A DNA stretch of 64,000 nt from Cellulosimicrobium terreum. Its GTDB lineage: Bacteria; Actinomycetota; Actinomycetes; Actinomycetales; Cellulomonadaceae. A program made the position numbers and the translations under genes. Positions 1-64,000 of this stretch are shown here, one piece after another (within the stretch, counting starts at the first letter, position 1; the number at the start of each line of letters is the position of its first letter). Location: contig JACYFD010000005.1 of assembly GCA_014803435.1 (NCBI GenBank), forward strand, positions 248,001 to 312,000, read 5' to 3'. The notes below the pieces were generated by a model that was not told the DNA's origin, made no database searches, and was given only the letters and a program-made list of their open reading frames with translations.

Positions 1-1
1 G

Positions 2-2467
2 CTGGACGGGCTCGGGTACGTCGTCATGGACGAGGTCCACTACCTCGCCGACCGGTTCCGCGGGCCGGTGTGGGAAGAGGTCATCATCCACCTGTCCGAC
101 GACGTGCAGCTCGTGTCTCTGTCCGCGACCGTGTCGAACGCGGAGGAGTTCGGGGACTGGCTCGAGATGGTGCGCGGCGACACGACCGTCGTCGTCAGCG
201 AGCGCCGCCCGGTGCCGTTGTGGCAGCACGTCCTCGTGGCGTCGGCGAACCCCGCCACGGACACGGCGCGCGCGGGGAGCGTGCACGGCCTGCGCTCGGT
301 CGGTGCGGACCTCCTCGACCTGTACGCGGGACACGTGGACCCGACGGACCCGGGCGTGAACCCGCCGATCAACCCCGACCTGCTCGCGGCGTTCCGTGCG
401 GCTCCGCGCAGCGGCGGTCCCGGCGGTGGGCGCGGGGACCGCGGGTACCGGGGTCGTGGCGGGCGGCGCACGGGCGGTGGCGACCGGCTGGGGGCGCGTC
501 GTACGCCCGCGAGGTTCGCCGTCGTCGACGCGCTGGACGACGACTCGCTGCTGCCGGCGATCTACTTCGTGTTCTCCCGCGCGGGGTGCGAGGGTGCGGT
601 CACCCAGTGCCTGACGGCGGGGCTGCGTCTCACGTCGCCCGCCGAGGAGGCGCAGATCCGGGCCCTGGTCGAGGAGCGCAGCGCCGCCATCGCGCCCGAG
701 GACCTCGAGGTCCTCGGGTACTGGACGTGGGCCGAGGCGTTGGCGCGCGGGATCGCGGCGCACCACGCGGGCATGCTCCCGGTGTTCAAGGAGACGGTGG
801 AGGAGCTGTTCAGCCGCGGCCTGGTGAAGGTCGTGTTCGCGACGGAGACGCTCGCGCTGGGCATCAACATGCCGGCCCGCTCCGTCGTGATGGAGAAGCT
901 CGTGAAGTGGGACGGGACGGCGCACGTCGACGTCACCCCGGGGGAGTACACCCAGCTCACGGGCCGGGCGGGGCGGCGCGGCATCGACGTGGAGGGGCAC
1001 GCGGTGGTCGTGGACCACGCGGGCCTGGACCCGGTGCACCTGGCCGGGCTCGCGTCCAAGCGCCTGTACCCGCTGCGCTCGAGCTTCCGCCCGACGTACA
1101 ACATGGCGGTCAACCTGGTCGCGCAGGTCGGGCGGGACCGGGCGCGCGACGTGCTGGAGACGTCGTTCGCGCAGTTCCAGGCCGACCGGGGCGTCGTCGG
1201 GCTCGCGAAGCAGGCGCAGGCCCACGCCGAGGCCCTCGACGGGTACGCGCAGGCCATGACGTGCGACCGGGGCGACTTCGCGCAGTACGCGACCCTGCGG
1301 CGGCGTATCGCTGCCCGCGAGTCGGACCTGTCGCGCGCGGCGAGCCGGTCGCGGCGGGCGGAGGTCGTCGCGGCGTTCGAGCGGCTGCGGCCCGGGGACG
1401 TGGTCGAGGTGCCGTCCGGGCGGCGCGCGGGGTACGTCGTCGTGCTCGACCCGGGGGAGGGGGCCGGGTTCGACGGGCCGCGCCCCACGGTCCTGACGCA
1501 GGACCGGCAGGTGAAGAAGCTCACCGTCGCGGACGCTCCCGGTGGTGTCCGCACGGTCGCGCACGTCAAGATCCCGAAGACGTTCAACGCGCGGGTCCCC
1601 GCGCAGCGGCGCGACCTCGCGTCCACCCTGCGCAACGCACTCGGCGCGCTCGACGAGCCGGGCAGCCGGCCCGGGAAGGCGACGCGGGCCCGCTCGGGGG
1701 CGGCCGACGACGCCCAGCTGTCGCGCCTGCGCGCCGAGCTGCGGGCCCACCCGTGCCACGACTGCCCGGACCGCGAGGACCACGCCCGCTGGTCCGAGCG
1801 GTGGGCACGGCTGAAGAAGGAGCACGACCAGCTCGTGCGCCGCGTCGAGGGCCGCACCGGCTCCATCGCGAAGCTGTTCGACCGCACGTGCGACGTGCTG
1901 CGCACCCTCGGGTACCTCACCCGGCCGGACGAGGGCTCCGACACCGGCACGCTGACGGTCACGCCCGACGGGCAGTGGCTGCGCCGCCTGTACGCGGAGA
2001 ACGACCTGCTGCTCGCGGAGTGCCTGCGCCGCGGCGTGTGGGACGGCCTCGACGCCCCCGGCCTCGCCGCCGTCGTGTCCACGTGCGTCTACTCCGCGCG
2101 CCGCGACGACGGCGCCGAGCCGTACGTCCCCGGGGGCCCGGAGGGCAGGCTCGCGCGCGCCCTGGAGGACACGGTGCGCGTCTGGTCCCAGGTCGACGAC
2201 CTCGAGGGCGAGCACGGGCTCGACGCCACCGGCGAGGTCGACCTCGGGCTCGTCGCCGCCGTGCACCGCTGGGCCGCGGGCCGCAGCCTCGACGCGGTGC
2301 TGCGGGGTCAGGAGATCGCGGCGGGCGACTTCGTGCGCTGGTGCAAGCAGGTCATCGACGTGCTGGACCAGATCGCGGGCGCCGCACCCGACGCGGCCCT
2401 GCGCCGCACGGCGATCCAGGCGATCGAGCGGCTGCGTCGCGGCGTCGTCGCCTATTCGAGCGTGTGA
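2..2467 (+). CDS. helY: HelY-type DEAD/DEAH-box RNA helicase (3' part)
   Basis: Superfamily 2 helicase of the Ski2/Mtr4 group, expected to unwind RNA with ATP. The start lies before the window, so 821 residues are visible and the Walker A region is missing. Motif II (DEVH) is at visible residues 10-13, motif III (SAT) at about 41-43, and motif VI (QLTGRAGRRG) near 318-327. The C-terminal part matches the DSHCT domain typical of Ski2-like helicases. A basic Gly/Arg-rich insert lies near residues 135-160. The stop codon overlaps the next start by four bases (GTGA). The family call is firm; the RNA substrate is unknown. Confidence 0.93.
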   Translation: MDGLGYVVMDEVHYLADRFRGPVWEEVIIHLSDDVQLVSLSATVSNAEEFGDWLEMVRGDTTVVVSERRPVPLWQHVLVASANPATDTARAGSVHGLRSVGADLLDLYAGHVDPTDPGVNPPINPDLLAAFRAAPRSGGPGGGRGDRGYRGRGGRRTGGGDRLGARRTPARFAVVDALDDDSLLPAIYFVFSRAGCEGAVTQCLTAGLRLTSPAEEAQIRALVEERSAAIAPEDLEVLGYWTWAEALARGIAAHHAGMLPVFKETVEELFSRGLVKVVFATETLALGINMPARSVVMEKLVKWDGTAHVDVTPGEYTQLTGRAGRRGIDVEGHAVVVDHAGLDPVHLAGLASKRLYPLRSSFRPTYNMAVNLVAQVGRDRARDVLETSFAQFQADRGVVGLAKQAQAHAEALDGYAQAMTCDRGDFAQYATLRRRIAARESDLSRAASRSRRAEVVAAFERLRPGDVVEVPSGRRAGYVVVLDPGEGAGFDGPRPTVLTQDRQVKKLTVADAPGGVRTVAHVKIPKTFNARVPAQRRDLASTLRNALGALDEPGSRPGKATRARSGAADDAQLSRLRAELRAHPCHDCPDREDHARWSERWARLKKEHDQLVRRVEGRTGSIAKLFDRTCDVLRTLGYLTRPDEGSDTGTLTVTPDGQWLRRLYAENDLLLAECLRRGVWDGLDAPGLAAVVSTCVYSARRDDGAEPYVPGGPEGRLARALEDTVRVWSQVDDLEGEHGLDATGEVDLGLVAAVHRWAAGRSLDAVLRGQEIAAGDFVRWCKQVIDVLDQIAGAAPDAALRRTAIQAIERLRRGVVAYSSV

Positions 2468-3327
2468 GCAGCCACGCCCGCGCCCGCCGCGCGATCGCCC
2501 ACGTCGCCGCACGGTCCCTGCCCGGCCCGCCGGTCCCCCCGCACGCCCGCGTGTGCCTGCACCTGCACCCCGATGTCGACACGCAGGGCCGTCCCACGCT
2601 CCTGCGCGTCCTCGCCGAGGGCAGGTACCTGTCGCAGTTCGCGACGGGCACGAGCAACGGCGGGCTCACCGCCCACACCCGGGGCGACCGCTGGACCTGG
2701 GAGCACACCCTGTTCGGGGGCGCGTACGACGACGCGGAGCCGTCCGAGCGCCCGGTGTACGGGGCGCTCGACCTCGCGCCCACCCCGCCCGTCCGCGAGG
2801 ACGCCGGCGGCTACGGCCCCGCCCCGCGATTCGGGTCCGCGCACCTGCGGTTGGCGACAGGTACGACCGCCCGCGCCACGTTCGCCTACCCCGACAGCGC
2901 CCACCACCCCGAGTCGTTCGGCGTACCCGACGGCATGGGACTGGTCGCGCTGCTCGACGCGGACGTGCCGGGTGACCCGCTGGACCGGTATGTCGAGGCG
3001 CACGTCCACGGGCCGGTGCGCGTGCCCGACGACGTCGAGGCGCTGGTCCTGGACCCGTCGTGCGCCGGTGGTGGGCTCGAGCGGGCGGCGCGTGCTGCCG
3101 GGCTCGTGGTCGAGCTGCACGACGGGTACGCGGCGCACGTGGAGACGATCGAGCAGCACCCTGACTACCGCGGGCCACAGGTCGTGGCGCTCGCCCGTCG
3201 GCTCGCGGTCGACGGAGTCCTGACCCCCGCGATCCTCGGTCGTGCGCGCGGCCGGGACGACGTCGACGCGCGCCGGCTCAAGCAGCTGTGGCACTGCGTG
3301 GCGAGGTTCGGACGCGCCACCTCCTGA
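2464..3327 (+). CDS. DUF3626 family protein
   Basis: A 287-residue protein with the DUF3626 pattern: an LHLHPD segment near the N-terminus, then a QFATGTSNGGLTA block, a WEHTLFGGAYD block, and a C-terminal DYRGPQVVALARRL segment. The family has no established function; the several conserved His, Asp and Glu residues would suit an enzyme, but that is inference. The GTG start sits inside the stop of the helicase gene (GTGA overlap), so the two are almost certainly cotranscribed and translationally coupled. No signal peptide or membrane segment is visible, so a cytoplasmic protein is expected. Confidence 0.85.
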   Translation: MSSHARARRAIAHVAARSLPGPPVPPHARVCLHLHPDVDTQGRPTLLRVLAEGRYLSQFATGTSNGGLTAHTRGDRWTWEHTLFGGAYDDAEPSERPVYGALDLAPTPPVREDAGGYGPAPRFGSAHLRLATGTTARATFAYPDSAHHPESFGVPDGMGLVALLDADVPGDPLDRYVEAHVHGPVRVPDDVEALVLDPSCAGGGLERAARAAGLVVELHDGYAAHVETIEQHPDYRGPQVVALARRLAVDGVLTPAILGRARGRDDVDARRLKQLWHCVARFGRATS

Positions 3328-3407
3328 CCGCCGTCCAGGGCGCTCCGAGACCGTCGGCGTAGGTCGAAGGGACGAACCTCGCAGGTGGGGAGGTATCGTG
3401 AAGGATT

Positions 3408-5048
3408 GTGGCTTCGACCTTGTACCGCGGTGGCGTGATCCACTCCTCGACCGACCCGTTCGCCGAAGCGCTGCTCGTCGACGACGGGGTGATCGCGTGG
3501 ATCGGCGCGAACGACACCGCCGACGGCCTGGCCGCGCGCGCCGACCGGGTCGTCGAGCTCGACGGTGCGCTCGTCGCCCCCGGGTTCGTCGACTCCCACG
3601 TGCACCTGTTCGAGACGGGGCTCGCGCTCGTCGGCGCCGACCTGTCGGCACGCGCGGGCGTCACGTCCCTGGCGTCGGCCCTGGACGCCGTGGCGGCGGC
3701 GGCGCGCGACGCGGGCGAGGACGACGTCGTGCTCGCCTTCGGGTGGGACGAGCAGGCGTGGCCCGAGGGGCGTCGCCCCACCCGCTCCGAGCTGGACGCC
3801 GCGGCCGGCGGGCGCGCCGTGTACGCGGCGCGGGTCGACGTGCACTCGGCGGTGGTCTCGAGCGCGCTGGCGGACCGGTACGGGCTCGCGCAGCACCCGG
3901 GCTGGGACCCCTCGGGCCACGTGACGGGCGAGGCGCACCATGTGGCGCGCGACGCCGCCCGGCAGGTGTCCCCGGCCCGACGCACGGACCTGTACCGGCA
4001 GGCACTGGACGCGGCGGCCCGCCAGGGCATCGTGTCGGTCCACGAGATGAGCGCCCCGCACGTCGACACGCGCGCGGGGCTGCGCGAGCTGCTGGCCCTG
4101 ACGGGCGACGCGTCGAGCGGGCTGCCGCACGTCGTCGGGTACCGGGGCGAGCTGTGCGTGACGGTCGACGACGCGCGCGCCGTCCTCGCCGACGTGCCGG
4201 GCCTGACGGGAATCGCCGGGGACCTCAACGTCGACGGGTCGATCGGGTCGCGCACCGCCGCGATGCGCGCCCCGTACCGGGACGCCCCCGAGCCCGGGTA
4301 CCGCGGCGAGCTGTACCTGAGCGCGGAGCAGATCAGCAACCACGTCTCGGCGGTCGGCGCGGCCGGCACCCAGGGCGGGTTCCACGTCATCGGGGACCGG
4401 GCGATGGACGAGCTGGTGCTGGGCCTGAAGGTCGCCGCCGAGGTGCACGGCACGTCGTCGGTGCGCGCGGCACGCCACCGGGTCGAGCACGCGCTGTTCG
4501 TCGACGCGTCGGCGATGGCGACGCTGCTGCTGCTCGGGGTGAGCCTAAGCGTGCAGCCCGCGTTCGACGCCGCGTGGGGCGGCGCGGACGGGATGTACGC
4601 GACCCGTGTGGGCGCGACCCGCGCGGAGGCCCTGAGCCCGTTCGCGGACCTCGCGACCGCGGGCGTGCCGCTCGCGTTCGGCTCGGACGCGCCCGTGACC
4701 CGGCTCGACCCGTGGGCTGGTGTCCTGGCCGCGATGTCGCACGCCGACCTGGACCAGCGGGTGTCCGCGCGGGCGGCGTTCCGCGCGCACACGCGCGGCG
4801 GATGGCGCGTCGCCGGGCTCGACCACACGGGCGCCGGCCAGCTGCGCGTGGGAGCACCAGCACACCTCGCGGTGTGGCGGGCCGAGCACCTCGCGGTGCA
4901 GGGCACGCCCGGGCGGGCGGCGTCGTCGTGGAGCACGGACGCGCGCGCGGGCCAGCCGCTGCTCCCCGAGCTCGGGGAGCACGCTCCGGCACCGGTGTGC
5001 CTGCAGACCGTGCGCGACGGCGTCCCGCTGCACGACGAGCTCGACTGA
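3408..5048 (+). CDS. YtcJ-like metal-dependent amidohydrolase
   Basis: A 546-residue amidohydrolase-superfamily enzyme. The N-terminal strand-rich part leads to the metal-binding DSHVHLFETG motif near residues 62-71. A histidine-containing HVIGDRAMDE block follows in the middle, and the GSDAPVTRLDPW segment near residue 425 carries the late catalytic aspartate. This layout matches the YtcJ/exoenzyme-regulatory branch, which hydrolyses cyclic or linear amides; the substrate cannot be read from sequence. The GTG start is preceded by TATCGT eight bases upstream and a poorly spaced AAGGA, so it may be leaderless. It stands alone between the helY pair and lnt. Confidence 0.88.
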   Translation: MASTLYRGGVIHSSTDPFAEALLVDDGVIAWIGANDTADGLAARADRVVELDGALVAPGFVDSHVHLFETGLALVGADLSARAGVTSLASALDAVAAAARDAGEDDVVLAFGWDEQAWPEGRRPTRSELDAAAGGRAVYAARVDVHSAVVSSALADRYGLAQHPGWDPSGHVTGEAHHVARDAARQVSPARRTDLYRQALDAAARQGIVSVHEMSAPHVDTRAGLRELLALTGDASSGLPHVVGYRGELCVTVDDARAVLADVPGLTGIAGDLNVDGSIGSRTAAMRAPYRDAPEPGYRGELYLSAEQISNHVSAVGAAGTQGGFHVIGDRAMDELVLGLKVAAEVHGTSSVRAARHRVEHALFVDASAMATLLLLGVSLSVQPAFDAAWGGADGMYATRVGATRAEALSPFADLATAGVPLAFGSDAPVTRLDPWAGVLAAMSHADLDQRVSARAAFRAHTRGGWRVAGLDHTGAGQLRVGAPAHLAVWRAEHLAVQGTPGRAASSWSTDARAGQPLLPELGEHAPAPVCLQTVRDGVPLHDELD

Positions 5049-5078
5049 CCGGCGACCGGCGCGTGGGACCGCTACCGC

Positions 5079-5106
5079 TTGACACCCCGGCGAGCAGGGG
5101 TAGTTT
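5079..5106 (+). promoter_or_regulatory. Sigma70-type promoter upstream of lnt
   Basis: TTGACA at 5079-5084 and TAGTTT at 5101-5106 are separated by 16 bases, the best -35/-10 pair noted in the window. Transcription would start at about 5113-5114, where a GTG begins a short open frame. It may serve that frame, a longer lnt-ppm1 transcript, or both. Confidence 0.55.
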
Positions 5107-5113
5107 CGACAGG

Positions 5114-5305
5114 GTGTTCGGCCCCGCGGCCGTGCCAGGACCTGCCACCGTCGACGGCCCTGCGCGCACGCCGCACCGGGCAGCTGGCCGGTTCCGCGCG
5201 CTCAGTAGAAAACGTGCCTCGTTCGTGGCGTCGGGGGACGGGCCGAAGGGCGCGCGGGCCGGTCGCCAACCCGGCGCTGTCCGGGCGCCCGGGCTCGTGG
5301 CGTAG
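5114..5305 (+). CDS. Possible 63-residue leaderless small protein
   Basis: A GTG lies seven bases after the TAGTTT box of the promoter above, the same spacing as at other leaderless starts here. The frame runs 63 codons to a TAG and ends in the -10 box of lnt. The product is basic and Ala/Gly/Pro-rich, with no signal peptide, membrane segment or known motif. Third positions are mostly G or C, but one stretch (AGT AGA AAA CGT) is atypical and the GC background is high. It could be a real small protein, a regulatory upstream ORF, or only leader RNA. Confidence 0.28.
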   Translation: MFGPAAVPGPATVDGPARTPHRAAGRFRALSRKRASFVASGDGPKGARAGRQPGAVRAPGLVA

Positions 5306-5308
5306 TCT
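5303..5308 (+). promoter_or_regulatory. -10 element for leaderless lnt mRNA
   Basis: TAGTCT lies six bases before the lnt GTG, with no ribosome binding site between. This fits transcription starting on the start codon itself. Confidence 0.5.
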
Positions 5309-5314
5309 GCCCCC

Positions 5315-6940
5315 GTGCCGACGACCGACCCTGACCGCACCGCCGGCGAACCCATGACCGCCGTGGCCGCGGGCACGACCTCCACCACCGGGTGGACGGT
5401 CGGACGAGGGGTCGGCCTCGTCCTTGCGCTCGTCGGCGGGCTGCTGACGGATGCGGCGTTCCCCGACCGTGGATGGTGGCCGCTCGCGTTCGTCGGCATC
5501 GCCGCCCTGTTCCTCGCCCTGACGCGCGACGGCGCGTGGTGGGGTGCGCTCGTCGGCTTCACGTGGGGTGCGTCGTTCTTCCTCGTCCACCTGTGGTGGG
5601 CGAACGAGGCGACGGACACCGTGCCGTGGCTCGCGCTGTCCCTCATGGAGGCCGCGTTCGTCGCCGTCCTCGGCGCGGCCTGGGTGTGGGCGCGACGCTG
5701 GCCGTGGCTCGGCGCGCGGCCGTGGGTGCAGGCCCCCGCCTTCGCCGTGCTGTTCGTCGGTCTGGAGCAGGTGCGCACCGAGGTGCCGTTCGGCGGCTTC
5801 CCGTGGGGCCGGCTCGCCTACTCGCAGGCGGACTCGCCCCTGGGTCGTGCGGCGTGGCTCGCGGGGGAGAACCTCGTGTCGTTCCTCGTGGCGCTCGTCG
5901 GTGCGCTGCTCGCCGTCGCGCTCGTCGCGATCGTGCGGGACCGGTGGGCCGGCGTCGTCGTGCCGGTCGCCGTCGCGGGCGCGCTCGTCGCGGCGCCGCT
6001 GCTCGTGCCGCTCGACGACCGCGCCGAGTCGGGCACGCTCGAGGTCGGTGCGGTGCAGGGCAACGTGGACGAGCCGGGTCTCGGGTCGTTCGCGAACCGG
6101 GCCGTGGTCCTGAACAACCACCTGGAGGGCACGCGGGCGCTGCTCGACCAGGTGGACCAGGGCGACCTCGACGTCGTGCTGTGGCCGGAGAACGGCTCCG
6201 ACCTCGACCCGCAGACCAACCCTGACGTCGCGGCCGCGATCGACGACGCCGCGACGGAGGTGGGGGCGCCCATCCTCGTCGGGGCGCAGGAGTACCCGCC
6301 GACGGGCGGCCGGTACAACGTGTCGCTGCTGTGGGAGCCGGGCGCGGGCGTCGTCGACCGCTACGCCAAGCAGCACCCCGCGCCGTTCGGCGAGTACATC
6401 CCGATGCGCTCGTTCGTGCGGCTCTTCTCCGACCAGGTGGACCGCGTCACCCTCGACATGATCCCCGGGACCGAGACCGGCGTCATGGACCTCGCGTCAT
6501 CGCGCCTGGGCGGCACCGTGCCGCTCGGGGTCGTGATCTGCTTCGAGGTCGCCTACGACACCCTGGTGCGCGACGCCGTCGACGCCGGCGCGCAGGTCCT
6601 CGTGATCCAGACCAACAACGCGTCGTTCGGGTACACCGCCGAGTCGACGCAGCAGCTCGCCATGTCCCGGATGCGCGCCATCTCCACCGGTCGCGCCACC
6701 GTGCAGGTCTCGACCGTCGGGGTGAGCGGCATCATCGCGCCCGACGGCACGCTCGAGCAGTCCACGACGCTGTTCACCGCGGACCAGCTCGTCGCGTCCC
6801 TGCCGCTGCGCACCAGCCTGACGCCGGCCGTGCGGGCGGGCGCGACGCCCGCCGTCGTCATGATGCTCGGTGCCCTCCTCCTCCTGGGCACCGGCGTCGT
6901 CGCCGGCGTCCGCGAGCGCCGGCGCGGTCGGGCCGCATGA
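5315..6940 (+). CDS. lnt: Apolipoprotein N-acyltransferase
   Basis: Membrane enzyme that transfers a fatty acyl chain from phospholipid to the N-terminal cysteine of lipoproteins. The 541 residues begin with about six hydrophobic segments (residues 20-235), followed by a periplasm-facing nitrilase domain and a final membrane segment near 515-530. The catalytic triad is visible as Glu292 (LWPENGSD), Lys352 (YAKQHPAPFGEY) and Cys409 (VVICFEVAYD). The GTG start is chosen because TAGTCT lies six bases upstream; an in-frame ATG 39 bases later is the alternative. The stop overlaps the next start (ATGA). In mycobacteria lnt and ppm1 are one gene or neighbours; here they are separate. Confidence 0.96.
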   Translation: MPTTDPDRTAGEPMTAVAAGTTSTTGWTVGRGVGLVLALVGGLLTDAAFPDRGWWPLAFVGIAALFLALTRDGAWWGALVGFTWGASFFLVHLWWANEATDTVPWLALSLMEAAFVAVLGAAWVWARRWPWLGARPWVQAPAFAVLFVGLEQVRTEVPFGGFPWGRLAYSQADSPLGRAAWLAGENLVSFLVALVGALLAVALVAIVRDRWAGVVVPVAVAGALVAAPLLVPLDDRAESGTLEVGAVQGNVDEPGLGSFANRAVVLNNHLEGTRALLDQVDQGDLDVVLWPENGSDLDPQTNPDVAAAIDDAATEVGAPILVGAQEYPPTGGRYNVSLLWEPGAGVVDRYAKQHPAPFGEYIPMRSFVRLFSDQVDRVTLDMIPGTETGVMDLASSRLGGTVPLGVVICFEVAYDTLVRDAVDAGAQVLVIQTNNASFGYTAESTQQLAMSRMRAISTGRATVQVSTVGVSGIIAPDGTLEQSTTLFTADQLVASLPLRTSLTPAVRAGATPAVVMMLGALLLLGTGVVAGVRERRRGRAA

Positions 6941-7716
6941 GCGGGACCGCACGCACGCTCGTCGTCGTCCCGACGTACGACGAGGCGCTGACGCTGCCCG
7001 GGACCCTGGCGCGTCTGCGCGCTGCGGTGCCGGACGCGGACGTGCTCGTGGTCGACGACGCGTCCCCGGACGGCACGGGCGACCTCGCCGACGCCGCGGC
7101 GTCGGGCGACCCTGCCGTGCACGTGCTGCACCGGGCCGGCAAGGAGGGGCTGGGCGCGGCGTACGTCGCAGGGTTCGGGTGGGCCCTCGCCCGCGGGTAC
7201 GACGTCGTGGTGGAGATGGACGCCGACGGGTCCCACCAGCCGGAGCAGCTGCCGCGCCTGCTCGACGCGCTCGACGCCGCACCGTCGGGGGAGCGGGCAC
7301 CGGACCTGGTCATCGGGTCGCGCTGGGTGCCCGGCGGGCAGGTGGAGAACTGGCCGTGGCACCGCGAGCTGCTGTCCCGGTGCGGCAACGCGTACGTGCG
7401 CCTCGCCCTGGGGCTGCGCCTCGGGGACGCGACCGCCGGGTTCCGCGCCTACCGCGCCGACGCGCTGCGCGCCATGGACCTCGCGGGAGTCGAGTCCCAC
7501 GGGTACTGCTTCCAGGTCGACATGGCGTGGCGTGTCGCCCGCACCGGGGGTCGTGTCGTGGAGGTGCCGATCACGTTCGTCGAACGCACCGCGGGCACGT
7601 CCAAGATGAGCCGGTCGATCGTCACCGAGGCGCTGTGGAAGGTGACCGTGTGGGGGTTCGGTCGGCGGGCGCAGCAGCTGCGCCGCCTGGTGCCGTCCCG
7701 TACGCCCCGACCCTGA
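6937..7716 (+). CDS. ppm1: Polyprenol-phosphate mannose synthase
   Basis: GT2-family glycosyltransferase of 259 residues that makes polyprenyl-phosphate-mannose from GDP-mannose, the donor for lipoglycan and protein mannosylation outside the membrane. The GT-A signatures are present: VVVPTYDEA at the N-terminus, VVDDASPDGTGD near residue 36, and EMDADGSHQP near 93 with the metal-binding DxD. The GSRWVPGG and TAGFRAYR blocks are typical of DPM1-like enzymes. No membrane segment is seen, so membrane attachment probably depends on partners such as Lnt. The start overlaps the lnt stop by four bases, indicating coupling. Confidence 0.95.
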   Translation: MSGTARTLVVVPTYDEALTLPGTLARLRAAVPDADVLVVDDASPDGTGDLADAAASGDPAVHVLHRAGKEGLGAAYVAGFGWALARGYDVVVEMDADGSHQPEQLPRLLDALDAAPSGERAPDLVIGSRWVPGGQVENWPWHRELLSRCGNAYVRLALGLRLGDATAGFRAYRADALRAMDLAGVESHGYCFQVDMAWRVARTGGRVVEVPITFVERTAGTSKMSRSIVTEALWKVTVWGFGRRAQQLRRLVPSRTPRP

Positions 7717-7719
7717 CGG

Positions 7720-7769
7720 GTCGCACGACGAGGGGCCCGGACCGTGATGGTCCGGGCCCCTCGTGCGAC
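7720..7769. terminator. Bidirectional terminator between ppm1 and rbpA
   Basis: A long inverted repeat: the left arm 7720-7743 and right arm 7749-7769 pair over about 21 bases, with three extra bases bulged in the left arm and a loop of about five. It lies in the 64 bases between two convergent genes and would work for both. Confidence 0.85.
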
Positions 7770-7780
7770 GGTCTGTCGGG

Positions 7781-8125
7781 TCAGGCGCTGCGGCGCAGCT
7801 TGCCGGCGCGCAGCAGGCCCAGGCGCTCGTCGAGGAGCTCCTCGAGCTCGGAGATCGTGCGGCGCTCCAGGAGCATGTCCCAGTGGGTGCGGGCGGGCTT
7901 GCCCGCCTTCGGCTCGGGGCGCTCGGCGTCGCGCAGCAACGCCTCGGCGCCGCAGCGGCACTCCCAGACCGGGGGGACCTCGGCCTCGGTCGAGAACGGC
8001 AGGATGATGGTGTGCCCGTTGGGGCAGTCGTAGTGCGCCTGGAAGCGGGGGGCGAAGTCCACGCCCTCGTCCGACTCCATGCTCTTCGATCCGATGCTCA
8101 TCCCGCGCAGGGAACGGTCAGGCAT
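7781..8125 (-). CDS. rbpA: RNA polymerase-binding protein RbpA
   Basis: Actinobacterial RNA polymerase partner that binds the principal sigma factor and stabilises the open promoter complex. The 114 residues show the family layout: an N-terminal MPDRSLRG tail, a small zinc-type core with the CPNGH and CRCG pairs, and the nearly invariant THWDMLLERR sigma-interaction segment before a C-terminal helix. ATG 8125 is preferred over an in-frame TTG 12 bases upstream, because GGAGG (8131-8135) precedes the ATG by five bases and family members begin at this point. A SigR-like promoter lies about 90 bases upstream. Confidence 0.96.
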   Translation of the reverse strand: MPDRSLRGMSIGSKSMESDEGVDFAPRFQAHYDCPNGHTIILPFSTEAEVPPVWECRCGAEALLRDAERPEPKAGKPARTHWDMLLERRTISELEELLDERLGLLRAGKLRRSA

Positions 8126-8214
8126 GGTGTCCTCCAAGAGGTCGTCGGGGGTGAGGGGGCCGCACCCGGTGTGCCAGGCGGCGTGCCGTGATCACGAGCT
8201 TGTCCACGGGGTGG

Positions 8215-8240
8215 AACGCCTGGTCGTCAGTCGTTGTTCC
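8215..8240 (-). promoter_or_regulatory. SigR/SigH-type promoter of rbpA
   Basis: On the minus strand, GGAAC (8240-8236) is followed by exactly 18 bases and then GTT (8217-8215), preceded by C as in CGTT. This is the thiol-stress ECF sigma (SigR/SigH) pattern. In Streptomyces rbpA is a known SigR target. Transcription would start near 8207, giving a leader of about 80 bases. Confidence 0.7.
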
Positions 8241-8416
8241 GACGCAGCGTGAAGGTCCGGTGAACGTCACCCGATGCGTCGCAGCCTTCAGCGTCCCCCC
8301 GACGTCCGAACCCGGCGCTCACGGTGCGCCATCGGGTCCAAGCGTCCCGGGTTCGCCGGGCGACCGCAACTCGTCCGGCGTGGGTCGCATCACGTCCGCC
8401 TGTCGGGCGCGAGGCC

Positions 8417-8443
8417 GGGAACAAAGTCCCGCCGCACCCTGTT
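8417..8443 (+). promoter_or_regulatory. SigR/SigH-type promoter of the LLM/FMN reductase pair
   Basis: GGGAAC (8417-8422), 18 bases, then GTT (8441-8443) on the plus strand, with the same spacing as the site facing rbpA. Transcription would start near 8450, just before the palindrome at 8456-8469. Confidence 0.55.
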
Positions 8444-8455
8444 GACCCGCCTGTA

Positions 8456-8469
8456 CATGCAAACGCATG
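8456..8469. promoter_or_regulatory. Operator-like inverted repeat CATGC-N4-GCATG
   Basis: A perfect 5-base inverted repeat around AAAC, immediately downstream of the presumed start of transcription for the oxidoreductase gene. Its place suits a repressor site; the regulator is not encoded next to it. Confidence 0.45.
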
Positions 8470-8504
8470 GATCGATACCGTGATCGAGGACCTGGAGCGC
8501 AGTC

Positions 8505-9701
8505 ATGCAGTTCGGCATCTTCACCGTCGGTGACGTCACCGCGGACCCCACGACCGGCCAGGCACCGGACGACACGCAGCGTGTGCGCGCGATGCTGACC
8601 ATCGCGCGGCACGCCGACGAGGCCGGTCTGGACGTCTTCGCGACGGGGGAGCACCACAACCCGCCGTTCGTCCCGTCCTCACCCACGACCATGCTCGGCT
8701 ACCTCGCCGGCGTGACGAAGGACATCGTGCTGTCCACGTCCACGACGCTCATCACGACGAACGACCCCGTGAAGATCGCCGAGGACTACGCGATGCTCCA
8801 GGTGATCACCGACGGCCGCATGGACCTCATGATGGGCCGCGGCAACACCGGCCCCGTCTACCCGTGGTTCGGCAAGGACATCCGCCAGGGCATCGAGCTC
8901 GCGGTCGAGAACTACGCGCTCCTGCGCCGGCTGTGGACCGAGGACGTCGTGGACTGGGAGGGGAAGTTCCGCACCCCGCTGCAGGGCTTCACCTCGACGC
9001 CGCGCCCCCTGGACGGCGTCCCGCCGTTCGTGTGGCACGGATCCATCCGCAGCCCCGAGATCGCCGAGCAGGCGGCGTACTACGGTGACGGGTTCTTCCA
9101 CAACAACATCTTCTGGCCCATGCACCACACCCGGCAGATGGTCCGGTTCTACCGCCAGCGCTGGGAGCACCACGGGCACGGGCCCGCGGACACCGCGATC
9201 GTCGGCCTCGGCGGGCAGGTCTTCATGCGCAAGGACTCCCAGAAGGCGTGGGACGAGTTCCGGCCCTACTTCGACAACGCGCCCGTGTACGGGCACGGCC
9301 CGTCGATGGAGGACTTCACGCGCGAGACCCCGCTGACCGTCGGCTCCCCGCAGCAGGTCATCGACCGGTACGCCGCGATGCGTGAGGACGTGGGCGACTA
9401 CCAGCGCCAGTTGTTCCTCATGGACCACGCCGGACTGCCGCTCAAGACCGTCCTGGAGCAGATCGACCTCCTCGCCGGCGAGGTCGTGCCCGTGCTGCGC
9501 AGGGAGATGGAGGCGGCGCGACCCGCGCACGTCCCGTCGAACCCGCCCAGCCACGCCGAGCGCGTCGGGGCCGCCCGTGCCGCGGGGACCGAGGGCGCTG
9601 CGCACGTCGGCACCGCCGAGGACCGCTGGACCGGTCGCACCGCCGAGGACGACGCCGAACCGCAGCAGCCTGCCCGGTCCGGCTCCGCGTTCGGCCTCTG
9701 A
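8505..9701 (+). CDS. LLM-class flavin-dependent oxidoreductase (CE1758 type)
   Basis: A 398-residue luciferase-like FMN-dependent monooxygenase. The N-terminus (MQFGIFTVGDV) and the following ADEAGLDVFATGEHH, LSTSTTLITTNDPVKIAEDYA and MGRGNTGP blocks are characteristic of this fold and of flavin binding. The last 60 residues are charged, low-complexity and probably disordered. ATG is preceded by GGAGCG at suitable spacing. The next gene, 58 bases on, is an FMN reductase that would supply reduced flavin, so the two form a two-component monooxygenase. The SigR-like promoter upstream suggests a role in oxidative or electrophile stress; the substrate is unknown. Confidence 0.9.
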   Translation: MQFGIFTVGDVTADPTTGQAPDDTQRVRAMLTIARHADEAGLDVFATGEHHNPPFVPSSPTTMLGYLAGVTKDIVLSTSTTLITTNDPVKIAEDYAMLQVITDGRMDLMMGRGNTGPVYPWFGKDIRQGIELAVENYALLRRLWTEDVVDWEGKFRTPLQGFTSTPRPLDGVPPFVWHGSIRSPEIAEQAAYYGDGFFHNNIFWPMHHTRQMVRFYRQRWEHHGHGPADTAIVGLGGQVFMRKDSQKAWDEFRPYFDNAPVYGHGPSMEDFTRETPLTVGSPQQVIDRYAAMREDVGDYQRQLFLMDHAGLPLKTVLEQIDLLAGEVVPVLRREMEAARPAHVPSNPPSHAERVGAARAAGTEGAAHVGTAEDRWTGRTAEDDAEPQQPARSGSAFGL

Positions 9702-9759
9702 CCGCCCGGAACCTTCCATCCGCCCGGCATCCAGCACCCCAGCACCGCAGGAGCACCGC

Positions 9760-10398
9760 ATGACCCAGCACACCCCGACCGCGGACCGTCGACTCGTCGT
9801 CGTCTCCGCGGGACTGTCCAAGCCGTCCTCGACCCGTCTGCTCGCCGACCGGCTCGGCGAGGCCACCGTGCGCGAGCTGCAGGGACTGGGCGTGACCGCG
9901 GACGTCGAGACCGTCGAGCTGCGCGACCACGCGCACGCCGTCGTGGACACGATGCTCACCGGGTTCGCCACCGGCGAGCTCGCCGGCGTCCTCGAGCGGA
10001 TCGCGGCGGCCGACGGCCTCGTGATCACCACGCCCCTGTTCACCACGACGTACTCGGGGCTGCTCAAGTCGTTCGTCGACGTGCTCGACAAGGACTCGCT
10101 CACCGGGACACCCGTGCTGCTCGGCGCGACCGGCGGCACGGCCCGCCACTCCCTCGCCCTCGAGTACTCGCTGCGCCCCCTGTTCACCTACCTGCGGGCC
10201 GACGTCGCCACGACCTCCGTGTTCGCCGCCACCGACGACTGGGCCGCCGGCGAGGCCAGCCAGGGAGGCGGGCTCCCTGCCCGCGTCGCTCGCGCCGGCC
10301 GCGAGCTCGCCGAGAAGGTCGCGCTGCGCAAGAACACCGGCCCGGCCGACCCCTTCGCCGGGACACCGGACTTCACCGCGCTCCTCGGCGGGCTCTGA
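9760..10398 (+). CDS. NAD(P)H-dependent FMN reductase (CE1759 type)
   Basis: A 212-residue flavodoxin-like reductase. After the first strand (LVVVSAGLSKPSSTRLLADRL) comes the phosphate-binding loop, and the ADGLVITTPLFTTTYSGLLKSF block near residue 86 is the flavin-binding segment of the NADPH-dependent FMN reductase family. A GATGGTARHS segment follows. It probably provides FMNH2 to the preceding monooxygenase. The start is the ATG with GCAGGAG seven bases upstream; a longer in-frame reading would run back through the preceding gene and is not supported. Confidence 0.9.
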   Translation: MTQHTPTADRRLVVVSAGLSKPSSTRLLADRLGEATVRELQGLGVTADVETVELRDHAHAVVDTMLTGFATGELAGVLERIAAADGLVITTPLFTTTYSGLLKSFVDVLDKDSLTGTPVLLGATGGTARHSLALEYSLRPLFTYLRADVATTSVFAATDDWAAGEASQGGGLPARVARAGRELAEKVALRKNTGPADPFAGTPDFTALLGGL

Positions 10399-10484
10399 CC
10401 CGACCGCCGGCGCAACCCTCGGCTCTTGCCCGCGAGCGCCGCAGCGGGCAGGATCGGACGCACCGACGACGACGGGGGAGCACC

Positions 10485-11174
10485 ATGGGCGAGGCGACCA
10501 CCGAGGCCTCCACGGAGGCGAGCACCCCACCCGCCGTACCGGCACCACCACGGCACACGGTCGGGGTGGTGCGGCGAACCCCGCCGCCGTCCCCACCGGC
10601 GCGGTTCTCCGCCGCGCCCCGCTACCCGGCGATGTTCCACGTCGCGGGCGGCAGGCTCGTCTGGGACGGGAGCGTGCTCCGCCTCGTGCGGGGCGACGGC
10701 ACCGCCGTCGAACCCACCGGCCGCCCCGTCGTGACCGTCACGGGCGACGGGCGCGACGTCGCCGTGACGTGGTCCGCCGACCACACCGGACCCGTGCTCG
10801 CGGCAGGCACCCGGGCGACCCGGGTCGTGCTCCTCGAGAGGTCGTCCCTGCGGTTCGCGCAGTTCGCGCGGAACCTGGCCGCGACACGGCCCGGCAGCCT
10901 CGTCCTCGACGACCGGACGGTGCCCTCCGCGCGTGTGCCGCACCTCGCCCCCGAGCGACCCGGGACGGCACGCCGTCCCGGCGTGTTCGCGCGCGCCCTG
11001 TGGCGCGTCGTGGGCCGCACCCCGCCTCCGGGCACCGACGGCGCCCCCGACGCGCCCGTGCTCGACCCGGCCGACGCCCTCGTCGGCGGGCTCGAGCGCC
11101 TCGCGGCCCTGCACCGTACGGGCGACCTGACCGACACCGAGTACGCGCACGCCAAGGCCCGGATCCTCGCCTGA
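10485..11174 (+). CDS. SHOCT-domain protein of unknown function
   Basis: A 229-residue protein that begins with a Thr/Ala/Pro-rich, probably disordered 50 residues. A beta-rich middle (FHVAGGRLVWDGSVLRL onward) follows, then a second Pro-rich linker. The end (LERLAALHRTGDLTDTEYAHAKARILA, residues about 202-229) is a SHOCT motif, a short helical element found at the C-termini of many unrelated proteins and thought to mediate oligomerisation or binding. No signal peptide or membrane span is visible. GGGGGAG lies five bases before the ATG. No pathway can be assigned. Confidence 0.72.
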   Translation: MGEATTEASTEASTPPAVPAPPRHTVGVVRRTPPPSPPARFSAAPRYPAMFHVAGGRLVWDGSVLRLVRGDGTAVEPTGRPVVTVTGDGRDVAVTWSADHTGPVLAAGTRATRVVLLERSSLRFAQFARNLAATRPGSLVLDDRTVPSARVPHLAPERPGTARRPGVFARALWRVVGRTPPPGTDGAPDAPVLDPADALVGGLERLAALHRTGDLTDTEYAHAKARILA

Positions 11175-11219
11175 CGCGGCGACCTGACGGACCTGACGGA
11201 GCCGACCCGACCCTGACGG

Positions 11220-11648
11220 TCAGCCCGGGTCGGCGACGTCCAGCACCCGCACCACCGGCACCTCGGGCCGGAAGTCGCCGTACCGCGCCCAGGCGGGAAC
11301 CACCCGGACGAGCACGATGTCGTGGGCGGCCAACGACGACGCGAACTGCGGGAACGCCGCCACGTACGCGGCCGCGCACCGGTCCCGGTCCGCGCCCACC
11401 GGCACGTCGGCCACGCCCTCGCACTGCAGGGTCGTGCCGTCCGTCCCGCCGACGACGACCGCCACGCGCGGGTCACGGCGCAGGTTCACGACCTTGCGCG
11501 ACGACGCACGCGCGTCCAGCACCAGCTCTCCCGCGTCCGTCACGGCCAGCGACGGGTACGCCGCCTGCGGCGCACCGTCGGGCCCGAGCGTCGCCACCAC
11601 GCCCCACCCCTGGGAACGGACATGGCTGACGAGGGCTGCGCGGTCCAT
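11220..11648 (-). CDS. PPOX-class (pyridoxamine oxidase-fold) F420/FMN-dependent protein
   Basis: A 142-residue split-barrel flavoprotein of the type annotated as PPOX class, F420- or FMN-dependent. The WGVVATLGPDGAPQAAYPSLAV opening and the ASSRKVVNLRRDPRVAVVVGG block are the family signatures; the latter contacts the cofactor phosphate. It probably reduces or oxidises a small molecule with F420 or flavin, substrate unknown. TACTGT (11660-11655 on the minus strand) lies six bases before the ATG with no ribosome binding site, so the mRNA is probably leaderless. It is convergent with the SHOCT gene. Confidence 0.85.
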   Translation of the reverse strand: MDRAALVSHVRSQGWGVVATLGPDGAPQAAYPSLAVTDAGELVLDARASSRKVVNLRRDPRVAVVVGGTDGTTLQCEGVADVPVGADRDRCAAAYVAAFPQFASSLAAHDIVLVRVVPAWARYGDFRPEVPVVRVLDVADPG

Positions 11649-11722
11649 GCGGCGACAGTAGCGTCCCCGCGCCGGGGGGCCGAGGGTCCCGTACGGTGCA
11701 AGGACGACCCGCAGGAGGACTC

Positions 11723-13219
11723 ATGTCGGACCGGGACTACCAGCTCGCGGCGATCGTGCTCTATCTGCTCGTCATGCTCGCCATCGGGTACTACGCGTAC
11801 CGCCGCACCAAGAACCTCGACGGGTACATGCTGGCCAACCGTGGCCTGCGACCGTCGGTGGCGGCACTGTCCGCCAACGCGTCCGACATGTCGGGCTGGC
11901 TCCTGCTCGGCCTGCCCGGCGCGATCTACGCCGCGGGGCTCGTCGAGGCGTGGATCGCCATCGGGCTCATCGTCGGGGCGTGGCTCAACTGGCGGTTCGT
12001 CGCACCGCGCCTGCGCGCCTACTCCGAGATCTCCGACAACGCGATCACGATCCCCAGCTTCTTCGCCAAGCGGCTCAAGGGCGACAGCCGCCCCCTGCGC
12101 ATCGCCGCCGCGCTCGTCATCCTCGTGTTCTTCACCTTCTACGTCTCCAGCGGCATGGTGGCCGCCGGGAAGTTCTTCGAGTCCTCGTTCGGCTGGCCCT
12201 ACCTCACCGGGCTCGCGGTCGTCGCCGTCGTCACCCTCGGGTACACCCTGTTCGGCGGGTTCCTGGGCGCCACCCTGACCGACGTCGCCCAGGGCCTGCT
12301 CATGCTCGCCGCCCTCATCGCGGTCCCCGTCGTGGCCCTGACCCAGATGGGCGGGATCGGCGTCGTCGTCGACGAGGTGCAGGCCGTCAACCCCGACGCG
12401 TTCAACCTCCTCTCCGGCCTGGACGACGGTGTCCTGATCGGTGTCGTCGCCATCGTCTCCACCGCCGCGTGGGGGCTCGGCTACTTCGGCCAGCCCCACA
12501 TCATCGTGCGCTTCATGGCGCTGCGGTCGGTGCAGGAGGCGAAGGTCGCCCGCCGCGTCAGCCTCACCTGGATGCTCATCTCCACCGCGGGGGCCGTCGC
12601 CACCGCCCTCATCGGCATCGCGTACTTCGCGAACGACCCCGCGATCGTGCTGGACGACCCCGAGACCGTGTTCCTCCTGCTCAGCCAGATCCTCTTCCAC
12701 CCCTTCGTCGCCGGGCTCGTCCTCGCGGCCGTCCTCGCCGCGATCATGTCCACCATGTCGAGCCAGCTCGTCGTGTGCTCCTCCGCGCTGGTCGAGGACC
12801 TGTACAACCTCGCCGGCCGACGCTCGTCGGAGAAGGTCGAGCTGCTCCTCGGCCGTGGCGCCGTCCTCGCCGTCGCGGTCGTCGCCGTCGTCCTCGCGCT
12901 CGACGACGACTCCGCCATCCTCGACCTCGTCGCGTTCGCGTGGGCCGGGTTCGGCGCCGCGTTCGGCCCGATCGTCCTGCTGTCCCTGTACTGGCGGCGC
13001 CTGACCCCCGCCGGGGCGCTCGCCGGGCTCGTCACGGGGGCCGTCACCGTCCTCGTGTGGGGCAACGTCGCCGCCCTGAGCGACGCCATGTACGAGATCG
13101 TGCCCGGCTTCCTGCTCAACCTGCTCGTCGCCGTCCTCGTCAGCCGCGCCACCGCCCGCCCCGACCCCCAGGTCGACGCCGAGTTCGACGCCATGGAGCA
13201 GGAGGTCGCGCACCCCTGA
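11723..13219 (+). CDS. putP: Sodium/proline symporter
   Basis: Inner-membrane sodium:solute symporter of 498 residues with about 13 hydrophobic segments. Signatures include an N-terminal DYQLAAIVLYLLVMLAIGYYAYRRT segment, the ANASDMSGWLLLGLPGAIYAAG block of the PutP branch, and the GFGAAFGPIVLLSLYWRR segment late in the protein. It is expected to import L-proline with Na+. ATG 11723 is chosen over a start 27 bases upstream because AGGAGG ends six bases before it. TACGGT at 11692-11697 may be the -10 box. The C-terminus is short and charged. Confidence 0.93.
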   Translation: MSDRDYQLAAIVLYLLVMLAIGYYAYRRTKNLDGYMLANRGLRPSVAALSANASDMSGWLLLGLPGAIYAAGLVEAWIAIGLIVGAWLNWRFVAPRLRAYSEISDNAITIPSFFAKRLKGDSRPLRIAAALVILVFFTFYVSSGMVAAGKFFESSFGWPYLTGLAVVAVVTLGYTLFGGFLGATLTDVAQGLLMLAALIAVPVVALTQMGGIGVVVDEVQAVNPDAFNLLSGLDDGVLIGVVAIVSTAAWGLGYFGQPHIIVRFMALRSVQEAKVARRVSLTWMLISTAGAVATALIGIAYFANDPAIVLDDPETVFLLLSQILFHPFVAGLVLAAVLAAIMSTMSSQLVVCSSALVEDLYNLAGRRSSEKVELLLGRGAVLAVAVVAVVLALDDDSAILDLVAFAWAGFGAAFGPIVLLSLYWRRLTPAGALAGLVTGAVTVLVWGNVAALSDAMYEIVPGFLLNLLVAVLVSRATARPDPQVDAEFDAMEQEVAHP

Positions 13220-13257
13220 CACGCCGCCCCGTCATGGCCCCCCGCAGCACCACGAAC

Positions 13258-13263
13258 TACGAT
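13258..13263 (+). promoter_or_regulatory. -10 element for a leaderless AraC-regulator mRNA
   Basis: TACGAT lies six bases before GTG 13270, with no Shine-Dalgarno sequence between. Confidence 0.45.
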
Positions 13264-13269
13264 CGAGCC

Positions 13270-13722
13270 GTGACCGGCCCCACTGCGGACGACGCGTACC
13301 TGCGCACGCTCGCGCTGCTGCGCCAGGTCCGGGACCGGATCGACCGCGAGCACGCCAGCCCTCTCGACGTCGAGGAGCTCGCCCGCGGGGTGCACATGTC
13401 CGCCGGTCACCTCAGCCGCCAGTTCCGGCTCGCGTTCGGCGAGTCGCCCTACTCGTACCTGATGACCCGGCGCGTCGAACGCGCCATGACCCTGCTGCGC
13501 CGCGGCGACCTCACCGTCACCGAGGTCTGCTTCGCCGTCGGCAGCTCGTCCCTCGGGACGTTCAGCACACGCTTCACCGAGCTCGTGGGCCTCTCACCCA
13601 GCGAGTACGCACGCCAGGCGGCCACGGCAGGCACCGACGAGCTGCCGTCGTGCGTGACCAAGCAGGTCACCCGACCGATCAGGAATCGAGAAGCGCCGGC
13701 CATGGGCGTGCATCTAGCGTGA
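13270..13722 (+). CDS. AraC-family transcriptional regulator
   Basis: A 150-residue regulator that is mostly the two helix-turn-helix modules of AraC/XylS proteins. The first lies around LDVEELARGVHMSAGHLSRQF, the second around TVTEVCFAVGSSSLGTFSTRFTELVGLSPSEY, which includes the conserved second-helix pattern. There is no large effector domain, so it belongs to the short class. The GTG start follows TACGAT by six bases; an ATG 36 bases upstream is possible. The VOC gene begins six bases after its stop. AraC-VOC pairs are common in actinobacteria, so it probably controls that neighbour. Confidence 0.88.
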   Translation: MTGPTADDAYLRTLALLRQVRDRIDREHASPLDVEELARGVHMSAGHLSRQFRLAFGESPYSYLMTRRVERAMTLLRRGDLTVTEVCFAVGSSSLGTFSTRFTELVGLSPSEYARQAATAGTDELPSCVTKQVTRPIRNREAPAMGVHLA

Positions 13723-13727
13723 GGGCC

Positions 13728-14138
13728 ATGGACATCACCATTCACACCACGTTCCTCCCGCACACCGACCCCGAGGCCTCCCTGGGCTTCTACCGCGACC
13801 TGCTCGGCTTCGAGCTGGCCATGGACGTCGGCCAGGGCGCCATGCGCTGGCTCACGTTCGTCGCACCGTCGGCGCCCGGCGTCCGGCTCGTCCTGACACC
13901 CCCCGCCGCCGACCCCGGCATCACCGAGGCCGAGCGCCGCACCGTCCTCGAGCTCATGGCCAAGGGCGCCTACCAGTCGATCATCCTCGCCACCGCCGAC
14001 CTCGACGGCACGTTCGCCACGCTCCAGGCCGCGGACGTCGAGGTCGTCGCCGAACCGACCGAGCAGCCGTGGGGCGTGCGCGACTGCGCGTTCCGTGACC
14101 CCGCAGGCAACATGGTCCGCATCGACGAGGTCCGATGA
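13728..14138 (+). CDS. VOC-family (glyoxalase/dioxygenase-fold) protein
   Basis: A 136-residue single-domain protein with paired beta-alpha-beta-beta-beta modules. Typical blocks are DPEASLGFYRDLLGFEL near the N-terminus and WGVRDCAFRDPAGNMVRIDEVR at the end, where the glutamate-type metal ligand of glyoxalase-like proteins sits. The reaction is unknown; family members include glyoxalases, dioxygenases and antibiotic-binding resistance proteins. TAGCGT (13715-13720) ends seven bases before the ATG, so it may have its own leaderless transcript as well as readthrough from the AraC gene. Confidence 0.88.
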   Translation: MDITIHTTFLPHTDPEASLGFYRDLLGFELAMDVGQGAMRWLTFVAPSAPGVRLVLTPPAADPGITEAERRTVLELMAKGAYQSIILATADLDGTFATLQAADVEVVAEPTEQPWGVRDCAFRDPAGNMVRIDEVR

Positions 14139-14274
14139 CCACCACCCACCGATCCCGTCACCATGTGCATCCCCGGCCTGCCGCACACCCCCGACCACAC
14201 CGCTGACTGCAGCCACGGGACGACCACGAGGCACCAGCCCACGGCCGAGCCCGCCGAGAAGAGGGAACCACCAC

Positions 14275-14742
14275 GTGCCGAAGACCCGACGGGTGGCCGT
14301 CGCGACCGCCGCCGCCACCGCGGCCCTCGCCCTGACGGCGACCGTCGTCGTCCTCGTGAGGCCCCTGCCCGTCACCCCGGTAGCCCTCCCTCCTGACGAC
14401 GCCGCCCCCGAGCAGGTCGTCGACGCCTACACGCGGGCGCTCGCGGGGCACGACTGCGCGACCGCGAGCGCCCTGCGCACCCCGGCCGGTTCGTCGACGT
14501 GGTGCGCCGACGTCGCGGCGCTGACCGAGGTCCAGGTGGGCGCCGGCACGGTCGAGGACCCCGCCTGGTCGGGACACACGCCCGACCAGACGGTCGTGAA
14601 CGTGCCGGTGACCTTCGACGTCGAGTGGCGGGCGTTCCGCGCCGACGGCTCGATGGACGAGGGCCCCACGACCTGGGGCTACCTGCTCGTGCGCGACACC
14701 ACCACCGACCCCTGGCGCATCGTCGACGAGGGCGTCGGATGA
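14275..14742 (+). CDS. Secreted or membrane-anchored hypothetical protein
   Basis: A 155-residue protein. Residues 1-30 are a basic start (VPKTRR) followed by an Ala/Leu/Val stretch, which reads as a signal peptide or N-terminal membrane anchor without a lipobox cysteine. The rest (EQVVDAYTRALAGHDCATASAL onward) resembles small NTF2-like or DUF4829-type export domains, with two cysteines that could form a disulfide. GAGGGAA lies eight bases before the GTG. No function is known. It precedes the UvrA-like gene by 49 bases and may share its transcript. Confidence 0.68.
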   Translation: MPKTRRVAVATAAATAALALTATVVVLVRPLPVTPVALPPDDAAPEQVVDAYTRALAGHDCATASALRTPAGSSTWCADVAALTEVQVGAGTVEDPAWSGHTPDQTVVNVPVTFDVEWRAFRADGSMDEGPTTWGYLLVRDTTTDPWRIVDEGVG

Positions 14743-14791
14743 GCACCCGCCCGACCCGCCCACGACGCCCGCCCCGACCGATGGAGACACG

Positions 14792-17176
14792 ATGACGCCG
14801 ACGACCGGCGAGAGCACCCCCCACGCCGCCGACACCCACGACGTCATCCGCGTCCACGGTGCGCGGGCGAACAACCTGCAGGACGTCAGCCTGGAGATCC
14901 CCAAGCGGCGCCTCACGGTCTTCACCGGAGTGTCCGGGTCCGGGAAGAGCTCGCTCGTGTTCGACACGGTCGCCGCCGAGTCGCAACGGATGATCAACGA
15001 GACCTACCCGGCGTTCCTGCAGGGCTTCATGCCGTCCGTGGACCGGCCCGACGTCGACGTCCTCGAGGGCCTGACGACGGCGATCGTCGTCGACCAGGAG
15101 CGCCTGGGCGCCAACCCGCGCTCCACCGTCGGCACCGTGACCGACGCCAACGCGATCCTGCGCGTGCTGTTCAGCCGGTTCGCCCAGCCGCAGATCGGGC
15201 CGCCCCCCGCCTTCTCCTTCAACGTCCCCGCCCGCAAGGCCAGCGGCGTGATGACGTCCGCGACGGGAGAGAAGACGATCGTGCGCGAGGCGATCTACCA
15301 CGGCGGCATGTGCCCCCGGTGCGAGGGCCGGGGGAGCGTGTCCGACCTCGACCTCACCGAGATCGTCGACGAGGACAAGTCTTTGCTCGACGGCGCGATC
15401 AAGGTCCCCGGGTACACCGCGGACGGGTGGATGGTCGCGACCTTCGCCGAGTCCGGCTTCTACCCGCCGGACAAGCCCGTGCGCGAGTTCACCGCGAAGC
15501 AGCGCCAGGACCTGCTGTACCGGGAGCCGACGAAGATCAAGGCCAAGGGGATCAACGTCACGTACGAGGGCCTGATCCCCAAGATCACCAAGTCGATGTT
15601 CGCCAAGGACGTCGACTCCCTGCAGCCGCACATCCGCGCGTTCGTCGAACGCGCCGCCACGTTCGCCACGTGCCCCGACTGCGACGGCACACGGCTCTCC
15701 GAGTCGGCGCGCTCCGCGCGGATCCGCGGCGTGAACATCGCCGACCTGTGCGCCCTGCAGATTTCCGACCTCGCCACGTGGATCACCGACATCCGCACCA
15801 ACCCGGACGACCCCGCCATGGTCCCCGTCGTCACCGCCCTCGCCGACAACCTCGCATCCTTCGTCGAGCTCGGGCTCGGCTACCTCAGCCTCGACCGCCC
15901 CTCGGGCACCCTGTCCGGGGGCGAGTCGCAACGCATCAAGATGCTGCGCCACCTCGGGTCCGCCCTCACCGACGTCACGTACGTCTTCGACGAGCCCACC
16001 ATCGGCCTGCACCCCCACGACATCGACCGCATGAACGACCTCCTGCTCCGGCTGCGGGACAAGGGCAACACCGTCCTCGTCGTCGAGCACAAGCCCGAGA
16101 CGATCACCATCGCCGACCACGTCGTCGACCTCGGCCCCGGTGCCGGCACCGCCGGCGGCCACGTCACGTTCGAGGGCACCGTCGACGGGCTGCGCGCCAC
16201 CGACACCGTCACCGGTCGCCACCTCGACGACCGCGCCCGCCTCAAGGACACCGTCCGCGAACCGACCGGCACCCTGCAGGTCCGCGGCGCGTCCGCCAAC
16301 AACCTGCAGTCCGTCGACGTCGACGTGCCGCTCGGCGTGCTCGTCGTCGTCACCGGCGTCGCCGGGTCCGGCAAGAGCTCGCTCGTCGAAGGCTCGATCA
16401 GCCGACGCGACGACGTCGTCACGATCGACCAGAGCGCCGTGCGCGGATCACGCCGCAGCAACCCCGCCACCTACACCGGCCTGCTCGACCCCGTCCGCAA
16501 GGCCTTCGCCAAGGCCAACGGCGTCAAGCCCGCCCTGTTCAGCGCCAACTCCGAGGGCGCGTGCCCCACGTGCAAGGGCGCCGGCGTGATCTACACCGAG
16601 CTCGGCTTCATGGAGACCGTCACCACCCCCTGCGACGAGTGCGGCGGGACGCGCTTCCAGGCATCCGTGCTCGACTACCGGCTCGGCGACCTCAACATCG
16701 CCGAGGTCCTCGACCTGCCCGTCTCCCGCGCCCGCGCCTACTTCGCCGACGGCCCCGCCAAGACCCCCGCCGCCGCCGCGATCCTCGCCCGCATGGACGA
16801 CGTCGGCCTCGGCTACATCAGCCTCGGCCAACCCCTCACCACCCTGTCCGGGGGAGAGCGGCAACGCCTCAAGCTCGCCACCCACCTGGGGGAGAAGGGC
16901 GGGATCCTCGTCCTCGACGAACCCACCACCGGCCTGCACCTCGCCGACGTCGACAACCTCCTCGCCCTGCTCGACCGCATCGTCGACGCCGGCAAGTCCG
17001 TCATCGTCATCGAGCACCACCAGGCCGTCATGGCGCACGCCGACTGGATCGTCGACCTCGGACCCGGCGCCGGGCACGACGGCGGCCGCATCGTCTTCGA
17101 GGGCACACCAGCCGACCTCGTGGCCGACGCCTCGACACTCACCGGCGAGCACCTCGCCGACTACGTCGGCGCGTAG
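14792..17176 (+). CDS. UvrA-like ABC ATPase (UvrA2/drug-resistance type)
   Basis: A 794-residue twin-ABC protein related to the excinuclease DNA-damage sensor UvrA. Walker A motifs are at about residues 46-54 (GVSGSGKSS) and 523-531 (GVAGSGKSS); signatures are LSGGESQR near 374 and LSGGERQR near 685, each followed by a Walker B. Zinc-type cysteine pairs lie near 173 (CPRCEG) and 590-615 (CPTC...CDEC). It is about 150 residues shorter than housekeeping UvrA. Between the first Walker A and the first insertion, the UvrB-binding module is missing. Such paralogues are linked to tolerance of DNA-binding drugs; that role is inference here. Confidence 0.88.
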   Translation: MTPTTGESTPHAADTHDVIRVHGARANNLQDVSLEIPKRRLTVFTGVSGSGKSSLVFDTVAAESQRMINETYPAFLQGFMPSVDRPDVDVLEGLTTAIVVDQERLGANPRSTVGTVTDANAILRVLFSRFAQPQIGPPPAFSFNVPARKASGVMTSATGEKTIVREAIYHGGMCPRCEGRGSVSDLDLTEIVDEDKSLLDGAIKVPGYTADGWMVATFAESGFYPPDKPVREFTAKQRQDLLYREPTKIKAKGINVTYEGLIPKITKSMFAKDVDSLQPHIRAFVERAATFATCPDCDGTRLSESARSARIRGVNIADLCALQISDLATWITDIRTNPDDPAMVPVVTALADNLASFVELGLGYLSLDRPSGTLSGGESQRIKMLRHLGSALTDVTYVFDEPTIGLHPHDIDRMNDLLLRLRDKGNTVLVVEHKPETITIADHVVDLGPGAGTAGGHVTFEGTVDGLRATDTVTGRHLDDRARLKDTVREPTGTLQVRGASANNLQSVDVDVPLGVLVVVTGVAGSGKSSLVEGSISRRDDVVTIDQSAVRGSRRSNPATYTGLLDPVRKAFAKANGVKPALFSANSEGACPTCKGAGVIYTELGFMETVTTPCDECGGTRFQASVLDYRLGDLNIAEVLDLPVSRARAYFADGPAKTPAAAAILARMDDVGLGYISLGQPLTTLSGGERQRLKLATHLGEKGGILVLDEPTTGLHLADVDNLLALLDRIVDAGKSVIVIEHHQAVMAHADWIVDLGPGAGHDGGRIVFEGTPADLVADASTLTGEHLADYVGA

Positions 17177-17199
17177 ACCGGCGCGCAGGGCCACAGCCG

Positions 17200-17598
17200 T
17201 CAGGGACGGTCCGTGAGCGTCTCCACGTTGTGCGACCATCGGCGACGCTCGTCCATCGACGCCCAGCCCTGCGCCAGCAACCCCTGGTACACCCGCCGGG
17301 CCGCGTCGACACGACCCAGCCCGGCGAGCCACACCGCCTTCGACTCCGTCGCGAACCCACGCTGCCACCGCGACTCGAACCCCACACCGCGGTCGTACAC
17401 ACCCTCGACCTCCGAGTGCGGGGCACCCGCCGCCGTCAGCGCCGTGGCAAGATTCACCGCGACCATCGCACGGTCGACGTCCGCCAACCCCGGGTCCTCC
17501 AGCAGACGCCGATACGCGTCCGTGGCCTCCTCCGTCCGTCCCGACTCGTGCGCGTCCGCAGCGCTACGCATGACCAGCGCGTACTCGTCGAAGTCCAT
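17200..17598 (-). CDS. Small TPR-like protein
   Basis: A 132-residue all-helical protein. Repeats such as ESGRTEEATDAYRRLLEDPGLADVDRAMVAVNLATAL and WLAGLGRVDAARRVYQGLLAQGW have the spacing and small/large residue pattern of tetratricopeptide motifs, which bind other proteins. No enzymatic motif or export signal is visible. It faces the UvrA-like gene across 23 bases, so their 3' ends nearly meet. Function is unknown. Confidence 0.7.
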   Translation of the reverse strand: MDFDEYALVMRSAADAHESGRTEEATDAYRRLLEDPGLADVDRAMVAVNLATALTAAGAPHSEVEGVYDRGVGFESRWQRGFATESKAVWLAGLGRVDAARRVYQGLLAQGWASMDERRRWSHNVETLTDRP

Positions 17599-17681
17599 GC
17601 GGACACGGTAGCCCCGTCATCCCCGCCGGGCGCCCGGAAGCCCCCGCACACACCCCGACGAGCATGGGGGAGTATCGGACC

Positions 17682-18200
17682 ATGCCGATCCTCCCCACCG
17701 ACCGTGACCCCCGCCTGATCACCGTCCGGCGAGGAGGATCACTCACCGACGACGACCACCGGCTCCTCGCCGAGTGGGCGGCCCGGTGCGCCGAGCACGT
17801 CCTGCACCTGTTCGAGCAGGTCAGACCGGACGACACCCGACCCAGAGACGCGATCGCCGTCGGCCGCGCCTGGATCCGTGGCGACGTGAGCATGCGCGAC
17901 GCCCACCAGACCGCCTTCACCGCGAACGCCGCCGGCCGCGACCAGCCCGACCCCGCACGGTTCGCGGCGCTCGCGGCCGGGCAGGCGGTCGCGGTGGCAC
18001 ACGTCGCCGCCCACGACCTGGGCGCCGCCGCCTACGCGATCAGGGCAGCCGCCGCGGCGGCGACGCCCGACGACGCCGAGACGGTGCGTCTCGCCGAGCG
18101 GGACTGGCAGCGCGCCCAGGTCCCGCCGAGCCTGCGCGAGCTCGTGCTCGACGACCAGCGCAACCGGAGCGCGATCTGCTGGGACGTCTTCGACGACTGA
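17682..18200 (+). CDS. Imm5-like immunity-family protein (orphan)
   Basis: A 172-residue protein resembling the Imm5-like family, annotated as putative immunity proteins of polymorphic toxin systems. Its RDPRLITVRRGGSLTDDDHRLLAEWAARCAEHVL opening, the HVAAHDLGAAAYAIRAA block and the terminal QRNRSAICWDVFDD are the conserved parts. No toxin gene is adjacent, so it may protect against toxins of competitors or serve another role. ATG 17682 is preferred over ATG 17664 because GGGGGAG precedes it at suitable spacing. Assignment rests on pattern memory. Confidence 0.7.
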   Translation: MPILPTDRDPRLITVRRGGSLTDDDHRLLAEWAARCAEHVLHLFEQVRPDDTRPRDAIAVGRAWIRGDVSMRDAHQTAFTANAAGRDQPDPARFAALAAGQAVAVAHVAAHDLGAAAYAIRAAAAAATPDDAETVRLAERDWQRAQVPPSLRELVLDDQRNRSAICWDVFDD

Positions 18201-18277
18201 CAGGGCCGGAGCCCGGCGGCGTCTGCCGCAGCGACGCCCAGGCGGGGGAGTGGCGCCCAGTCCCGGACCGCGTGACG

Positions 18278-18835
18278 TCAGCGGGTCCGGTAGCGCGCGT
18301 AGATCAGCCCGCTGTCGAAGGCACGCTCCTCGACGAGCTCGAGGTCGAGCCGCACACCGTCCGGGAAGAACCGCGTGCCGCCGCCGACCGCGCTCGTGGT
18401 GACGAACAGGTGGTACTCGTCGACCAGGCCGGCACGGATCGCCTGGGCCGCGAGGTTCGGGCCGTCGACGGAAAGGTCGTGGTCGGACTCGGCCTTCAGC
18501 CGGCGCACCGCGTCCGGGTCGAACGCCCGCTCGATCCTCGTCCTCGCGCTCGACACCGACTCCAGCGTCGTCGAGTACACGACCTTGTCCGCCGCCTGCC
18601 AGTCGCGGGCGTACTGCACGATGTGCGGGGGAGCGTCAGGCTCGTCGTGCGCCGTCTCCCAGAAGACCATCGTCTCGTACATCCGCCGGCCATAGAGGAA
18701 CGTGCGGACGTCACGGAAGACGTCGCCGATGAAGGAGTGCACCTCCGGGACCTCCGCACCAGTGCCGAGATCGCCCTCCGCCGCCGCGGCGTAGCCGTCG
18801 AGCGAGGTGATCATCGAGTAGATGAGCTTGCCCAT
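18278..18835 (-). CDS. Dihydrofolate reductase-family (RibD C-terminal fold) protein 1
   Basis: A 185-residue stand-alone protein of the RibD_C/DHFR-like fold. The MGKLIYSMITSLDGYAA start, the FLYGRRMYETMVFWE block and the SVDGPNLAAQAIRAGLVDEYHLFV segment are typical. It probably binds NADPH and reduces an unknown pteridine-like or other substrate; it lacks the signature of folate-pathway FolA. AAGGAGAC gives a good ribosome binding site, which favours this start over longer in-frame extensions upstream. A second member of the same family lies 242 bases upstream on the same strand. Confidence 0.87.
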   Translation of the reverse strand: MGKLIYSMITSLDGYAAAAEGDLGTGAEVPEVHSFIGDVFRDVRTFLYGRRMYETMVFWETAHDEPDAPPHIVQYARDWQAADKVVYSTTLESVSSARTRIERAFDPDAVRRLKAESDHDLSVDGPNLAAQAIRAGLVDEYHLFVTTSAVGGGTRFFPDGVRLDLELVEERAFDSGLIYARYRTR

Positions 18836-19077
18836 GTCGTCTCCTTCGGATGTCCATGTCCATGTCGATGTGCCGGGCGCCGTGATGGGCTGCGACCTGC
18901 GCGCGACCGGGAACTCATCGGGCTGTCGCTCCGTCCGCAGGCCGGAAGCCGGCCCGGCTCCATCGACCGGACGGTGCCCACATGGGTCCAGCCGGTCGCC
19001 CGTCGAACGGAGCCGGACTACTGCACCCGCGCGTGAGGGGTGGTCGCGAGCCGTGAGGACCTGTGGGGACCTGCGAA

Positions 19078-19647
19078 TCATGCCGGTGCTAGCGTTGCCC
19101 GGTATCGCTGGGCGACCACCCCGGACCGGAACTCCTGGCGGTCCACGAGCTCGAGCTGGATGCGCTCGCGCAGACCGGAGAGCAACGTCGGCCCGTGCCC
19201 GGCGAGCACCGGCTGCACGAGGAAGACGTACTCGTCGATGAGTCCCAGGTCCGCCAACGCCCGGGGGAGTGTCACGCCACCCACGAACAGACCCTCGCCC
19301 GGCTCCTGCTTGAGCCGCTGGACCGCTTGCCCCACGTCACCACGCACCAGCTCGGCGTTCCAGTCGACCTCGCCCAACGTGGACGACACGACGTGCTTCT
19401 TCGCGCGGTCGAGGGTCTCGGCGAACGGGATCTCCCACTCGTCCATCCAGTCGGGCCACGCTCCCGAGGCAGGTCGCCGCCACGCCGACTCCATCATCTC
19501 GTAGGTCACCCGACCGAAGATCACCGCATCGGCTCGTCCCAGCTCTGCGGTCCAGAAGCGCATCGAGTCCTCGTCGGGAGGGAGCCCTGCTTCGTGATGG
19601 CAGCAGCCGTCGAGCGTGACGTTGATCGAGTATCGAAGTGGTCTCAT
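19078..19647 (-). CDS. Dihydrofolate reductase-family (RibD C-terminal fold) protein 2
   Basis: A 189-residue member of the same family as its neighbour but clearly divergent. It has MRPLRYSINVTLDGCCHHEAG at the start, a VIFGRVTYEMMESAW block and GGVTLPRALADLGLIDEYVFLVQPVLAGHGPTLL near the end. The substrate is unknown. AGAGGAACGAG precedes the ATG. The 242-base gap to the first copy suggests separate promoters or a loosely linked pair rather than a tight operon. Confidence 0.87.
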   Translation of the reverse strand: MRPLRYSINVTLDGCCHHEAGLPPDEDSMRFWTAELGRADAVIFGRVTYEMMESAWRRPASGAWPDWMDEWEIPFAETLDRAKKHVVSSTLGEVDWNAELVRGDVGQAVQRLKQEPGEGLFVGGVTLPRALADLGLIDEYVFLVQPVLAGHGPTLLSGLRERIQLELVDRQEFRSGVVAQRYRATLAPA

Positions 19648-19814
19648 CTCGTTCCTCTCCCTTGATGCGCGCAGCGAGTGATCGGATGGTGCTCAGACTG
19701 CGGTCGTCGCCGCTTCTCATCGTCGCTCGCTGTCTGCGCGCCTCTGATCACAGTGTGAGCCGGTCGTCGTGACGTGGGAGCACGTGCGTACGCGGTGTGG
19801 CGGAGCCTCTGCAC

Positions 19815-19820
19815 TAGCAT
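19815..19820 (+). promoter_or_regulatory. -10 element for a leaderless acetyltransferase mRNA
   Basis: TAGCAT ends seven bases before GTG 19828 and no ribosome binding site intervenes; it decides this start over one 54 bases upstream. Confidence 0.42.
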
Positions 19821-19827
19821 CTCGGCT

Positions 19828-20352
19828 GTGTCATCGTTCAGCGTCGTTCGTCGCGGGACCCGTCTCGATCCCGTGGTCCACGCCCTGCGCAGCGTTCACC
19901 TTCACGACGGCTACCCATCAGCCTGGCCACAGGACCCGGTCGCATGGCTCAACCCAGCGGGCACTCTTGACGCCTGGGTCGCGACGGACGACAGCGACGT
20001 CCTGGGGCACGCGCTGCTCGTGCGAGGCGAGCAGATCCACCATGGTGCCGAGATCGAACGCGCGGCGGGTGTGCCGGTGACGGCCATCGGCGGGCTGAGC
20101 CGTCTGTTCGTCGTCCCCGCAGCGCGCGGAACAGGCGCTGCGGCGTCGCTTCTCGACCAGGTTGAGTCGGCCGCAGCCGAGCGGGGGATCCAACTCGCGC
20201 TCGACGTCGTCGACGACGGCGGCCCGGCCGTCCGCCTGTATGAGCGGCGCGGCTGGAAGCGTGTCGCAGTCGGCCCGGCCGCGTGGCTTCGCCCGGATGG
20301 TGTTCGGCCTCGGTCGGCGGCCTACCTTCTGCCCAGGGCCCGTTCGTCGTAG
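19828..20352 (+). CDS. GNAT-family N-acetyltransferase
   Basis: A 174-residue acetyltransferase. The GGLSRLFVVPAARGTGAAASLLDQVE segment near residue 90 holds the acetyl-CoA pyrophosphate loop (RGTGAA in place of the usual Q/RxxGxG/A), and a helix plus a VRLYERRGWKRV motif near the end completes the GNAT fold. The acceptor is unknown. The GTG start is set by the TAGCAT box seven bases upstream. Confidence 0.82.
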   Translation: MSSFSVVRRGTRLDPVVHALRSVHLHDGYPSAWPQDPVAWLNPAGTLDAWVATDDSDVLGHALLVRGEQIHHGAEIERAAGVPVTAIGGLSRLFVVPAARGTGAAASLLDQVESAAAERGIQLALDVVDDGGPAVRLYERRGWKRVAVGPAAWLRPDGVRPRSAAYLLPRARSS

Positions 20353-20497
20353 CGCAGGCGAGCCACGGTCCCACGGCGATGTCGCAGGGCCGGCAGCGCG
20401 GAGTCGCCGAGCTGCGCGAACGTCGACTTCACAGCGAGGTGCGACTCTTGCATCCGACGCAGCTCGCACCAGCTCCGTTCGCAACCAGCGTCACACC

Positions 20498-20512
20498 GAT
20501 AATGTACATTAT
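20498..20512. promoter_or_regulatory. AT-rich palindromic operator over a -10 box
   Basis: A perfect 14-base palindrome at 20499-20512 (ATAATG-TA-CATTAT type) stands out in a GC-rich genome. GATAAT at 20498-20503 reads as a -10 box whose transcript would begin at ATG 20511, so the palindrome covers both the box and the start codon. That is a strong place for a repressor. Confidence 0.5.
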
Positions 20513-20969
20513 GTCATTTCACCTCGGAACGAGGCCCGCGTGCATCAGCGCGAACACCGGCACCCTCTCCCCGTGCATGGCGACGACCACCCACACGACG
20601 ACGCCCGCGGGACCAGGTGGTGACCGGGTGCGTCTGACCGCGGACGACGCTCGTGACCGCCGGGACCTGCGGCTCATGGCCGCGACGCCGTTCATGCGTG
20701 CCGACGCGCCAGATCGCCCTCGGGTCGTCGCCGTCCTGTCGAACGTCGCGCTGTTCCCGATCCTGGTCGTCACCGTCGTCGTCAGCGTTGTCGCGTCCGT
20801 CGTCGCTGCCGTCGTGGTCGGCGTCGCGACCGCGTCCGTCTGGGCCTGGCGCTCACTGTCCCCCGGTGGCACGCCCGAGCCTCCGGGCTCGACCGGACAG
20901 GTCGTCGAGCTCGTCGAAGGTGCCGCCACGCGTCTCGCGCCTGGCCCTGACGCTGCCAGGCCGCTATAG
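20511..20969 (+). CDS. Small single-span membrane protein
   Basis: A 152-residue protein of unknown function. A hydrophilic, Arg/Asp-rich first half leads to one long hydrophobic stretch (VVAVLSNVALFPILVVTVVV and beyond, residues about 88-118), then a short Pro/Gly-rich tail. Codon third positions are nearly all G or C, which supports this strand over the overlapping minus-strand frame. ATG 20511 fits a leaderless start seven bases after GATAAT; ATG 20577 is an alternative without any ribosome binding site. The first 22 residues are unusually Cys/Thr-rich. Confidence 0.55.
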   Translation: MSFHLGTRPACISANTGTLSPCMATTTHTTTPAGPGGDRVRLTADDARDRRDLRLMAATPFMRADAPDRPRVVAVLSNVALFPILVVTVVVSVVASVVAAVVVGVATASVWAWRSLSPGGTPEPPGSTGQVVELVEGAATRLAPGPDAARPL

Positions 20970-21093
20970 TCGTCAGAATCGGGCATAGGGGACAAACCAG
21001 TGTGTTTAGGTCAACACCCTGATCTGCGACAACCCCCACAGCCACGCTGCGCTCGCGTCGTCCAACGGACCCGCCGAGATTGCGGCCTGCGGC

Positions 21094-21124
21094 CCAGGTA
21101 GCGACACCCGACGTCGTTACCTGG
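21094..21124. terminator. Hairpin between convergent genes
   Basis: Arms 21094-21105 and 21113-21124 pair over 12 bases with one G-T pair and a seven-base loop. It sits between the small membrane protein and the P-loop gene, whose 3' ends face each other. Confidence 0.6.
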
Positions 21125-21143
21125 TCGTCTCGACTTTTCGCCG

Positions 21144-21746
21144 CTATCTCGCCGATGCCCCTCCTCGGCCGTCCGGACGTCCTGCGCCTGCCTCCGGGCC
21201 CGGACGGTCCTGCTCCCCCGCGAACCACAGGTCCCGGACCGCACCGGCGACCGCGACGACGTCACGATCGTCCGTGGCGACGCGATGCACGTCGGGACCG
21301 GCCTCTGTGGCGAGCAGCCTGGCTGCCCGGTCGGACCGGTCGACGTGGACGTCCAGGGACGTTCCCTGCTCGCGCCGGGCGAGACGCCGGCGCGCAGTGC
21401 GGTCGTCGGCGGTGAGCAGCACGGACGTGACGACCGGGTCGTCCCCCATCGCGGCCGCCAGCTCGGCGGCGTGCAGCACGCTGACGGTGTTGGTGTAGAC
21501 GAGCCGGTCGTATCCCAGGTCGCGGTAGTTCGACCACATCGCGCCGAGATTGCGCTCGGCCAGGCGGTCCTCCCACGGCGTGGGCCACGCCAGGTCGAGC
21601 AGGTCGCCCTCGACGACGGCGTGACGCACCCGCGCCGCGACGAGCAGGTCGTGCAGCGCGAACGCCACCGACGACTTGCCGACCCCGGACCGGCCCGAGA
21701 GCAGGAGGAGCCGAGACCGGGTGCTCGGCAGCGGGTTCGACGGCAT
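21144..21746 (-). CDS. P-loop NTPase, nucleoside/aminoglycoside kinase-like
   Basis: A 200-residue protein with a Walker A loop at residues 18-26 (GRSGVGKSSV). EGDLLDLAWPTPWEDRLAERNLGAMW and a VLLTADDRTARRRLARRE segment recall small-molecule kinases such as the shikimate, chloramphenicol or adenylylsulfate kinase folds; the arginine-rich part would be the lid. The substrate is unknown. TACGGT (21758-21753 on the minus strand) lies six bases before the ATG, indicating a leaderless mRNA. It is divergent from the recombinase gene. Confidence 0.7.
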   Translation of the reverse strand: MPSNPLPSTRSRLLLLSGRSGVGKSSVAFALHDLLVAARVRHAVVEGDLLDLAWPTPWEDRLAERNLGAMWSNYRDLGYDRLVYTNTVSVLHAAELAAAMGDDPVVTSVLLTADDRTARRRLARREQGTSLDVHVDRSDRAARLLATEAGPDVHRVATDDRDVVAVAGAVRDLWFAGEQDRPGPEAGAGRPDGRGGASAR

Positions 21747-21837
21747 CGACGAACCGTACCGGGCGACGAGGCGTGTCGGAGGCGCCGCCTATGCTCCCGA
21801 TGTCCGGTTCAACCGCGTCGAAGGGAGCCCGAGACGG

Positions 21838-22941
21838 ATGGTCGCGCCACCCCGGCTCGAGCACGTCACGGTCCACGAGGCCGCGGACCGGTACCTCGCG
21901 GGCGTCGCGATGCAGACGGTGCGCGGGGTGCTCTCGGCGACGACGCAACGCAGCTACGTGCGCGACGTGCGGGAGTTCACCCGCCTCGTGGGCGCGGACC
22001 GGGTGCTCGACGACGTCACGGGCGAGGACGTCGACGACGTCCTGGTGCGGTACCAGGTGACACCGGACCGTCGGTACACGGACGCGTCGCGCAAGCCGGG
22101 GAGCAACGGGCGCTCCCCCGCGACGGTGAACCGTTTCCGGCAGTCGCTCACGCGATTCTTCGCGCACGCGGCCCGCGAAGGCTGGGTGCAGGCGGACCCC
22201 ATGCAGTGGGCCGCTCCCCCGGTCCGTCTGCGCGACGGGCTGCGCGTGGCGCGCACCGCGCTGTCCGCGGGGTCGGCACGGTCCCTGCTCTCCGCGGCGT
22301 CCCACCCGGTGCCCGACGGCGGCACGCGCGCCGACCAGGACCTGCACCTGCGGGACCGGCTCGTCGTGACGCTGCTGCTCGTCCTCGGCCCGCGGGTGTC
22401 GGAGCTGGTGCGGGCCGACGTCGACGACTTCGCCCGCGAGCCCGACCAGACCCGGTGGCGCATCCACGGCAAGGGCGGGCACGTGCGCACCGTGACGCTG
22501 TCAGACCCGCTGGCCCTCGCGCTGGAGGACTACCTCGCGCACCTGCGGCCCACGCTCGCCGGACGCCGTCCCGACGACCCGGACACGCGCCGCGCCCTCC
22601 TGCTCTCGTGGCGCGGCCGCCGGGTCGACGCCCAGGCCGTGCGCGGGCTGCTGCGTCGCGCCCTGGACCGCGTGCCGGCCCAGTACCGCCGCGACGCCAC
22701 GCCGCACGCGCTGCGCCACACCACCGCGACCCTCCTCGCGGCGTCGGGCTGGGACGTGAAGGTCGTCGCCGAGCTGCTGGGGCACGCCTCGATCGCCACG
22801 ACGGGCGTCTACCTCGACCGGATCGAGGGCGAGCTGGCGGCCGCGATCCGCGCCCACCCTCTGACGGCGACCACGAGCTCCCCCCGCCCTGACGGCACCG
22901 GCGCACCGAGCCCCCTGCCGCACGCGGCGGCGGAGGCGTAG
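21838..22941 (+). CDS. Tyrosine recombinase (XerC/XerD-like integrase)
   Basis: A 367-residue site-specific recombinase. An N-terminal SAM-like DNA-binding part (residues about 10-120) precedes a catalytic domain with all expected residues: Arg186 (GPRVSEL), Lys212 (HGKGGHVR), His290 and Arg293 (TPHALRHTT), His316 (LLGHAS) and nucleophile Tyr325 (TGVYLDR). It is longer than housekeeping Xer proteins and has a linker near 85-105, so it is more likely an accessory recombinase than the dimer-resolution enzyme. AAGGGAG precedes the ATG by ten bases. No att-like repeats were recognised nearby. Confidence 0.9.
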   Translation: MVAPPRLEHVTVHEAADRYLAGVAMQTVRGVLSATTQRSYVRDVREFTRLVGADRVLDDVTGEDVDDVLVRYQVTPDRRYTDASRKPGSNGRSPATVNRFRQSLTRFFAHAAREGWVQADPMQWAAPPVRLRDGLRVARTALSAGSARSLLSAASHPVPDGGTRADQDLHLRDRLVVTLLLVLGPRVSELVRADVDDFAREPDQTRWRIHGKGGHVRTVTLSDPLALALEDYLAHLRPTLAGRRPDDPDTRRALLLSWRGRRVDAQAVRGLLRRALDRVPAQYRRDATPHALRHTTATLLAASGWDVKVVAELLGHASIATTGVYLDRIEGELAAAIRAHPLTATTSSPRPDGTGAPSPLPHAAAEA

Positions 22942-22951
22942 GGTGCCGCAC

Positions 22952-24361
22952 ATGTCGACCAACCGGCGCGGTGACGCGGTCCGGAGCCTCGAGCTGGAGA
23001 GCGTGGAGGAGCCCGAGCCACCGGAGGTCGCGGAGCGCGGCGACGATCCGCCGCCCCGCCCTCGACGACGTCTCCTCGCCGCCGGGGCGCTGGTCGCCAC
23101 GCTCGTCGCGGCCTTCGTCGCGAGCAGCGTATGGCAGTCGTGGAACGGCGGCCAGGTCCTCCTCGACTCGCGTGGCGGGGTCTCCTCGCTCGCCGCTCCC
23201 CCGGCGCTGTCCTGGGACGCCCCCGCCACCGGTGGTCAGGTCTGGCCGATGGGCGACGCCGTCGTAGTCCTCCAGGGCGACGAGCTGGTCGCGCTCGACA
23301 TCTCGGACGGGTCACGGTCGTGGAGCCGTGCGGTCCCCGGGACCGAGCCCCGGTGCGGACCCTCGCCGGACGCGCTCGACACCGCGGCTCAGGACCGGCT
23401 GGTCTGCCTGACCGGCACCGCGCCGTCCCTGCAGGCGTGGGTCGTGGAGGCCGACGGATCCGCCGGCGACCCGGTGCCCCTCGGGGCCGTCGCCGGGGAC
23501 GCGGTGCCCGGGCCGGACGCGACCGTGCTGCGCTGGGCCCGTACCGCCGGGAGCGTGACCGTGGTGCTGCAGGATGCCGCGGACGGCACGACGCGGTGGG
23601 AGCGGACCGTCGCACCTGATGATGTCGCGCGCGACGACCGGTGCCGGCCGCAGGTCGCGAACACCGCGGCAGGTACGGTGGAGCACGGCCTGCTCGTCGT
23701 GAGCGGGTGCCGGGTCAGCGCGTGGTTCGCCCCGGACGGCACCCGGCTCGACGACGTGGACGAGCCCGCCACCGTCCAGGTGCTGCCCACGGCCGACCAC
23801 ACCTACCTGCGCACGACGGCGACGTCGGCCACGGGCGCGGTCGAGAGCACCCAGGTCGTCCGGTCCGACGGCACGACCGAACGCATCGTGCCGGGACGTC
23901 CGCTCGTCCCCCTCGCGACCGACGGCACCGCCGACCCGACCCGGCTCCTGTCGGTGCCGAGCGGCATCCAGGCAGTCGACACGTCGGGGAACGAGCGGTG
24001 GACCACCAGCGGAGAGGTGTACCAGGTGGCGGTGGCGGCGGACGGGACGGCCGTCCTCGACCTGGGGTGGGTCGTCCGCGCGGTCGACCTCGCGTCAGGC
24101 GAGACGCTGTGGACCTGGGACCGGGACGACCTCGGGTCGAAGGACGCGATCACCGCCGCCTTCACCGACGGCGACGTCGCGTTGCTCGTCGTCGGCGACA
24201 GGGCCGGCGTCGCCCCGGTGCGCCTCGTCGCGCTCGACCTCGCCGACGGCACCACCCTGTGGGAAGAGCAGGTGGACGTCGACGCCACCGGGTTCACGGC
24301 GGTCGACGGGCACCTCGTGCACGTCGACCGGACGGCAGGACACGTCGTCGTGCATCGCTGA
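22952..24361 (+). CDS. Membrane-anchored PQQ-type beta-propeller protein
   Basis: A 469-residue protein. A charged cytoplasmic tail (residues 1-40) and one membrane segment (about 41-65, LLAAGALVATLVAAFVASSVW) are followed by a large extracytoplasmic part. Its repeats include DELVALDISDGSRSWSRAV, SGIQAVDTSGNERWTTSG, VVRAVDLASGETLWTW and LVALDLADGTTLWEEQV. These are PQQ/BamB-like blades, usually used for protein contacts or ligand sensing rather than PQQ catalysis. The ATG is chosen because TAGGGT (22939-22944) ends seven bases before it; that box overlaps the recombinase stop codon. Confidence 0.78.
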   Translation: MSTNRRGDAVRSLELESVEEPEPPEVAERGDDPPPRPRRRLLAAGALVATLVAAFVASSVWQSWNGGQVLLDSRGGVSSLAAPPALSWDAPATGGQVWPMGDAVVVLQGDELVALDISDGSRSWSRAVPGTEPRCGPSPDALDTAAQDRLVCLTGTAPSLQAWVVEADGSAGDPVPLGAVAGDAVPGPDATVLRWARTAGSVTVVLQDAADGTTRWERTVAPDDVARDDRCRPQVANTAAGTVEHGLLVVSGCRVSAWFAPDGTRLDDVDEPATVQVLPTADHTYLRTTATSATGAVESTQVVRSDGTTERIVPGRPLVPLATDGTADPTRLLSVPSGIQAVDTSGNERWTTSGEVYQVAVAADGTAVLDLGWVVRAVDLASGETLWTWDRDDLGSKDAITAAFTDGDVALLVVGDRAGVAPVRLVALDLADGTTLWEEQVDVDATGFTAVDGHLVHVDRTAGHVVVHR

Positions 24362-24416
24362 CCACCGCAGCCGCGTCGCGCAGGTGCGGACCGCCCCGGG
24401 CGGCTACGGTGTGGAC

Positions 24417-25670
24417 GTGCACCTCTCCCCCGACGCCACCTGGCGCACCGCCAAGCGGCTGGCTGCGCGCGCCGCCGTCGTCGCCATCGCCGCACCCCTG
24501 ACCGTCGCGAGCGTGCTCGTCGCCGCGGACGCGATCCGCAAGCGTCGCAACACGTCCGAACCCACGTTCCCGCACTCGCCCCCGGTGCAGTCGGAGGTCG
24601 CCGGGAGCACCACGACGATCTACACCTACGGCGAGGACCTGTACCGCGCCATGCTCGCCGCGATCCGCGGGGCGAAGAGCTGCATCCTGCTCGAGACGTA
24701 CATCTGGAAGGGCGACGCGCTCGGCCAGGAGTTCAAGGACGCTCTCATCGAGGCGAGCGAACGCGGTGTCGAGGTGTACGTGATCTACGACGGGTTCGCG
24801 AACCTCGTGGTCCCCCGCGCCTTCTTCGACCTGCCGGAGCCGATCCACGTCCTTCGCTACCCGGTGTTCCGGCCCGGCGTCCTCATGCTGAACGTGCGCA
24901 AGTCCGGTCGCGACCACCGCAAGATCCTCGTCGTCGACGACGAGGTCGCGTTCGTCGGCGGGTACAACATCGCCACCCTGTACGCCACGCAGTGGCGGGA
25001 CACGCACGTGCGCGTCGAGGGCCCGAGCGCATGGGAGCTGCGCAACGCGTTCGTCGACTTCTGGAACAACAACCGGTCCCAGGGTCAGCCGATGCTCGCC
25101 GACCCCGGCTCCACCCACTGGGAGCCACGCCTGCGAGCAGCACGCAACGCCCCGGCACACCTCGTCTTCCCCATCCGGGGGATCTACCTCGACGCCATCG
25201 ACCGCGCCAGCTCGCACGTCCACATCACGCAGGCCTACTTCATCCCGGACCGCGAGATCCTCGCCGCGCTCCTGACCGCCGCAGCGCGCGGCGTCGAGGT
25301 CAGCGTCGTCGTCCCGGAGCGCTCCAACCACGTCCTCGCCGACTGGCTCTCGCGCGGCCTCTACAGGGCCCTGCTCACGGGCGGCGTGCGGATCTTCCTC
25401 TACCAGAGCGCGATGGTGCACGCGAAGACCGCGACCATCGACGGCGCCTGGACGACGATCGGCACGGCGAACATCGACCGGCTCTCGCTCACGGGCAACT
25501 ACGAGGTGAACCTCGAGATCACGGACCCGGACGTCGCCGAGCAGATGGAGAAGGTGTTCGAGATCGACCTGTCGAACTCGCGCGAGCTCACGCTCGCCGA
25601 GTGGGAGGGACGTTCCATCGCAGCCAAGCTCAGCGAGGTCGTCCTCACCCCGCTCCGCCCCCTGCTGTGA
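24417..25670 (+). CDS. Phospholipase D-family protein (cardiolipin synthase-like)
   Basis: A 417-residue enzyme with two HKD motifs: His167-Lys169-Asp174 (DHRKILVVDDE) and His335-Lys337-Asp342 (MVHAKTATIDG). Such pairs form one active site for transfer of a phosphatidyl group. The N-terminus has a single hydrophobic segment (about residues 13-38), and the order of motifs fits cardiolipin synthase-like members, which join phosphatidylglycerol molecules at the membrane. A nuclease or lipase role is not excluded. The second of two nearby GTG codons is chosen because it lies six bases after TACGGT. Confidence 0.88.
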   Translation: MHLSPDATWRTAKRLAARAAVVAIAAPLTVASVLVAADAIRKRRNTSEPTFPHSPPVQSEVAGSTTTIYTYGEDLYRAMLAAIRGAKSCILLETYIWKGDALGQEFKDALIEASERGVEVYVIYDGFANLVVPRAFFDLPEPIHVLRYPVFRPGVLMLNVRKSGRDHRKILVVDDEVAFVGGYNIATLYATQWRDTHVRVEGPSAWELRNAFVDFWNNNRSQGQPMLADPGSTHWEPRLRAARNAPAHLVFPIRGIYLDAIDRASSHVHITQAYFIPDREILAALLTAAARGVEVSVVVPERSNHVLADWLSRGLYRALLTGGVRIFLYQSAMVHAKTATIDGAWTTIGTANIDRLSLTGNYEVNLEITDPDVAEQMEKVFEIDLSNSRELTLAEWEGRSIAAKLSEVVLTPLRPLL

Positions 25671-25672
25671 CG

Positions 25673-25695
25673 GGCGGGCCCCGGTGGGCCCCGCC
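25673..25695. terminator. GC-rich hairpin after the phospholipase D gene
   Basis: GGCGGG (25673-25678) pairs with CCCGCC (25690-25695); inside, CCC pairs with GGG past one bulged base. It lies in the 33 bases between convergent genes. Confidence 0.5.
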
Positions 25696-25703
25696 AGCCG
25701 GCG

Positions 25704-25973
25704 CTACTCGCACATGCTGGGCGTCTCACCGCAGACCACGCCGCGCACCATGAAGACGAAGAACACCACGACGCCGACCACCGCGGCCAGGGCGAACAGC
25801 GCGCCGAGCACGATCGCGACGATGGCCCCCGTGTGCATCCGCGGGCGCGCGCCGGGCGAGGGAGGTCGGTCCCGGACCTGCGGGGTCCACGCCCGACCGT
25901 CGAACCACCTCTCCGCCCGGGCCCCCCACGGGTCCGGGTACCAGCCCGGTGACGGCACGAGTGCCTGGGTCAC
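25704..25973 (-). CDS. DUF2510 single-span membrane protein
   Basis: An 89-residue protein. The first part (PSPGWYPDPWGARAERWFDGRAWTPQV, residues 8-34) is the DUF2510 motif, a tryptophan-rich module common next to membrane segments in actinobacteria. One hydrophobic segment follows at about residues 48-76, then a short tail with two cysteines. Its GTG start overlaps the stop of the MBL-fold gene upstream (GTGA), so the two are cotranscribed. Function is unknown. Confidence 0.85.
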   Translation of the reverse strand: MTQALVPSPGWYPDPWGARAERWFDGRAWTPQVRDRPPSPGARPRMHTGAIVAIVLGALFALAAVVGVVVFFVFMVRGVVCGETPSMCE

Positions 25974-26791
25974 TGCCCCGTCTCGATCCGTGCCGTGTCG
26001 GCAACCTCTTCCTCAGGTCGGGGCGGGACCGTCTCGTCATCCTCGAGCAGGTGCACCTCCACGTACTCGGGGTGCTCGCGCAACAGCTCAGCCGTGACGG
26101 CGCTCGCGGCCTCGCCGCCCCGCTCCGCCACGTCGACGCTCTCCCCCAGGGCGAGCGGTCGGTACGTGTACGTCCCGCCTGTGCGCCGCTCGTCCAAGAG
26201 CCTGCCCACTGCACCGTGCCCGACGTCGGACAGCAGCGCGTCGTGGATCGGCACCACCACAGCAGGGTCGACGGCACGGACGAAGTCGATCGTCTCGGCA
26301 AGCTTCAGCCACGGTGCCGACACGGGTGCGAGGAGCACGCCGAGGTCGGCGCCGCCCGGGAGGTCGAACGAGTCACCCGGGTGGTAGACGCTCGCCCCAC
26401 CCGCACGCAGCAGGTAGGTGACGTTCGCGATCCGCGGGACGTCGGGGTGGATCACGGCATGGCGTCCACCGCCGACCAGGACCTGCAGACCACCCACGTC
26501 GAGCCGGTCCCCAGGCACGACGGTGTGCACGCGCTCCCCGCCGTCGGGCAGGGACGCGCGCAGCGAGGCCGCGACCGCCTCGGGCACCCACACCACGAGC
26601 CCCGGGCGTGCCGCCAGCGCGGCACCGAGCGCACCCGGGTCCACGTGGTCGGGATGCTCATGGGTGACGAGCACCGCGTCGGCGTCCCCGAGCGCCCCCG
26701 ACGTGTCGCTGAACGACCCCGGGTCCAGGACGACAACTCCGCCCGCGTGCCGAACCGCCACGCACGCGTGACCGTGGAACGTGATCCGCAT
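25970..26791 (-). CDS. MBL-fold metal-dependent hydrolase (UlaG-like)
   Basis: A 273-residue metallo-beta-lactamase-fold protein. The metal-binding motif THEHPDH is at residues 43-49, preceded by FHGHACVAVRHAGGVVVLDPG, a start typical of the UlaG/zinc-dependent L-ascorbate-6-phosphate lactonase branch. Later ligands fall in YHPGDSFDLPGG and VVVPIHD. The substrate is unknown. The acidic C-terminal tail (EDDETVPPRPEEEVADTARIE) is a lineage-specific extension. GGAGG lies upstream of the ATG. It overlaps the DUF2510 gene by four bases. Confidence 0.88.
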   Translation of the reverse strand: MRITFHGHACVAVRHAGGVVVLDPGSFSDTSGALGDADAVLVTHEHPDHVDPGALGAALAARPGLVVWVPEAVAASLRASLPDGGERVHTVVPGDRLDVGGLQVLVGGGRHAVIHPDVPRIANVTYLLRAGGASVYHPGDSFDLPGGADLGVLLAPVSAPWLKLAETIDFVRAVDPAVVVPIHDALLSDVGHGAVGRLLDERRTGGTYTYRPLALGESVDVAERGGEAASAVTAELLREHPEYVEVHLLEDDETVPPRPEEEVADTARIETGQ

Positions 26792-26829
26792 GGTTCCTCC
26801 CTCCGGGACCTACGACCAGGACGACGGCC

Positions 26830-29800
26830 TCAGCCGACGACCAGGACCAGGTCGCCACCCTCGAGCTGCTGCACCGCGCCGATCGCGACGCGCTGGACAG
26901 TCCCCGCGACCGGCGTCGTGATCGACGCCTCCATCTTCATCGCCTCCACCGTCGCGACCGTCTGGCCCGCCGCGACCACGTCGCCCACGACCACCACGGG
27001 GGTGACCGCACCCGCGAACGGCGCAGCCACCTGACCATGCTGCGTCGGATCCGCCTTCTCCGCCGCGCGCACGTCGACGTCGACCGCGCGGTCCCGCACC
27101 TGGATCGGTCGCAGCTGGCCGTTCAGGCTGAACATCACGCTCCGCAGGCCCCGCTCGTCCGGCGTACCGATCGCCTCCAGCCCGACGAGCAGCCGCACAC
27201 CCTTGTCCAGACCCACCGAGACCTCCTGTCCCGGCTCCAACCCGTACAGGTACGTCGGGGTGTCCAGCACCGACACGTCGCCGAACGTCGAGCGCACCTG
27301 CTCGAACTCCTTCGACGGACCCGCGAACAGCAGGTGGTTCAGCCGCCGACGCCGCACCCCGCCCGGCTGCGCGAGCTCCGACTCGTCCTCGTCGCTCAAC
27401 GGCGTCACACCAGCGCGCGACGCCCGCCCCGCAAGAGCCCGCGACCGGAACGGCTCGGGCCAACCCCCGGGCGGGTCGCCCAGCTCGCCGCCGAGGAACC
27501 CGACGACGGAGTCCGGGATGTCGAACGCCTGCGGGTTCGCCGCGAACTCCGCCGGGTCCGCCCCCGCAGCGACCAGGTGCAGCGCGAGGTCACCCACGAC
27601 CTTCGACGAGGGCGTCACCTTGACGAGCCGCCCCAGGATGCGGTCGGCCGCCGCGTACATCGCCTCGATCTGCTCGAACTTCTCCCCCAGACCCAGCGCG
27701 ATCGCCTGCTGACGCAGGTTCGACAGCTGCCCACCCGGGATCTCGTGCTCGTACACGCGCCCCGTCGGCCCCGGCAGCCCCGACTCGAACGGCGCGTACA
27801 CGCGCCGCACGCCCTCCCAGTACGGCTCGAGGTCCGCGACGGCGCGCAACGACAGCCCCGTGTCACGCTCGGTGTGCTCCAGCGCGGCGACGAGGGCCGA
27901 CAACGACGGCTGGCTGGTCGTCCCGGCCATCGCGGCGCTCGCGGCGTCGACCGCGTCGACGCCGGCTGCGGCGGCGGCGAGGAGGGTCGCGGTCTGCCCG
28001 CCCGCCGTGTCGTGCGTGTGCAGGTGCACGGGCAGGTCGAACCGCTCGCGCAGCGCGGTCACGAGCCGTGAGGCGGCGGCGGGGCGCAGGAGGCCCGCCA
28101 TGTCCTTGATGGCGAGCACGTGCGCGCCTGCACCGGCGATGCGGTCGGCGAGGCGCAGGTAGTAGTCCAGCGTGTACAGGTCCTCGGCGGGGTCGAGCAG
28201 GTTCCCCGTGTAGCAGAGGGCCACCTCCGCGACCGTGGTCCCGGTCTCCCGGACGGCGTCGATCGCGGGACGCATCTGGTCGACGTCGTTGAGGGCGTCG
28301 AAGATGCGGAAGACGTCGATGCCGGTCGCCGCGGCCTCCGCGACGAACGCCTGGGTCACGCGGGTGGGGTACGGCGTGTACCCGACGGTGTTGCGACCGC
28401 GCAGGAGCATCTGGATCGCGAGGTTCGGCATCGCGTCGCGCAGCGTCGCGAGCCGTTCCCACGGGTCTTCGCCGAGGAACCGGAGCGCGACGTCGTACGT
28501 CGCGCCGCCCCACGCCTCGACCGACCACAGCTGAGGCGTGGCGCGCGCGACGTGCGGGGCGACCGCCGCGAGGTCGTGGGTGCGCACACGCGTGGCGAGG
28601 AGGGACTGGTGGGCGTCACGGAACGTGGTGTCGGTGACACGGAGCCGGTCCTCGCCGCGCAACGCGCGGGCGAAGCCCTCGGGGCCGAGCTCGAGGAGCT
28701 GCTGGCGCGTGCCGGGCGGAGCGGCGACGCCCAGGTCGAGCGGCGGGAGCTTCAGCGCCGGGTCGGCGACGGCTCGCGGTGCGCCGTGCGGGCGGTTCAC
28801 GGTGACGTCTCCGACGAAGGCGAGCAGCCGGGTGCCGCGGTCGGCGCTCTCACGGGCCGCAAGCAGCTCCGGCCGCTCGTCGATGAACGACGTCGCGATG
28901 TTCCCTGCGACGAACTCCGCGTCGGCCAGCACCGCCTGCAGGAACGCGATGTTGGTGCGGATCCCACGGATGCGGAACTCGGCGAGGGCGCGGCGGGCGC
29001 GACGCACCGCGGTCGGGAAGTCGCGGCCGCGGCACGTGAGCTTGACGAGCATGGAGTCGAAGTGGCCCGAGACGTCCGACCCGGCGGTCGCCGTCGCACC
29101 GTCGAGCCGCACGCCGGCGCCGCCCGGCGAGCGGTAGGCGACGATCCGGCCGGTGTCGGGGCGGAACCCGTTCGCCGGGTCCTCGGTCGTGATGCGGGTC
29201 TGCAGCGCGGCGCCGTTGACGCGGACGTCCTCCTGGCGGATCCCGAGGTCCTCGAGCGTCTCGCCCGAGGCGATGCGCATCTGCGCGGAGACGAGGTCGA
29301 CGTCGGTGACCTCCTCGGTCACGGTGTGCTCGACCTGGATGCGCGGGTTCATCTCGATGAACACGTGCTGCCCGGCCCGGTCCCCCACCGTGTCGACGAG
29401 GAACTCGACGGTGCCGGCGTTCTGGTACCCGATGTGGCGCGCGAACCGCACGGCGTCGGCGCACAGCGCGTCCCGGATGGCAGGGTCGAGGTTCGGGGCC
29501 GGCGCGATCTCGACGACCTTCTGGTGCCGGCGCTGCAAGGAGCAGTCGCGCTCGAAGAGGTGCACGACGTTCCCGGCACCGTCCGCGAGGATCTGCACCT
29601 CGATGTGACGCGGTCGCAGCACGGCACGCTCGAGGAAGACGGTCGGGTCTCCGAACGCGCCGTCGGCCTCGCGCATCGCGGCGGCGAGGGCCTCGGGCAG
29701 CTCGTCGCGCGTGTCGACGCGCCGCATGCCACGCCCGCCGCCGCCCGCGACGGCCTTGACGAAGACGGGGAACCCGACGACGTCGGCGGCAGCGACCAGC

Positions 29801-30228
29801 TCGTCGACGTCCGCCGACGGTTCGGAGGACGGAAGCACGGGCAGGCCCGCTTCCCGCGCGGCCTTGAGAGCCCGCACCTTGTTGCCGGCGAGCTCGAGGA
29901 CCTCGGCCGGAGGGCCGACGAAGGTCAGGCCGGCGTCGGCGCACGCACGAGCCAGGTCCGGGTTCTCGGAGAGGAAGCCGTAGCCCGGGTAGACCGCGTC
30001 AGCACCCGCGTCGCGCGCCACCCGCACCATCTCGTCGATGTCGAGGTAGGCCCGCACCGGGTGCCCTGGCTCTCCGATGAGGTACGCCTCGTCGGCCTTG
30101 AGCCGGTGCTCGGACCCGCGGTCCTCGTGGGGGAACACCGCGACCGTGCGGGCGCCGAGCTCGTACGCGGCACGGAACGCCCGGACGGCGATCTCCGCGC
30201 GGTTGGCGACCAGGACCTTCGAGAACAC
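26830..30228 (-). CDS. pyc: Pyruvate carboxylase
   Basis: Biotin enzyme of about 1132 residues that converts pyruvate, bicarbonate and ATP to oxaloacetate, refilling the TCA cycle. Domains in order: biotin carboxylase (VFSKVLVANRAEIAVRAF; GGGGRGMR loop near 165; EMNPRIQVEHTVTE), carboxyltransferase (DTTFRDAHQSLLATR; metal-binding HLHTHDT) and biotinyl domain with VEAMKMEA, the biotin-bearing lysine near 1098. The second of two GTG codons is chosen: GGAG lies five bases before it and family members start with FSKVLVANR; the other start is at 30234. It is monocistronic by appearance. Confidence 0.96.
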   Translation of the reverse strand: MFSKVLVANRAEIAVRAFRAAYELGARTVAVFPHEDRGSEHRLKADEAYLIGEPGHPVRAYLDIDEMVRVARDAGADAVYPGYGFLSENPDLARACADAGLTFVGPPAEVLELAGNKVRALKAAREAGLPVLPSSEPSADVDELVAAADVVGFPVFVKAVAGGGGRGMRRVDTRDELPEALAAAMREADGAFGDPTVFLERAVLRPRHIEVQILADGAGNVVHLFERDCSLQRRHQKVVEIAPAPNLDPAIRDALCADAVRFARHIGYQNAGTVEFLVDTVGDRAGQHVFIEMNPRIQVEHTVTEEVTDVDLVSAQMRIASGETLEDLGIRQEDVRVNGAALQTRITTEDPANGFRPDTGRIVAYRSPGGAGVRLDGATATAGSDVSGHFDSMLVKLTCRGRDFPTAVRRARRALAEFRIRGIRTNIAFLQAVLADAEFVAGNIATSFIDERPELLAARESADRGTRLLAFVGDVTVNRPHGAPRAVADPALKLPPLDLGVAAPPGTRQQLLELGPEGFARALRGEDRLRVTDTTFRDAHQSLLATRVRTHDLAAVAPHVARATPQLWSVEAWGGATYDVALRFLGEDPWERLATLRDAMPNLAIQMLLRGRNTVGYTPYPTRVTQAFVAEAAATGIDVFRIFDALNDVDQMRPAIDAVRETGTTVAEVALCYTGNLLDPAEDLYTLDYYLRLADRIAGAGAHVLAIKDMAGLLRPAAASRLVTALRERFDLPVHLHTHDTAGGQTATLLAAAAAGVDAVDAASAAMAGTTSQPSLSALVAALEHTERDTGLSLRAVADLEPYWEGVRRVYAPFESGLPGPTGRVYEHEIPGGQLSNLRQQAIALGLGEKFEQIEAMYAAADRILGRLVKVTPSSKVVGDLALHLVAAGADPAEFAANPQAFDIPDSVVGFLGGELGDPPGGWPEPFRSRALAGRASRAGVTPLSDEDESELAQPGGVRRRRLNHLLFAGPSKEFEQVRSTFGDVSVLDTPTYLYGLEPGQEVSVGLDKGVRLLVGLEAIGTPDERGLRSVMFSLNGQLRPIQVRDRAVDVDVRAAEKADPTQHGQVAAPFAGAVTPVVVVGDVVAAGQTVATVEAMKMEASITTPVAGTVQRVAIGAVQQLEGGDLVLVVG

Positions 30229-30357
30229 CGGCACTCCATCCGTCGGACCGTGCGAGCGCGCCGTGCTGGCCGGCCGACACCGCTCAGATACCGGCCGATC
30301 CTCCCACGCCCGACGGCGCCGTCACGTCCGGGACGGTGTGACGTGCTCCACAGCTGT

Positions 30358-30945
30358 TCAGCCCGCGGACCGGGCCCGACGACGGCGGGCCAGCTCGTCC
30401 TCCGGGCTGGAGGGCGCGTCGTCGTCCTCGAGCGACTCGGTCGGCAGCTCGGACAGCGTGCCCTCGACCTCGCGCCAGACCCGGCCGACGGCGATGCCGA
30501 ACACGCCCTGGCCGCCCTGGACGAGGTCGACGACCTCGTCGGGCGACGTGCACTCGTACACGCTCGCGCCGTCGCTCATCAGCGTGATCTGCGCGAGGTC
30601 CTCGACGCCGCGCTCGCGCAGGTGCTCCACGGCGGTGCGGATCTGCTGCAGGGAGACGCCGGTGTCGAGCAGGCGCTTGACGACCTTCAGGACCAGGATG
30701 TCCCGGAAGCTGTAGAGGCGGTGCGTCCCGGAACCGCTCGCCGGGCGCACGGTCGGCTCGACCAGACCGGTACGGGCCCAGTAGTCGAGCTGACGGTAGG
30801 TGATGCCGGCGGCACGGCACGCCGTGGGGCCGCGATACCCGGTGGCGGTGTCCTGCTCGGTGATGTCCTCCCCGAAGAGGAGGCCTTGCGCACCGTGCGG
30901 AATCGCCACGCCCGGGCTGGCGCTCGCCTCACCGCTGCTGTTCAC
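30358..30945 (-). CDS. MerR-family regulator (Rv1830-like)
   Basis: A 195-residue regulator with a MerR-type winged helix at residues about 38-105 (GYRGPTACRAAGITYRQLDYWARTGLV onward) and the dimer helix SLQQIRTAVEHLRERGVEDLA. The C-terminal domain (VYECTSPDEVVDLVQGGQGVFGIAVG) is shared with the mycobacterial Rv1830 family. The tail is charged and disordered. The start is the GTG with AGGAGG six bases upstream. It lies 117 bases downstream of the bifunctional nuclease gene, in the same order as Rv1829-Rv1830 in Mycobacterium tuberculosis. Confidence 0.9.
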   Translation of the reverse strand: MNSSGEASASPGVAIPHGAQGLLFGEDITEQDTATGYRGPTACRAAGITYRQLDYWARTGLVEPTVRPASGSGTHRLYSFRDILVLKVVKRLLDTGVSLQQIRTAVEHLRERGVEDLAQITLMSDGASVYECTSPDEVVDLVQGGQGVFGIAVGRVWREVEGTLSELPTESLEDDDAPSSPEDELARRRRARSAG

Positions 30946-31062
30946 TGTCGCCTCCTGGGATGATGTCGTCCTCCACGCTATGGGCGTCGCGGGGGGTCGT
31001 CAACGACTGACGGTCCGACGCGCGGGGCGTGTCGCGATACGCGCCCGCGCGGCGGTGCAGAG

Positions 31063-31551
31063 CTACTCGTCCACCGTGAAGTCCTCGGGGCTGACGTGGT
31101 CGAGGAAGTCCCGGAAGCGCTCCACCACCTGCTCCTGTGCGACGTTGACGACCTCGACTCCGGCGGTCGCGACGATCTCGGCGGAGCACAGCACCGGGCT
31201 GCCGGTGCGCACCGCGACCGCGATGGCGTCGGAGGCGCGGGAGTCGAGCCGGACCCCGTTGCTCAGGACGAGCTCCGCGAAGAACACGCCGTCGTCGAGC
31301 GCGACGATCTCGGCCCGTTCCAGGCTCACGTCGACCGCGTCGAGCAGGTCGCGCAGGAGGTCGTGGGTCATCGGTCGCGGCGTGGGCAGGCCGGCCTGGG
31401 CCATCGCGATCGCGCTCGCCTCCCGCGGGCCGATGACGATGGGCACCACGAGGTCGGAGGCATTGTCGAGCAGGAGCACGACGATCTCCTGGTCGCGCTG
31501 CTGGCGCACGCCGAGGACGTCCACGGGGACCATCGGCACGGCGTCGCTCAC
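31063..31551 (-). CDS. Bifunctional nuclease family protein (Rv1829-like)
   Basis: A 162-residue protein of the BFN/DUF151 family. VLLLDNASDLVVPIVIGPREASAIAMAQAG and THDLLRDLLDAVDVSLERAEIVAL are the conserved parts, and the C-terminus VERFRDFLDHVSPEDF matches actinobacterial members. Plant homologues have nuclease activity; the bacterial role is unsettled. GTG 31551 is preferred because TACCGT (31563-31558, minus strand) lies six bases upstream, a leaderless start; longer upstream readings are non-conserved. It follows ftsR by 61 bases. Confidence 0.9.
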   Translation of the reverse strand: MSDAVPMVPVDVLGVRQQRDQEIVVLLLDNASDLVVPIVIGPREASAIAMAQAGLPTPRPMTHDLLRDLLDAVDVSLERAEIVALDDGVFFAELVLSNGVRLDSRASDAIAVAVRTGSPVLCSAEIVATAGVEVVNVAQEQVVERFRDFLDHVSPEDFTVDE

Positions 31552-31612
31552 CTGTCCACGGTACGACGCGCGGTCCCATCCGTCAGGAGATGCGGCGGCG
31601 GTACCGGCTGGC

Positions 31613-32383
31613 TCAGGGCGCGAGGTCGGTCGTGCCCTGTCGCACCCACACCGTGTGCAGCCGCGCGCACAGCTCGCCGACCTCGGAGGCGATGGTCGCG
31701 GCGTGCGCACGCGCCGACGCGGACTGCTGGCTGCGCCACGGTGCCACGACCTGCTCGACGAGGTTGACCTGCCGGTCGGCCGCGGTGCGCAACGAACGGA
31801 GGTGTCGCGGCTCGATGCCGTGCTCGGCGAGTCCGGCGGCGATCACGACGACGTCCAGTGCGGACGCGTCGAGCTGTCCGCCGGCAGAGGGGCGCAGCAC
31901 GCCCGCCTCGATCAGTCCGTCGACCAGCTCCCGCTCGGCACCGCTCGCCGCGACGAGACCGTCCACGGTGTACCGGCGCCTGGAGGCGCCACCGCTCGGG
32001 TCGCCGTCGCTCGTCGCCAGGCGGGGCGCGACGGGGCTCGTCTCGGCGTCGTCGTGCCCGGCGTCCAGGGCGGCGAGCCGTTCCTTGATGACCTTGAGCG
32101 GGAGGTAGCTCTCACGCTGCTGCACGAGGACGAACCGGAGTCGTTCGACGTCGGCCGGGCTGTACTGCCGGTAGCCCGACGCGGTCCGCACGGGGTCGAT
32201 CAGCCCCTGCTCCTCGAGGAACCGCAGCTTCGAGTGGCTGACGCCGGGGAACTCCGTCCGCAGGGCGCGCAGCACGTCGGAGATGCGCATGGTCGCGCGG
32301 CGCGAGATCCCCCGCGGCCAGGGCTCCGGCTGGTCGTCCGCGCCCGGCTGCGTGGGCTGAACGGCGCCCGTCGACGCGCTCAC
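31613..32383 (-). CDS. ftsR: FtsR-type MerR-family regulator
   Basis: A 256-residue regulator homologous to mycobacterial Rv1828 and corynebacterial FtsR, which controls ftsZ expression and cell division. The MerR-type winged helix is at residues about 32-100 (MRISDVLRALRTEFPGVSHSKLRFLEEQGLI, then YRQYSPADVERLRFVLVQQRESYLPLKVIKERL). A second helical domain with YTVDGLVAASGAERELVDGLIEAGVL follows. The GTG start overlaps the garA stop by four bases. The first 31 residues are a non-conserved extension, and ATG 32290 is an alternative start. Confidence 0.92.
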   Translation of the reverse strand: MSASTGAVQPTQPGADDQPEPWPRGISRRATMRISDVLRALRTEFPGVSHSKLRFLEEQGLIDPVRTASGYRQYSPADVERLRFVLVQQRESYLPLKVIKERLAALDAGHDDAETSPVAPRLATSDGDPSGGASRRRYTVDGLVAASGAERELVDGLIEAGVLRPSAGGQLDASALDVVVIAAGLAEHGIEPRHLRSLRTAADRQVNLVEQVVAPWRSQQSASARAHAATIASEVGELCARLHTVWVRQGTTDLAP

Positions 32384-32862
32384 GGGTGCGCGGCCGGACC
32401 GTCCGTCGGGCTCTCGGCCTGCGGGCTCGCGTGGAACGTGAGCCGGTACTTGCCGATCTGCACCTCGTCGCCCGTCGCCAGCGTCACGGCGTCGATGCGG
32501 CTGCGGTTCACGTACGTGCCGTTGAGCGAACCGACGTCCCGCACCACGAACCTGCTGCCCTCGCGCACGAACTCGGCGTGCTTGCGCGACACCGTCACGT
32601 CGTCGAGGAAGATGTCGGCACGCTCGGACCGTCCCGCGACCGTGCGGTCGGCGTCGAGCAGGAAGCGTGAGCCCTGGCCGGGACCGCGTTGCATGATGAG
32701 CAGCGCGGAGTGGCGGGGAAGCGCCGAGACCGCGGCGTTCTCGTCGGGTGCCAGCCCTCCGGGCTGCAGACCCTCCTCGATCGGGGCCTCGATCCGCCCG
32801 AAGCTGATGGTGGTGTCGCCACCTGCCCGGTGCGGCAGCTCAGGACCACCTGGGACTGTCAT
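32380..32862 (-). CDS. garA: FHA-domain metabolic regulator GarA
   Basis: A 160-residue forkhead-associated protein of the GarA/OdhI family. Unphosphorylated, these bind 2-oxoglutarate dehydrogenase and glutamate dehydrogenase to steer carbon and nitrogen flow; phosphorylation of an N-terminal threonine by PknB/PknG switches them off. Here the site is Thr17-Thr18 in GGDTTISFGR, a variant of the usual ETTS. The FHA fold spans about 50-145, with GRSERADIFLDD, VSRKHAEF and VGSLNGTYVN as the phosphothreonine-binding loops. GAGGAGG precedes the ATG. It heads the garA-ftsR-nuclease operon. Confidence 0.95.
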   Translation of the reverse strand: MTVPGGPELPHRAGGDTTISFGRIEAPIEEGLQPGGLAPDENAAVSALPRHSALLIMQRGPGQGSRFLLDADRTVAGRSERADIFLDDVTVSRKHAEFVREGSRFVVRDVGSLNGTYVNRSRIDAVTLATGDEVQIGKYRLTFHASPQAESPTDGPAAHP

Positions 32863-32934
32863 CTCGCCTCCTCGGCGGCTGTCGGGCCCCCGTCGGGACT
32901 CGCGTGTCGCACGTGCACATCTCGTGCGGAAAAA

Positions 32935-32963
32935 CTACTACACCTGCAGGTCACGGCGCGCAA
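32935..32963 (-). promoter_or_regulatory. Promoter of the garA-ftsR operon with a palindrome in the spacer
   Basis: On the minus strand, TTGCGC (32963-32958) and TAGTAG (32940-32935) are 17 bases apart. The perfect palindrome ACCTGCAGGT (32942-32951) lies in the spacer, where MerR-family regulators normally bind. FtsR, encoded in this operon, is a candidate. Confidence 0.5.
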
Positions 32964-33082
32964 CGCGCCTGCTCGGTGTGCTGCCCAACCTACCCCGCCG
33001 TGCCGCCCTGCGGGAACCCGTACGCGCCCGCCGGGCGACACGGCACGAGGCGGGGCAGGTCGCACCGCTCGTCGGTCCGGGA

Positions 33083-34432
33083 TCAGTCGTCCTCGTCGGG
33101 CGCTACCGGGGTCGCGTACTCCGGTTCCGCCGGCTCATGGGTCGCGTCGACCTCGACGAGATCCTCCTGCCGGATCGTGGTGCGGGCACCGTCGGAACGC
33201 AGGGACGCCATCGCGCCACCCGGGATCTCGAGCGCCGTGCCCAGCGTCGACGGGTCGCCGATCGCGGTCCACCGGTAGGGCGAGGTGATCACCTGGCCGT
33301 CGACGACGACACCGTCGTCCGTGTCCTCGAAGTAGCTGCTGGTCACGAGGCGGACACCGTTGACCTCCATCGCCTCCGCGCCGGCGTTGCGCAGCTCCTC
33401 GAGGACGTTGAACAGGGAGAACGCCCGTAGCTGTTGGTCGCCCTCCGCGACGTCGATCTCCACCCCTGGCCCCTGGGCCGCGAGACGCCCCGACAGGATG
33501 CCCTGCGTCTGCGCCCGCTGCTCCGCGACCTCGATCGCCGCGCGCTGCGCCCCCGAGCCCGACCGGAGCTCGTCACGGGTCGCCTCGAGGTCGGACACCT
33601 GGTCCTCGAGCTCCTCGGACCGTTGCGTCACGTCGTCGAGGAGGCGCACCAGGTCCGTCTGGCGCAACGACGACAGCTGGTCCTCCTGGGTCTGGCTCAC
33701 CTGGACCACGACCGCGAAGCCGAGCAGCGCGCACAGCACCCCCACCACGAGCTGCGGACGGGAGGCGCTCGGGCGCAGCGCCCGCCCGAGCGCCCGCAGC
33801 CCCCCGGGCGGCGGCGTGCTGGGCGTCCCGTGCCGCCCGAACGGCGACGCGGCGCCGGCAGTGCTTGCCTCGTTCGTCGAGCCGGCCGCGGGAGGGCGCG
33901 AGTCGCCCTCCGTCTCGACGGCCTCCGTCGCGGCAGCCTCGGGACCGACTTCGTCGGGCTGCGTCTCGGGCGCGTTCGCCTCCGGCTCCAGCTCCGCCTC
34001 TTGTTCCGGTTCCGGTTCCTGCAGGGGCTCGTCGTCGTCAGCGGCCGGTGCGCCGTCGGGATCGGTGTCGGTCCCGACGACGGTGTCGGTCCCACCCGTG
34101 TCGGTCGCTTCGTCGGGGTCGCCGACGTCCGTGCCCTCGGCCTCGACGCCCTCCCCGTCGTGGTGGGGTGCGACGGCGTCGACCTCACTGGTCGTGTCGT
34201 CGTCCTCGTCGCCCTCGTCGCCCTCGTCCGTCGTGCGGGCCGCGTCGTCCGCCTGGTCGTCAGGCTCGCCGTCGTCGCGTTCCGCCGGCACCGGCACGTC
34301 CTCGCCCGGGGACGCGTCGTCCGAGCGCGCGTCAGGTACCGCCTGGTCGCCGGCGGGCTCGGGCTCGGGGCTCTGGGCGGTGTCGTCCGGTTCCAGCTCC
34401 TCAGGCTCGGCGTCGGGCTCGCGCACGCTCAT
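33083..34432 (-). CDS. DUF881 membrane protein with a long acidic N-terminus
   Basis: A 449-residue protein of the actinobacterial DUF881 family. Residues 1-200 are extremely rich in Asp, Glu, Pro and Thr and must be disordered. One membrane segment (about 228-245, LVVGVLCALLGFAVVVQV) precedes a coiled coil (SSLRQTDLVRLLDDVTQRSEELEDQVSDLE) and the extracytoplasmic DUF881 domain, which ends in RWTAIGDPSTLGTALEIPGG. Its function is unknown; the cluster is linked with the cell envelope. The start overlaps the SBP gene stop (ATGA). The acidic part is much longer than in the other DUF881 protein here. Confidence 0.9.
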   Translation of the reverse strand: MSVREPDAEPEELEPDDTAQSPEPEPAGDQAVPDARSDDASPGEDVPVPAERDDGEPDDQADDAARTTDEGDEGDEDDDTTSEVDAVAPHHDGEGVEAEGTDVGDPDEATDTGGTDTVVGTDTDPDGAPAADDDEPLQEPEPEQEAELEPEANAPETQPDEVGPEAAATEAVETEGDSRPPAAGSTNEASTAGAASPFGRHGTPSTPPPGGLRALGRALRPSASRPQLVVGVLCALLGFAVVVQVSQTQEDQLSSLRQTDLVRLLDDVTQRSEELEDQVSDLEATRDELRSGSGAQRAAIEVAEQRAQTQGILSGRLAAQGPGVEIDVAEGDQQLRAFSLFNVLEELRNAGAEAMEVNGVRLVTSSYFEDTDDGVVVDGQVITSPYRWTAIGDPSTLGTALEIPGGAMASLRSDGARTTIRQEDLVEVDATHEPAEPEYATPVAPDEDD

Positions 34433-34761
34433 GCCTTGAAGATGTGGCGCCGGATGGCGGCCGCGTTGGAGAAGATGCGGATGCCGAGGACGACGACGAC
34501 GGCGGTCGAGAGCTGCGAGCCGACGCCGAGCTGGTCGCCGAGGAAGACGATGAGTGCGGCGACGACGACGTTCGACAGGAACGACACGAGGAACACCTTG
34601 TCGTCGAACAGGCCGTCGAGCATCGCGCGCAGCCCGCCGAAGAGGGCGTCGAGCGCGGCGACGACCGCGATCGGCAGATAGGGCTGCAACGAGACGGGGA
34701 CCGTCGGTTGCAGGACGAGCCCTGCCACGACACCCACCACGAGCCCGATGACTGCGATCAT
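34429..34761 (-). CDS. Small basic protein (SBP/DUF1290 family) membrane protein
   Basis: A 110-residue membrane protein with three hydrophobic segments (residues about 1-25, 26-45 and 55-80). VLQPTVPVSLQPYLPIAVVAALDALFGGLRA is the conserved family block. Its position between two DUF881 genes is itself diagnostic in actinobacteria, and also occurs in Bacillus near division genes. The biochemical function is unknown. It overlaps both neighbours by four bases (ATGA), so the four genes from pgsA to the second DUF881 gene are one coupled unit. Confidence 0.92.
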   Translation of the reverse strand: MIAVIGLVVGVVAGLVLQPTVPVSLQPYLPIAVVAALDALFGGLRAMLDGLFDDKVFLVSFLSNVVVAALIVFLGDQLGVGSQLSTAVVVVLGIRIFSNAAAIRRHIFKA

Positions 34762-35759
34762 CCGGAGTTCTCCTGACCTGTCTCGGCTTCCTGACCTGTC
34801 TGCGCGCCCCGCCTGGTGCCCGGCACCGGATCGGGCTCCGTGCCCGGCATCGTCCGCGTGGTGGCGTCGGGCGCGGTCGACGGGTCGGATTCTACGGTCG
34901 CACCGGGCACGGTGGCGAAGTAGAGGGAGGGGTCCGGGCTGCCCGGCAGCTCGAGCCGCGACTGCGTGATCACGCTCGAGAGGATCCCGTACCGCGAGCC
35001 GAGGATCCGCAGCAGGTCGGACACCCCGGACCGGACGAGCGCCGCCTGCATGGCATCGGCGTCCCCGACGGCTTCGACCTTGTAGGGCGCGACGAGGGGT
35101 TGCAGGTCGACGAGGATCGCGTCCCCGGCGCTACGGATCGCGGACAGGCCACCGAGCCGCTGTCCGTTGATCGCGATCGCCTCGGCACCACCGGACCACA
35201 GGGCGTTGACGACCTGCTGCAGGTCGGAGTCCTGGACGCGCGACTCGGAGTCGGGGAGCTCTCCCGGCGCCAGGTCGGAGGTCGCGTCGGTGAGCGTCAC
35301 GACGAGGCCCGGGCCTTCGACCGCCCGTGTCCCCGTGACCGCGCCCTCGCGTGCGAGGTCGGCGAGCATGCCGTCGTCGACCCCGGCGAGCGCTTCGCCC
35401 TGGAGCTGCTCGACCTCGGCGCTGAGGTCGTCGGAGCGTGTCACGAGCCCGTCGGCGTCGTCCTGGCGTTTGATGATCTCCTGCTCGAGCACGTCCCGGG
35501 CCGCGATGGCGTCGGGTCGGGGTGCTCGCAGGTCGACGGCGGCGGCGGTCGTCGCGAGCCCCAGCACGACCGCGAGCGTCACGAGGACGGCGACGCCCGC
35601 GGACCTGCGGCGCGGCTCCAGGCCGGCCGCGCGCCGTGCCGCGACCTCGGCGTACCCCGGGTCGAGAGGTCGGTGCATGACCTCGTTGAGCAGTGTCATC
35701 GAGGCGTCCGCGCCGGGCTTGCGCGTCGACCGGTCCGCCGGCCGGCGGGGGTCGCTCAC
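34758..35759 (-). CDS. DUF881 membrane protein
   Basis: A 333-residue DUF881 protein. A cytoplasmic N-terminus of about 60 residues is followed by one membrane segment (about 52-72, VAVLVTLAVVLGLATTAAAV), a coiled coil (residues about 80-120) and the DUF881 domain. The latter has SRVQDSDLQQVVNALWSGGAEAIAINGQRL and VEAVGDADAMQAALVRSG as conserved parts. The C-terminal 50 residues are Pro/Thr/Glu-rich and disordered. The GTG start overlaps the pgsA stop by four bases; longer in-frame readings upstream are not supported. Function is unknown. Confidence 0.9.
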   Translation of the reverse strand: MSDPRRPADRSTRKPGADASMTLLNEVMHRPLDPGYAEVAARRAAGLEPRRRSAGVAVLVTLAVVLGLATTAAAVDLRAPRPDAIAARDVLEQEIIKRQDDADGLVTRSDDLSAEVEQLQGEALAGVDDGMLADLAREGAVTGTRAVEGPGLVVTLTDATSDLAPGELPDSESRVQDSDLQQVVNALWSGGAEAIAINGQRLGGLSAIRSAGDAILVDLQPLVAPYKVEAVGDADAMQAALVRSGVSDLLRILGSRYGILSSVITQSRLELPGSPDPSLYFATVPGATVESDPSTAPDATTRTMPGTEPDPVPGTRRGAQTGQEAETGQENSG

Positions 35760-36352
35760 GGCGCCGTCCCCGTCCCGGTGTCCCTGGTCAGGGCGCGCGT
35801 CTGGCGGACGTACTGCAGCCCGGCCACCCAGTACAGGCCGATCCCCCACCAGGTGAACGCCCATCCGGTCACCGCGGCCACGTCCCCGATCGTGCCCGGC
35901 GCCTCGGCGAGCAGGAGCAGCGGGAACGCGTACAGCAGGGCGAAGGTCCCGGCCTTGCCGACGAAGCTCACGGGCAGCGGCCCGTAGCCGTGCCGGGCGA
36001 GGACCGGCATGAGGCAGGCGAGCAGCACGTCGCGCGCGACGATGACCACGACGAGCCACACCGGCACGATGTCGCGCCACGCGAGGCCCAGCAGGGTGAC
36101 GAGGATGAAGAGCCGGTCCGCCGCCGGGTCGAGCATCTGGCCCAGCTTGCTGACCTGGTCCAGGCGCCGGGCGAGCACGCCGTCCAGCCAGTCGGACGCG
36201 CCGGACACCGCGAGCACGACGAGCGCCCACAGATCCTGGCCCTGCACGATCAGGACGGCGAAGACCGGCACCAGCAGCAGTCGGAGCAGGCTGATGACGT
36301 TCGGGACGGTCAGGACACGGGAGCTGACCGTCTGCCCTGCTGCCACACCCAC
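35756..36352 (-). CDS. CDP-alcohol phosphatidyltransferase (PgsA-like)
   Basis: Integral membrane enzyme that joins a CDP-diacylglycerol phosphatidyl group to an alcohol such as glycerol-3-phosphate. The active-site motif D-x2-D-G-x2-A-R-x8-G-x3-D-x3-D is complete in SDWLDGVLARRLDQVSKLGQMLDPAADR. About six hydrophobic segments are present. It corresponds by position to mycobacterial pgsA2 (Rv1822). The start is uncertain: GTG 36352 and GTG 36346 both precede the conserved SSRVLTVPNVISLLR, and no ribosome binding site is clear. A TAGGAT -10 box lies at 36417-36412. The alcohol substrate is not proven. Confidence 0.9.
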   Translation of the reverse strand: MGVAAGQTVSSRVLTVPNVISLLRLLLVPVFAVLIVQGQDLWALVVLAVSGASDWLDGVLARRLDQVSKLGQMLDPAADRLFILVTLLGLAWRDIVPVWLVVVIVARDVLLACLMPVLARHGYGPLPVSFVGKAGTFALLYAFPLLLLAEAPGTIGDVAAVTGWAFTWWGIGLYWVAGLQYVRQTRALTRDTGTGTAP

Positions 36353-36634
36353 CGCCCGATTCGTCGCGCACCCGCTGCCCGCGGGACGCAGCCGTGCAGC
36401 CGCGTGGGCCCATCCTATGTACGGGACCCTCGGCACCGGGCACACCTGACCGGCCGCGCCCCCTCCGCGCGCATCCGCACCCACCGCACGATCGCGGCGT
36501 CGCGCCCACTTCGTCCGCTGTGCGGTGTTCTGCCCGGCTCGACCTCGCATCGTCACCCGCCTGTGGGAGCGCCCCGGTGAGCGACGTCACCGAACCGCCA
36601 CGCCCCGTCCCGGCCCGAATCGGCGGGCCTGGGC

Positions 36635-36640
36635 TAGGAT
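36635..36640 (+). promoter_or_regulatory. -10 element and 155-base leader of the DEAD-box helicase gene
   Basis: TAGGAT at 36635-36640 is the most likely -10 box; no good -35 was found. The transcript would have a leader of about 150 bases before ATG 36796, unusual in a window rich in leaderless genes. Long leaders with structure-dependent control are known for DeaD/CsdA genes. Confidence 0.42.
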
Positions 36641-36795
36641 GGGGGCATCCTTTGGAGTTCGTCGCTCGTCCCGCGTGTTCTGTGAGAGTGGTCGGCCACC
36701 GGCCGCCCAGGTGTGTTCGGGAGTGCGACCGGCAGGAGCCGACCCGGCGACTGCGCGCCCTCCACACCTCGAGACGAAACGGTCCTCACCCCTCC

Positions 36796-38703
36796 ATGAC
36801 TTCTGACGTCGTCGCGCCTTCGCGCGCCCTCGACCAGTCCACCGACACCACCACCGCCGACCAGGCCGCCGGCCCCGCCGCGACCCCGGTTCGCACGTCG
36901 AGCGAGCCGACGTTCGCCGACCTCGGGATGCCCGCCCCGCTGGAGCGCGCCATCGCCGACCTCGGCTTCGTCACCCCGTCCGCGATCCAGGCGCAGGCCA
37001 TCCCCGCGCTGCTCGGCGGTCGCGACATCACCGGCGTCGCGCAGACCGGTACCGGCAAGACCGCCGCGTTCGGCCTGCCGCTGCTCGCGTCGATCGACCC
37101 CGCCGCCCGCCGCGCCCAGGCACTCGTCCTGACCCCGACGCGCGAGCTGGCCATGCAGGTCGCCGAGGCCATCGAGTCCTTCGCGACGCACCTGCCCGGC
37201 GTGAACGTCGTCCCCGTGTACGGCGGCTCCCCCTACCAGCCGCAGCAGCGGGCCCTGCAGGGCGGCGCACAGGTCGTCGTCGGGACCCCCGGGCGCGTCA
37301 TCGACCACCTCGAGCGCGGCACCCTCGTCCTCGACGACGTGCGCTTCCTCGTCCTCGACGAGGCCGACGAGATGCTGCGCATGGGCTTCGCCGAGGACGT
37401 CGAGAAGATCTTCGGCTACGCCCCGCAGAAGCGTCAGGTCGCACTGTTCTCCGCGACCATGCCGCCGCCCATCCGCCGTGTCGCCGCCGAGCACCTGACG
37501 AACCCGGTCGAGATCGCCGTCGCCCGCCAGTCCTCGACCGTGACGTCCGTGCGCCAGACGTACGCCGTCGTGCCGTTCCGGCACAAGACCGGCGCGCTCG
37601 CCCGCGTCCTCGCGACGTCGGACGCCGACGCCGCGATCGTGTTCACCCGCACCCGCGGCGCGGCCGAGGAGGTCGGGTCCGCCCTCGTCGAGCGCGGCGT
37701 GTCCGCGGCCACCATCTCCGGTGACGTCGCCCAGAAGGACCGCGAGAAGATCGTCGAGCGCCTGCGCTCCGGCGCCCTCGACGTCCTCGTCGCCACCGAC
37801 GTCGCGGCCCGCGGCCTCGACGTCGACCGCATCGGGCTCGTCGTGAACTTCGACCTGCCGGGCGAGCCCGAGGCGTACGTGCACCGCATCGGCCGCACCG
37901 GCCGTGCCGGGCGCACCGGCGAGGCCCTCAGCTTCGTCACGCCGAACGAGCGTGGCCGTCTGCGCCAGATCGAGCGCACGACCCGCACCCCGCTGCAGGA
38001 GGTGGAGATCCCCTCCCCCGCGGACGTCTCCGCGCACAAGGCGCGCACCCTGCTCACCCAGGTGCCCGAGCGTCGCGAGGCCGGTCGCCTCTCCCTGTAC
38101 TCGGACCTGATCCGCACCTTCACCGCCGAGCACGACGTCGACCCGATCGACCTCGCCGCCGCCCTCGTGGCGCTCGCGGTCGGCGACGACGGCCCTCGTG
38201 CCCGCGAGGAGCAGGAGCGGTTCGAGGCGGAGCGCGCCCAGGCGCGCGAGCAGGCGGCCGCACGACGCACCGACCGCGTCGGCGACCGTCCCGGCCGTGG
38301 TGACCGTCCCGGGCGTGAGTCCGGTGGTCGTGGCATCCGCCGCGACGCCGTCGGGACGCGCTACCGCCTGTCCGTCGGCTACACGCACGGTGCGCAGCCG
38401 GGCGGGATCGTGGGGGCACTGACCAACGAGGCCGGACTGAACGGCTCGGACGTCGGCAAGATCGACATCTTCCCGTCGTTCTCGCTCGTCGACATCGCCA
38501 CGCCGCTCGACGCCGCGACGATCGACCGGATCTCGCGTGCCCGGGTCGCGGGCAAGCCCCTGCGGATCAAGCTCGACGAGGGCGCACCGGCCGCCCGCAA
38601 GGGTGGGCACCCGGCGTCGGACCGCCCCCGCGGCGGCCACGGCCCGGCGACCCGGCACGACGAGCGCGGGGACCGCAAGCCGCGCCAGCGCGCCGCGTAC
38701 TGA
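36796..38703 (+). CDS. DEAD-box ATP-dependent RNA helicase (DeaD/CsdA-like)
   Basis: A 635-residue RNA helicase involved in ribosome assembly, RNA turnover and cold adaptation in relatives. The Q motif (FADLGMPAPLERAIADLGF), AQTGTGKTA (about 81-89), PTREL, DEAD (about 188-191), SAT and HRIGRTGRAGRTG are present in order. A basic Arg/Gly-rich linker (about 490-520) leads to a DbpA-type RNA-binding domain (RYRLSVGYTHGAQPGGIVGALTNEAG onward) and a second basic tail. ATG 36796 is chosen because conservation starts near it; the frame extends upstream into non-conserved sequence. CCCCTCC before the ATG gives no ribosome binding site. Confidence 0.93.
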   Translation: MTSDVVAPSRALDQSTDTTTADQAAGPAATPVRTSSEPTFADLGMPAPLERAIADLGFVTPSAIQAQAIPALLGGRDITGVAQTGTGKTAAFGLPLLASIDPAARRAQALVLTPTRELAMQVAEAIESFATHLPGVNVVPVYGGSPYQPQQRALQGGAQVVVGTPGRVIDHLERGTLVLDDVRFLVLDEADEMLRMGFAEDVEKIFGYAPQKRQVALFSATMPPPIRRVAAEHLTNPVEIAVARQSSTVTSVRQTYAVVPFRHKTGALARVLATSDADAAIVFTRTRGAAEEVGSALVERGVSAATISGDVAQKDREKIVERLRSGALDVLVATDVAARGLDVDRIGLVVNFDLPGEPEAYVHRIGRTGRAGRTGEALSFVTPNERGRLRQIERTTRTPLQEVEIPSPADVSAHKARTLLTQVPERREAGRLSLYSDLIRTFTAEHDVDPIDLAAALVALAVGDDGPRAREEQERFEAERAQAREQAAARRTDRVGDRPGRGDRPGRESGGRGIRRDAVGTRYRLSVGYTHGAQPGGIVGALTNEAGLNGSDVGKIDIFPSFSLVDIATPLDAATIDRISRARVAGKPLRIKLDEGAPAARKGGHPASDRPRGGHGPATRHDERGDRKPRQRAAY

Positions 38704-38710
38704 CCTGACC

Positions 38711-38729
38711 CGGCGGACGTCGTCCGCCG
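38711..38729. terminator. Hairpin directly after the DEAD-box gene
   Basis: A perfect 8-base stem (CGGCGGAC/GTCCGCCG) with a three-base loop, eight bases after the stop codon and just before the larger terminator. Confidence 0.5.
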
Positions 38730-38733
38730 AACG

Positions 38734-38781
38734 CACGAGGAACGGCCCCTGGATCTGTCGATCCGGGGGCCGTTCCTCGTG
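38734..38781. terminator. Strong bidirectional terminator
   Basis: Arms 38734-38755 and 38760-38781 pair over 22 bases with a single T-G pair and a four-base loop. It lies between the convergent DEAD-box and PH-domain genes. Confidence 0.88.
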
Positions 38782-38803
38782 GATGGTCGTGCCGTCGCCC
38801 GCA

Positions 38804-39295
38804 TCAGCGGGGCAGCTGCTCCCTGCCCTCGCCGTGCGCCTGCACCAGGGCGGCCAGACGCCGCGCTTCGGCCTCGCCCCGCGCCCCGTCGGACCGCTGG
38901 ATGCCCATGACGGCGAGCGTGGAGCCGTCCGCGAGGTCGAGCCTCACCCACGCGTCACCGCTGCCGAACCTGACGGACACCACCTGCGCCCACTCGAGCT
39001 CGCGCGTGTAGATGACGTTGCGCACGCGCAGCCCGCTGTGCGACGGCACCGCGCGCACGCCGCCGAGACGCCAGAGCAGCCACGCGGAGAAGAGCGCGAA
39101 CGCCACGAGCGAGAGCCGGTTGGCCCAGGACGCACCCAGCGGACCGTCCGCGAGGACGCCCGCCACCGCGCAGCCGCCCACGACCACCAGGCCCGTCCCC
39201 CAGGCCGCGGCCGTCCCGAACCGGGGGCGGAACTCCCGGTACGGGTCGTCGGCGCTCGCGTGCGGCGCCGCGCCGGGGACGTCGGAACCGCTCAT
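38804..39295 (-). CDS. Membrane-bound bacterial PH-domain protein
   Basis: A 163-residue protein with two hydrophobic segments (about residues 29-48 and 60-77) followed by a bacterial pleckstrin-homology-type domain. VPSHSGLRVRNVIYTRELEWAQVVSVRFGSGDAWVRLDLADGSTLAVMGIQ is the conserved beta-barrel part. The family (often DUF/PH domain next to hisG in actinobacteria) has no proven biochemical role. It lies 75 bases downstream of hisG on the same strand and may be the last gene of the rib-his transcript. Confidence 0.83.
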   Translation of the reverse strand: MSGSDVPGAAPHASADDPYREFRPRFGTAAAWGTGLVVVGGCAVAGVLADGPLGASWANRLSLVAFALFSAWLLWRLGGVRAVPSHSGLRVRNVIYTRELEWAQVVSVRFGSGDAWVRLDLADGSTLAVMGIQRSDGARGEAEARRLAALVQAHGEGREQLPR

Positions 39296-39369
39296 GACGT
39301 CACGCTCTCACACCTGCGCACGCTCTCCGCGTGCGTCCGTCGCCGGACGGGGCCGCCCGGCGGGCGCCG

Positions 39370-40224
39370 TCAGAGGCGGCAGGCGTGGATCGAGGTGACG
39401 AGGATGGCGCGCGCACCCACGTCGTACAGGGCGTCCATCACCTGGTTGGTCTGGTCCCGACGCACCATGGCGCGGACCGCTGCCCAGTCGCGGTCGTGCA
39501 GCGGGGAGACGGTCGGGGACTCCAGCCCGGGCGTGATCGCGACGGCCTGGTCCACGAGCGTCACCGGCACGTCGTAGTCCATGAGGACGTACTGGCGGGC
39601 CGTCAGGACGCCCTGCAGGCGCCGGGTCAGCACGTCGACCCCCGCCGGCACGGCATCTGCCGCGACCGCGCGCGGCCGGATCAGCACGGCTTCCGACACC
39701 AGGATCGGGTCGCCGAAGACCTCCAGGCCCGCACCACGCAGCGTCGTCCCGGTCGAGACCACGTCCGCGACCACGTCCGCCACCCCGAGCTGCACGGCCG
39801 ACTCGACCGCACCGTCCAGGTGCACCACGCTCGCCTCGACCCCAGCCTCCCGCAGGTGCTCACCCACGAGCACCTCGTACGACGTCGCGACGCGCAACCC
39901 CTGCACCTGCGCCAGCGACGAGATGGTCCCCACCGGCGCCGCGTAGCGGAACGTCGACCCGCCGAACCCGAGCTGCATGTGCTCCACCGCGTCCGCGCCC
40001 GAGTCCAGCAGCAGGTCGCGGCCCGTGACACCGACGTCCACCGTGCCCGAACCCACGTACACCGCGATGTCGCGAGGACGCAGGAAGAAGAACTCGACGT
40101 CGTTGTCCGGGTCCGCCAGGACCAGCTCGCGCGAGTCACGACGCTGCCGGTATCCCGCCTCCCGCAGCATGTCGACGGCGGGCTCGGACAGGGACCCCTT
40201 GTTGGGGACGGCGATGCGCAGCAT
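39370..40224 (-). CDS. hisG: ATP phosphoribosyltransferase (long form)
   Basis: First enzyme of histidine biosynthesis; condenses ATP and PRPP to phosphoribosyl-ATP. The 284 residues make it the long, hexameric HisG-L form with a C-terminal regulatory (histidine-binding, ACT/PII-like) domain. [33 protein letters not shown] and the PRPP-binding [17 protein letters not shown] are visible. ATG 40224 with AAGGT upstream is preferred to a start 18 bases earlier. It lies 90 bases after hisE; the two steps they encode are consecutive. Feedback inhibition by histidine is expected from the family. Confidence 0.96.
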
Positions 40225-40314
40225 GGTGGGACCTTCGTTCATTGTCGGACGAGTGCTCGAGGAGGTGGGGCGAGCGGAGACCGGGACGGGCGGACGCGCC
40301 GGCGTCGGTACCGC

Positions 40315-40578
40315 TCACAGATGCTCGTACACGTCCTGCAGGCTCAAGCCCTTCGCGACCATCAGCACCTGCAGGTGGTACAGGAGCTGGGAGATCTCCT
40401 CCGCCGTCTTCACGTCGCCCTCGTACTCCGCCGCCATCCAGACCTCGGCGGCCTCCTCGACGACCTTCTTCCCGATGGCGTGCACCCCGGCGTCCAGCTC
40501 CGCGACCGTGCCGGAACCGGCAGGTCGCGTCGTGGCCTTCTCGGAGAGCTCCGCGAACAGGGACTCGAACGTCTTCAC
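40315..40578 (-). CDS. hisE: Phosphoribosyl-ATP pyrophosphatase
   Basis: Second step of histidine biosynthesis: hydrolysis of phosphoribosyl-ATP to phosphoribosyl-AMP. The 87-residue helical protein of the MazG-like fold has the metal-binding [18 protein letters not shown] motif and a terminal [23 protein letters not shown] helix. GTG 40578 is preceded six bases upstream by TACGCT (40590-40585, minus strand), so the mRNA is probably leaderless. The frame continues upstream but conservation starts here. It lies 76 bases after ribH. Confidence 0.94.
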
Positions 40579-40654
40579 GTGCCCAGCGTATCCGCCTCGC
40601 ACCCGGAGCCGCGGAGGGGTCCGCCCAGCGGTCACGGACCCCTCCGGCCCGACG

Positions 40655-41122
40655 TCAGAGCGAGCGCAGGGCCACCACCGTCGCGACGGCCGCCTCCGCA
40701 GCCTCCGCACCCTTGTCCTCCCGCGACCCCGCCAGACCCGCACGGTCCAGCGCCTGCTGCTCGTCGTCGCACGTCAGCACACCGAACCCCACCGGCACCC
40801 CGGACCGCACGCTCACGTCCGTCAACCCCTGAGCCGCCGCCTGGCACACGTACTCGAAGTGCGGCGTCCCACCCCGGATCACGACACCCAGCGCCACCAC
40901 CGCGTCGGCACCCGCCTCCACCGCCCGCGCCGCCGCCACCGGGAGCTCGAACGACCCCGGCACCCGCACCACCGTCACGTGCGCCACGTGCGCCGCCTCC
41001 AACGCACGCGACGCACCCGCCAGCAGACCGTCCATCACCTCCGTGTGCCAGCTCGCCGCCACCACCGTCACCCGCAGCCCCGACCCGTCCACCCGGATCG
41101 ACGGCGCACCCGCTCCACTCAT
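40655..41122 (-). CDS. ribH: 6,7-dimethyl-8-ribityllumazine synthase
   Basis: Penultimate step of riboflavin synthesis: condenses the pyrimidinedione with 3,4-dihydroxybutanone 4-phosphate. The 155 residues include [36 protein letters not shown] and [15 protein letters not shown], which hold the substrate-binding and catalytic histidine. The end is unremarkable. The ATG overlaps the ribBA stop by four bases (ATGA), so translation is coupled. The protein usually forms pentamers or 60-mer capsids. Confidence 0.96.
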
Positions 41123-42468
41123 CCCTCGTCCTCCACGATCTCGTCGACCTTCTCGATACCCGACCCGACAGGCTCCGCGGCCCCCTCCGGGACCACCACC
41201 GTGTCCAGCAGATGACCCATCGCCACCTTCTTCGTCACCAGGTACGCACGGTTGTGCTCCCCGTGACCCACCTCGAGACGTTCCGCCCCCACCACCTCGA
41301 CCCCCGACGCCACCAGACCCGCCACCTTCGCCGGGTTGTTCGTCAGCAGCCGCACCCGCGTCAACCCCAGGTCCACCAGGATCGCCGCCGCAGCCCCGTA
41401 CTCCCTCCGGTCCGCCGGCCACCCCAGCTCCAGGTTCGCCTGCACCGTGTCCAGCCCCGCGTCCTGCAGCTCGTACGCACCGATCTTCCCCAGCAGACCG
41501 ATCCCCCGCCCCTCGTGCCCCCGCAGGTACACCACCGCGCCACCCTCCGCCGCGGCCCGCTCCAACGCTGCCCGCAGCTGCGGACCGCAGTCGCACCGCG
41601 ACGAACCGAACGCGTCCCCCGTCAAGCACTCCGAGTGCACCCGCACCACAGGGGGGACAGCACCACCCGACCCCACGCCACGCTCGGACGGGACGAGCGC
41701 GACGTGCTCCGCCCCCGAGCGCAGGTCCCGGTACCCGATCACCCGGAACCGCCCGTGCTCCGTCGGCAGGTCCGCCTCCCCCGTCCGGTGCACCCGCCGA
41801 CCCGGGACCTCCACCCCCGACCCGCCGGCGCTCGCGGGCACCGGGTCGTGCTCGCGCCGCCACGCCACGAGGTCGGCGATCGTGAGGAGCACCAACCCGT
41901 CCCGCTCCGCGAGGGCTGCGGCACCGTCGAGCCGCATCATCGTCCCGTCGTCGTGCACGAGCTCCGCGATCGCCCCCACCTCGCCCGCCCCCGCGAGGCG
42001 AACCAGGTCCACCGCCGCCTCCGTGTGCCCCGCGCGGTGCAGGACACCTCCCGGAACAGCGCGCAGAGGCAGCACGTGCCCCGGACGGATGAGGTCCACC
42101 GGACCCGATCCCGGGTCCGCCAGCACCCGCAGCGTCCGCGCCCGGTCCTCCGCCGAGATCCCCGTCGTCACCCCCGTCGCCGCATCCACCGTCACCGTGT
42201 ACGCCGTGCGCCGCGGGTCCTGGCTGTGCGGCACCATGAGCGGCAGCTCGAGGGCGTCCGCCCGAGCCGCGGGCATCGGCGCGCAGAGGTAGCCCGACGA
42301 GTGCCGGATCGTCCACGCCACCCACTCCGGGCTCGCCGTGCCGGCCGCGAGCACCACGTCCGCCTCGTTCTCCCGGTCCGGGGAGTCCGCGACCAGCACC
42401 GGGCGCCCCGCCCGGATCTCGGCCAGGGCCTCCTCGACCGACCCCAGCCGCAGACCCACGCCGCTCAC
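41119..42468 (-). CDS. ribBA: Bifunctional DHBP synthase / GTP cyclohydrolase II
   Basis: A 449-residue fusion of the two entry enzymes of riboflavin synthesis. RibB (residues about 7-205) has [16 protein letters not shown], the GYLCAPMP block and [16 protein letters not shown]; it makes 3,4-dihydroxybutanone 4-phosphate from ribulose 5-phosphate. RibA (about 220-430) has the zinc ligands in [18 protein letters not shown] and [15 protein letters not shown]; it opens GTP. The GTG start overlaps the ribE stop by four bases. The C-terminal 25 residues are a variable acidic tail. Confidence 0.96.
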
Positions 42469-43070
42469 GACGCCACCCCCGCGGCGAGGAGCCGCTCCAC
42501 ATACTTCGCGAGCACGTCGACCTCGAGGTTCACGCGATCACCCGGTGCGAGCCGCCCGAGGATCGTCGCCTCCAACGTCGTCGGGATGAGCGAGACACCG
42601 AACGACTCGTCGTCGACGTGCGTCACCGTGAGCGACACCCCGCTCACCGCGATCGACCCCTTCTCCGCGACGTACCGCGTCAACCCGCCCGGGGCCGAGA
42701 GCACCAGGTCGTCCCACCGCGCCCCGGGCGTCCGGCTCACCAGCGCACCCACGCCGTCGACGTGCCCCTGCACGACATGACCACCCAGCCGCGCGTCGGC
42801 CCGCACCGCGCGCTCCAGGTTCACCGGCGACCCCGCCGCCAGGTCCCCGAGCGCCGTGCGGCGCAACGACTCCGGCATCACGTCGGCCGTGAACGTCCCG
42901 TCCTCGCCGATGCTCGTCACGGTCAGGCACACGCCGTTCACCGCGATCGAGTCCCCCAGCCGCACGTCGGACGTGACGAGCGGTCCCTCGATCCGGAGCA
43001 CCGCGTCCTGCCCGCCCGGGAACGCGATGTCCCGAACCTTCCCGATCTCCTCGACGATCCCCGTGAACAT
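42465..43070 (-). CDS. ribE: Riboflavin synthase, alpha subunit
   Basis: Final step: dismutation of two 6,7-dimethyl-8-ribityllumazine molecules to riboflavin. The 201 residues are two similar beta-barrel halves. [12 protein letters not shown] with the catalytic N-terminal residues, [13 protein letters not shown] in the first half, and [13 protein letters not shown] in the second are conserved. Its ATG shares one base with the ribD stop codon, a one-base overlap that implies coupling. It is followed by ribBA with a GTGA overlap. Confidence 0.96.
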
Positions 43071-44215
43071 CAGTCCTGCCCGCCTCTCCTGGAAACCTTC
43101 CTCGACACCACGAGCGCGTCGCCACCGACGCGCCCCACCTCGACCGTGCGGAACCGGTACGCGTCCGCGATCGTCCCCACACCCAGCCCCCCGACCACCC
43201 GGCGCCCCTCACCCAGGAGCACGGGCGCGACGTACGCGTGCAGCTCGTCGACCGCGTCCGCCGCCAGGAACGCCGTCGCGAGAGTCGGCCCACCCTCGAC
43301 CAGCACGTGACGAACCTCGCGTTCCCCGAGCTCCGCCAGCACCTCGCGCACGTCGTGCGTGCGCACCTGCACGAACGCCCCGCCCGGACCACGCACCCGC
43401 GCACCTGCCGGGACCTCGCGGCACCCGACCACCACCCGCGACGGCTGGTGCACCGCACGACCCCCGGCGCTCGCGTCACCTTCAGGACCACCGGGTCGCA
43501 CCCGGGCCGTGAGCTCCGGATCGTCCACCAGCACGGTGCCTGTGCCGACGACGATCGCGTCCACCTCGGCGCGCACCCGGTGCGCGTGCGCACGAGCCTC
43601 GGGCCCGGTGATCCATCGGCTCGTGCCGTCCAGGGCCGCGACGAACCCGTCGAGCGTCGTCGCCGTCTTGAGCGTGACGTACGGCGTCCCGCGGCGGACC
43701 GACGTCAGCCACACGCGGAGCAGCTCCTCGCCCTCGTCGGCACGCAGGCCCTGCACGACCCCGACGCCGGCGTCACGGAGGCGCCGCGCGCCACCCGTCG
43801 CGAGCGGGTTCGGGTCGGTGACGGCGTAGACCACCTCCGCGACACCCGCGGCGACGAGCGCGTCGGCGCACGGCCCGGTGCGCCCGGTGTGCGCGCACGG
43901 CTCGAGGGTGACGACGGCGGTCGCGCCCGCCAGGTCGACACCGCGCGCCCGGGCGTCGGCGAGGGCGGCGGCCTCGGCGTGGGGCGTCCCTGCGCCCTGG
44001 TGGTGCCCCTCGCCGAGGACGTGCCGGGGGTGCGGGTCGTGCGGGTCGTGCGGGTCCGGCGCCGCGCCGTCGGGCCGTGGTCGATCGCCCGTGCGCGCAC
44101 CGAGGAGGACGCAGCCCACCCGCGGGTTCGGGCCGTACGCCGGTCCACGCGCGGCGAGCTCGAGCGCGCGCGCCATCGCCGCGTCGATCGTCAGGGTTCG
44201 TGGGTGCTCGCCCAT
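43070..44215 (-). CDS. ribD: Bifunctional riboflavin deaminase/reductase
   Basis: Second and third steps of the pyrimidine branch of riboflavin synthesis. The deaminase domain (residues about 10-160) has the zinc motif TPHAEAAAL and TLEPCAHTGRTGPCADAL; the DHFR-like reductase domain follows (YVTLKTATTLDGFVA, RHVLVEGGPTLATAFL). ATG 44215 is preferred to a GTG 18 bases upstream because GGGAGGAGG precedes it. An insertion between strands contains three DPH-type repeats (PHDPHDPHPRH) encoded by 9-base tandem repeats near 44030-44055. It heads the rib operon below the FMN riboswitch. Confidence 0.95.
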   Translation of the reverse strand: MGEHPRTLTIDAAMARALELAARGPAYGPNPRVGCVLLGARTGDRPRPDGAAPDPHDPHDPHPRHVLGEGHHQGAGTPHAEAAALADARARGVDLAGATAVVTLEPCAHTGRTGPCADALVAAGVAEVVYAVTDPNPLATGGARRLRDAGVGVVQGLRADEGEELLRVWLTSVRRGTPYVTLKTATTLDGFVAALDGTSRWITGPEARAHAHRVRAEVDAIVVGTGTVLVDDPELTARVRPGGPEGDASAGGRAVHQPSRVVVGCREVPAGARVRGPGGAFVQVRTHDVREVLAELGEREVRHVLVEGGPTLATAFLAADAVDELHAYVAPVLLGEGRRVVGGLGVGTIADAYRFRTVEVGRVGGDALVVSRKVSRRGGQD

Positions 44216-44264
44216 CGTCCTCCTCCCGGGCACGGGCGCTCCGGGGTGAGGGCGGGCTGGAGCC

Positions 44265-44286
44265 GGTCGACCCGTCCGGGTCGACC
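44265..44286 (-). promoter_or_regulatory. Leader hairpin between FMN riboswitch and ribD
   Basis: A perfect 9-base stem (44265-44273 with 44278-44286) and a four-base loop, 50 bases before the ribD start. With another perfect 9-base stem at 44328-44336/44346-44354 it is a candidate expression platform of the riboswitch. Confidence 0.45.
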
Positions 44287-44380
44287 GTCACCGCTCACCG
44301 ACGGCGAGGCCGTCACCGTCACCGACAGGCGTCTCGACGGGTCGCCGAGACGCCACGCGCTGGGGCGTGGCCACGCCGCA

Positions 44381-44501
44381 CGTGCTTCCTCCCATCCGGA
44401 CTTTCACCGTCGGTCCCGGAGTTCCACCAGGTCAACCGCGCGTAGGGCGCGGGTCGCGGACTGTCACCGCCGGCTCGGAATTGCACCGACCCCGGAGCAC
44501 G
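44381..44501 (-). ncRNA. FMN riboswitch (RFN element)
   Basis: Read on the minus strand, the conserved RFN blocks appear in order: CCGAGCCGGCGGTGACAGTC, then a variable arm, TGGTGGAACTCCGGGACCGA and CGGTGAAAGTCCGGATGGGA. The closing P1 helix pairs CGTGCT (44501-44496) with AGCACG (44386-44381). It binds FMN and reduces expression of the rib genes when flavin is plentiful. The platform type is unclear; no run of T residues follows, so control of translation or Rho-dependent stop is likelier than an intrinsic terminator. Confidence 0.95.
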
Positions 44502-44724
44502 TTCATGCGTACTGCTACGCCCAGCATGCTACCCGCGCTCCGCCGCGCACTCCCCCCGTCCACCAGGCGAACGGACGTGAACGCGAGCTGCCCGGCCACC
44601 CTGTCCCGTCAGGGCGTGTTTTTGGCGTGTCGACGGGTGATGGATCTGCTTGGCACACTATTTCTATTGGAGTGCACGAGACCGATGCCTGGCAGCCGAG
44701 AGCCGGTACCGCCTGAACGCCGCC

Positions 44725-45393
44725 TCAGTGCCGGTGCGTCGCCCTGTCGGCGAGTGCTCGCAGGGTGGCGATCTCCCCCGGGACGCTCTCGGCCCCGTAC
44801 ACGGCCGAGCCCGCGACGAACACGTTGGCCCCTGCGTCCGCCGCGCGCTCGATCGTCGAGCGGGACACTCCCCCGTCGACCTGGATCCACACGTCGAGGC
44901 CGGCCTCGCTCACGGCCTCCCGGGCGCGACGGATCTTGGGCAGCGTCCCGTCGATGAACGACTGCCCCCCGAACCCGGGCTCGACCGTCATGACGAGGAT
45001 CATGTCGACCTCCGCGAGCAGGTCCAGGAAGGGGTCCACAGGCGTCGCAGGGCGCAGCGCGACCCCTGCGCGGGCTCCCAGTCGCCGCAGCTCGCGTGCG
45101 AGCCGCACAGGGGCAGCAGCGGCCTCGGCGTGGAACGTCACCGACGCCGCGCCGGCCTCCGCGTACGCGGGCGCCCAACGGTCCGGGTCGTCGATCATGA
45201 GGTGCGCGTCGATGGGGATCGGCGAGACCTGCGCGAGGCGCTCGAACACCGGCAGCCCGAGCGTGAGGTTCGGCACGAAGTGGTTGTCCATGACGTCCAC
45301 GTGCGCGTAGTCCGCGGAGGAGATCGCGTGCAGGTCCCTCTCCAGGTTCGCGAAGTCGGCGGACAGGATGCTCGGGGCGATGAGGGCTGCCAT
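44725..45393 (-). CDS. rpe: Ribulose-phosphate 3-epimerase
   Basis: Pentose phosphate enzyme interconverting ribulose 5-phosphate and xylulose 5-phosphate. A 222-residue TIM barrel with the metal- and substrate-binding segments [56 protein letters not shown] and [29 protein letters not shown]. Ribulose 5-phosphate is also the RibB substrate, which fits its place before the rib genes. TACGCT (45406-45401) ends seven bases before the ATG, giving a leaderless mRNA. It is divergent from the acetyltransferase gene, with only 53 bases between starts. Confidence 0.97.
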
Positions 45394-45400
45394 GGGTCAT

Positions 45401-45440
45401 AGCGTAGGGCGCGCCGCCGCACCGGACCGACCTCTACGCT
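45401..45440. promoter_or_regulatory. Back-to-back -10 boxes of rpe and the acetyltransferase gene
   Basis: The same hexamer, TACGCT, occurs at 45406-45401 on the minus strand and 45435-45440 on the plus strand, seven and six bases before the two divergent start codons. The two promoters must overlap in the 28 bases between. Confidence 0.5.
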
Positions 45441-45446
45441 CGCCGC

Positions 45447-45974
45447 GTGACCTCCTCCGTTCCCCCGCCCCGCGCGCTCGCCGTCGTCCGTCCGGCGACA
45501 CCGGCGGACCTGCCGCGCGTCGCGGCGATCTTCGCCCCGTACGTCCGCGACACGCAGGTCACGTTCGAGGAGGAGCCGTGGGACGTCGTGCGCTGGGAGG
45601 CCAAGCGCGGCGAGCTCGCCGAGGCCGGGCTGCCGTTCCTCGTGGCCGAGGTCGACGGCGTCGTGGCCGGCTACGCGTACGCCGGCCGCTGGCGCCCCAA
45701 GGCCGCCTACCGGCACACCGTGGAGGACTCGGTCTACCTCGACCCTGCCTGGACCGGTCGCGGCGTCGGCACGGCCCTGCTCGGCGCCCTGCTCGACGCG
45801 CTCCGGGCCTCCGGCGTGCGCCAGGTGGTGTCGGTCGTCGCGGACGTGCCCGACGCCGCGGGGTCCCTCCCGCTGCACCGCCGGTTCGGGTTCGTGGAGG
45901 CGGGACGGCTGGCCGCCGTCGGCTTCAAGCACGGCCGCTGGGTGGACACGGTCCTCCTGCAGCGCAGCCTCTGA
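45447..45974 (+). CDS. GNAT-family N-acetyltransferase (phosphinothricin acetyltransferase-like)
   Basis: A 175-residue acetyltransferase of the Pat/YncA branch. VRPATPADLPRVAAIFAPYVRDTQVTFEEE at the start, GYAYAGRWRPKAAYRHTVEDSVYLDP, the acetyl-CoA loop GRGVGTALLGALLDAL (about residues 109-124) and LHRRFGFVEAGRLAAVGFKHGRWVDTVLLQR are typical. Such enzymes acetylate phosphinothricin or methionine-derived compounds; the true acceptor is unknown. TACGCT lies six bases before the GTG. It is convergent with hipA. Confidence 0.9.
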   Translation: MTSSVPPPRALAVVRPATPADLPRVAAIFAPYVRDTQVTFEEEPWDVVRWEAKRGELAEAGLPFLVAEVDGVVAGYAYAGRWRPKAAYRHTVEDSVYLDPAWTGRGVGTALLGALLDALRASGVRQVVSVVADVPDAAGSLPLHRRFGFVEAGRLAAVGFKHGRWVDTVLLQRSL

Positions 45975-46004
45975 CGGCGGCGCGCGGCGTCCGGGCCCAG
46001 GACG

Positions 46005-47267
46005 TCAGGGGGCCAGACCGCGCCGCAGGTCGGCGGTCCGGCGCTCCACGGTGCGCCAGGCGTGCCGCCCGACGCCGGGGTGTGCGTCCCGGTCGACGTC
46101 CGCGAGCGCCGCGAGGAGGTCGTCGAGGGTCTGGGCGACGGCGCGTACGGCGCGTCGGCGTGGCAGTCCCCAGGAGGTGCCCTCGTCGACGAGGTGCTGG
46201 GCGGTGAGGCGGTCCATGTCGCGTTCGCCGGCGACGTCCATGGCGAAGACGCGTGAGGCGTGGTCGTGGTGCAGGTGCATGGAGACGTCGTAGGCGGGTG
46301 CGAGGTGCACGGTGCCGTCGTCGTGGCGCAGGAGGGAGATGTTCTTGGCGTGGGCGTCGGTGTTGCCGATGGCGAGGTTGAAGGTGGTGAGGGCGAGGAG
46401 GGGGTCGGGCCGGGTGCCGTCGTCGCGCAGGACGCGGGCGATACGGGTGAGGGAGGGCAGGGTGCGGCCGTGCTGGAACTTGCGTTCGGGGTCGCGGGTG
46501 TTGATGCCGAGGGCTTGGGCGGTGTCCTCCTGGTGGAGGCGGTCGGTGCCGTCCGGCCCGGGGATGCGGTCGTAGCGGGTGACGACGATGCAGCGTTCGC
46601 CGTCGAACTCGGTGACGTGGGCGTCGACGGTGGTGAGGCCGGTGCGGCGGGCGAGGTCGAGGCTGGCGGCCTCGGTGTCGACGAGGTCGGCGGTGGGTGA
46701 GCCGGCGGGGCGGGCGACCTTGAGGATGTGGGTGGTGGGGGTGGTGTCGTCGGCGCGGGTCCAGCCGTGCTGGTCGTGGACGAGGGTGATCTTGGGTTCC
46801 ATGCCGGGCAGGGAGCTGGTGAGGTGCTCGCTGCGGCCGATGCCGCCGGCTCGGGCGACGCCTTCGCGGAGGAGGCGGGCGATGTCGTGGTCGTCGAGGG
46901 GTTCGCGGTGCCGGGGTGGGCGGTGGGGGTGTCCGGGTGGTCGGAGGACGGCGGCGCCGATGGTGTCGCCGCCGTAGGCGGTGAAGAACGCGATGTGGTC
47001 CTCGGGGTCGACGCCTGCCTCCATGGCCATCTGGTCGCGTGCGCGGCCTTCGGGCATGAGCCCGTCGAGCCAGGCGGTGACGCGGGCGGGGTGGGGTGCG
47101 TCGTGGGTGGTCATGGGGAGCAGGTGGGAGAGGATGCGGGCGCCGTCGCCCCAGCGCGTGGTGGCGTCGTCGGTCCAGGTGAGGTCGACGCGGCCGTCGC
47201 GGCGGCGGGTGAGGTGGCCGGCGAGGGTGCCGTAGAGCGAGAGCTCGAGGGTGTCGGGGCGGGTCAT
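46005..47267 (-). CDS. hipA: HipA-family serine/threonine kinase toxin
   Basis: Toxin of a type II toxin-antitoxin system. In Escherichia coli HipA phosphorylates glutamyl-tRNA synthetase and induces dormancy. The 420 residues show the N-terminal couple-hipA domain, the SSLPGMEPK loop (151-159), ATP-binding Lys183 (ILKVARP), catalytic Asp304 in NTDAHAKN, and the metal-binding Asp327 in APAYDV, so the kinase looks intact. The ATG overlaps the hipB stop by four bases. The pair lies between rsmB and rpe, genes usually adjacent, which suggests insertion. Its target here is unknown. Confidence 0.92.
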   Translation of the reverse strand: MTRPDTLELSLYGTLAGHLTRRRDGRVDLTWTDDATTRWGDGARILSHLLPMTTHDAPHPARVTAWLDGLMPEGRARDQMAMEAGVDPEDHIAFFTAYGGDTIGAAVLRPPGHPHRPPRHREPLDDHDIARLLREGVARAGGIGRSEHLTSSLPGMEPKITLVHDQHGWTRADDTTPTTHILKVARPAGSPTADLVDTEAASLDLARRTGLTTVDAHVTEFDGERCIVVTRYDRIPGPDGTDRLHQEDTAQALGINTRDPERKFQHGRTLPSLTRIARVLRDDGTRPDPLLALTTFNLAIGNTDAHAKNISLLRHDDGTVHLAPAYDVSMHLHHDHASRVFAMDVAGERDMDRLTAQHLVDEGTSWGLPRRRAVRAVAQTLDDLLAALADVDRDAHPGVGRHAWRTVERRTADLRRGLAP

Positions 47268-47518
47268 GGGCGGCTTTCGAGGCGCATGGTCAGGTCGAGC
47301 TCGCCGAGCACCTCGAAGAGCCGGGTGATGTAGAGGTTGTCGACGCCGTTCTCGAGCTCGGAGAGGTACTGGCGGGTGATGCCGAGCTCGTCGGCGAGCT
47401 GTGCCTGGGTGAGTCCTCTGGTGCGTCGTGCGCGGCGGACGGTGTCGCCGATGTCGCGGGCGCTGCGGGTACTGCGGGCGCTGCGGGTCGCGCCCGGTAC
47501 GGGTGTGGGTGCTGGCAT
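47264..47518 (-). CDS. hipB: HipB-like antitoxin, XRE-family regulator
   Basis: An 84-residue DNA-binding antitoxin. A basic, Ser/Arg-rich N-terminal tail of about 22 residues is followed by an XRE helix-turn-helix (VRRARRTRGLTQAQLADELGITRQYLSELENG, residues about 27-58) and a short C-terminal strand region. It should bind HipA and repress the operon through the repeats upstream. CGGAGGCGAC precedes the ATG. The gene comes first, antitoxin before toxin, as usual. Confidence 0.92.
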   Translation of the reverse strand: MPAPTPVPGATRSARSTRSARDIGDTVRRARRTRGLTQAQLADELGITRQYLSELENGVDNLYITRLFEVLGELDLTMRLESRP

Positions 47519-47544
47519 GTCGCCTCCGCCGTGGGACGTCGTGT

Positions 47545-47609
47545 CGTACTATCCTGACGTCCACCATAGCGTCATATCCTGACATCGGCCAGATCGTGAT
47601 ATCCCGACA
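47545..47609 (-). promoter_or_regulatory. HipB operator array: three 15-base repeats at 25-base period
   Basis: Copies of CGTNNTATCCYGACR start at 47545, 47570 and 47595, exactly 25 bases apart. The middle copy contains the inverted repeat GTCA-N5-TGAC around TATCC; the other copies keep it partly. The array ends 26 bases before hipB and reaches to 41 bases from the rsmB stop, so it must cover the hipBA promoter. E. coli HipB sites also have a TATCC core. Confidence 0.75.
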
Positions 47610-47649
47610 TTCCGCGCGCGGCCCGCGCGACCTGCGCCTCGCGGAGCGG

Positions 47650-49173
47650 TCAGGCCGACGGGCGGCGCCGCAGGAGCGTCAGGTGCATCGCGTCCGTGCC
47701 GTGGACGTGCGGCCACAGCTGCACGTCCTGGCGGTCGCCGAGCTCGATCGCGTCCCGTGCCTCGGGACGCACGACCCCGCGGACCACGGCCGGGGCGTCG
47801 AGGATCTCGACGTCGTCACGGCGGCGCAGGACGTCGCTGACGACGACCTGCGTCTCGGCGAGGTGCGGGGAGCACGTCACGTAGGCGACGACGCCTCCGG
47901 GCCGGACGGCGTCGAGCGCCGAGGCGAGGAGGTCGCGCTGGAGACCGGTGAGGGTCGCGACGTCGCCGGGCGTGCGCCGCCAGCGCGACTCCGGCCGACG
48001 TCGCAGCGCACCGAGCCCCGTGCACGGCGCGTCGAGCAGCACGCGGTCGTACGCGGCGGGCTCGTCCGTCCCGACCTCGCGCCCGTCCCCGGTCCGCACC
48101 GCCTCGACGGCGTCGGCCGGGACGGCTGCGAGCGCCTGCGTGACGAGCCGGGTGCGGTGGGGCTGGACCTCGTTGGCGACGAGCCGGGCGCCACGCTGGG
48201 CCGCGAGCGCGCCGAGGAGCGCGGCCTTCCCGCCGGGTCCTGCGCACAGGTCGAGCCAGCGCTCCCCCGTTCCGCCAGGGGTGGAGAGCGGAGCGGCGGC
48301 GAGGGCGAGGGCGACGAGCTGGCTCCCCTCGTCCTGCACGCCGGCGCGGCCGTCGCGGACGGCCCCGTAGGCGCCGGGGTCGCCGGTGTCGAGCGTGAGG
48401 GCGGTGGGTGCCCAGCGGGCGGGGTGGACCCGGTCGTCGGCGGCGAGCTCGTCGGGGTCGACGAGGCCGGGGCGTGCGACGAGGGTGACGCGCGGGGCGT
48501 CGTTGTCCGCGGCGAGGAGGTCGGGGAGCTCGGCGGTGTCCCGCCCGGTGCCGGCGAGGGCGTCGCGCAGCGCGCGCACGATCCACGCGGGGTGGGACCG
48601 GGTGGTGGCGAGCGCGGTGGTCTCGTCGGGGGCGTCGGCGGCGAGCTGTTCGAGCCAGTCGTCCAGGGGGGTGCGGGCGACGCGGCGCAGGACCGCGTTG
48701 ACGAGCTGGGCGCTGCCGGCGCCGGTGCGGGCGCGTGCGAGGCCGACGGTCTCGGAGACGGCGGCGTGCTGGGGCACGCGCATCGCGAGGAGCTGGTGCG
48801 CGCCGAGGCGCAGGACGTCGAGCACGGGGCGGTCGAGGCGGTCGAGCGGCCGGTCGAGGCAGCGTTCGAGGATCGCGTCGTAGCGGCCACGCAGGCGCAG
48901 GGTGCCGTAGGCGAGCTCTGTGGCGAACCCGGCGTCGCGACCGCGGACGCCGCGCTCGCGCAGGAGCGGGGGCAGGACCAGGTTGGCGTAGGCGTCGGAC
49001 CCGTCGACCTCGCGCAGGACGTCGAACGCGGCGTTGCGCGCGGGGTCGGTGCCCTTGCGGCGGTCGGCGGGTGCCACGGACGACCGGTTGTCCTCGCCGC
49101 GGCTGCGTGCGGCGCCGCGCTGGCGGCCGCGGGCGTCGCGGCGGGGGTCCCGGTTCCGGTCCTGCGCGTTCAC
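47650..49173 (-). CDS. rsmB: 16S rRNA (cytosine-967-C5)-methyltransferase
   Basis: SAM-dependent rRNA methyltransferase of 507 residues. An N-terminal NusB-like RNA-binding domain (residues about 45-175: [22 protein letters not shown] to the NAVLRRVAR segment) precedes a Rossmann methyltransferase domain. That domain has [19 protein letters not shown] (SAM site), [10 protein letters not shown] with the first catalytic cysteine and [12 protein letters not shown] with the second. The GTG start overlaps the fmt stop by four bases. The first 40 residues are a basic, low-complexity extension. Confidence 0.95.
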
Positions 49174-50123
49174 GCTGCCACCTCCGACCCGAGCACGAGG
49201 TCCTGCCCGAGGCGCGCGCCACGCGCCCAGTCGGCTGCCGCCATCTGCTTCTTGCCCACGGGGGCGACGTCGCCGAGCTGGACCGCGTGCGTGGCGGTAC
49301 CGACGAGGACCTCCCGCTTGCCCACGCGAGCCGCGCCGGGTGCGAGGTCGGTGACGTCGGGTCGTGGGGTGACAGGCCCGAGGCCGAGGCGGACCGGGGT
49401 GCCCTGCGCGTCGGGGACGGTGCTCCAGGCTCCCGGTGCCGGCGTGCATCCGCGGACGAGGCGGTCGACCGCGAGCGCCGGGAGGTCCCAGCGGACCCGG
49501 GCGTCGGCGGTGGTGAGCTTCGCGGCGTGGGTGATGCCGTCGGTGGGTTGGGGCTGGGGGGCGAGGGTGCCGTCCTCGAGCGCGTCGAGGGTGGCGACGA
49601 GGAGGCCGGCGCCGGAGCGGGCGAGCCTGCCGAGGAGCTCGCCGGCGGTGTCGCGGGGGCGGACGGTCTCGGTCGCGGTGCCGAGCACCGGGCCGGAGTC
49701 GAGGCCTTCCTCGATGAGGAAGGTGGTGGCGCCGGTGACCTCGTCGCCGGCGATGATCGCGCGCTGCACGGGTGCGGCACCGCGCCAGGCCGGCAGGACG
49801 GAGAAGTGGAGGTTGACCCAGCCGTGGCGGGGGACGGCGAGGACGTCGGGGCGCAGGATCTCGCCGTAGGCGACGACGGGTGCGGCGTCGACGTCGAGGT
49901 CGCGCAGCACCTCGAGGAACTCGTCGCCCCGTGGGCGCCCGGTCAGGACCCGGATGCCCGCCGCCTCGGCGCGTTCGCGCACGGGACTGGGTGTGAGGCG
50001 TCGCCCCCGGCCCGCGGGGGCGTCCGCGCGCGTGAGGACGGCGACGACGTCGTGCCGGGAGGTGAGGAGGGCGTCGAGGGACGGGACCGCGGTGTCCGGG
50101 GTCCCGGCGAACAGCAGGCGCAT
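49170..50123 (-). CDS. fmt: Methionyl-tRNA formyltransferase
   Basis: Formylates initiator Met-tRNA using 10-formyltetrahydrofolate. A 317-residue protein: the N-terminal formyltransferase domain starts [19 protein letters not shown] and holds the catalytic [24 protein letters not shown] segment (Asn/His/Asp triad with the later DSGPVLG). The C-terminal tRNA-binding barrel follows from about residue 210. It lies ten bases after the HAD-hydrolase gene and overlaps rsmB, part of a priA-HAD-fmt-rsmB run. Confidence 0.96.
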
Positions 50124-50133
50124 GGGCCCGAGT

Positions 50134-50835
50134 CTAGGTGTCGTGCCGTTCCTCCGGGGCCGGGGCCGGGGCTGTCGCGGGGCGAGGTCCTGCCGGGGCG
50201 ACGTCGACGCCGAGGTCGCGCAGGGCGGCGCGCAGTCCCGGTGTCCCGCGGAACAGGTGGGTACGCAGGCCGAGGCGGGCGGCGGCGTCGATGTTCGCCG
50301 CGCTGTCGTCGGTGAAGAGGGTGCGGGCGGGGTCGAGGTGGAACCGTTCGAGCGCCAGGGTGAAGATCGCCGGGTCGGGCTTGGCGAGGTGCTCGCGCCC
50401 GGAGACGAGGACGTCGTCCATGCGCGTCGTCGCGGGGGCGGCGGCCGCGGCGTGGTGGAACAGCTCGGCGGACCAGTTGGTGAGCCCGAACAGGTGCAGA
50501 CCGAGGTGGGCGAGCTCGTCGACGAGCTCCGCGGAGCCGTCGACGGGGCCGACGAGCGTGGCGGCGAAGTGCTCCACGTACCGGTCCACGAGGCGCACGT
50601 GCTGCGGGTGCGTCGCGTCGACCTGGACGCGCGCGTCGGCCCACGTGCCGCCGGCGTCGCGGCCGTGGTTGAGGGCCGCGAAGTCGACGTCGGCGAAGAA
50701 CGCGTCGACGGTGTCGCGGTCCGCGTACCCGGTGTAGGCGCGGTAGGGGTCCCAGGCCACGAGGACGTTGCCGAAGTCGTACAGGACGGCGTCGATCGCC
50801 GCGCCGGGGGTGTCAGGGGGTGTGCCGGGTCTCAC
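50134..50835 (-). CDS. HAD-family hydrolase
   Basis: A 233-residue haloacid dehalogenase-superfamily protein. Motif I is [10 protein letters not shown] (residues about 20-29; the nucleophile would be the first Asp, with the DxG variant seen in the YihX-like group), motif II is LTNWS, motif III a Lys in HLAKPDP, and motif [12 protein letters not shown]. It is probably a small-molecule phosphatase, substrate unknown. The C-terminal 25 residues are Pro/Ala-rich. Its GTG start overlaps the priA stop by four bases. Confidence 0.88.
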
Positions 50836-53120
50836 AGGATCTCCTTGGGGTCGAGCTGGACGCGCACGCTGCCCGGTTCACGGCGGGCGGACCGCACGGC
50901 GAGGGAGGCGGCGAGCTCGCGGGCAAGGCGTCGTCCGTCGCGGTGCGCGACGCGCACGACGGCGCGCACCGGGTGCGCGAGGACCCCGAGCCCGTCGACA
51001 GCGCCCGGAGCACCTCGTCCCTGGCCGCGCGCGGGCGGCGCGGGAACCTCGACGGGGCCGAGCACGGTGTCGGGCGTGGCGAGCGCGACCCGGTCGAGGA
51101 CGGCCTCGACGGCGGTCCGGTCGCCGGTGAGCGCGGCGACGCGCACGGCGGGCGGGAGGTCCAGCTCGGCCCGCTCCTCGAGCTCGCGGTCGGCGAGCCC
51201 GGCGGGGTCCCAGCGCACGAGCGCGTTCGTGGGCGCGGGTGCGGCGTCGCCCACGAGCAGGACCTGCCCGCCCGCCGACGCGGGCCGTACGAGCGCGGCG
51301 GCGGCGAGCCAGCGGGCGAGGGCGTCCTGCGCGACGTCGAGCCCGACGTGCGCCGTCCCGACCGCAGCGTCCAGCAGCAGCGCCGCCGCGTAGCCGCCGT
51401 CCGCCACCGGCTCGGCACCGGGGGTGGCGACGACGAGCGCGGGCCGGGGTCCGACCCGTGACAGCACTCCCCCGGGCGCGTTCGCGCCGGACACCTGCAC
51501 GGGCACGCCGGTGAACGCACGCCCGAGCTCCTCCGCGGTCCGCTCCGACCCGACCCGGACCGACCGCAGCCCCGTCGCGTGGCACTCCGGGCACGACCAC
51601 CCGCCCGCGAGCGCCCCGCACCACGCGCACTGCGGCGTGGCCCGTGGCCCGTGCAGGGCGAGCGGGCCGTGGCACGTCTCGCACCGTGCCGGGGTGCGGC
51701 ACCGGGCGCACGCCACCACGGGGACGTAGCCGCCACGGGGCACCTGCACGAGCACCGGGCCGTGCTCGAGCGCGTCCCTGGCGGTGCGCCACGCGGGTGT
51801 CGGGATCCGGGCGGCGGCGCCAGGTCCCTCCGCGGCGAGCTCGACGGACGTGAGGGCGCGGACGCGGGGTGCGACGGCGCGCACGACGTCGCGCGCGGCG
51901 GACAGGTCGTGGGCCCACCCCCGGGCGACGAGCGCCTGCGCGGCGACGGTCCGGCCGTGGGACCCCACGAGGTAGGCGGCGCCCTCCAGCTCGCTGCGCA
52001 GCGCGAGGACCTCACGCGCCTGGGGGTAGGGCGCGCGCGGCTCGGCGAGCGTGTCCTCGCCGTCGTTCCAGCACACGACGAGCCCCAGGTCCTGCACGGG
52101 GGCGAACGCGGCGGCGCGCGTGCCGACCACGACCCGCGCCCGCCCGTGCAGCACGGCGAGGAACGCCCGGTAGCGGGCCGCCGGGCCCTCGTCCGCGGTC
52201 AGCCGCACGACGTCGCCCCCGGTGGCCAGACCCCACGGCGTCAGCCCCGCGGCGGTGAGGGCGAGGCACACCTGGTCGACGTCGCGCGCGTCGGGGACGA
52301 CGACGAGCGCGCCCCGTCCACCCGTGCGGGCCGCCCGCACGGCCTCGGCGACGGCGCTCGCCCAGTGCGTGCACCCGTGAATCCCCGCGGTTGTGCCGCC
52401 CGTGCCGCTCGTACCCGACGTCGGCCCGGGCACGAGACCCGGCAGCGCGGTCCACACGGCACGAGGCTCACCGCGACGGGTGAGGTGGGACAGGAACGCC
52501 CCGCCGGCGCGGTAGGACGCCCAGACCGACGGCGCCGCGGGCGCGTCGGCCGCGGGCACCGGCGTCGCGCCGTCCGGCATCGTGTCGTCCGGCATCGTGT
52601 CGTCCGGCATCGTGTCGTCCGGCGTCGTGTCGTCTTGCGTCGCCGCGAGGAAGCCCTGCTCGGCCCGGGCGTGGCGCGGCGGGACGGCGAGGCGCAGCAC
52701 GTCCGCGAGGGTTCCCGCGTAGTGGTCGGCGACCGTGCGCGCGAGGTGCGCCACGACCGGGGTCAGCACCTGCTGCCCGGACACGACCCGACGCAGCGGC
52801 ACCAGACGACCCTCGTGCTCCGAGGCCGCGACCCGGGCGAGCACGTACCCGTCGACGTCCCGCCCGGCGAACCGCACCTTCACGCGCACGCCGGGCTGGG
52901 CGTCGTCGGACATCGGGGCCGGGACCGTGTAGTCGAACGTGCGGTCCAGGTGCGCAGGAGACACGTCGAGGACCACCTGCGCGACGGGCAGCTCGTCGGC
53001 CAGGGGCGTCGAGCCCACGGCCGGTGCACGCCGTCGACGGGTCGGTGCCGGCACGTCCACGCCGGGCAGCGCCGGCTGCACCGGCGCACCGGTCGGGTCG
53101 GCGGTCTCGCTCACCGGCAC
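50832..53120 (-). CDS. priA: PriA-like primosome protein without helicase motifs
   Basis: A 762-residue actinobacterial PriA. The N-terminal 3'-DNA-end-binding domain (residues about 45-150) and the eight-cysteine zinc region (ACARCRTPARCETCHG ... CAWCGALAGGWSCPEC) are intact. The ATPase motifs are not: no GSGKT-type Walker A is found, and the DEEH box is replaced by the CWNDGEDT segment. It probably acts in replication restart by DNA and protein binding rather than unwinding, as known for this phylum. Four DDTxP repeats lie near 165-185. GTG 53120 is used; GTG 53114 is also possible. Confidence 0.92.
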   Translation of the reverse strand: MPVSETADPTGAPVQPALPGVDVPAPTRRRRAPAVGSTPLADELPVAQVVLDVSPAHLDRTFDYTVPAPMSDDAQPGVRVKVRFAGRDVDGYVLARVAASEHEGRLVPLRRVVSGQQVLTPVVAHLARTVADHYAGTLADVLRLAVPPRHARAEQGFLAATQDDTTPDDTMPDDTMPDDTMPDGATPVPAADAPAAPSVWASYRAGGAFLSHLTRRGEPRAVWTALPGLVPGPTSGTSGTGGTTAGIHGCTHWASAVAEAVRAARTGGRGALVVVPDARDVDQVCLALTAAGLTPWGLATGGDVVRLTADEGPAARYRAFLAVLHGRARVVVGTRAAAFAPVQDLGLVVCWNDGEDTLAEPRAPYPQAREVLALRSELEGAAYLVGSHGRTVAAQALVARGWAHDLSAARDVVRAVAPRVRALTSVELAAEGPGAAARIPTPAWRTARDALEHGPVLVQVPRGGYVPVVACARCRTPARCETCHGPLALHGPRATPQCAWCGALAGGWSCPECHATGLRSVRVGSERTAEELGRAFTGVPVQVSGANAPGGVLSRVGPRPALVVATPGAEPVADGGYAAALLLDAAVGTAHVGLDVAQDALARWLAAAALVRPASAGGQVLLVGDAAPAPTNALVRWDPAGLADRELEERAELDLPPAVRVAALTGDRTAVEAVLDRVALATPDTVLGPVEVPAPPARGQGRGAPGAVDGLGVLAHPVRAVVRVAHRDGRRLARELAASLAVRSARREPGSVRVQLDPKEIL
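52576..52635. repeat. 15-base tandem repeat inside priA
   Basis: Three identical 15-base units (52576-52590, 52591-52605, 52606-52620) and a fourth with two changes encode DDTMP repeats in a variable linker. The unit keeps the reading frame, so copy number could vary without breaking the gene. Confidence 0.85.
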
Positions 53121-53160
53121 ATCGAACCACGAGCCGCCCGCACGCCCGTGCGGGCCGACC

Positions 53161-54360
53161 TCACACGGCGGACTGCAGGTCCCCGACGCGGTCCGTGCGC
53201 TCCCACGTGAACCCGGGCAGCTCGCGACCGAAGTGCCCGTAGGCGGCCGTCTGCGCGTACACGGGCCGCAGCAGGTCCAGGTCGCGGATGATCGCGGCCG
53301 GGCGCAGGTCGAACACCTCGCGGATCGCGGCCGTGATGCGCTCGACCGGGGCCGTCTCGGTGCCGAACGTCTCGACGTACAGGCCGACCGGATGCGCCTT
53401 GCCGATCGCGTACGCGACCTGCACCTCGCAGCGCCGCGCGAGGCCCGCCGCGACGACGTTCTTCGCGACCCACCGCATCGCGTACGCGGCCGAGCGGTCC
53501 ACCTTCGACGGGTCCTTGCCGGAGAACGCGCCTCCGCCGTGGCGGGCCATGCCGCCGTAGGTGTCGACGATGATCTTGCGCCCCGTCAGGCCGGCGTCGC
53601 CCTGCGGGCCGCCGATGACGAACGTGCCCGTCGGGTTGACGATGAGGCGCGTGCCGCGCGTGTCCAGGTCGACGCCTGCCGCGGTGAGCACGGGCGCGAC
53701 GACCTCGTCGGCGACCTCACGGCGCAACGACTCCTGCACCACGTCCGGGTCGTGCTGCGTCGAGAGCACGACCGTGTCGAGGCTGACCGCGCGGTCCCCG
53801 TCGTACCCGATGGTGACCTGGGTCTTGCCGTCCGGGCGCAGCCCGGCCACGGAACCGTCGCGGCGCACCTGCGCCAGGCGCTCGGCGAGCCGGTGCGCGA
53901 GCCACACGGGCAGCGGCATGAGGCTCGCCGTGTCGTCGCTCGCGTACCCGAACATCAGGCCCTGGTCGCCCGCACCCTGCAGGTCCAGCGGGTCCTGGCC
54001 CGACGCCGCGTCGTCACGCTCCTCGAGGCTCTTGTCCACGCCCTGCGCGATGTCGGGCGACTGCTGGCCGATGGACACCGACACACCGCACGAGTCGCCG
54101 TCGAACCCGATCGCCGACGACGTGTACCCGATGCGGCGCACCACGTCCCGCACGATCTGCGGGATCTCGACGTACGCGTCCGTGGTGACCTCGCCGGCGA
54201 CGTGCACCAGGCCCGTCGTGACCATCGTCTCCACGGCGACGCGCGACGCCGGGTCCTGCGTCAGGAGGGCGTCGAGGATCGAGTCGGAGATCTGGTCACA
54301 GACCTTGTCCGGATGACCCTCGGTGACCGACTCGGACGTGAAGAGACGCAGATCTGCCAT
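53161..54360 (-). CDS. metK: S-adenosylmethionine synthetase
   Basis: Makes SAM from methionine and ATP. The 399 residues include [20 protein letters not shown] at the start (ATP-binding His and metal-binding Asp), [13 protein letters not shown], the [18 protein letters not shown] loop near 255 and the conserved C-terminal half. ATG 54360 is chosen over the longer frame because conservation begins there and TACGCT (54373-54368) ends seven bases upstream: a leaderless start. No SAM riboswitch is present. It lies 61 bases after coaBC, so it has its own promoter within the cluster. Confidence 0.97.
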
Positions 54361-54367
54361 GGCGGAC

Positions 54368-54373
54368 AGCGTA
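54368..54373 (-). promoter_or_regulatory. -10 element for leaderless metK mRNA
   Basis: TACGCT on the minus strand, seven bases before the metK ATG; TTTCCG (54396-54391) 17 bases upstream is a weak -35. Confidence 0.5.
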
Positions 54374-54421
54374 CTGTCTTGCGTGGTGAACGGAAACATC
54401 CGCCAGTCGAGACGACGAAGA

Positions 54422-55657
54422 TCACCCGCTGTCGCGGCCACCGACCTTGACGACGACGTCCCACACCGCGTCCGCGACCTCACGCTTGGACCCGCTCGCC
54501 CGCGCCACGACGTCCCCGGCACCGTCGAGCACCGTCACGTCGTTCGTCGTCGTGCCGAAACCGCGCCCCCCGCCCACGGCGTTGACCACCAGGAGGTCGG
54601 CCCCCTTGCGACGCGCCTTGGCGCGACCGTGGTCCAGGACGTCGCCCGACGCGTCGCCCGTCTCCGCCGCGAACCCCACGACGACCTGCCCGGGCCGCAG
54701 CCGGTCGTGCGCGAGCTCGGCCAGCACGTCCGGGTTCTCCACCAGCGCGATCGGCACCGGCTCGCTGCCGGCGACCTTCTTGATCTTGGCGCCAGGCACC
54801 TGCGCCGGGCGGAAGTCGGCCACCGCCGCGGCCATGACGACCACGTCGGCGCCCGCGGCCGCGGCGCGCACGGCGTCGCGCAGCTGCGCGGTCGACTCGA
54901 CCTCCACGACCTCGTCCGCCGCGGCGTCCGGCACCGGCACGCTCACGTTCGCCGCGACGAGCGTCACGTGGGCGCCACGCTCGCGCGCCGCCCGCGCGAG
55001 CGCCACGCCCTGGCGCCCGCTCGACCGGTTGCCGATGAAGCGCACCGGGTCGATCGGCTCGCGCGTCCCGCCGGCGGAGACCACGACCCGGCGGCCCGCG
55101 AGGTCCTGCGCGGCCGCGGCCGGCACCTGCGCACGCGCGGCGACGTCCAGCGCCGCACGGGCGATCTCCTCCGGCTCCGGCAGCCTGCCCGGCCCGGTGT
55201 CCGAGCCCGTCAGCCGACCCGACGCGGGCTCGATCACGTGCACGCCGCGGGCACGCAGGGTCGCGACGTTCGCGACGGTCGCGGGGTGCTCCCACATCTC
55301 CGTGTGCATCGCCGGTGCCATCACCACGGGGCAGCGCGCCGTGAGGAGCGTGGACGTCAGGAGGTCGTCCGCACGGCCCGTCGCCGCCCGCGACAGCAGG
55401 TCCGCCGTCGCCGGCGCGACGACCACGAGGTCCGCGCCCTGGCCGAGCGCCACGTGCGGGACGTGCTCGACGTCGTCGAACACCTGGTCCGTCGCCGGCT
55501 CGCCCGACAACGCCTCCCAGGTGGGTGCACCGACGAACCGCAGCGCCGCCGCGGTCGGCACGACACGCACCGCGTGACCCTGCTCGCGCAGCAGTCGCAG
55601 CAGCAGCACCGCCTTGTAGGCCGCGACGCCGCCGCTGACCCCGAGCACGATCCGCAT
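54422..55657 (-). CDS. coaBC: Phosphopantothenoylcysteine decarboxylase / phosphopantothenate-cysteine ligase
   Basis: Bifunctional enzyme of coenzyme A synthesis. The N-terminal FMN-dependent CoaC domain (residues about 1-180: [50 protein letters not shown]) decarboxylates; the C-terminal CoaB domain (about 190-400: [35 protein letters not shown]) ligates cysteine. Residues for both steps are in place at this level. The ATG is preceded by GGGGACCAGG. It lies 70 bases after rpoZ, in the order usual for actinobacteria. Confidence 0.96.
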
Positions 55658-55727
55658 CCTGGTCCCCGTCCCTGGGTGGTGGTGCACGAACGCCGCGCCC
55701 CGCAGACGGGGCGCGGCGCGGCGGACG

Positions 55728-56009
55728 TCAGTCCTGCGAGCCCTCCGGGCTCTCGTCGGCCTGGATCGTCAGGAGGCCGGCGTTGATCTCCCGCATGGAG
55801 ATCGACAGCGGCTTCTCCTGGTTGCGCGTCTCGAGCAGCGGGCCGACGTTCTCCAGCAGGCCCTCGCTCAGCTGCGAGTAGTACGCGTTGATCTGACGGG
55901 CACGCTTCGCGGAGTAGATGACCAGCGCGTACTTCGAGTCGACGTGCTCGAGCAGGTCGTCGATCGGCGGGTCGGTGATGCCCTCGGGGGCGGCGACGGT
56001 TCCGGACAC
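55728..56009 (-). CDS. rpoZ: RNA polymerase omega subunit
   Basis: Small RNA polymerase subunit that helps beta-prime folding. The 93 residues contain the conserved [38 protein letters not shown] helix pair and the [16 protein letters not shown] segment. The GTG start has GGAG six bases upstream and matches where conservation begins. The C-terminal tail ([10 protein letters not shown]) is acidic. It follows gmk by 157 bases. Confidence 0.95.
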
Positions 56010-56166
56010 AGTTCGCTCCGTGGGGTTCTCGGGTTCCTGCAACCGGAGGCTGCAGCTGATCGGGTGGTGAGGCTCGGCGCGGCTGCCCGGCGGCGAGGTT
56101 CGGCGGCAACGTTCCGAGCCTGCCGAAGGCACCCGCCAGGGCGCACCGACTGACCAGTCTACTCCG

Positions 56167-56814
56167 TCAGAGCCGCACGGCGGCGTCAGGCGCGACGGGG
56201 CGCGGTTCGAGTCCCATGACGCGCACCAGCTCGTCCGTGGCGCGGTGCACCTCGTCGTTCACGATCACGTGGTCGAACTCCGCCTCGGCCGCGAGCTCCA
56301 CGCGCGCCGTCGCGAGCCGACGGGCACGCTCCTCCGCATCCTCCGTGCCACGACCGACGAGGCGGCGCTCGAGCTCGTCCCAGCTCGGCGGGGCGAGGAA
56401 CACGAAGCGGGCCTCCGGCATGGACGCCCGCACCTGGCGCGCGCCCTGCAGGTCGATCTCCAGGAGCGCGGGCACACCTGCGGCGAGCTTCTCGTCGACC
56501 GCACGGCGCGGCGTGCCGTAGCTGTTGCGCCCGTGCACGACCGCCCACTCCAGCAGCTCGTGCTCCGACACCATCCGCGCGAACTCGTCCGGCCCGACGA
56601 ACAGGTAGTGGACGCCGTCCTCCTCGCCCGGCCGCGGGCCGCGCGTCGTCGCCGACACCGACAGCCAGACCTCCGGGTAGCGGGCGCGGATGTCGGCCGA
56701 CACCGTGCCCTTGCCGACGGCGGTCGGTCCGGCGAGGACCGTCAGTCGCGCCGGCTGCACGGAACCGTGGTCCGCAGGGACCGACGCGGGTGGTAGCGCG
56801 GAAATGTCAGCCAA
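56167..56814 (-). CDS. gmk: Guanylate kinase
   Basis: Phosphorylates GMP to GDP using ATP. The conserved core begins at [20 protein letters not shown] (Walker A) and includes [21 protein letters not shown] and [25 protein letters not shown]; the lid is [18 protein letters not shown]. The start is uncertain. TTG 56814 overlaps the end of mihF and follows GAGAGG closely; GTG 56760, just before the core, would give 197 residues, nearer the usual length. The mihF-gmk order is conserved in actinobacteria. Confidence 0.94.
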
Positions 56815-57115
56815 ACCTCTCGATGAGGGCCGCGGACTGGTGGGGTCCCAGGCCGCGGACACGACGCGTCTCGGCGATCCCGATCTCCTCCATGATCGCC
56901 CGAGCCTTCACCTTACCCACCCCGGGCAGGGACTCCAGCAACGCGACGACCTTGAGCTTGCCGATCATGTCGTCCGTCGCGCCGCGCTCGATGACCTCCT
57001 TGAGCGAGCCCTGGGAGTACTTGAGCCGGTTCTTCACCTCGGCGCGGACCCGGCGCGCCTCCGCGGCCTTCTCGAGCGCCGCCGCGCGCTGTTCCGGGGT
57101 CAGGGATGGAAGTGC
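56807..57115 (-). CDS. mihF: Integration host factor, actinobacterial type
   Basis: A 102-residue nucleoid-associated protein (mIHF/sIHF) that binds DNA and affects supercoiling, unrelated in fold to enterobacterial IHF. The [31 protein letters not shown] start, the helix-two-turn-helix [22 protein letters not shown] and the end [19 protein letters not shown] match Streptomyces sIHF nearly throughout. GTG 57115 is chosen to match family starts; GTG 57127 adds four residues. The end overlaps the likely gmk start. Confidence 0.96.
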
Positions 57116-57228
57116 CACGAAAGTCACCTACTCGTCGTCAGGCGGATGAACCCGAAGCACCGGCCGCCGCCGCCGCGCGACCTCCGACAGGCGGAGGACC
57201 AGCGGTGACGCACCGGGCCGATCCCCTG

Positions 57229-57257
57229 AACGTAGCGACGCCGAGCCGTGCAGGCAA
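57229..57257 (-). promoter_or_regulatory. Sigma70-type promoter of the mihF operon
   Basis: On the minus strand, TTGCCT (57257-57252) and TACGTT (57234-57229) are exactly 17 bases apart. Transcription would start near 57222, about 107 bases before mihF. Confidence 0.6.
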
Positions 57258-57283
57258 CGACTGACGCCCGCGCGTCGCCCCCG

Positions 57284-58177
57284 TCACACCGCGACGAGGC
57301 GCCCCACGAGACGGTCCCGGACCTGCGACGTCACCCCGCACGCGGCCAGATAGCCGTCGACCGAGCCGTGCTCGTGGGCCGCGAGCTCCCACGCTGAGGT
57401 CAGGTAGTCGGGCTCCACCGAGAGCAGCGGGCCGAGGGTCGCAGGGTCCAGGCCCGGGATCGGCGGCAGGGTCGCCACGAGCCCGTCCGCCGCGGCCGCG
57501 CTCGCCAGGTACTCCACCATCCGGTCCTCGTCGCCCACGCCCACGACGTGCTGCACGAGCGCGACCACCCACCCGGTCCGGTCCTTCCCGGCCGAGCAGT
57601 GCACGACGCTCGCCCCCGGCGCGGACGCGACGTCGGCCAGGACCTGCCCGACGGCGGCCCGGATCCCCGGGTCCGTGACGAAGCTCGCGTACACGCCGAC
57701 CATGAGGGTCCGGGCCACGCGTGCCGGGTCGGAGGACGCGACCAGGCGCGCGAGGAGCCCGCCGGGGTCGGCGGACACGACACCCGACCCGGACGCGCCG
57801 TCCTGCGCGCCCGCGGGCGTCGGCGTCGGGTTCATGCCGCGCCGCAGCACCGTGACGCCGCCCGGCACGGCGTCCGCCCCGTCGCGCGCCAGCTCGTCCT
57901 CGCCGCGCAGGTCCACGACCGTCGTCACCCCCAGGCCCGACAGCGCCGACTGCCCCTGCGGCGTCAGCCGCGACAGGCTCGCCGTGCGCAGCAGCACACC
58001 CGTCGCGAGCGGCGCGTCGTGCCCCCGCGGCACGGCGCGCCCGCCCACGTCGCGCGCGTTCCACGTGCCCGGCACCTCGAGCGCACCGGGAACCGCCACG
58101 ACCGCGGCGCCCGGTGGCGGGAGGACCGGCGTCGGTGCGGCGGACGGGACGGCGATCTTCTGGTCGGGTGCGCTCAT
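57284..58177 (-). CDS. Tyrosine-protein phosphatase (PtpB/LmPTP-like)
   Basis: A 297-residue phosphatase of the family that includes mycobacterial PtpB. The N-terminus has WNARDVGG, typical for this group. The P-loop HCSAGKDRTG gives the C-x5-R active site with Cys194 and Arg200; the DRTG ending also occurs in dual-specificity and phosphoinositide phosphatases. An insertion at about 110-135 is low in conservation. No signal peptide is clear. It stands between pyrF and mihF and does not belong to either pathway; the target is unknown. Confidence 0.88.
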   Translation of the reverse strand: MSAPDQKIAVPSAAPTPVLPPPGAAVVAVPGALEVPGTWNARDVGGRAVPRGHDAPLATGVLLRTASLSRLTPQGQSALSGLGVTTVVDLRGEDELARDGADAVPGGVTVLRRGMNPTPTPAGAQDGASGSGVVSADPGGLLARLVASSDPARVARTLMVGVYASFVTDPGIRAAVGQVLADVASAPGASVVHCSAGKDRTGWVVALVQHVVGVGDEDRMVEYLASAAAADGLVATLPPIPGLDPATLGPLLSVEPDYLTSAWELAAHEHGSVDGYLAACGVTSQVRDRLVGRLVAV

Positions 58178-58210
58178 GCGTGGCAGTCTCTCAGGCGCCC
58201 CCGCGCCGCG

Positions 58211-59115
58211 CTACGACCCGGTGGGACCGCGCAGGGCTGCCCGGGCCTCGTCCGTCGCGGCACGCGCCGCCGCGCGCAGCGCCGCGACGTCGGGCCCTGC
58301 GCGCAGCACGCCGCGGGAGCTGGAGGCGAGCACCTGGCGGCGCGCGTCGCCGAACACCGCGGCGAGCTCGGCGGCGCCGGCCCCCTGCGCACCGACGCCC
58401 GGCGCGAGCAGCGGCCCGTTCACCGCCGCCAGGTCCGTGCCCGTGCGGGCCGCGGCGTCGCCGACGGTCGCGCCGACGACGAGCCCGATCGACCCGAGCG
58501 GGTCCGCGTCCGCGTTGATCGACGCCGCGTGCGCCGCCATGGTCGCGGCGACGCTGGCGCCCGGTGAGTCGGTGCCGCCGGCGCCACCGGCGTCGCCCGT
58601 GCCGCGGTCGGTGACCGTCCGGGCGTGCTGCACCTCGTGCCCCTCCTTGTTGGAGGTCAGGCACAGCACGAACAGGCCCCGGCCCGAGGACAGCGCGAGG
58701 TCGACCGCCGGCCCGAGGGACCCGAACCCGAGGTACGGGGACACCGTCAGGGCGTCCCCCGCGAGCGGCGAGCCGTCCCGGAGGAACGCCTCGGCGTACG
58801 CGCCCATCGTCGAGCCGATGTCGCCGCGCTTGGCGTCGACGACGACGAGCGTCCCGGCAGCCCGGGCCGCGGCGATGACGTCCTCGAGCGCGGCGACGCC
58901 GCGTGACCCGTGCCGCTCGAAGAACGCCGCCTGCGGCTTCACCGCGGCCACCCGCCCGCCGACGGCCTCCACGACCCGCAGGCCGAACGTGCGCAGGCCC
59001 TCGGCGTCGTCCGGCAGCCCCCAGGCCTCGAGGAGGCTCGCGTGCGGGTCGATGCCCACGCACAGGGGGCCGTGGTCGTCCATCGCGGCCGCGAGGCGCG
59101 CACCGAACGGCGCGG

Positions 59116-59119
<4 letters not shown>
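58211..59119 (-). CDS. pyrF: Orotidine 5'-phosphate decarboxylase
   Basis: Last step of UMP synthesis. The 302-residue protein is the longer actinobacterial (type 2) Pyr[18 protein letters not shown] at the start and the catalytic [22 protein letters not shown] (Lys and Asp of the DxKxxD set) near residue 95 are clear, and the phosphate-binding end contains [11 protein letters not shown]. The ATG overlaps the carB stop by four bases (ATGA). A Gly/Ala-rich insert lies near 178-190. Confidence 0.96.
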
Positions 59120-62454
<3,335 letters not shown>

Positions 62455-62457
62455 GGG

Positions 62458-63684
62458 TCAGTTCTCCTTGGTGGTCATGAGCTCGACGAAGCGGTCGAAG
62501 AGGTAGGCGGCGTCGTGGGGGCCGGCCGCCGCCTCCGGGTGGTACTGGACGGAGAAGGCGGGCAGGTCGAGGCACTGCAGCCCCTCGACCACCTGGTCGT
62601 TGAGGCCGACGTGGGAGACGACGACGCGCCCGTAGCGGCCGCCGTCGTGCGGGGCGATCGAGCCGGCGTCGCCGGACATGCCGTCCGTGGCGCCGGTCGC
62701 GGAGCCGATCGGCGCGTCGACGGCGAACCCGTGGTTGTGCGCCGTGACCTCGACCTTGCCGGTGCGACGGTCCATCACGGGCTGGTTGATGCCGCGGTGG
62801 CCGTAGGCGAGCTTGTACGTGCCGTACCCGAGCGCGCGCCCGAGGATCTGGTTGCCGAAGCAGATGCCGAAGAACGGGGTGCCGCGGTCCAGCACGCCGC
62901 GCAGGAGCTCGACCTCGTGCGTGGCCGCCGCCGGGTCGCCCGGGCCGTTGGAGAAGAACACCCCGTCGGGCGCGAGGGCCTCGATCTCCTCGATCGTGGT
63001 CGCGGCGGGGACGACGTGCACGCGCACCCCGCGCTCCGCGAGACGCTGCGGCGTCATGGACTTGATGCCGAGGTCGACGGCGACGACGGTCGCCACCTGC
63101 TCCGCGCCGTCGGGCACCGTGCCGGCGACGGGCTCCACCACGTACGCGACCTCGGTGCTGACCTCGCGCGCGAGGTCGGCACCCGACATGGCGGGCGCGG
63201 CCTTGACCTCGGCGACGAGGTCCTCGGTGGTGCGGGGGTACCCGTCGCGCACGAGCGCGTCACCGGAGAAGATGCCGGCACGCATCACGCCGAGCTCGCG
63301 CAGATGGCGCGTGAGGGCGCGCGTGTCGACGTCGCTGATGCCGACGACGCCCTGCTCGACGAGCTCGTCGTCCAGCGTGCGCACCGAGCGCCAGTTCGAC
63401 GGACGGCGCGCGGCGTCGCGCACGACGTAGCCGGCGACCCAGATCTGGCGCGACTCCGCGTCCTCGTCGTTGACGCCGGTGTTCCCGACGTGCGGGGCGG
63501 TCATCACGACGATCTGCCGGTGGTACGACGGGTCGGTGAGCGTCTCCTGGTAGCCGGTCATGCCGGTGTTGAAGACGATCTCACCCACGGTGGTGCCGCG
63601 GGCGCCGTACGCACGGCCGGCGTGGACCGTGCCGTCCTCGAGGACGAGCAGGGCCCGGTCGGGGGTGGGGTTCGTGGTGGTCAC
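62458..63684 (-). CDS. carA: Carbamoyl-phosphate synthase, small (glutaminase) subunit
   Basis: Glutamine amidotransferase subunit that supplies ammonia to CarB. The 408 residues begin with the small-subunit domain ([39 protein letters not shown]). The class I glutaminase domain follows: PGDP, the nucleophile region [13 protein letters not shown] and the late His-Glu in [13 protein letters not shown] Gly/Ser/Asp-rich insert near residues 335-350 is unusual. The start overlaps the upstream gene by four bases (ATGA). Confidence 0.96.
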
Positions 63685-64000
63685 GAGTCCTCCTTGTCAG
63701 TCGGCCGGTCGGTCGGCAGTTCGGTCGGCGGTTCGGTCGGTGCACCCGCGGCGCTCGGCGGCGCCCCGGTTCGTCGGTCGGCGAGCTCGCCGACGGCGTC
63801 GAGCAGGCGGGCTACGTCGTCACGACGACGGGGCATGAGGCCGGTGTCCAGGCGCACGGGGTCGGGACCGGCGGGCGGCGCGCCGGCCGCGTCGGGATCG
63901 GCAGGAAGAGGCTCGACGGGGACGGACCAGGAGACGACGACGATCGCGTCCTTGCCGACGAACTTGCCGGCCATCCCGGGCGTGAGCCCCGCGCCGTCGA
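63681..64000 (-). CDS. C-terminal part of a PH-like membrane protein of the pyr operon
   Basis: The frame is open to the window edge, so only the last 106 residues are seen and the start is outside. [26 protein letters not shown] and a [21 protein letters not shown] segment are reminiscent of the PH-type membrane protein encoded just before carA in actinobacteria (Rv1382-like). The tail is low-complexity, with repeated PT/PP(T) units encoded by short CGGTCGG repeats near 63700-63735. It overlaps carA by four bases. Function is unknown. Confidence 0.65.

Follow-up and report, generated by a model that had tools for sequence, protein, structure and literature searches.

What are the three short repeats that precede the hipBA genes of Cellulosimicrobium terreum, and do they call for a mode of HipB binding of their own? 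We analysed a 64,000-nucleotide stretch of this genome (hereafter the window), in which an initial annotation had noted a 15-base sequence, CGTNNTATCCYGACR, three times in one direction and with an exact 25-base period. It had likened the TATCC core of each copy to the hip operators of E. coli, and had read the same-direction arrangement as a sign of a cooperative HipB filament or stack with a geometry different from the classical system. Our analysis corrects this claim: we give a probability of about 90% to the reading, drawn from sequence comparison, that the repeats are tandem 18-bp operators through which HipB or HipBA would repress its own hipBA operon, sites of HipB style in the classical frame.

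The hipBA operon and its upstream repeats

The window carries a HipBA type II toxin-antitoxin operon on its minus strand, in which hipB comes first and is coupled to a gene for a HipA-domain kinase. hipB (47264..47518) encodes an 84-aa predicted antitoxin of the Cro/XRE helix-turn-helix type (Pfam HTH_3, 5.8e-12), and its stop codon overlaps the start of hipA (46005..47267) as ATGA. The 420-aa product of hipA is a predicted kinase-type toxin with Pfam matches to HipA_C (7.5e-41) and Couple_hipA (2.7e-13), each above cut-off, and also exceeds the cut-off of TIGR03071. Direct reading of the same strand places a GGAGG ribosome-binding sequence (47523..47527) before the ATG of hipB. The solved chain nearest to HipB is 4z5h, 'Antitoxin HipB' (6.7e-8), and alignment to HipB chains locates the recognition helix at ITRQYLSELE. 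HipA is nearest to chains 4pu5 and 4pu3 (1.5e-22), which we take to be HipA of Shewanella oneidensis. HipB scored under the curated NCBIfam cut-offs of TIGR03070 (51.4 against 71.65 bits) and NF007271 (33.6 against 79); the gene is filed as HipB-like, a model cut-off being no functional definition.

The repeats lie between hipB and the stop codon of rsmB at 47650. Exact plus-strand matches to CGTNNTATCCYGACR begin at 47545, 47570 and 47595, in steps of 25 and 25 bp, just as annotated. Two details needed correction: hipBA runs on the minus strand, and the repeated unit measures 18 bp rather than 15. The full units occupy 47542-47559, 47567-47584 and 47592-47609, with the 15-mer making up 15 of these 18 bp, and the array stands 24-91 nt upstream of hipB, each operator being assigned to hipB's strand. 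Throughout the 4.49-Mb genome CGTNNTATCCYGACR occurs without mismatch only at these three places, and with one mismatch at eight further, scattered ones. When up to two mismatches were allowed, the window held 4 matches against 6.05 expected. Since such loose matches are not rarer than chance, the signal lies in the clustering and exactness of the copies, not in the loose pattern.

A held-out motif and the anatomy of the sites

We trained a symmetric 18-bp motif on the regions upstream of hipB in 16 other Cellulosimicrobium genomes, with the window excluded; width and symmetry were picked after the relatives had been viewed, and these two settings were not blind. The resulting motif is a palindrome, TGTCR-N8-YGACA (consensus TGTCAGGATATCCTGACA, 16.2 bits), whose N8 spacer has a conserved AT centre. 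When the 64-kb window was scanned with it, the three highest scores (18.9, 15.7 and 15.5 bits) fell on the three copies and the next reached 10.5 bits. A score of 15.5 bits corresponds to about 1.2e-6 per position under the base composition of the window.

Read on the minus strand, the distal operator (TGTCGGGATATCACGATC, 47592..47609) scores 15.7 bits and the middle one (TGTCAGGATATGACGCTA, 47567..47584), which overlaps a possible -10 box, 15.5 bits; each has an intact left half and a degenerate right half. The proximal operator (CGTCAGGATAGTACGACA, 47542..47559), at 18.9 bits, fits YGTCR-N8-YGACR in both halves. From distal to proximal, the left halves TGTCG, TGTCA and CGTCA all fit YGTCR; among the right halves (CGATC, CGCTA, CGACA) those of the distal and middle sites have decayed. 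The intact halves all share one orientation, and the copies therefore resemble direct repeats. They had been described as same-direction repeats instead of palindromes; the sites are in fact 5-N8-5 inverted repeats as in E. coli, one side of which is degenerate in two of the three copies of this species.

The TATCC core does not bear the comparison made with it. It is the complement of GGATA at operator positions 6-10, within the N8 spacer, and is thus out of register with the E. coli half-site that it resembles. The half-site is TGTCR/YGACA, and the symmetric motif from the 16 relatives rules TATCC out in that role. By make-up the repeats form a putative HipB operator array of tandem 18-bp 5-N8-5 palindromes before hipB, with two of the right halves degenerate in the window; with TGTCR as half-site they fall outside the E. 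coli type of hip operator, which is defined by TATCC.

Conservation in Cellulosimicrobium

The initial annotation had singled out close hipBA homologues as the place where the repeats might prove absent. They are present there, and its reading of operator-like sites before hipBA is supported. A hipB orthologue was present in all 17 genomes of the genus (best E value 2.6e-23 or better), adjoined by a hipA match at every locus (split in two at L023 and L024), and sites were found upstream of hipB in 17/17 genomes, three in 15 of them and two in the other 2. Loci L010 and L011 encode the HipB most similar to that of the window (76%), yet show only two sites each. In these upstream regions hipBA directly follows the 3' end of rsmB (17/17), a position that is unusually constant for a toxin-antitoxin pair.

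Mean pairwise identity in eight loci with steps of 27 and 26 bp was 0.89, 0.88 and 0.80 for the sites, as against 0.46 and 0.54 for the spacers and 0.35 and 0.42 for the flanks. The EM log-likelihood of the motif was 449.8, compared with 23.5-34.7 in eight letter-shuffled sets, which yielded 0 arrays. A coding control, the conserved 3' end of rsmB, reached 756.4, above the operator value, and we dropped the likelihood as a standalone proof. Because it is not specific by itself, our argument is built on the held-out scan, the palindromy and the contrast between sites and spacers. Motif, conservation, position, frame and step of the sites are established here.

Comparison with known hip systems

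In E. coli K-12 MG1655, four sites match TATCC-N8-GGATA exactly; they stand at -134, -106, -67 and -39, in steps of 28, 39 and 28 bp. HipB is described as binding four sites cooperatively (PMC3376134, PMC3920265). The window resembles this system in its 18-bp inverted repeats of 5-N8-5 form, several of them in tandem before hipB, the E. coli steps within a pair being 28 bp (PMC3376134). It differs in its half-site, TGTCR in place of TATCC, and in having three sites at even 25-bp steps, whereas the four of E. coli form two pairs at a distance of 39 bp. The idea of a geometry different from the classical system thus does not hold: the 18-bp frame is that of E. coli, and steps of 25-29 bp are near its 28. 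As judged from its letters, the putative autorepression array is a further case of the known HipB-type arrays, in the classical frame.

In Legionella, the HipBST system has operators O1-O3 upstream of hipB, each about 18 nt long; two of them have broken symmetry, and gel shifts show that these are bound all the same (PMC10653801). The window likewise has three sites of this length before hipB, two of them asymmetric; six-base half-sites, 53-bp gaps and a three-gene make-up set the Legionella system apart (PMC10653801). Since the broken-symmetry sites of Legionella are bound, the degenerate sites of the window are, by analogy, plausible as operators. The Caulobacter hipBA1 and hipBA2 promoters also carry serial inverted repeats, at intervals that are said in PMC7029023 to fit the higher-order HipBA-promoter complex of E. 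coli. The same paper cites work on E. coli that connects persistence with the dimerisation of HipA in promoter complexes of this kind.

Half-sites and steps across recognition-helix groups

Extra loci came from a family-wide search of 221 genomes and from 20 retrieved stretches, three of which (L068, L083 and L087) were excluded; in L083 a perfect-palindrome search and a motif scan found no array. The resulting 47 loci fell into five groups by recognition helix. Each group motif was trained on the same loci that were scanned, only the window test being held out, and the loci are related by descent; the group counts therefore describe and do not test.

The Cellulosimicrobium group (helix ITRQYLSELE or ITRQYVSELE) has the half-site TGTCR and the site numbers given above. 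Of the 18 genomes of the Isoptericola group (helix LTRQYVSE), 13 had a strong match; the half-site is TGTCA-like, and all 13 loci have sites (three in 12 of them) and a hipA match beside hipB. Half-sites TGTCA, TGTGC and TGTAA occur in the (S/T)RRY..EIE group, with three sites in 7/7 loci, and TGNGC in the DRRYVYQ group, with sites in 6/6 (five with three, one with two). The four loci of the DRRV(L/P)QR group have a GGCGNC-like half-site, two with three sites and two with two. A hipA match lay beside hipB in 15 of the 20 retrieved stretches, which often end within hipA. A motif-free search for perfect 5-N8-5 palindromes found few of them in the groups outside Cellulosimicrobium.

Between groups whose recognition helices differ, the half-site letters change, but the 18-bp frame and a step of about 27 bp persist. 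The 88 steps in the 47 loci comprised 43 of 27 bp, 20 of 26, nine of 28, nine of 29, six of 25 and a single one of 20, which places 87/88 between 25 and 29 bp. The exact 25-base period holds for the window and fails across its relatives, E. coli itself having 28-bp steps; given the spread over 47 loci, we rejected it as a special feature.

Promoter and operator register

Promoters were called with generic -35 and -10 matrices of our own. In 39/47 loci (38/43 in the first four groups) the -10 of the top-scoring promoter coincided with operator positions 9-14, and in 32/47 (31/43) the operator concerned was the second site found. By group, the coincidence was seen in 14/17 loci of Cellulosimicrobium (10 at the second site), 13/13 of Isoptericola (11), 7/7 of (S/T)RRY..EIE (7), 4/6 of DRRYVYQ (3) and 1/4 of DRRV(L/P)QR (1). 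Typical relatives have a TAACCT or TATCCT core as -10 and, 17-18 bp earlier, a -35 supplied by the preceding site's right half (TCGACA or GTGACA, for example). In L012 and L013 the operator bearing the -10 is the first of three found; ahead of it, L013 has a site-like stretch at 5.7 bits and L012 nothing above 4 bits. Some of the top promoters are weak, for example those of L017, L024 and L081, and the operator-linked -10 score is partly built in, the operator core being rich in AT amid GC-rich DNA. In many relatives, array and promoter appear to be fused, with the operator core doubling as a candidate -10. A -10 in the core together with a -35 in the preceding half-site would couple the length of the promoter spacer to the 27-bp step.

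The register of the relatives is absent in the window and in L010, L011, L076, L079, L082, L085 and L086. In the window the middle site reads TATGAC at that register, and because the step is 25 bp, the relatives' arrangement would leave a spacer of 15 bp. A weak candidate -10, TATGGT (47563..47568, minus strand), stands with TGGCCG (47586-47591) at a spacer of 17; its score of 6.6 is not decisive, and a rival pair on the same strand, ATGACG-16-GATAGT (47570-47575 and 47548-47553), scores slightly more at 7.1. The promoter of the window is uncertain.

Proposed mechanism and rival explanations

Binding of HipB to the sites, cooperativity, repression and contacts between neighbours are features that we infer from E. 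coli HipBA. A HipB dimer, alone or as part of the HipBA complex, would read one inverted repeat and cover the hipBA promoter and start region, so repressing its own operon, and falling HipB would release the repression. Tandem sites may let neighbouring complexes bind jointly, as in E. coli HipBA, and in relatives with a promoter-fused array HipB and RNA polymerase would be mutually exclusive. At 10.5 bp per turn, 25-29 bp amount to 2.4-2.8 turns of B-DNA; neighbouring dimers would therefore not lie on one face of straight B-DNA, and if they touch at all, HipA or bent DNA is the likelier bridge.

Could HipB instead assemble into a filament or stack, nucleated by same-direction half-sites with an exact 25-bp period and different from classical operators? 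The degenerate right halves of two copies, which give the window species its direct-repeat look, and the steps of exactly 25 and 25 bp would suit such a structure. We consider it very unlikely nonetheless, since members of the genus have palindromes at the same place, many fitting in both five-base halves, the step varies from 25 to 29 bp, E. coli has the same frame with 28-bp steps, and the relatives with the most similar HipB show two sites only.

The sites might also belong to another regulator, for example of the XRE type, that has the same half-site and controls hipBA from outside. Similar TGTC..GACA palindromes do occur elsewhere in the genome, one of them scoring 21.4 bits, but the sites are found at hipB in 17/17 genomes, their half-site letters vary between HipB groups, and a second HipB (L026) has an array of its own in different letters, all of which makes an outside regulator distinctly unlikely. 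Chance, or decay into a non-functional remnant, has a probability that we put close to negligible: two half-sites have degenerated, the 15-mer is no rarity once two mismatches are tolerated and the window is without a confident promoter, yet the three best motif scores in 64 kb fall exactly on the copies, and at the level of the genus sites are conserved over spacers.

For the putative operators of hipBA autorepression, the promoter-linked lattice and the drift of half-sites are the more interesting parts. A wider proposal, which we regard as possible rather than probable, is that actinobacterial HipB arrays form a near-fixed lattice of 18-bp palindromes at steps of about 25-29 bp with promoter boxes inside, and that half-sites drift with the recognition helix, so that paralogous hipBA operons stay insulated. 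The lineage of the window would then be a natural variant, with a step of 25, decayed right halves and a broken promoter register, in which one could ask whether lattice or half-site is more important for cooperative repression. The 47 loci in five recognition-helix groups make a comparative set for changes of HipB specificity against constant array spacing, and the same set bears on why HipB sites lie about 2.5 helical turns apart.

Related palindromes and HipB-like loci elsewhere

The 21.4-bit match to the HipB motif, the palindrome TGTCAAGTATTCCTGACA (L111, 996-1013; G000:C7:47195-47212), lies near the start of a small membrane-protein-like open reading frame; it is a candidate for a second HipB target or for the site of another XRE regulator. 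The genome has 31 matches to the pattern YGTCR-N3-WW-N3-YGACR and 3 to its reversed form. We dropped a genome-wide regulon based on these numbers, the reversed pattern differing in codon-like make-up, and likewise a tandem-pattern comparison. Pairs of GTCAAN6TTGAC palindromes at 27-28 bp steps, present in the window's genome (L112, from 958) and in G001-G007 among the matches listed, look like the operator of another regulator.

At L026 (1438-1509; G002:C19) there is a second HipB, 44% identical to that of the window and followed by a hipA match; the array here consists of three TGTC..GAC palindromes with a CGTA core, 27 bp from one to the next, in letters unlike those of the main array. The window's own genome has a further HipB-like match of 42% identity (L027, G000:C8:142784-143023).

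A class-wide check drew on the 30 loci returned for TIGR03070 among 296 genomes, from which 17 were picked by hand, mostly because their open frames were short; the pick skipped L131 (199 aa), which is shorter than the included L137 (219 aa), and 2/17 (L116 and L130) had no helix-turn-helix match. Pairs of 18-bp palindromes at 26 or 28 bp exceeded the 95% level of 60 shuffles in 6/15 loci (L119, L120, L121, L128, L129 and L142); the other 9/15 had none above the shuffle level, which L114, L117 and L132 equalled. No hipA match was found at L121, L118 and L137. The 26/28-bp palindrome lattice is thus common, not universal, in class-wide HipB-like loci. In a HipB-like branch comprising L114, L115, L117 and L118, palindromes of the GCACGATCGTGC type stand upstream, one or two per locus and widely spaced, with no 26-28 bp lattice. 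Upstream at L129 (G352:C1), three identical TGTGCGCGTACGTGCACA palindromes follow one another in 28-bp steps, with a similar fourth after them and a hipBA-like pair downstream.
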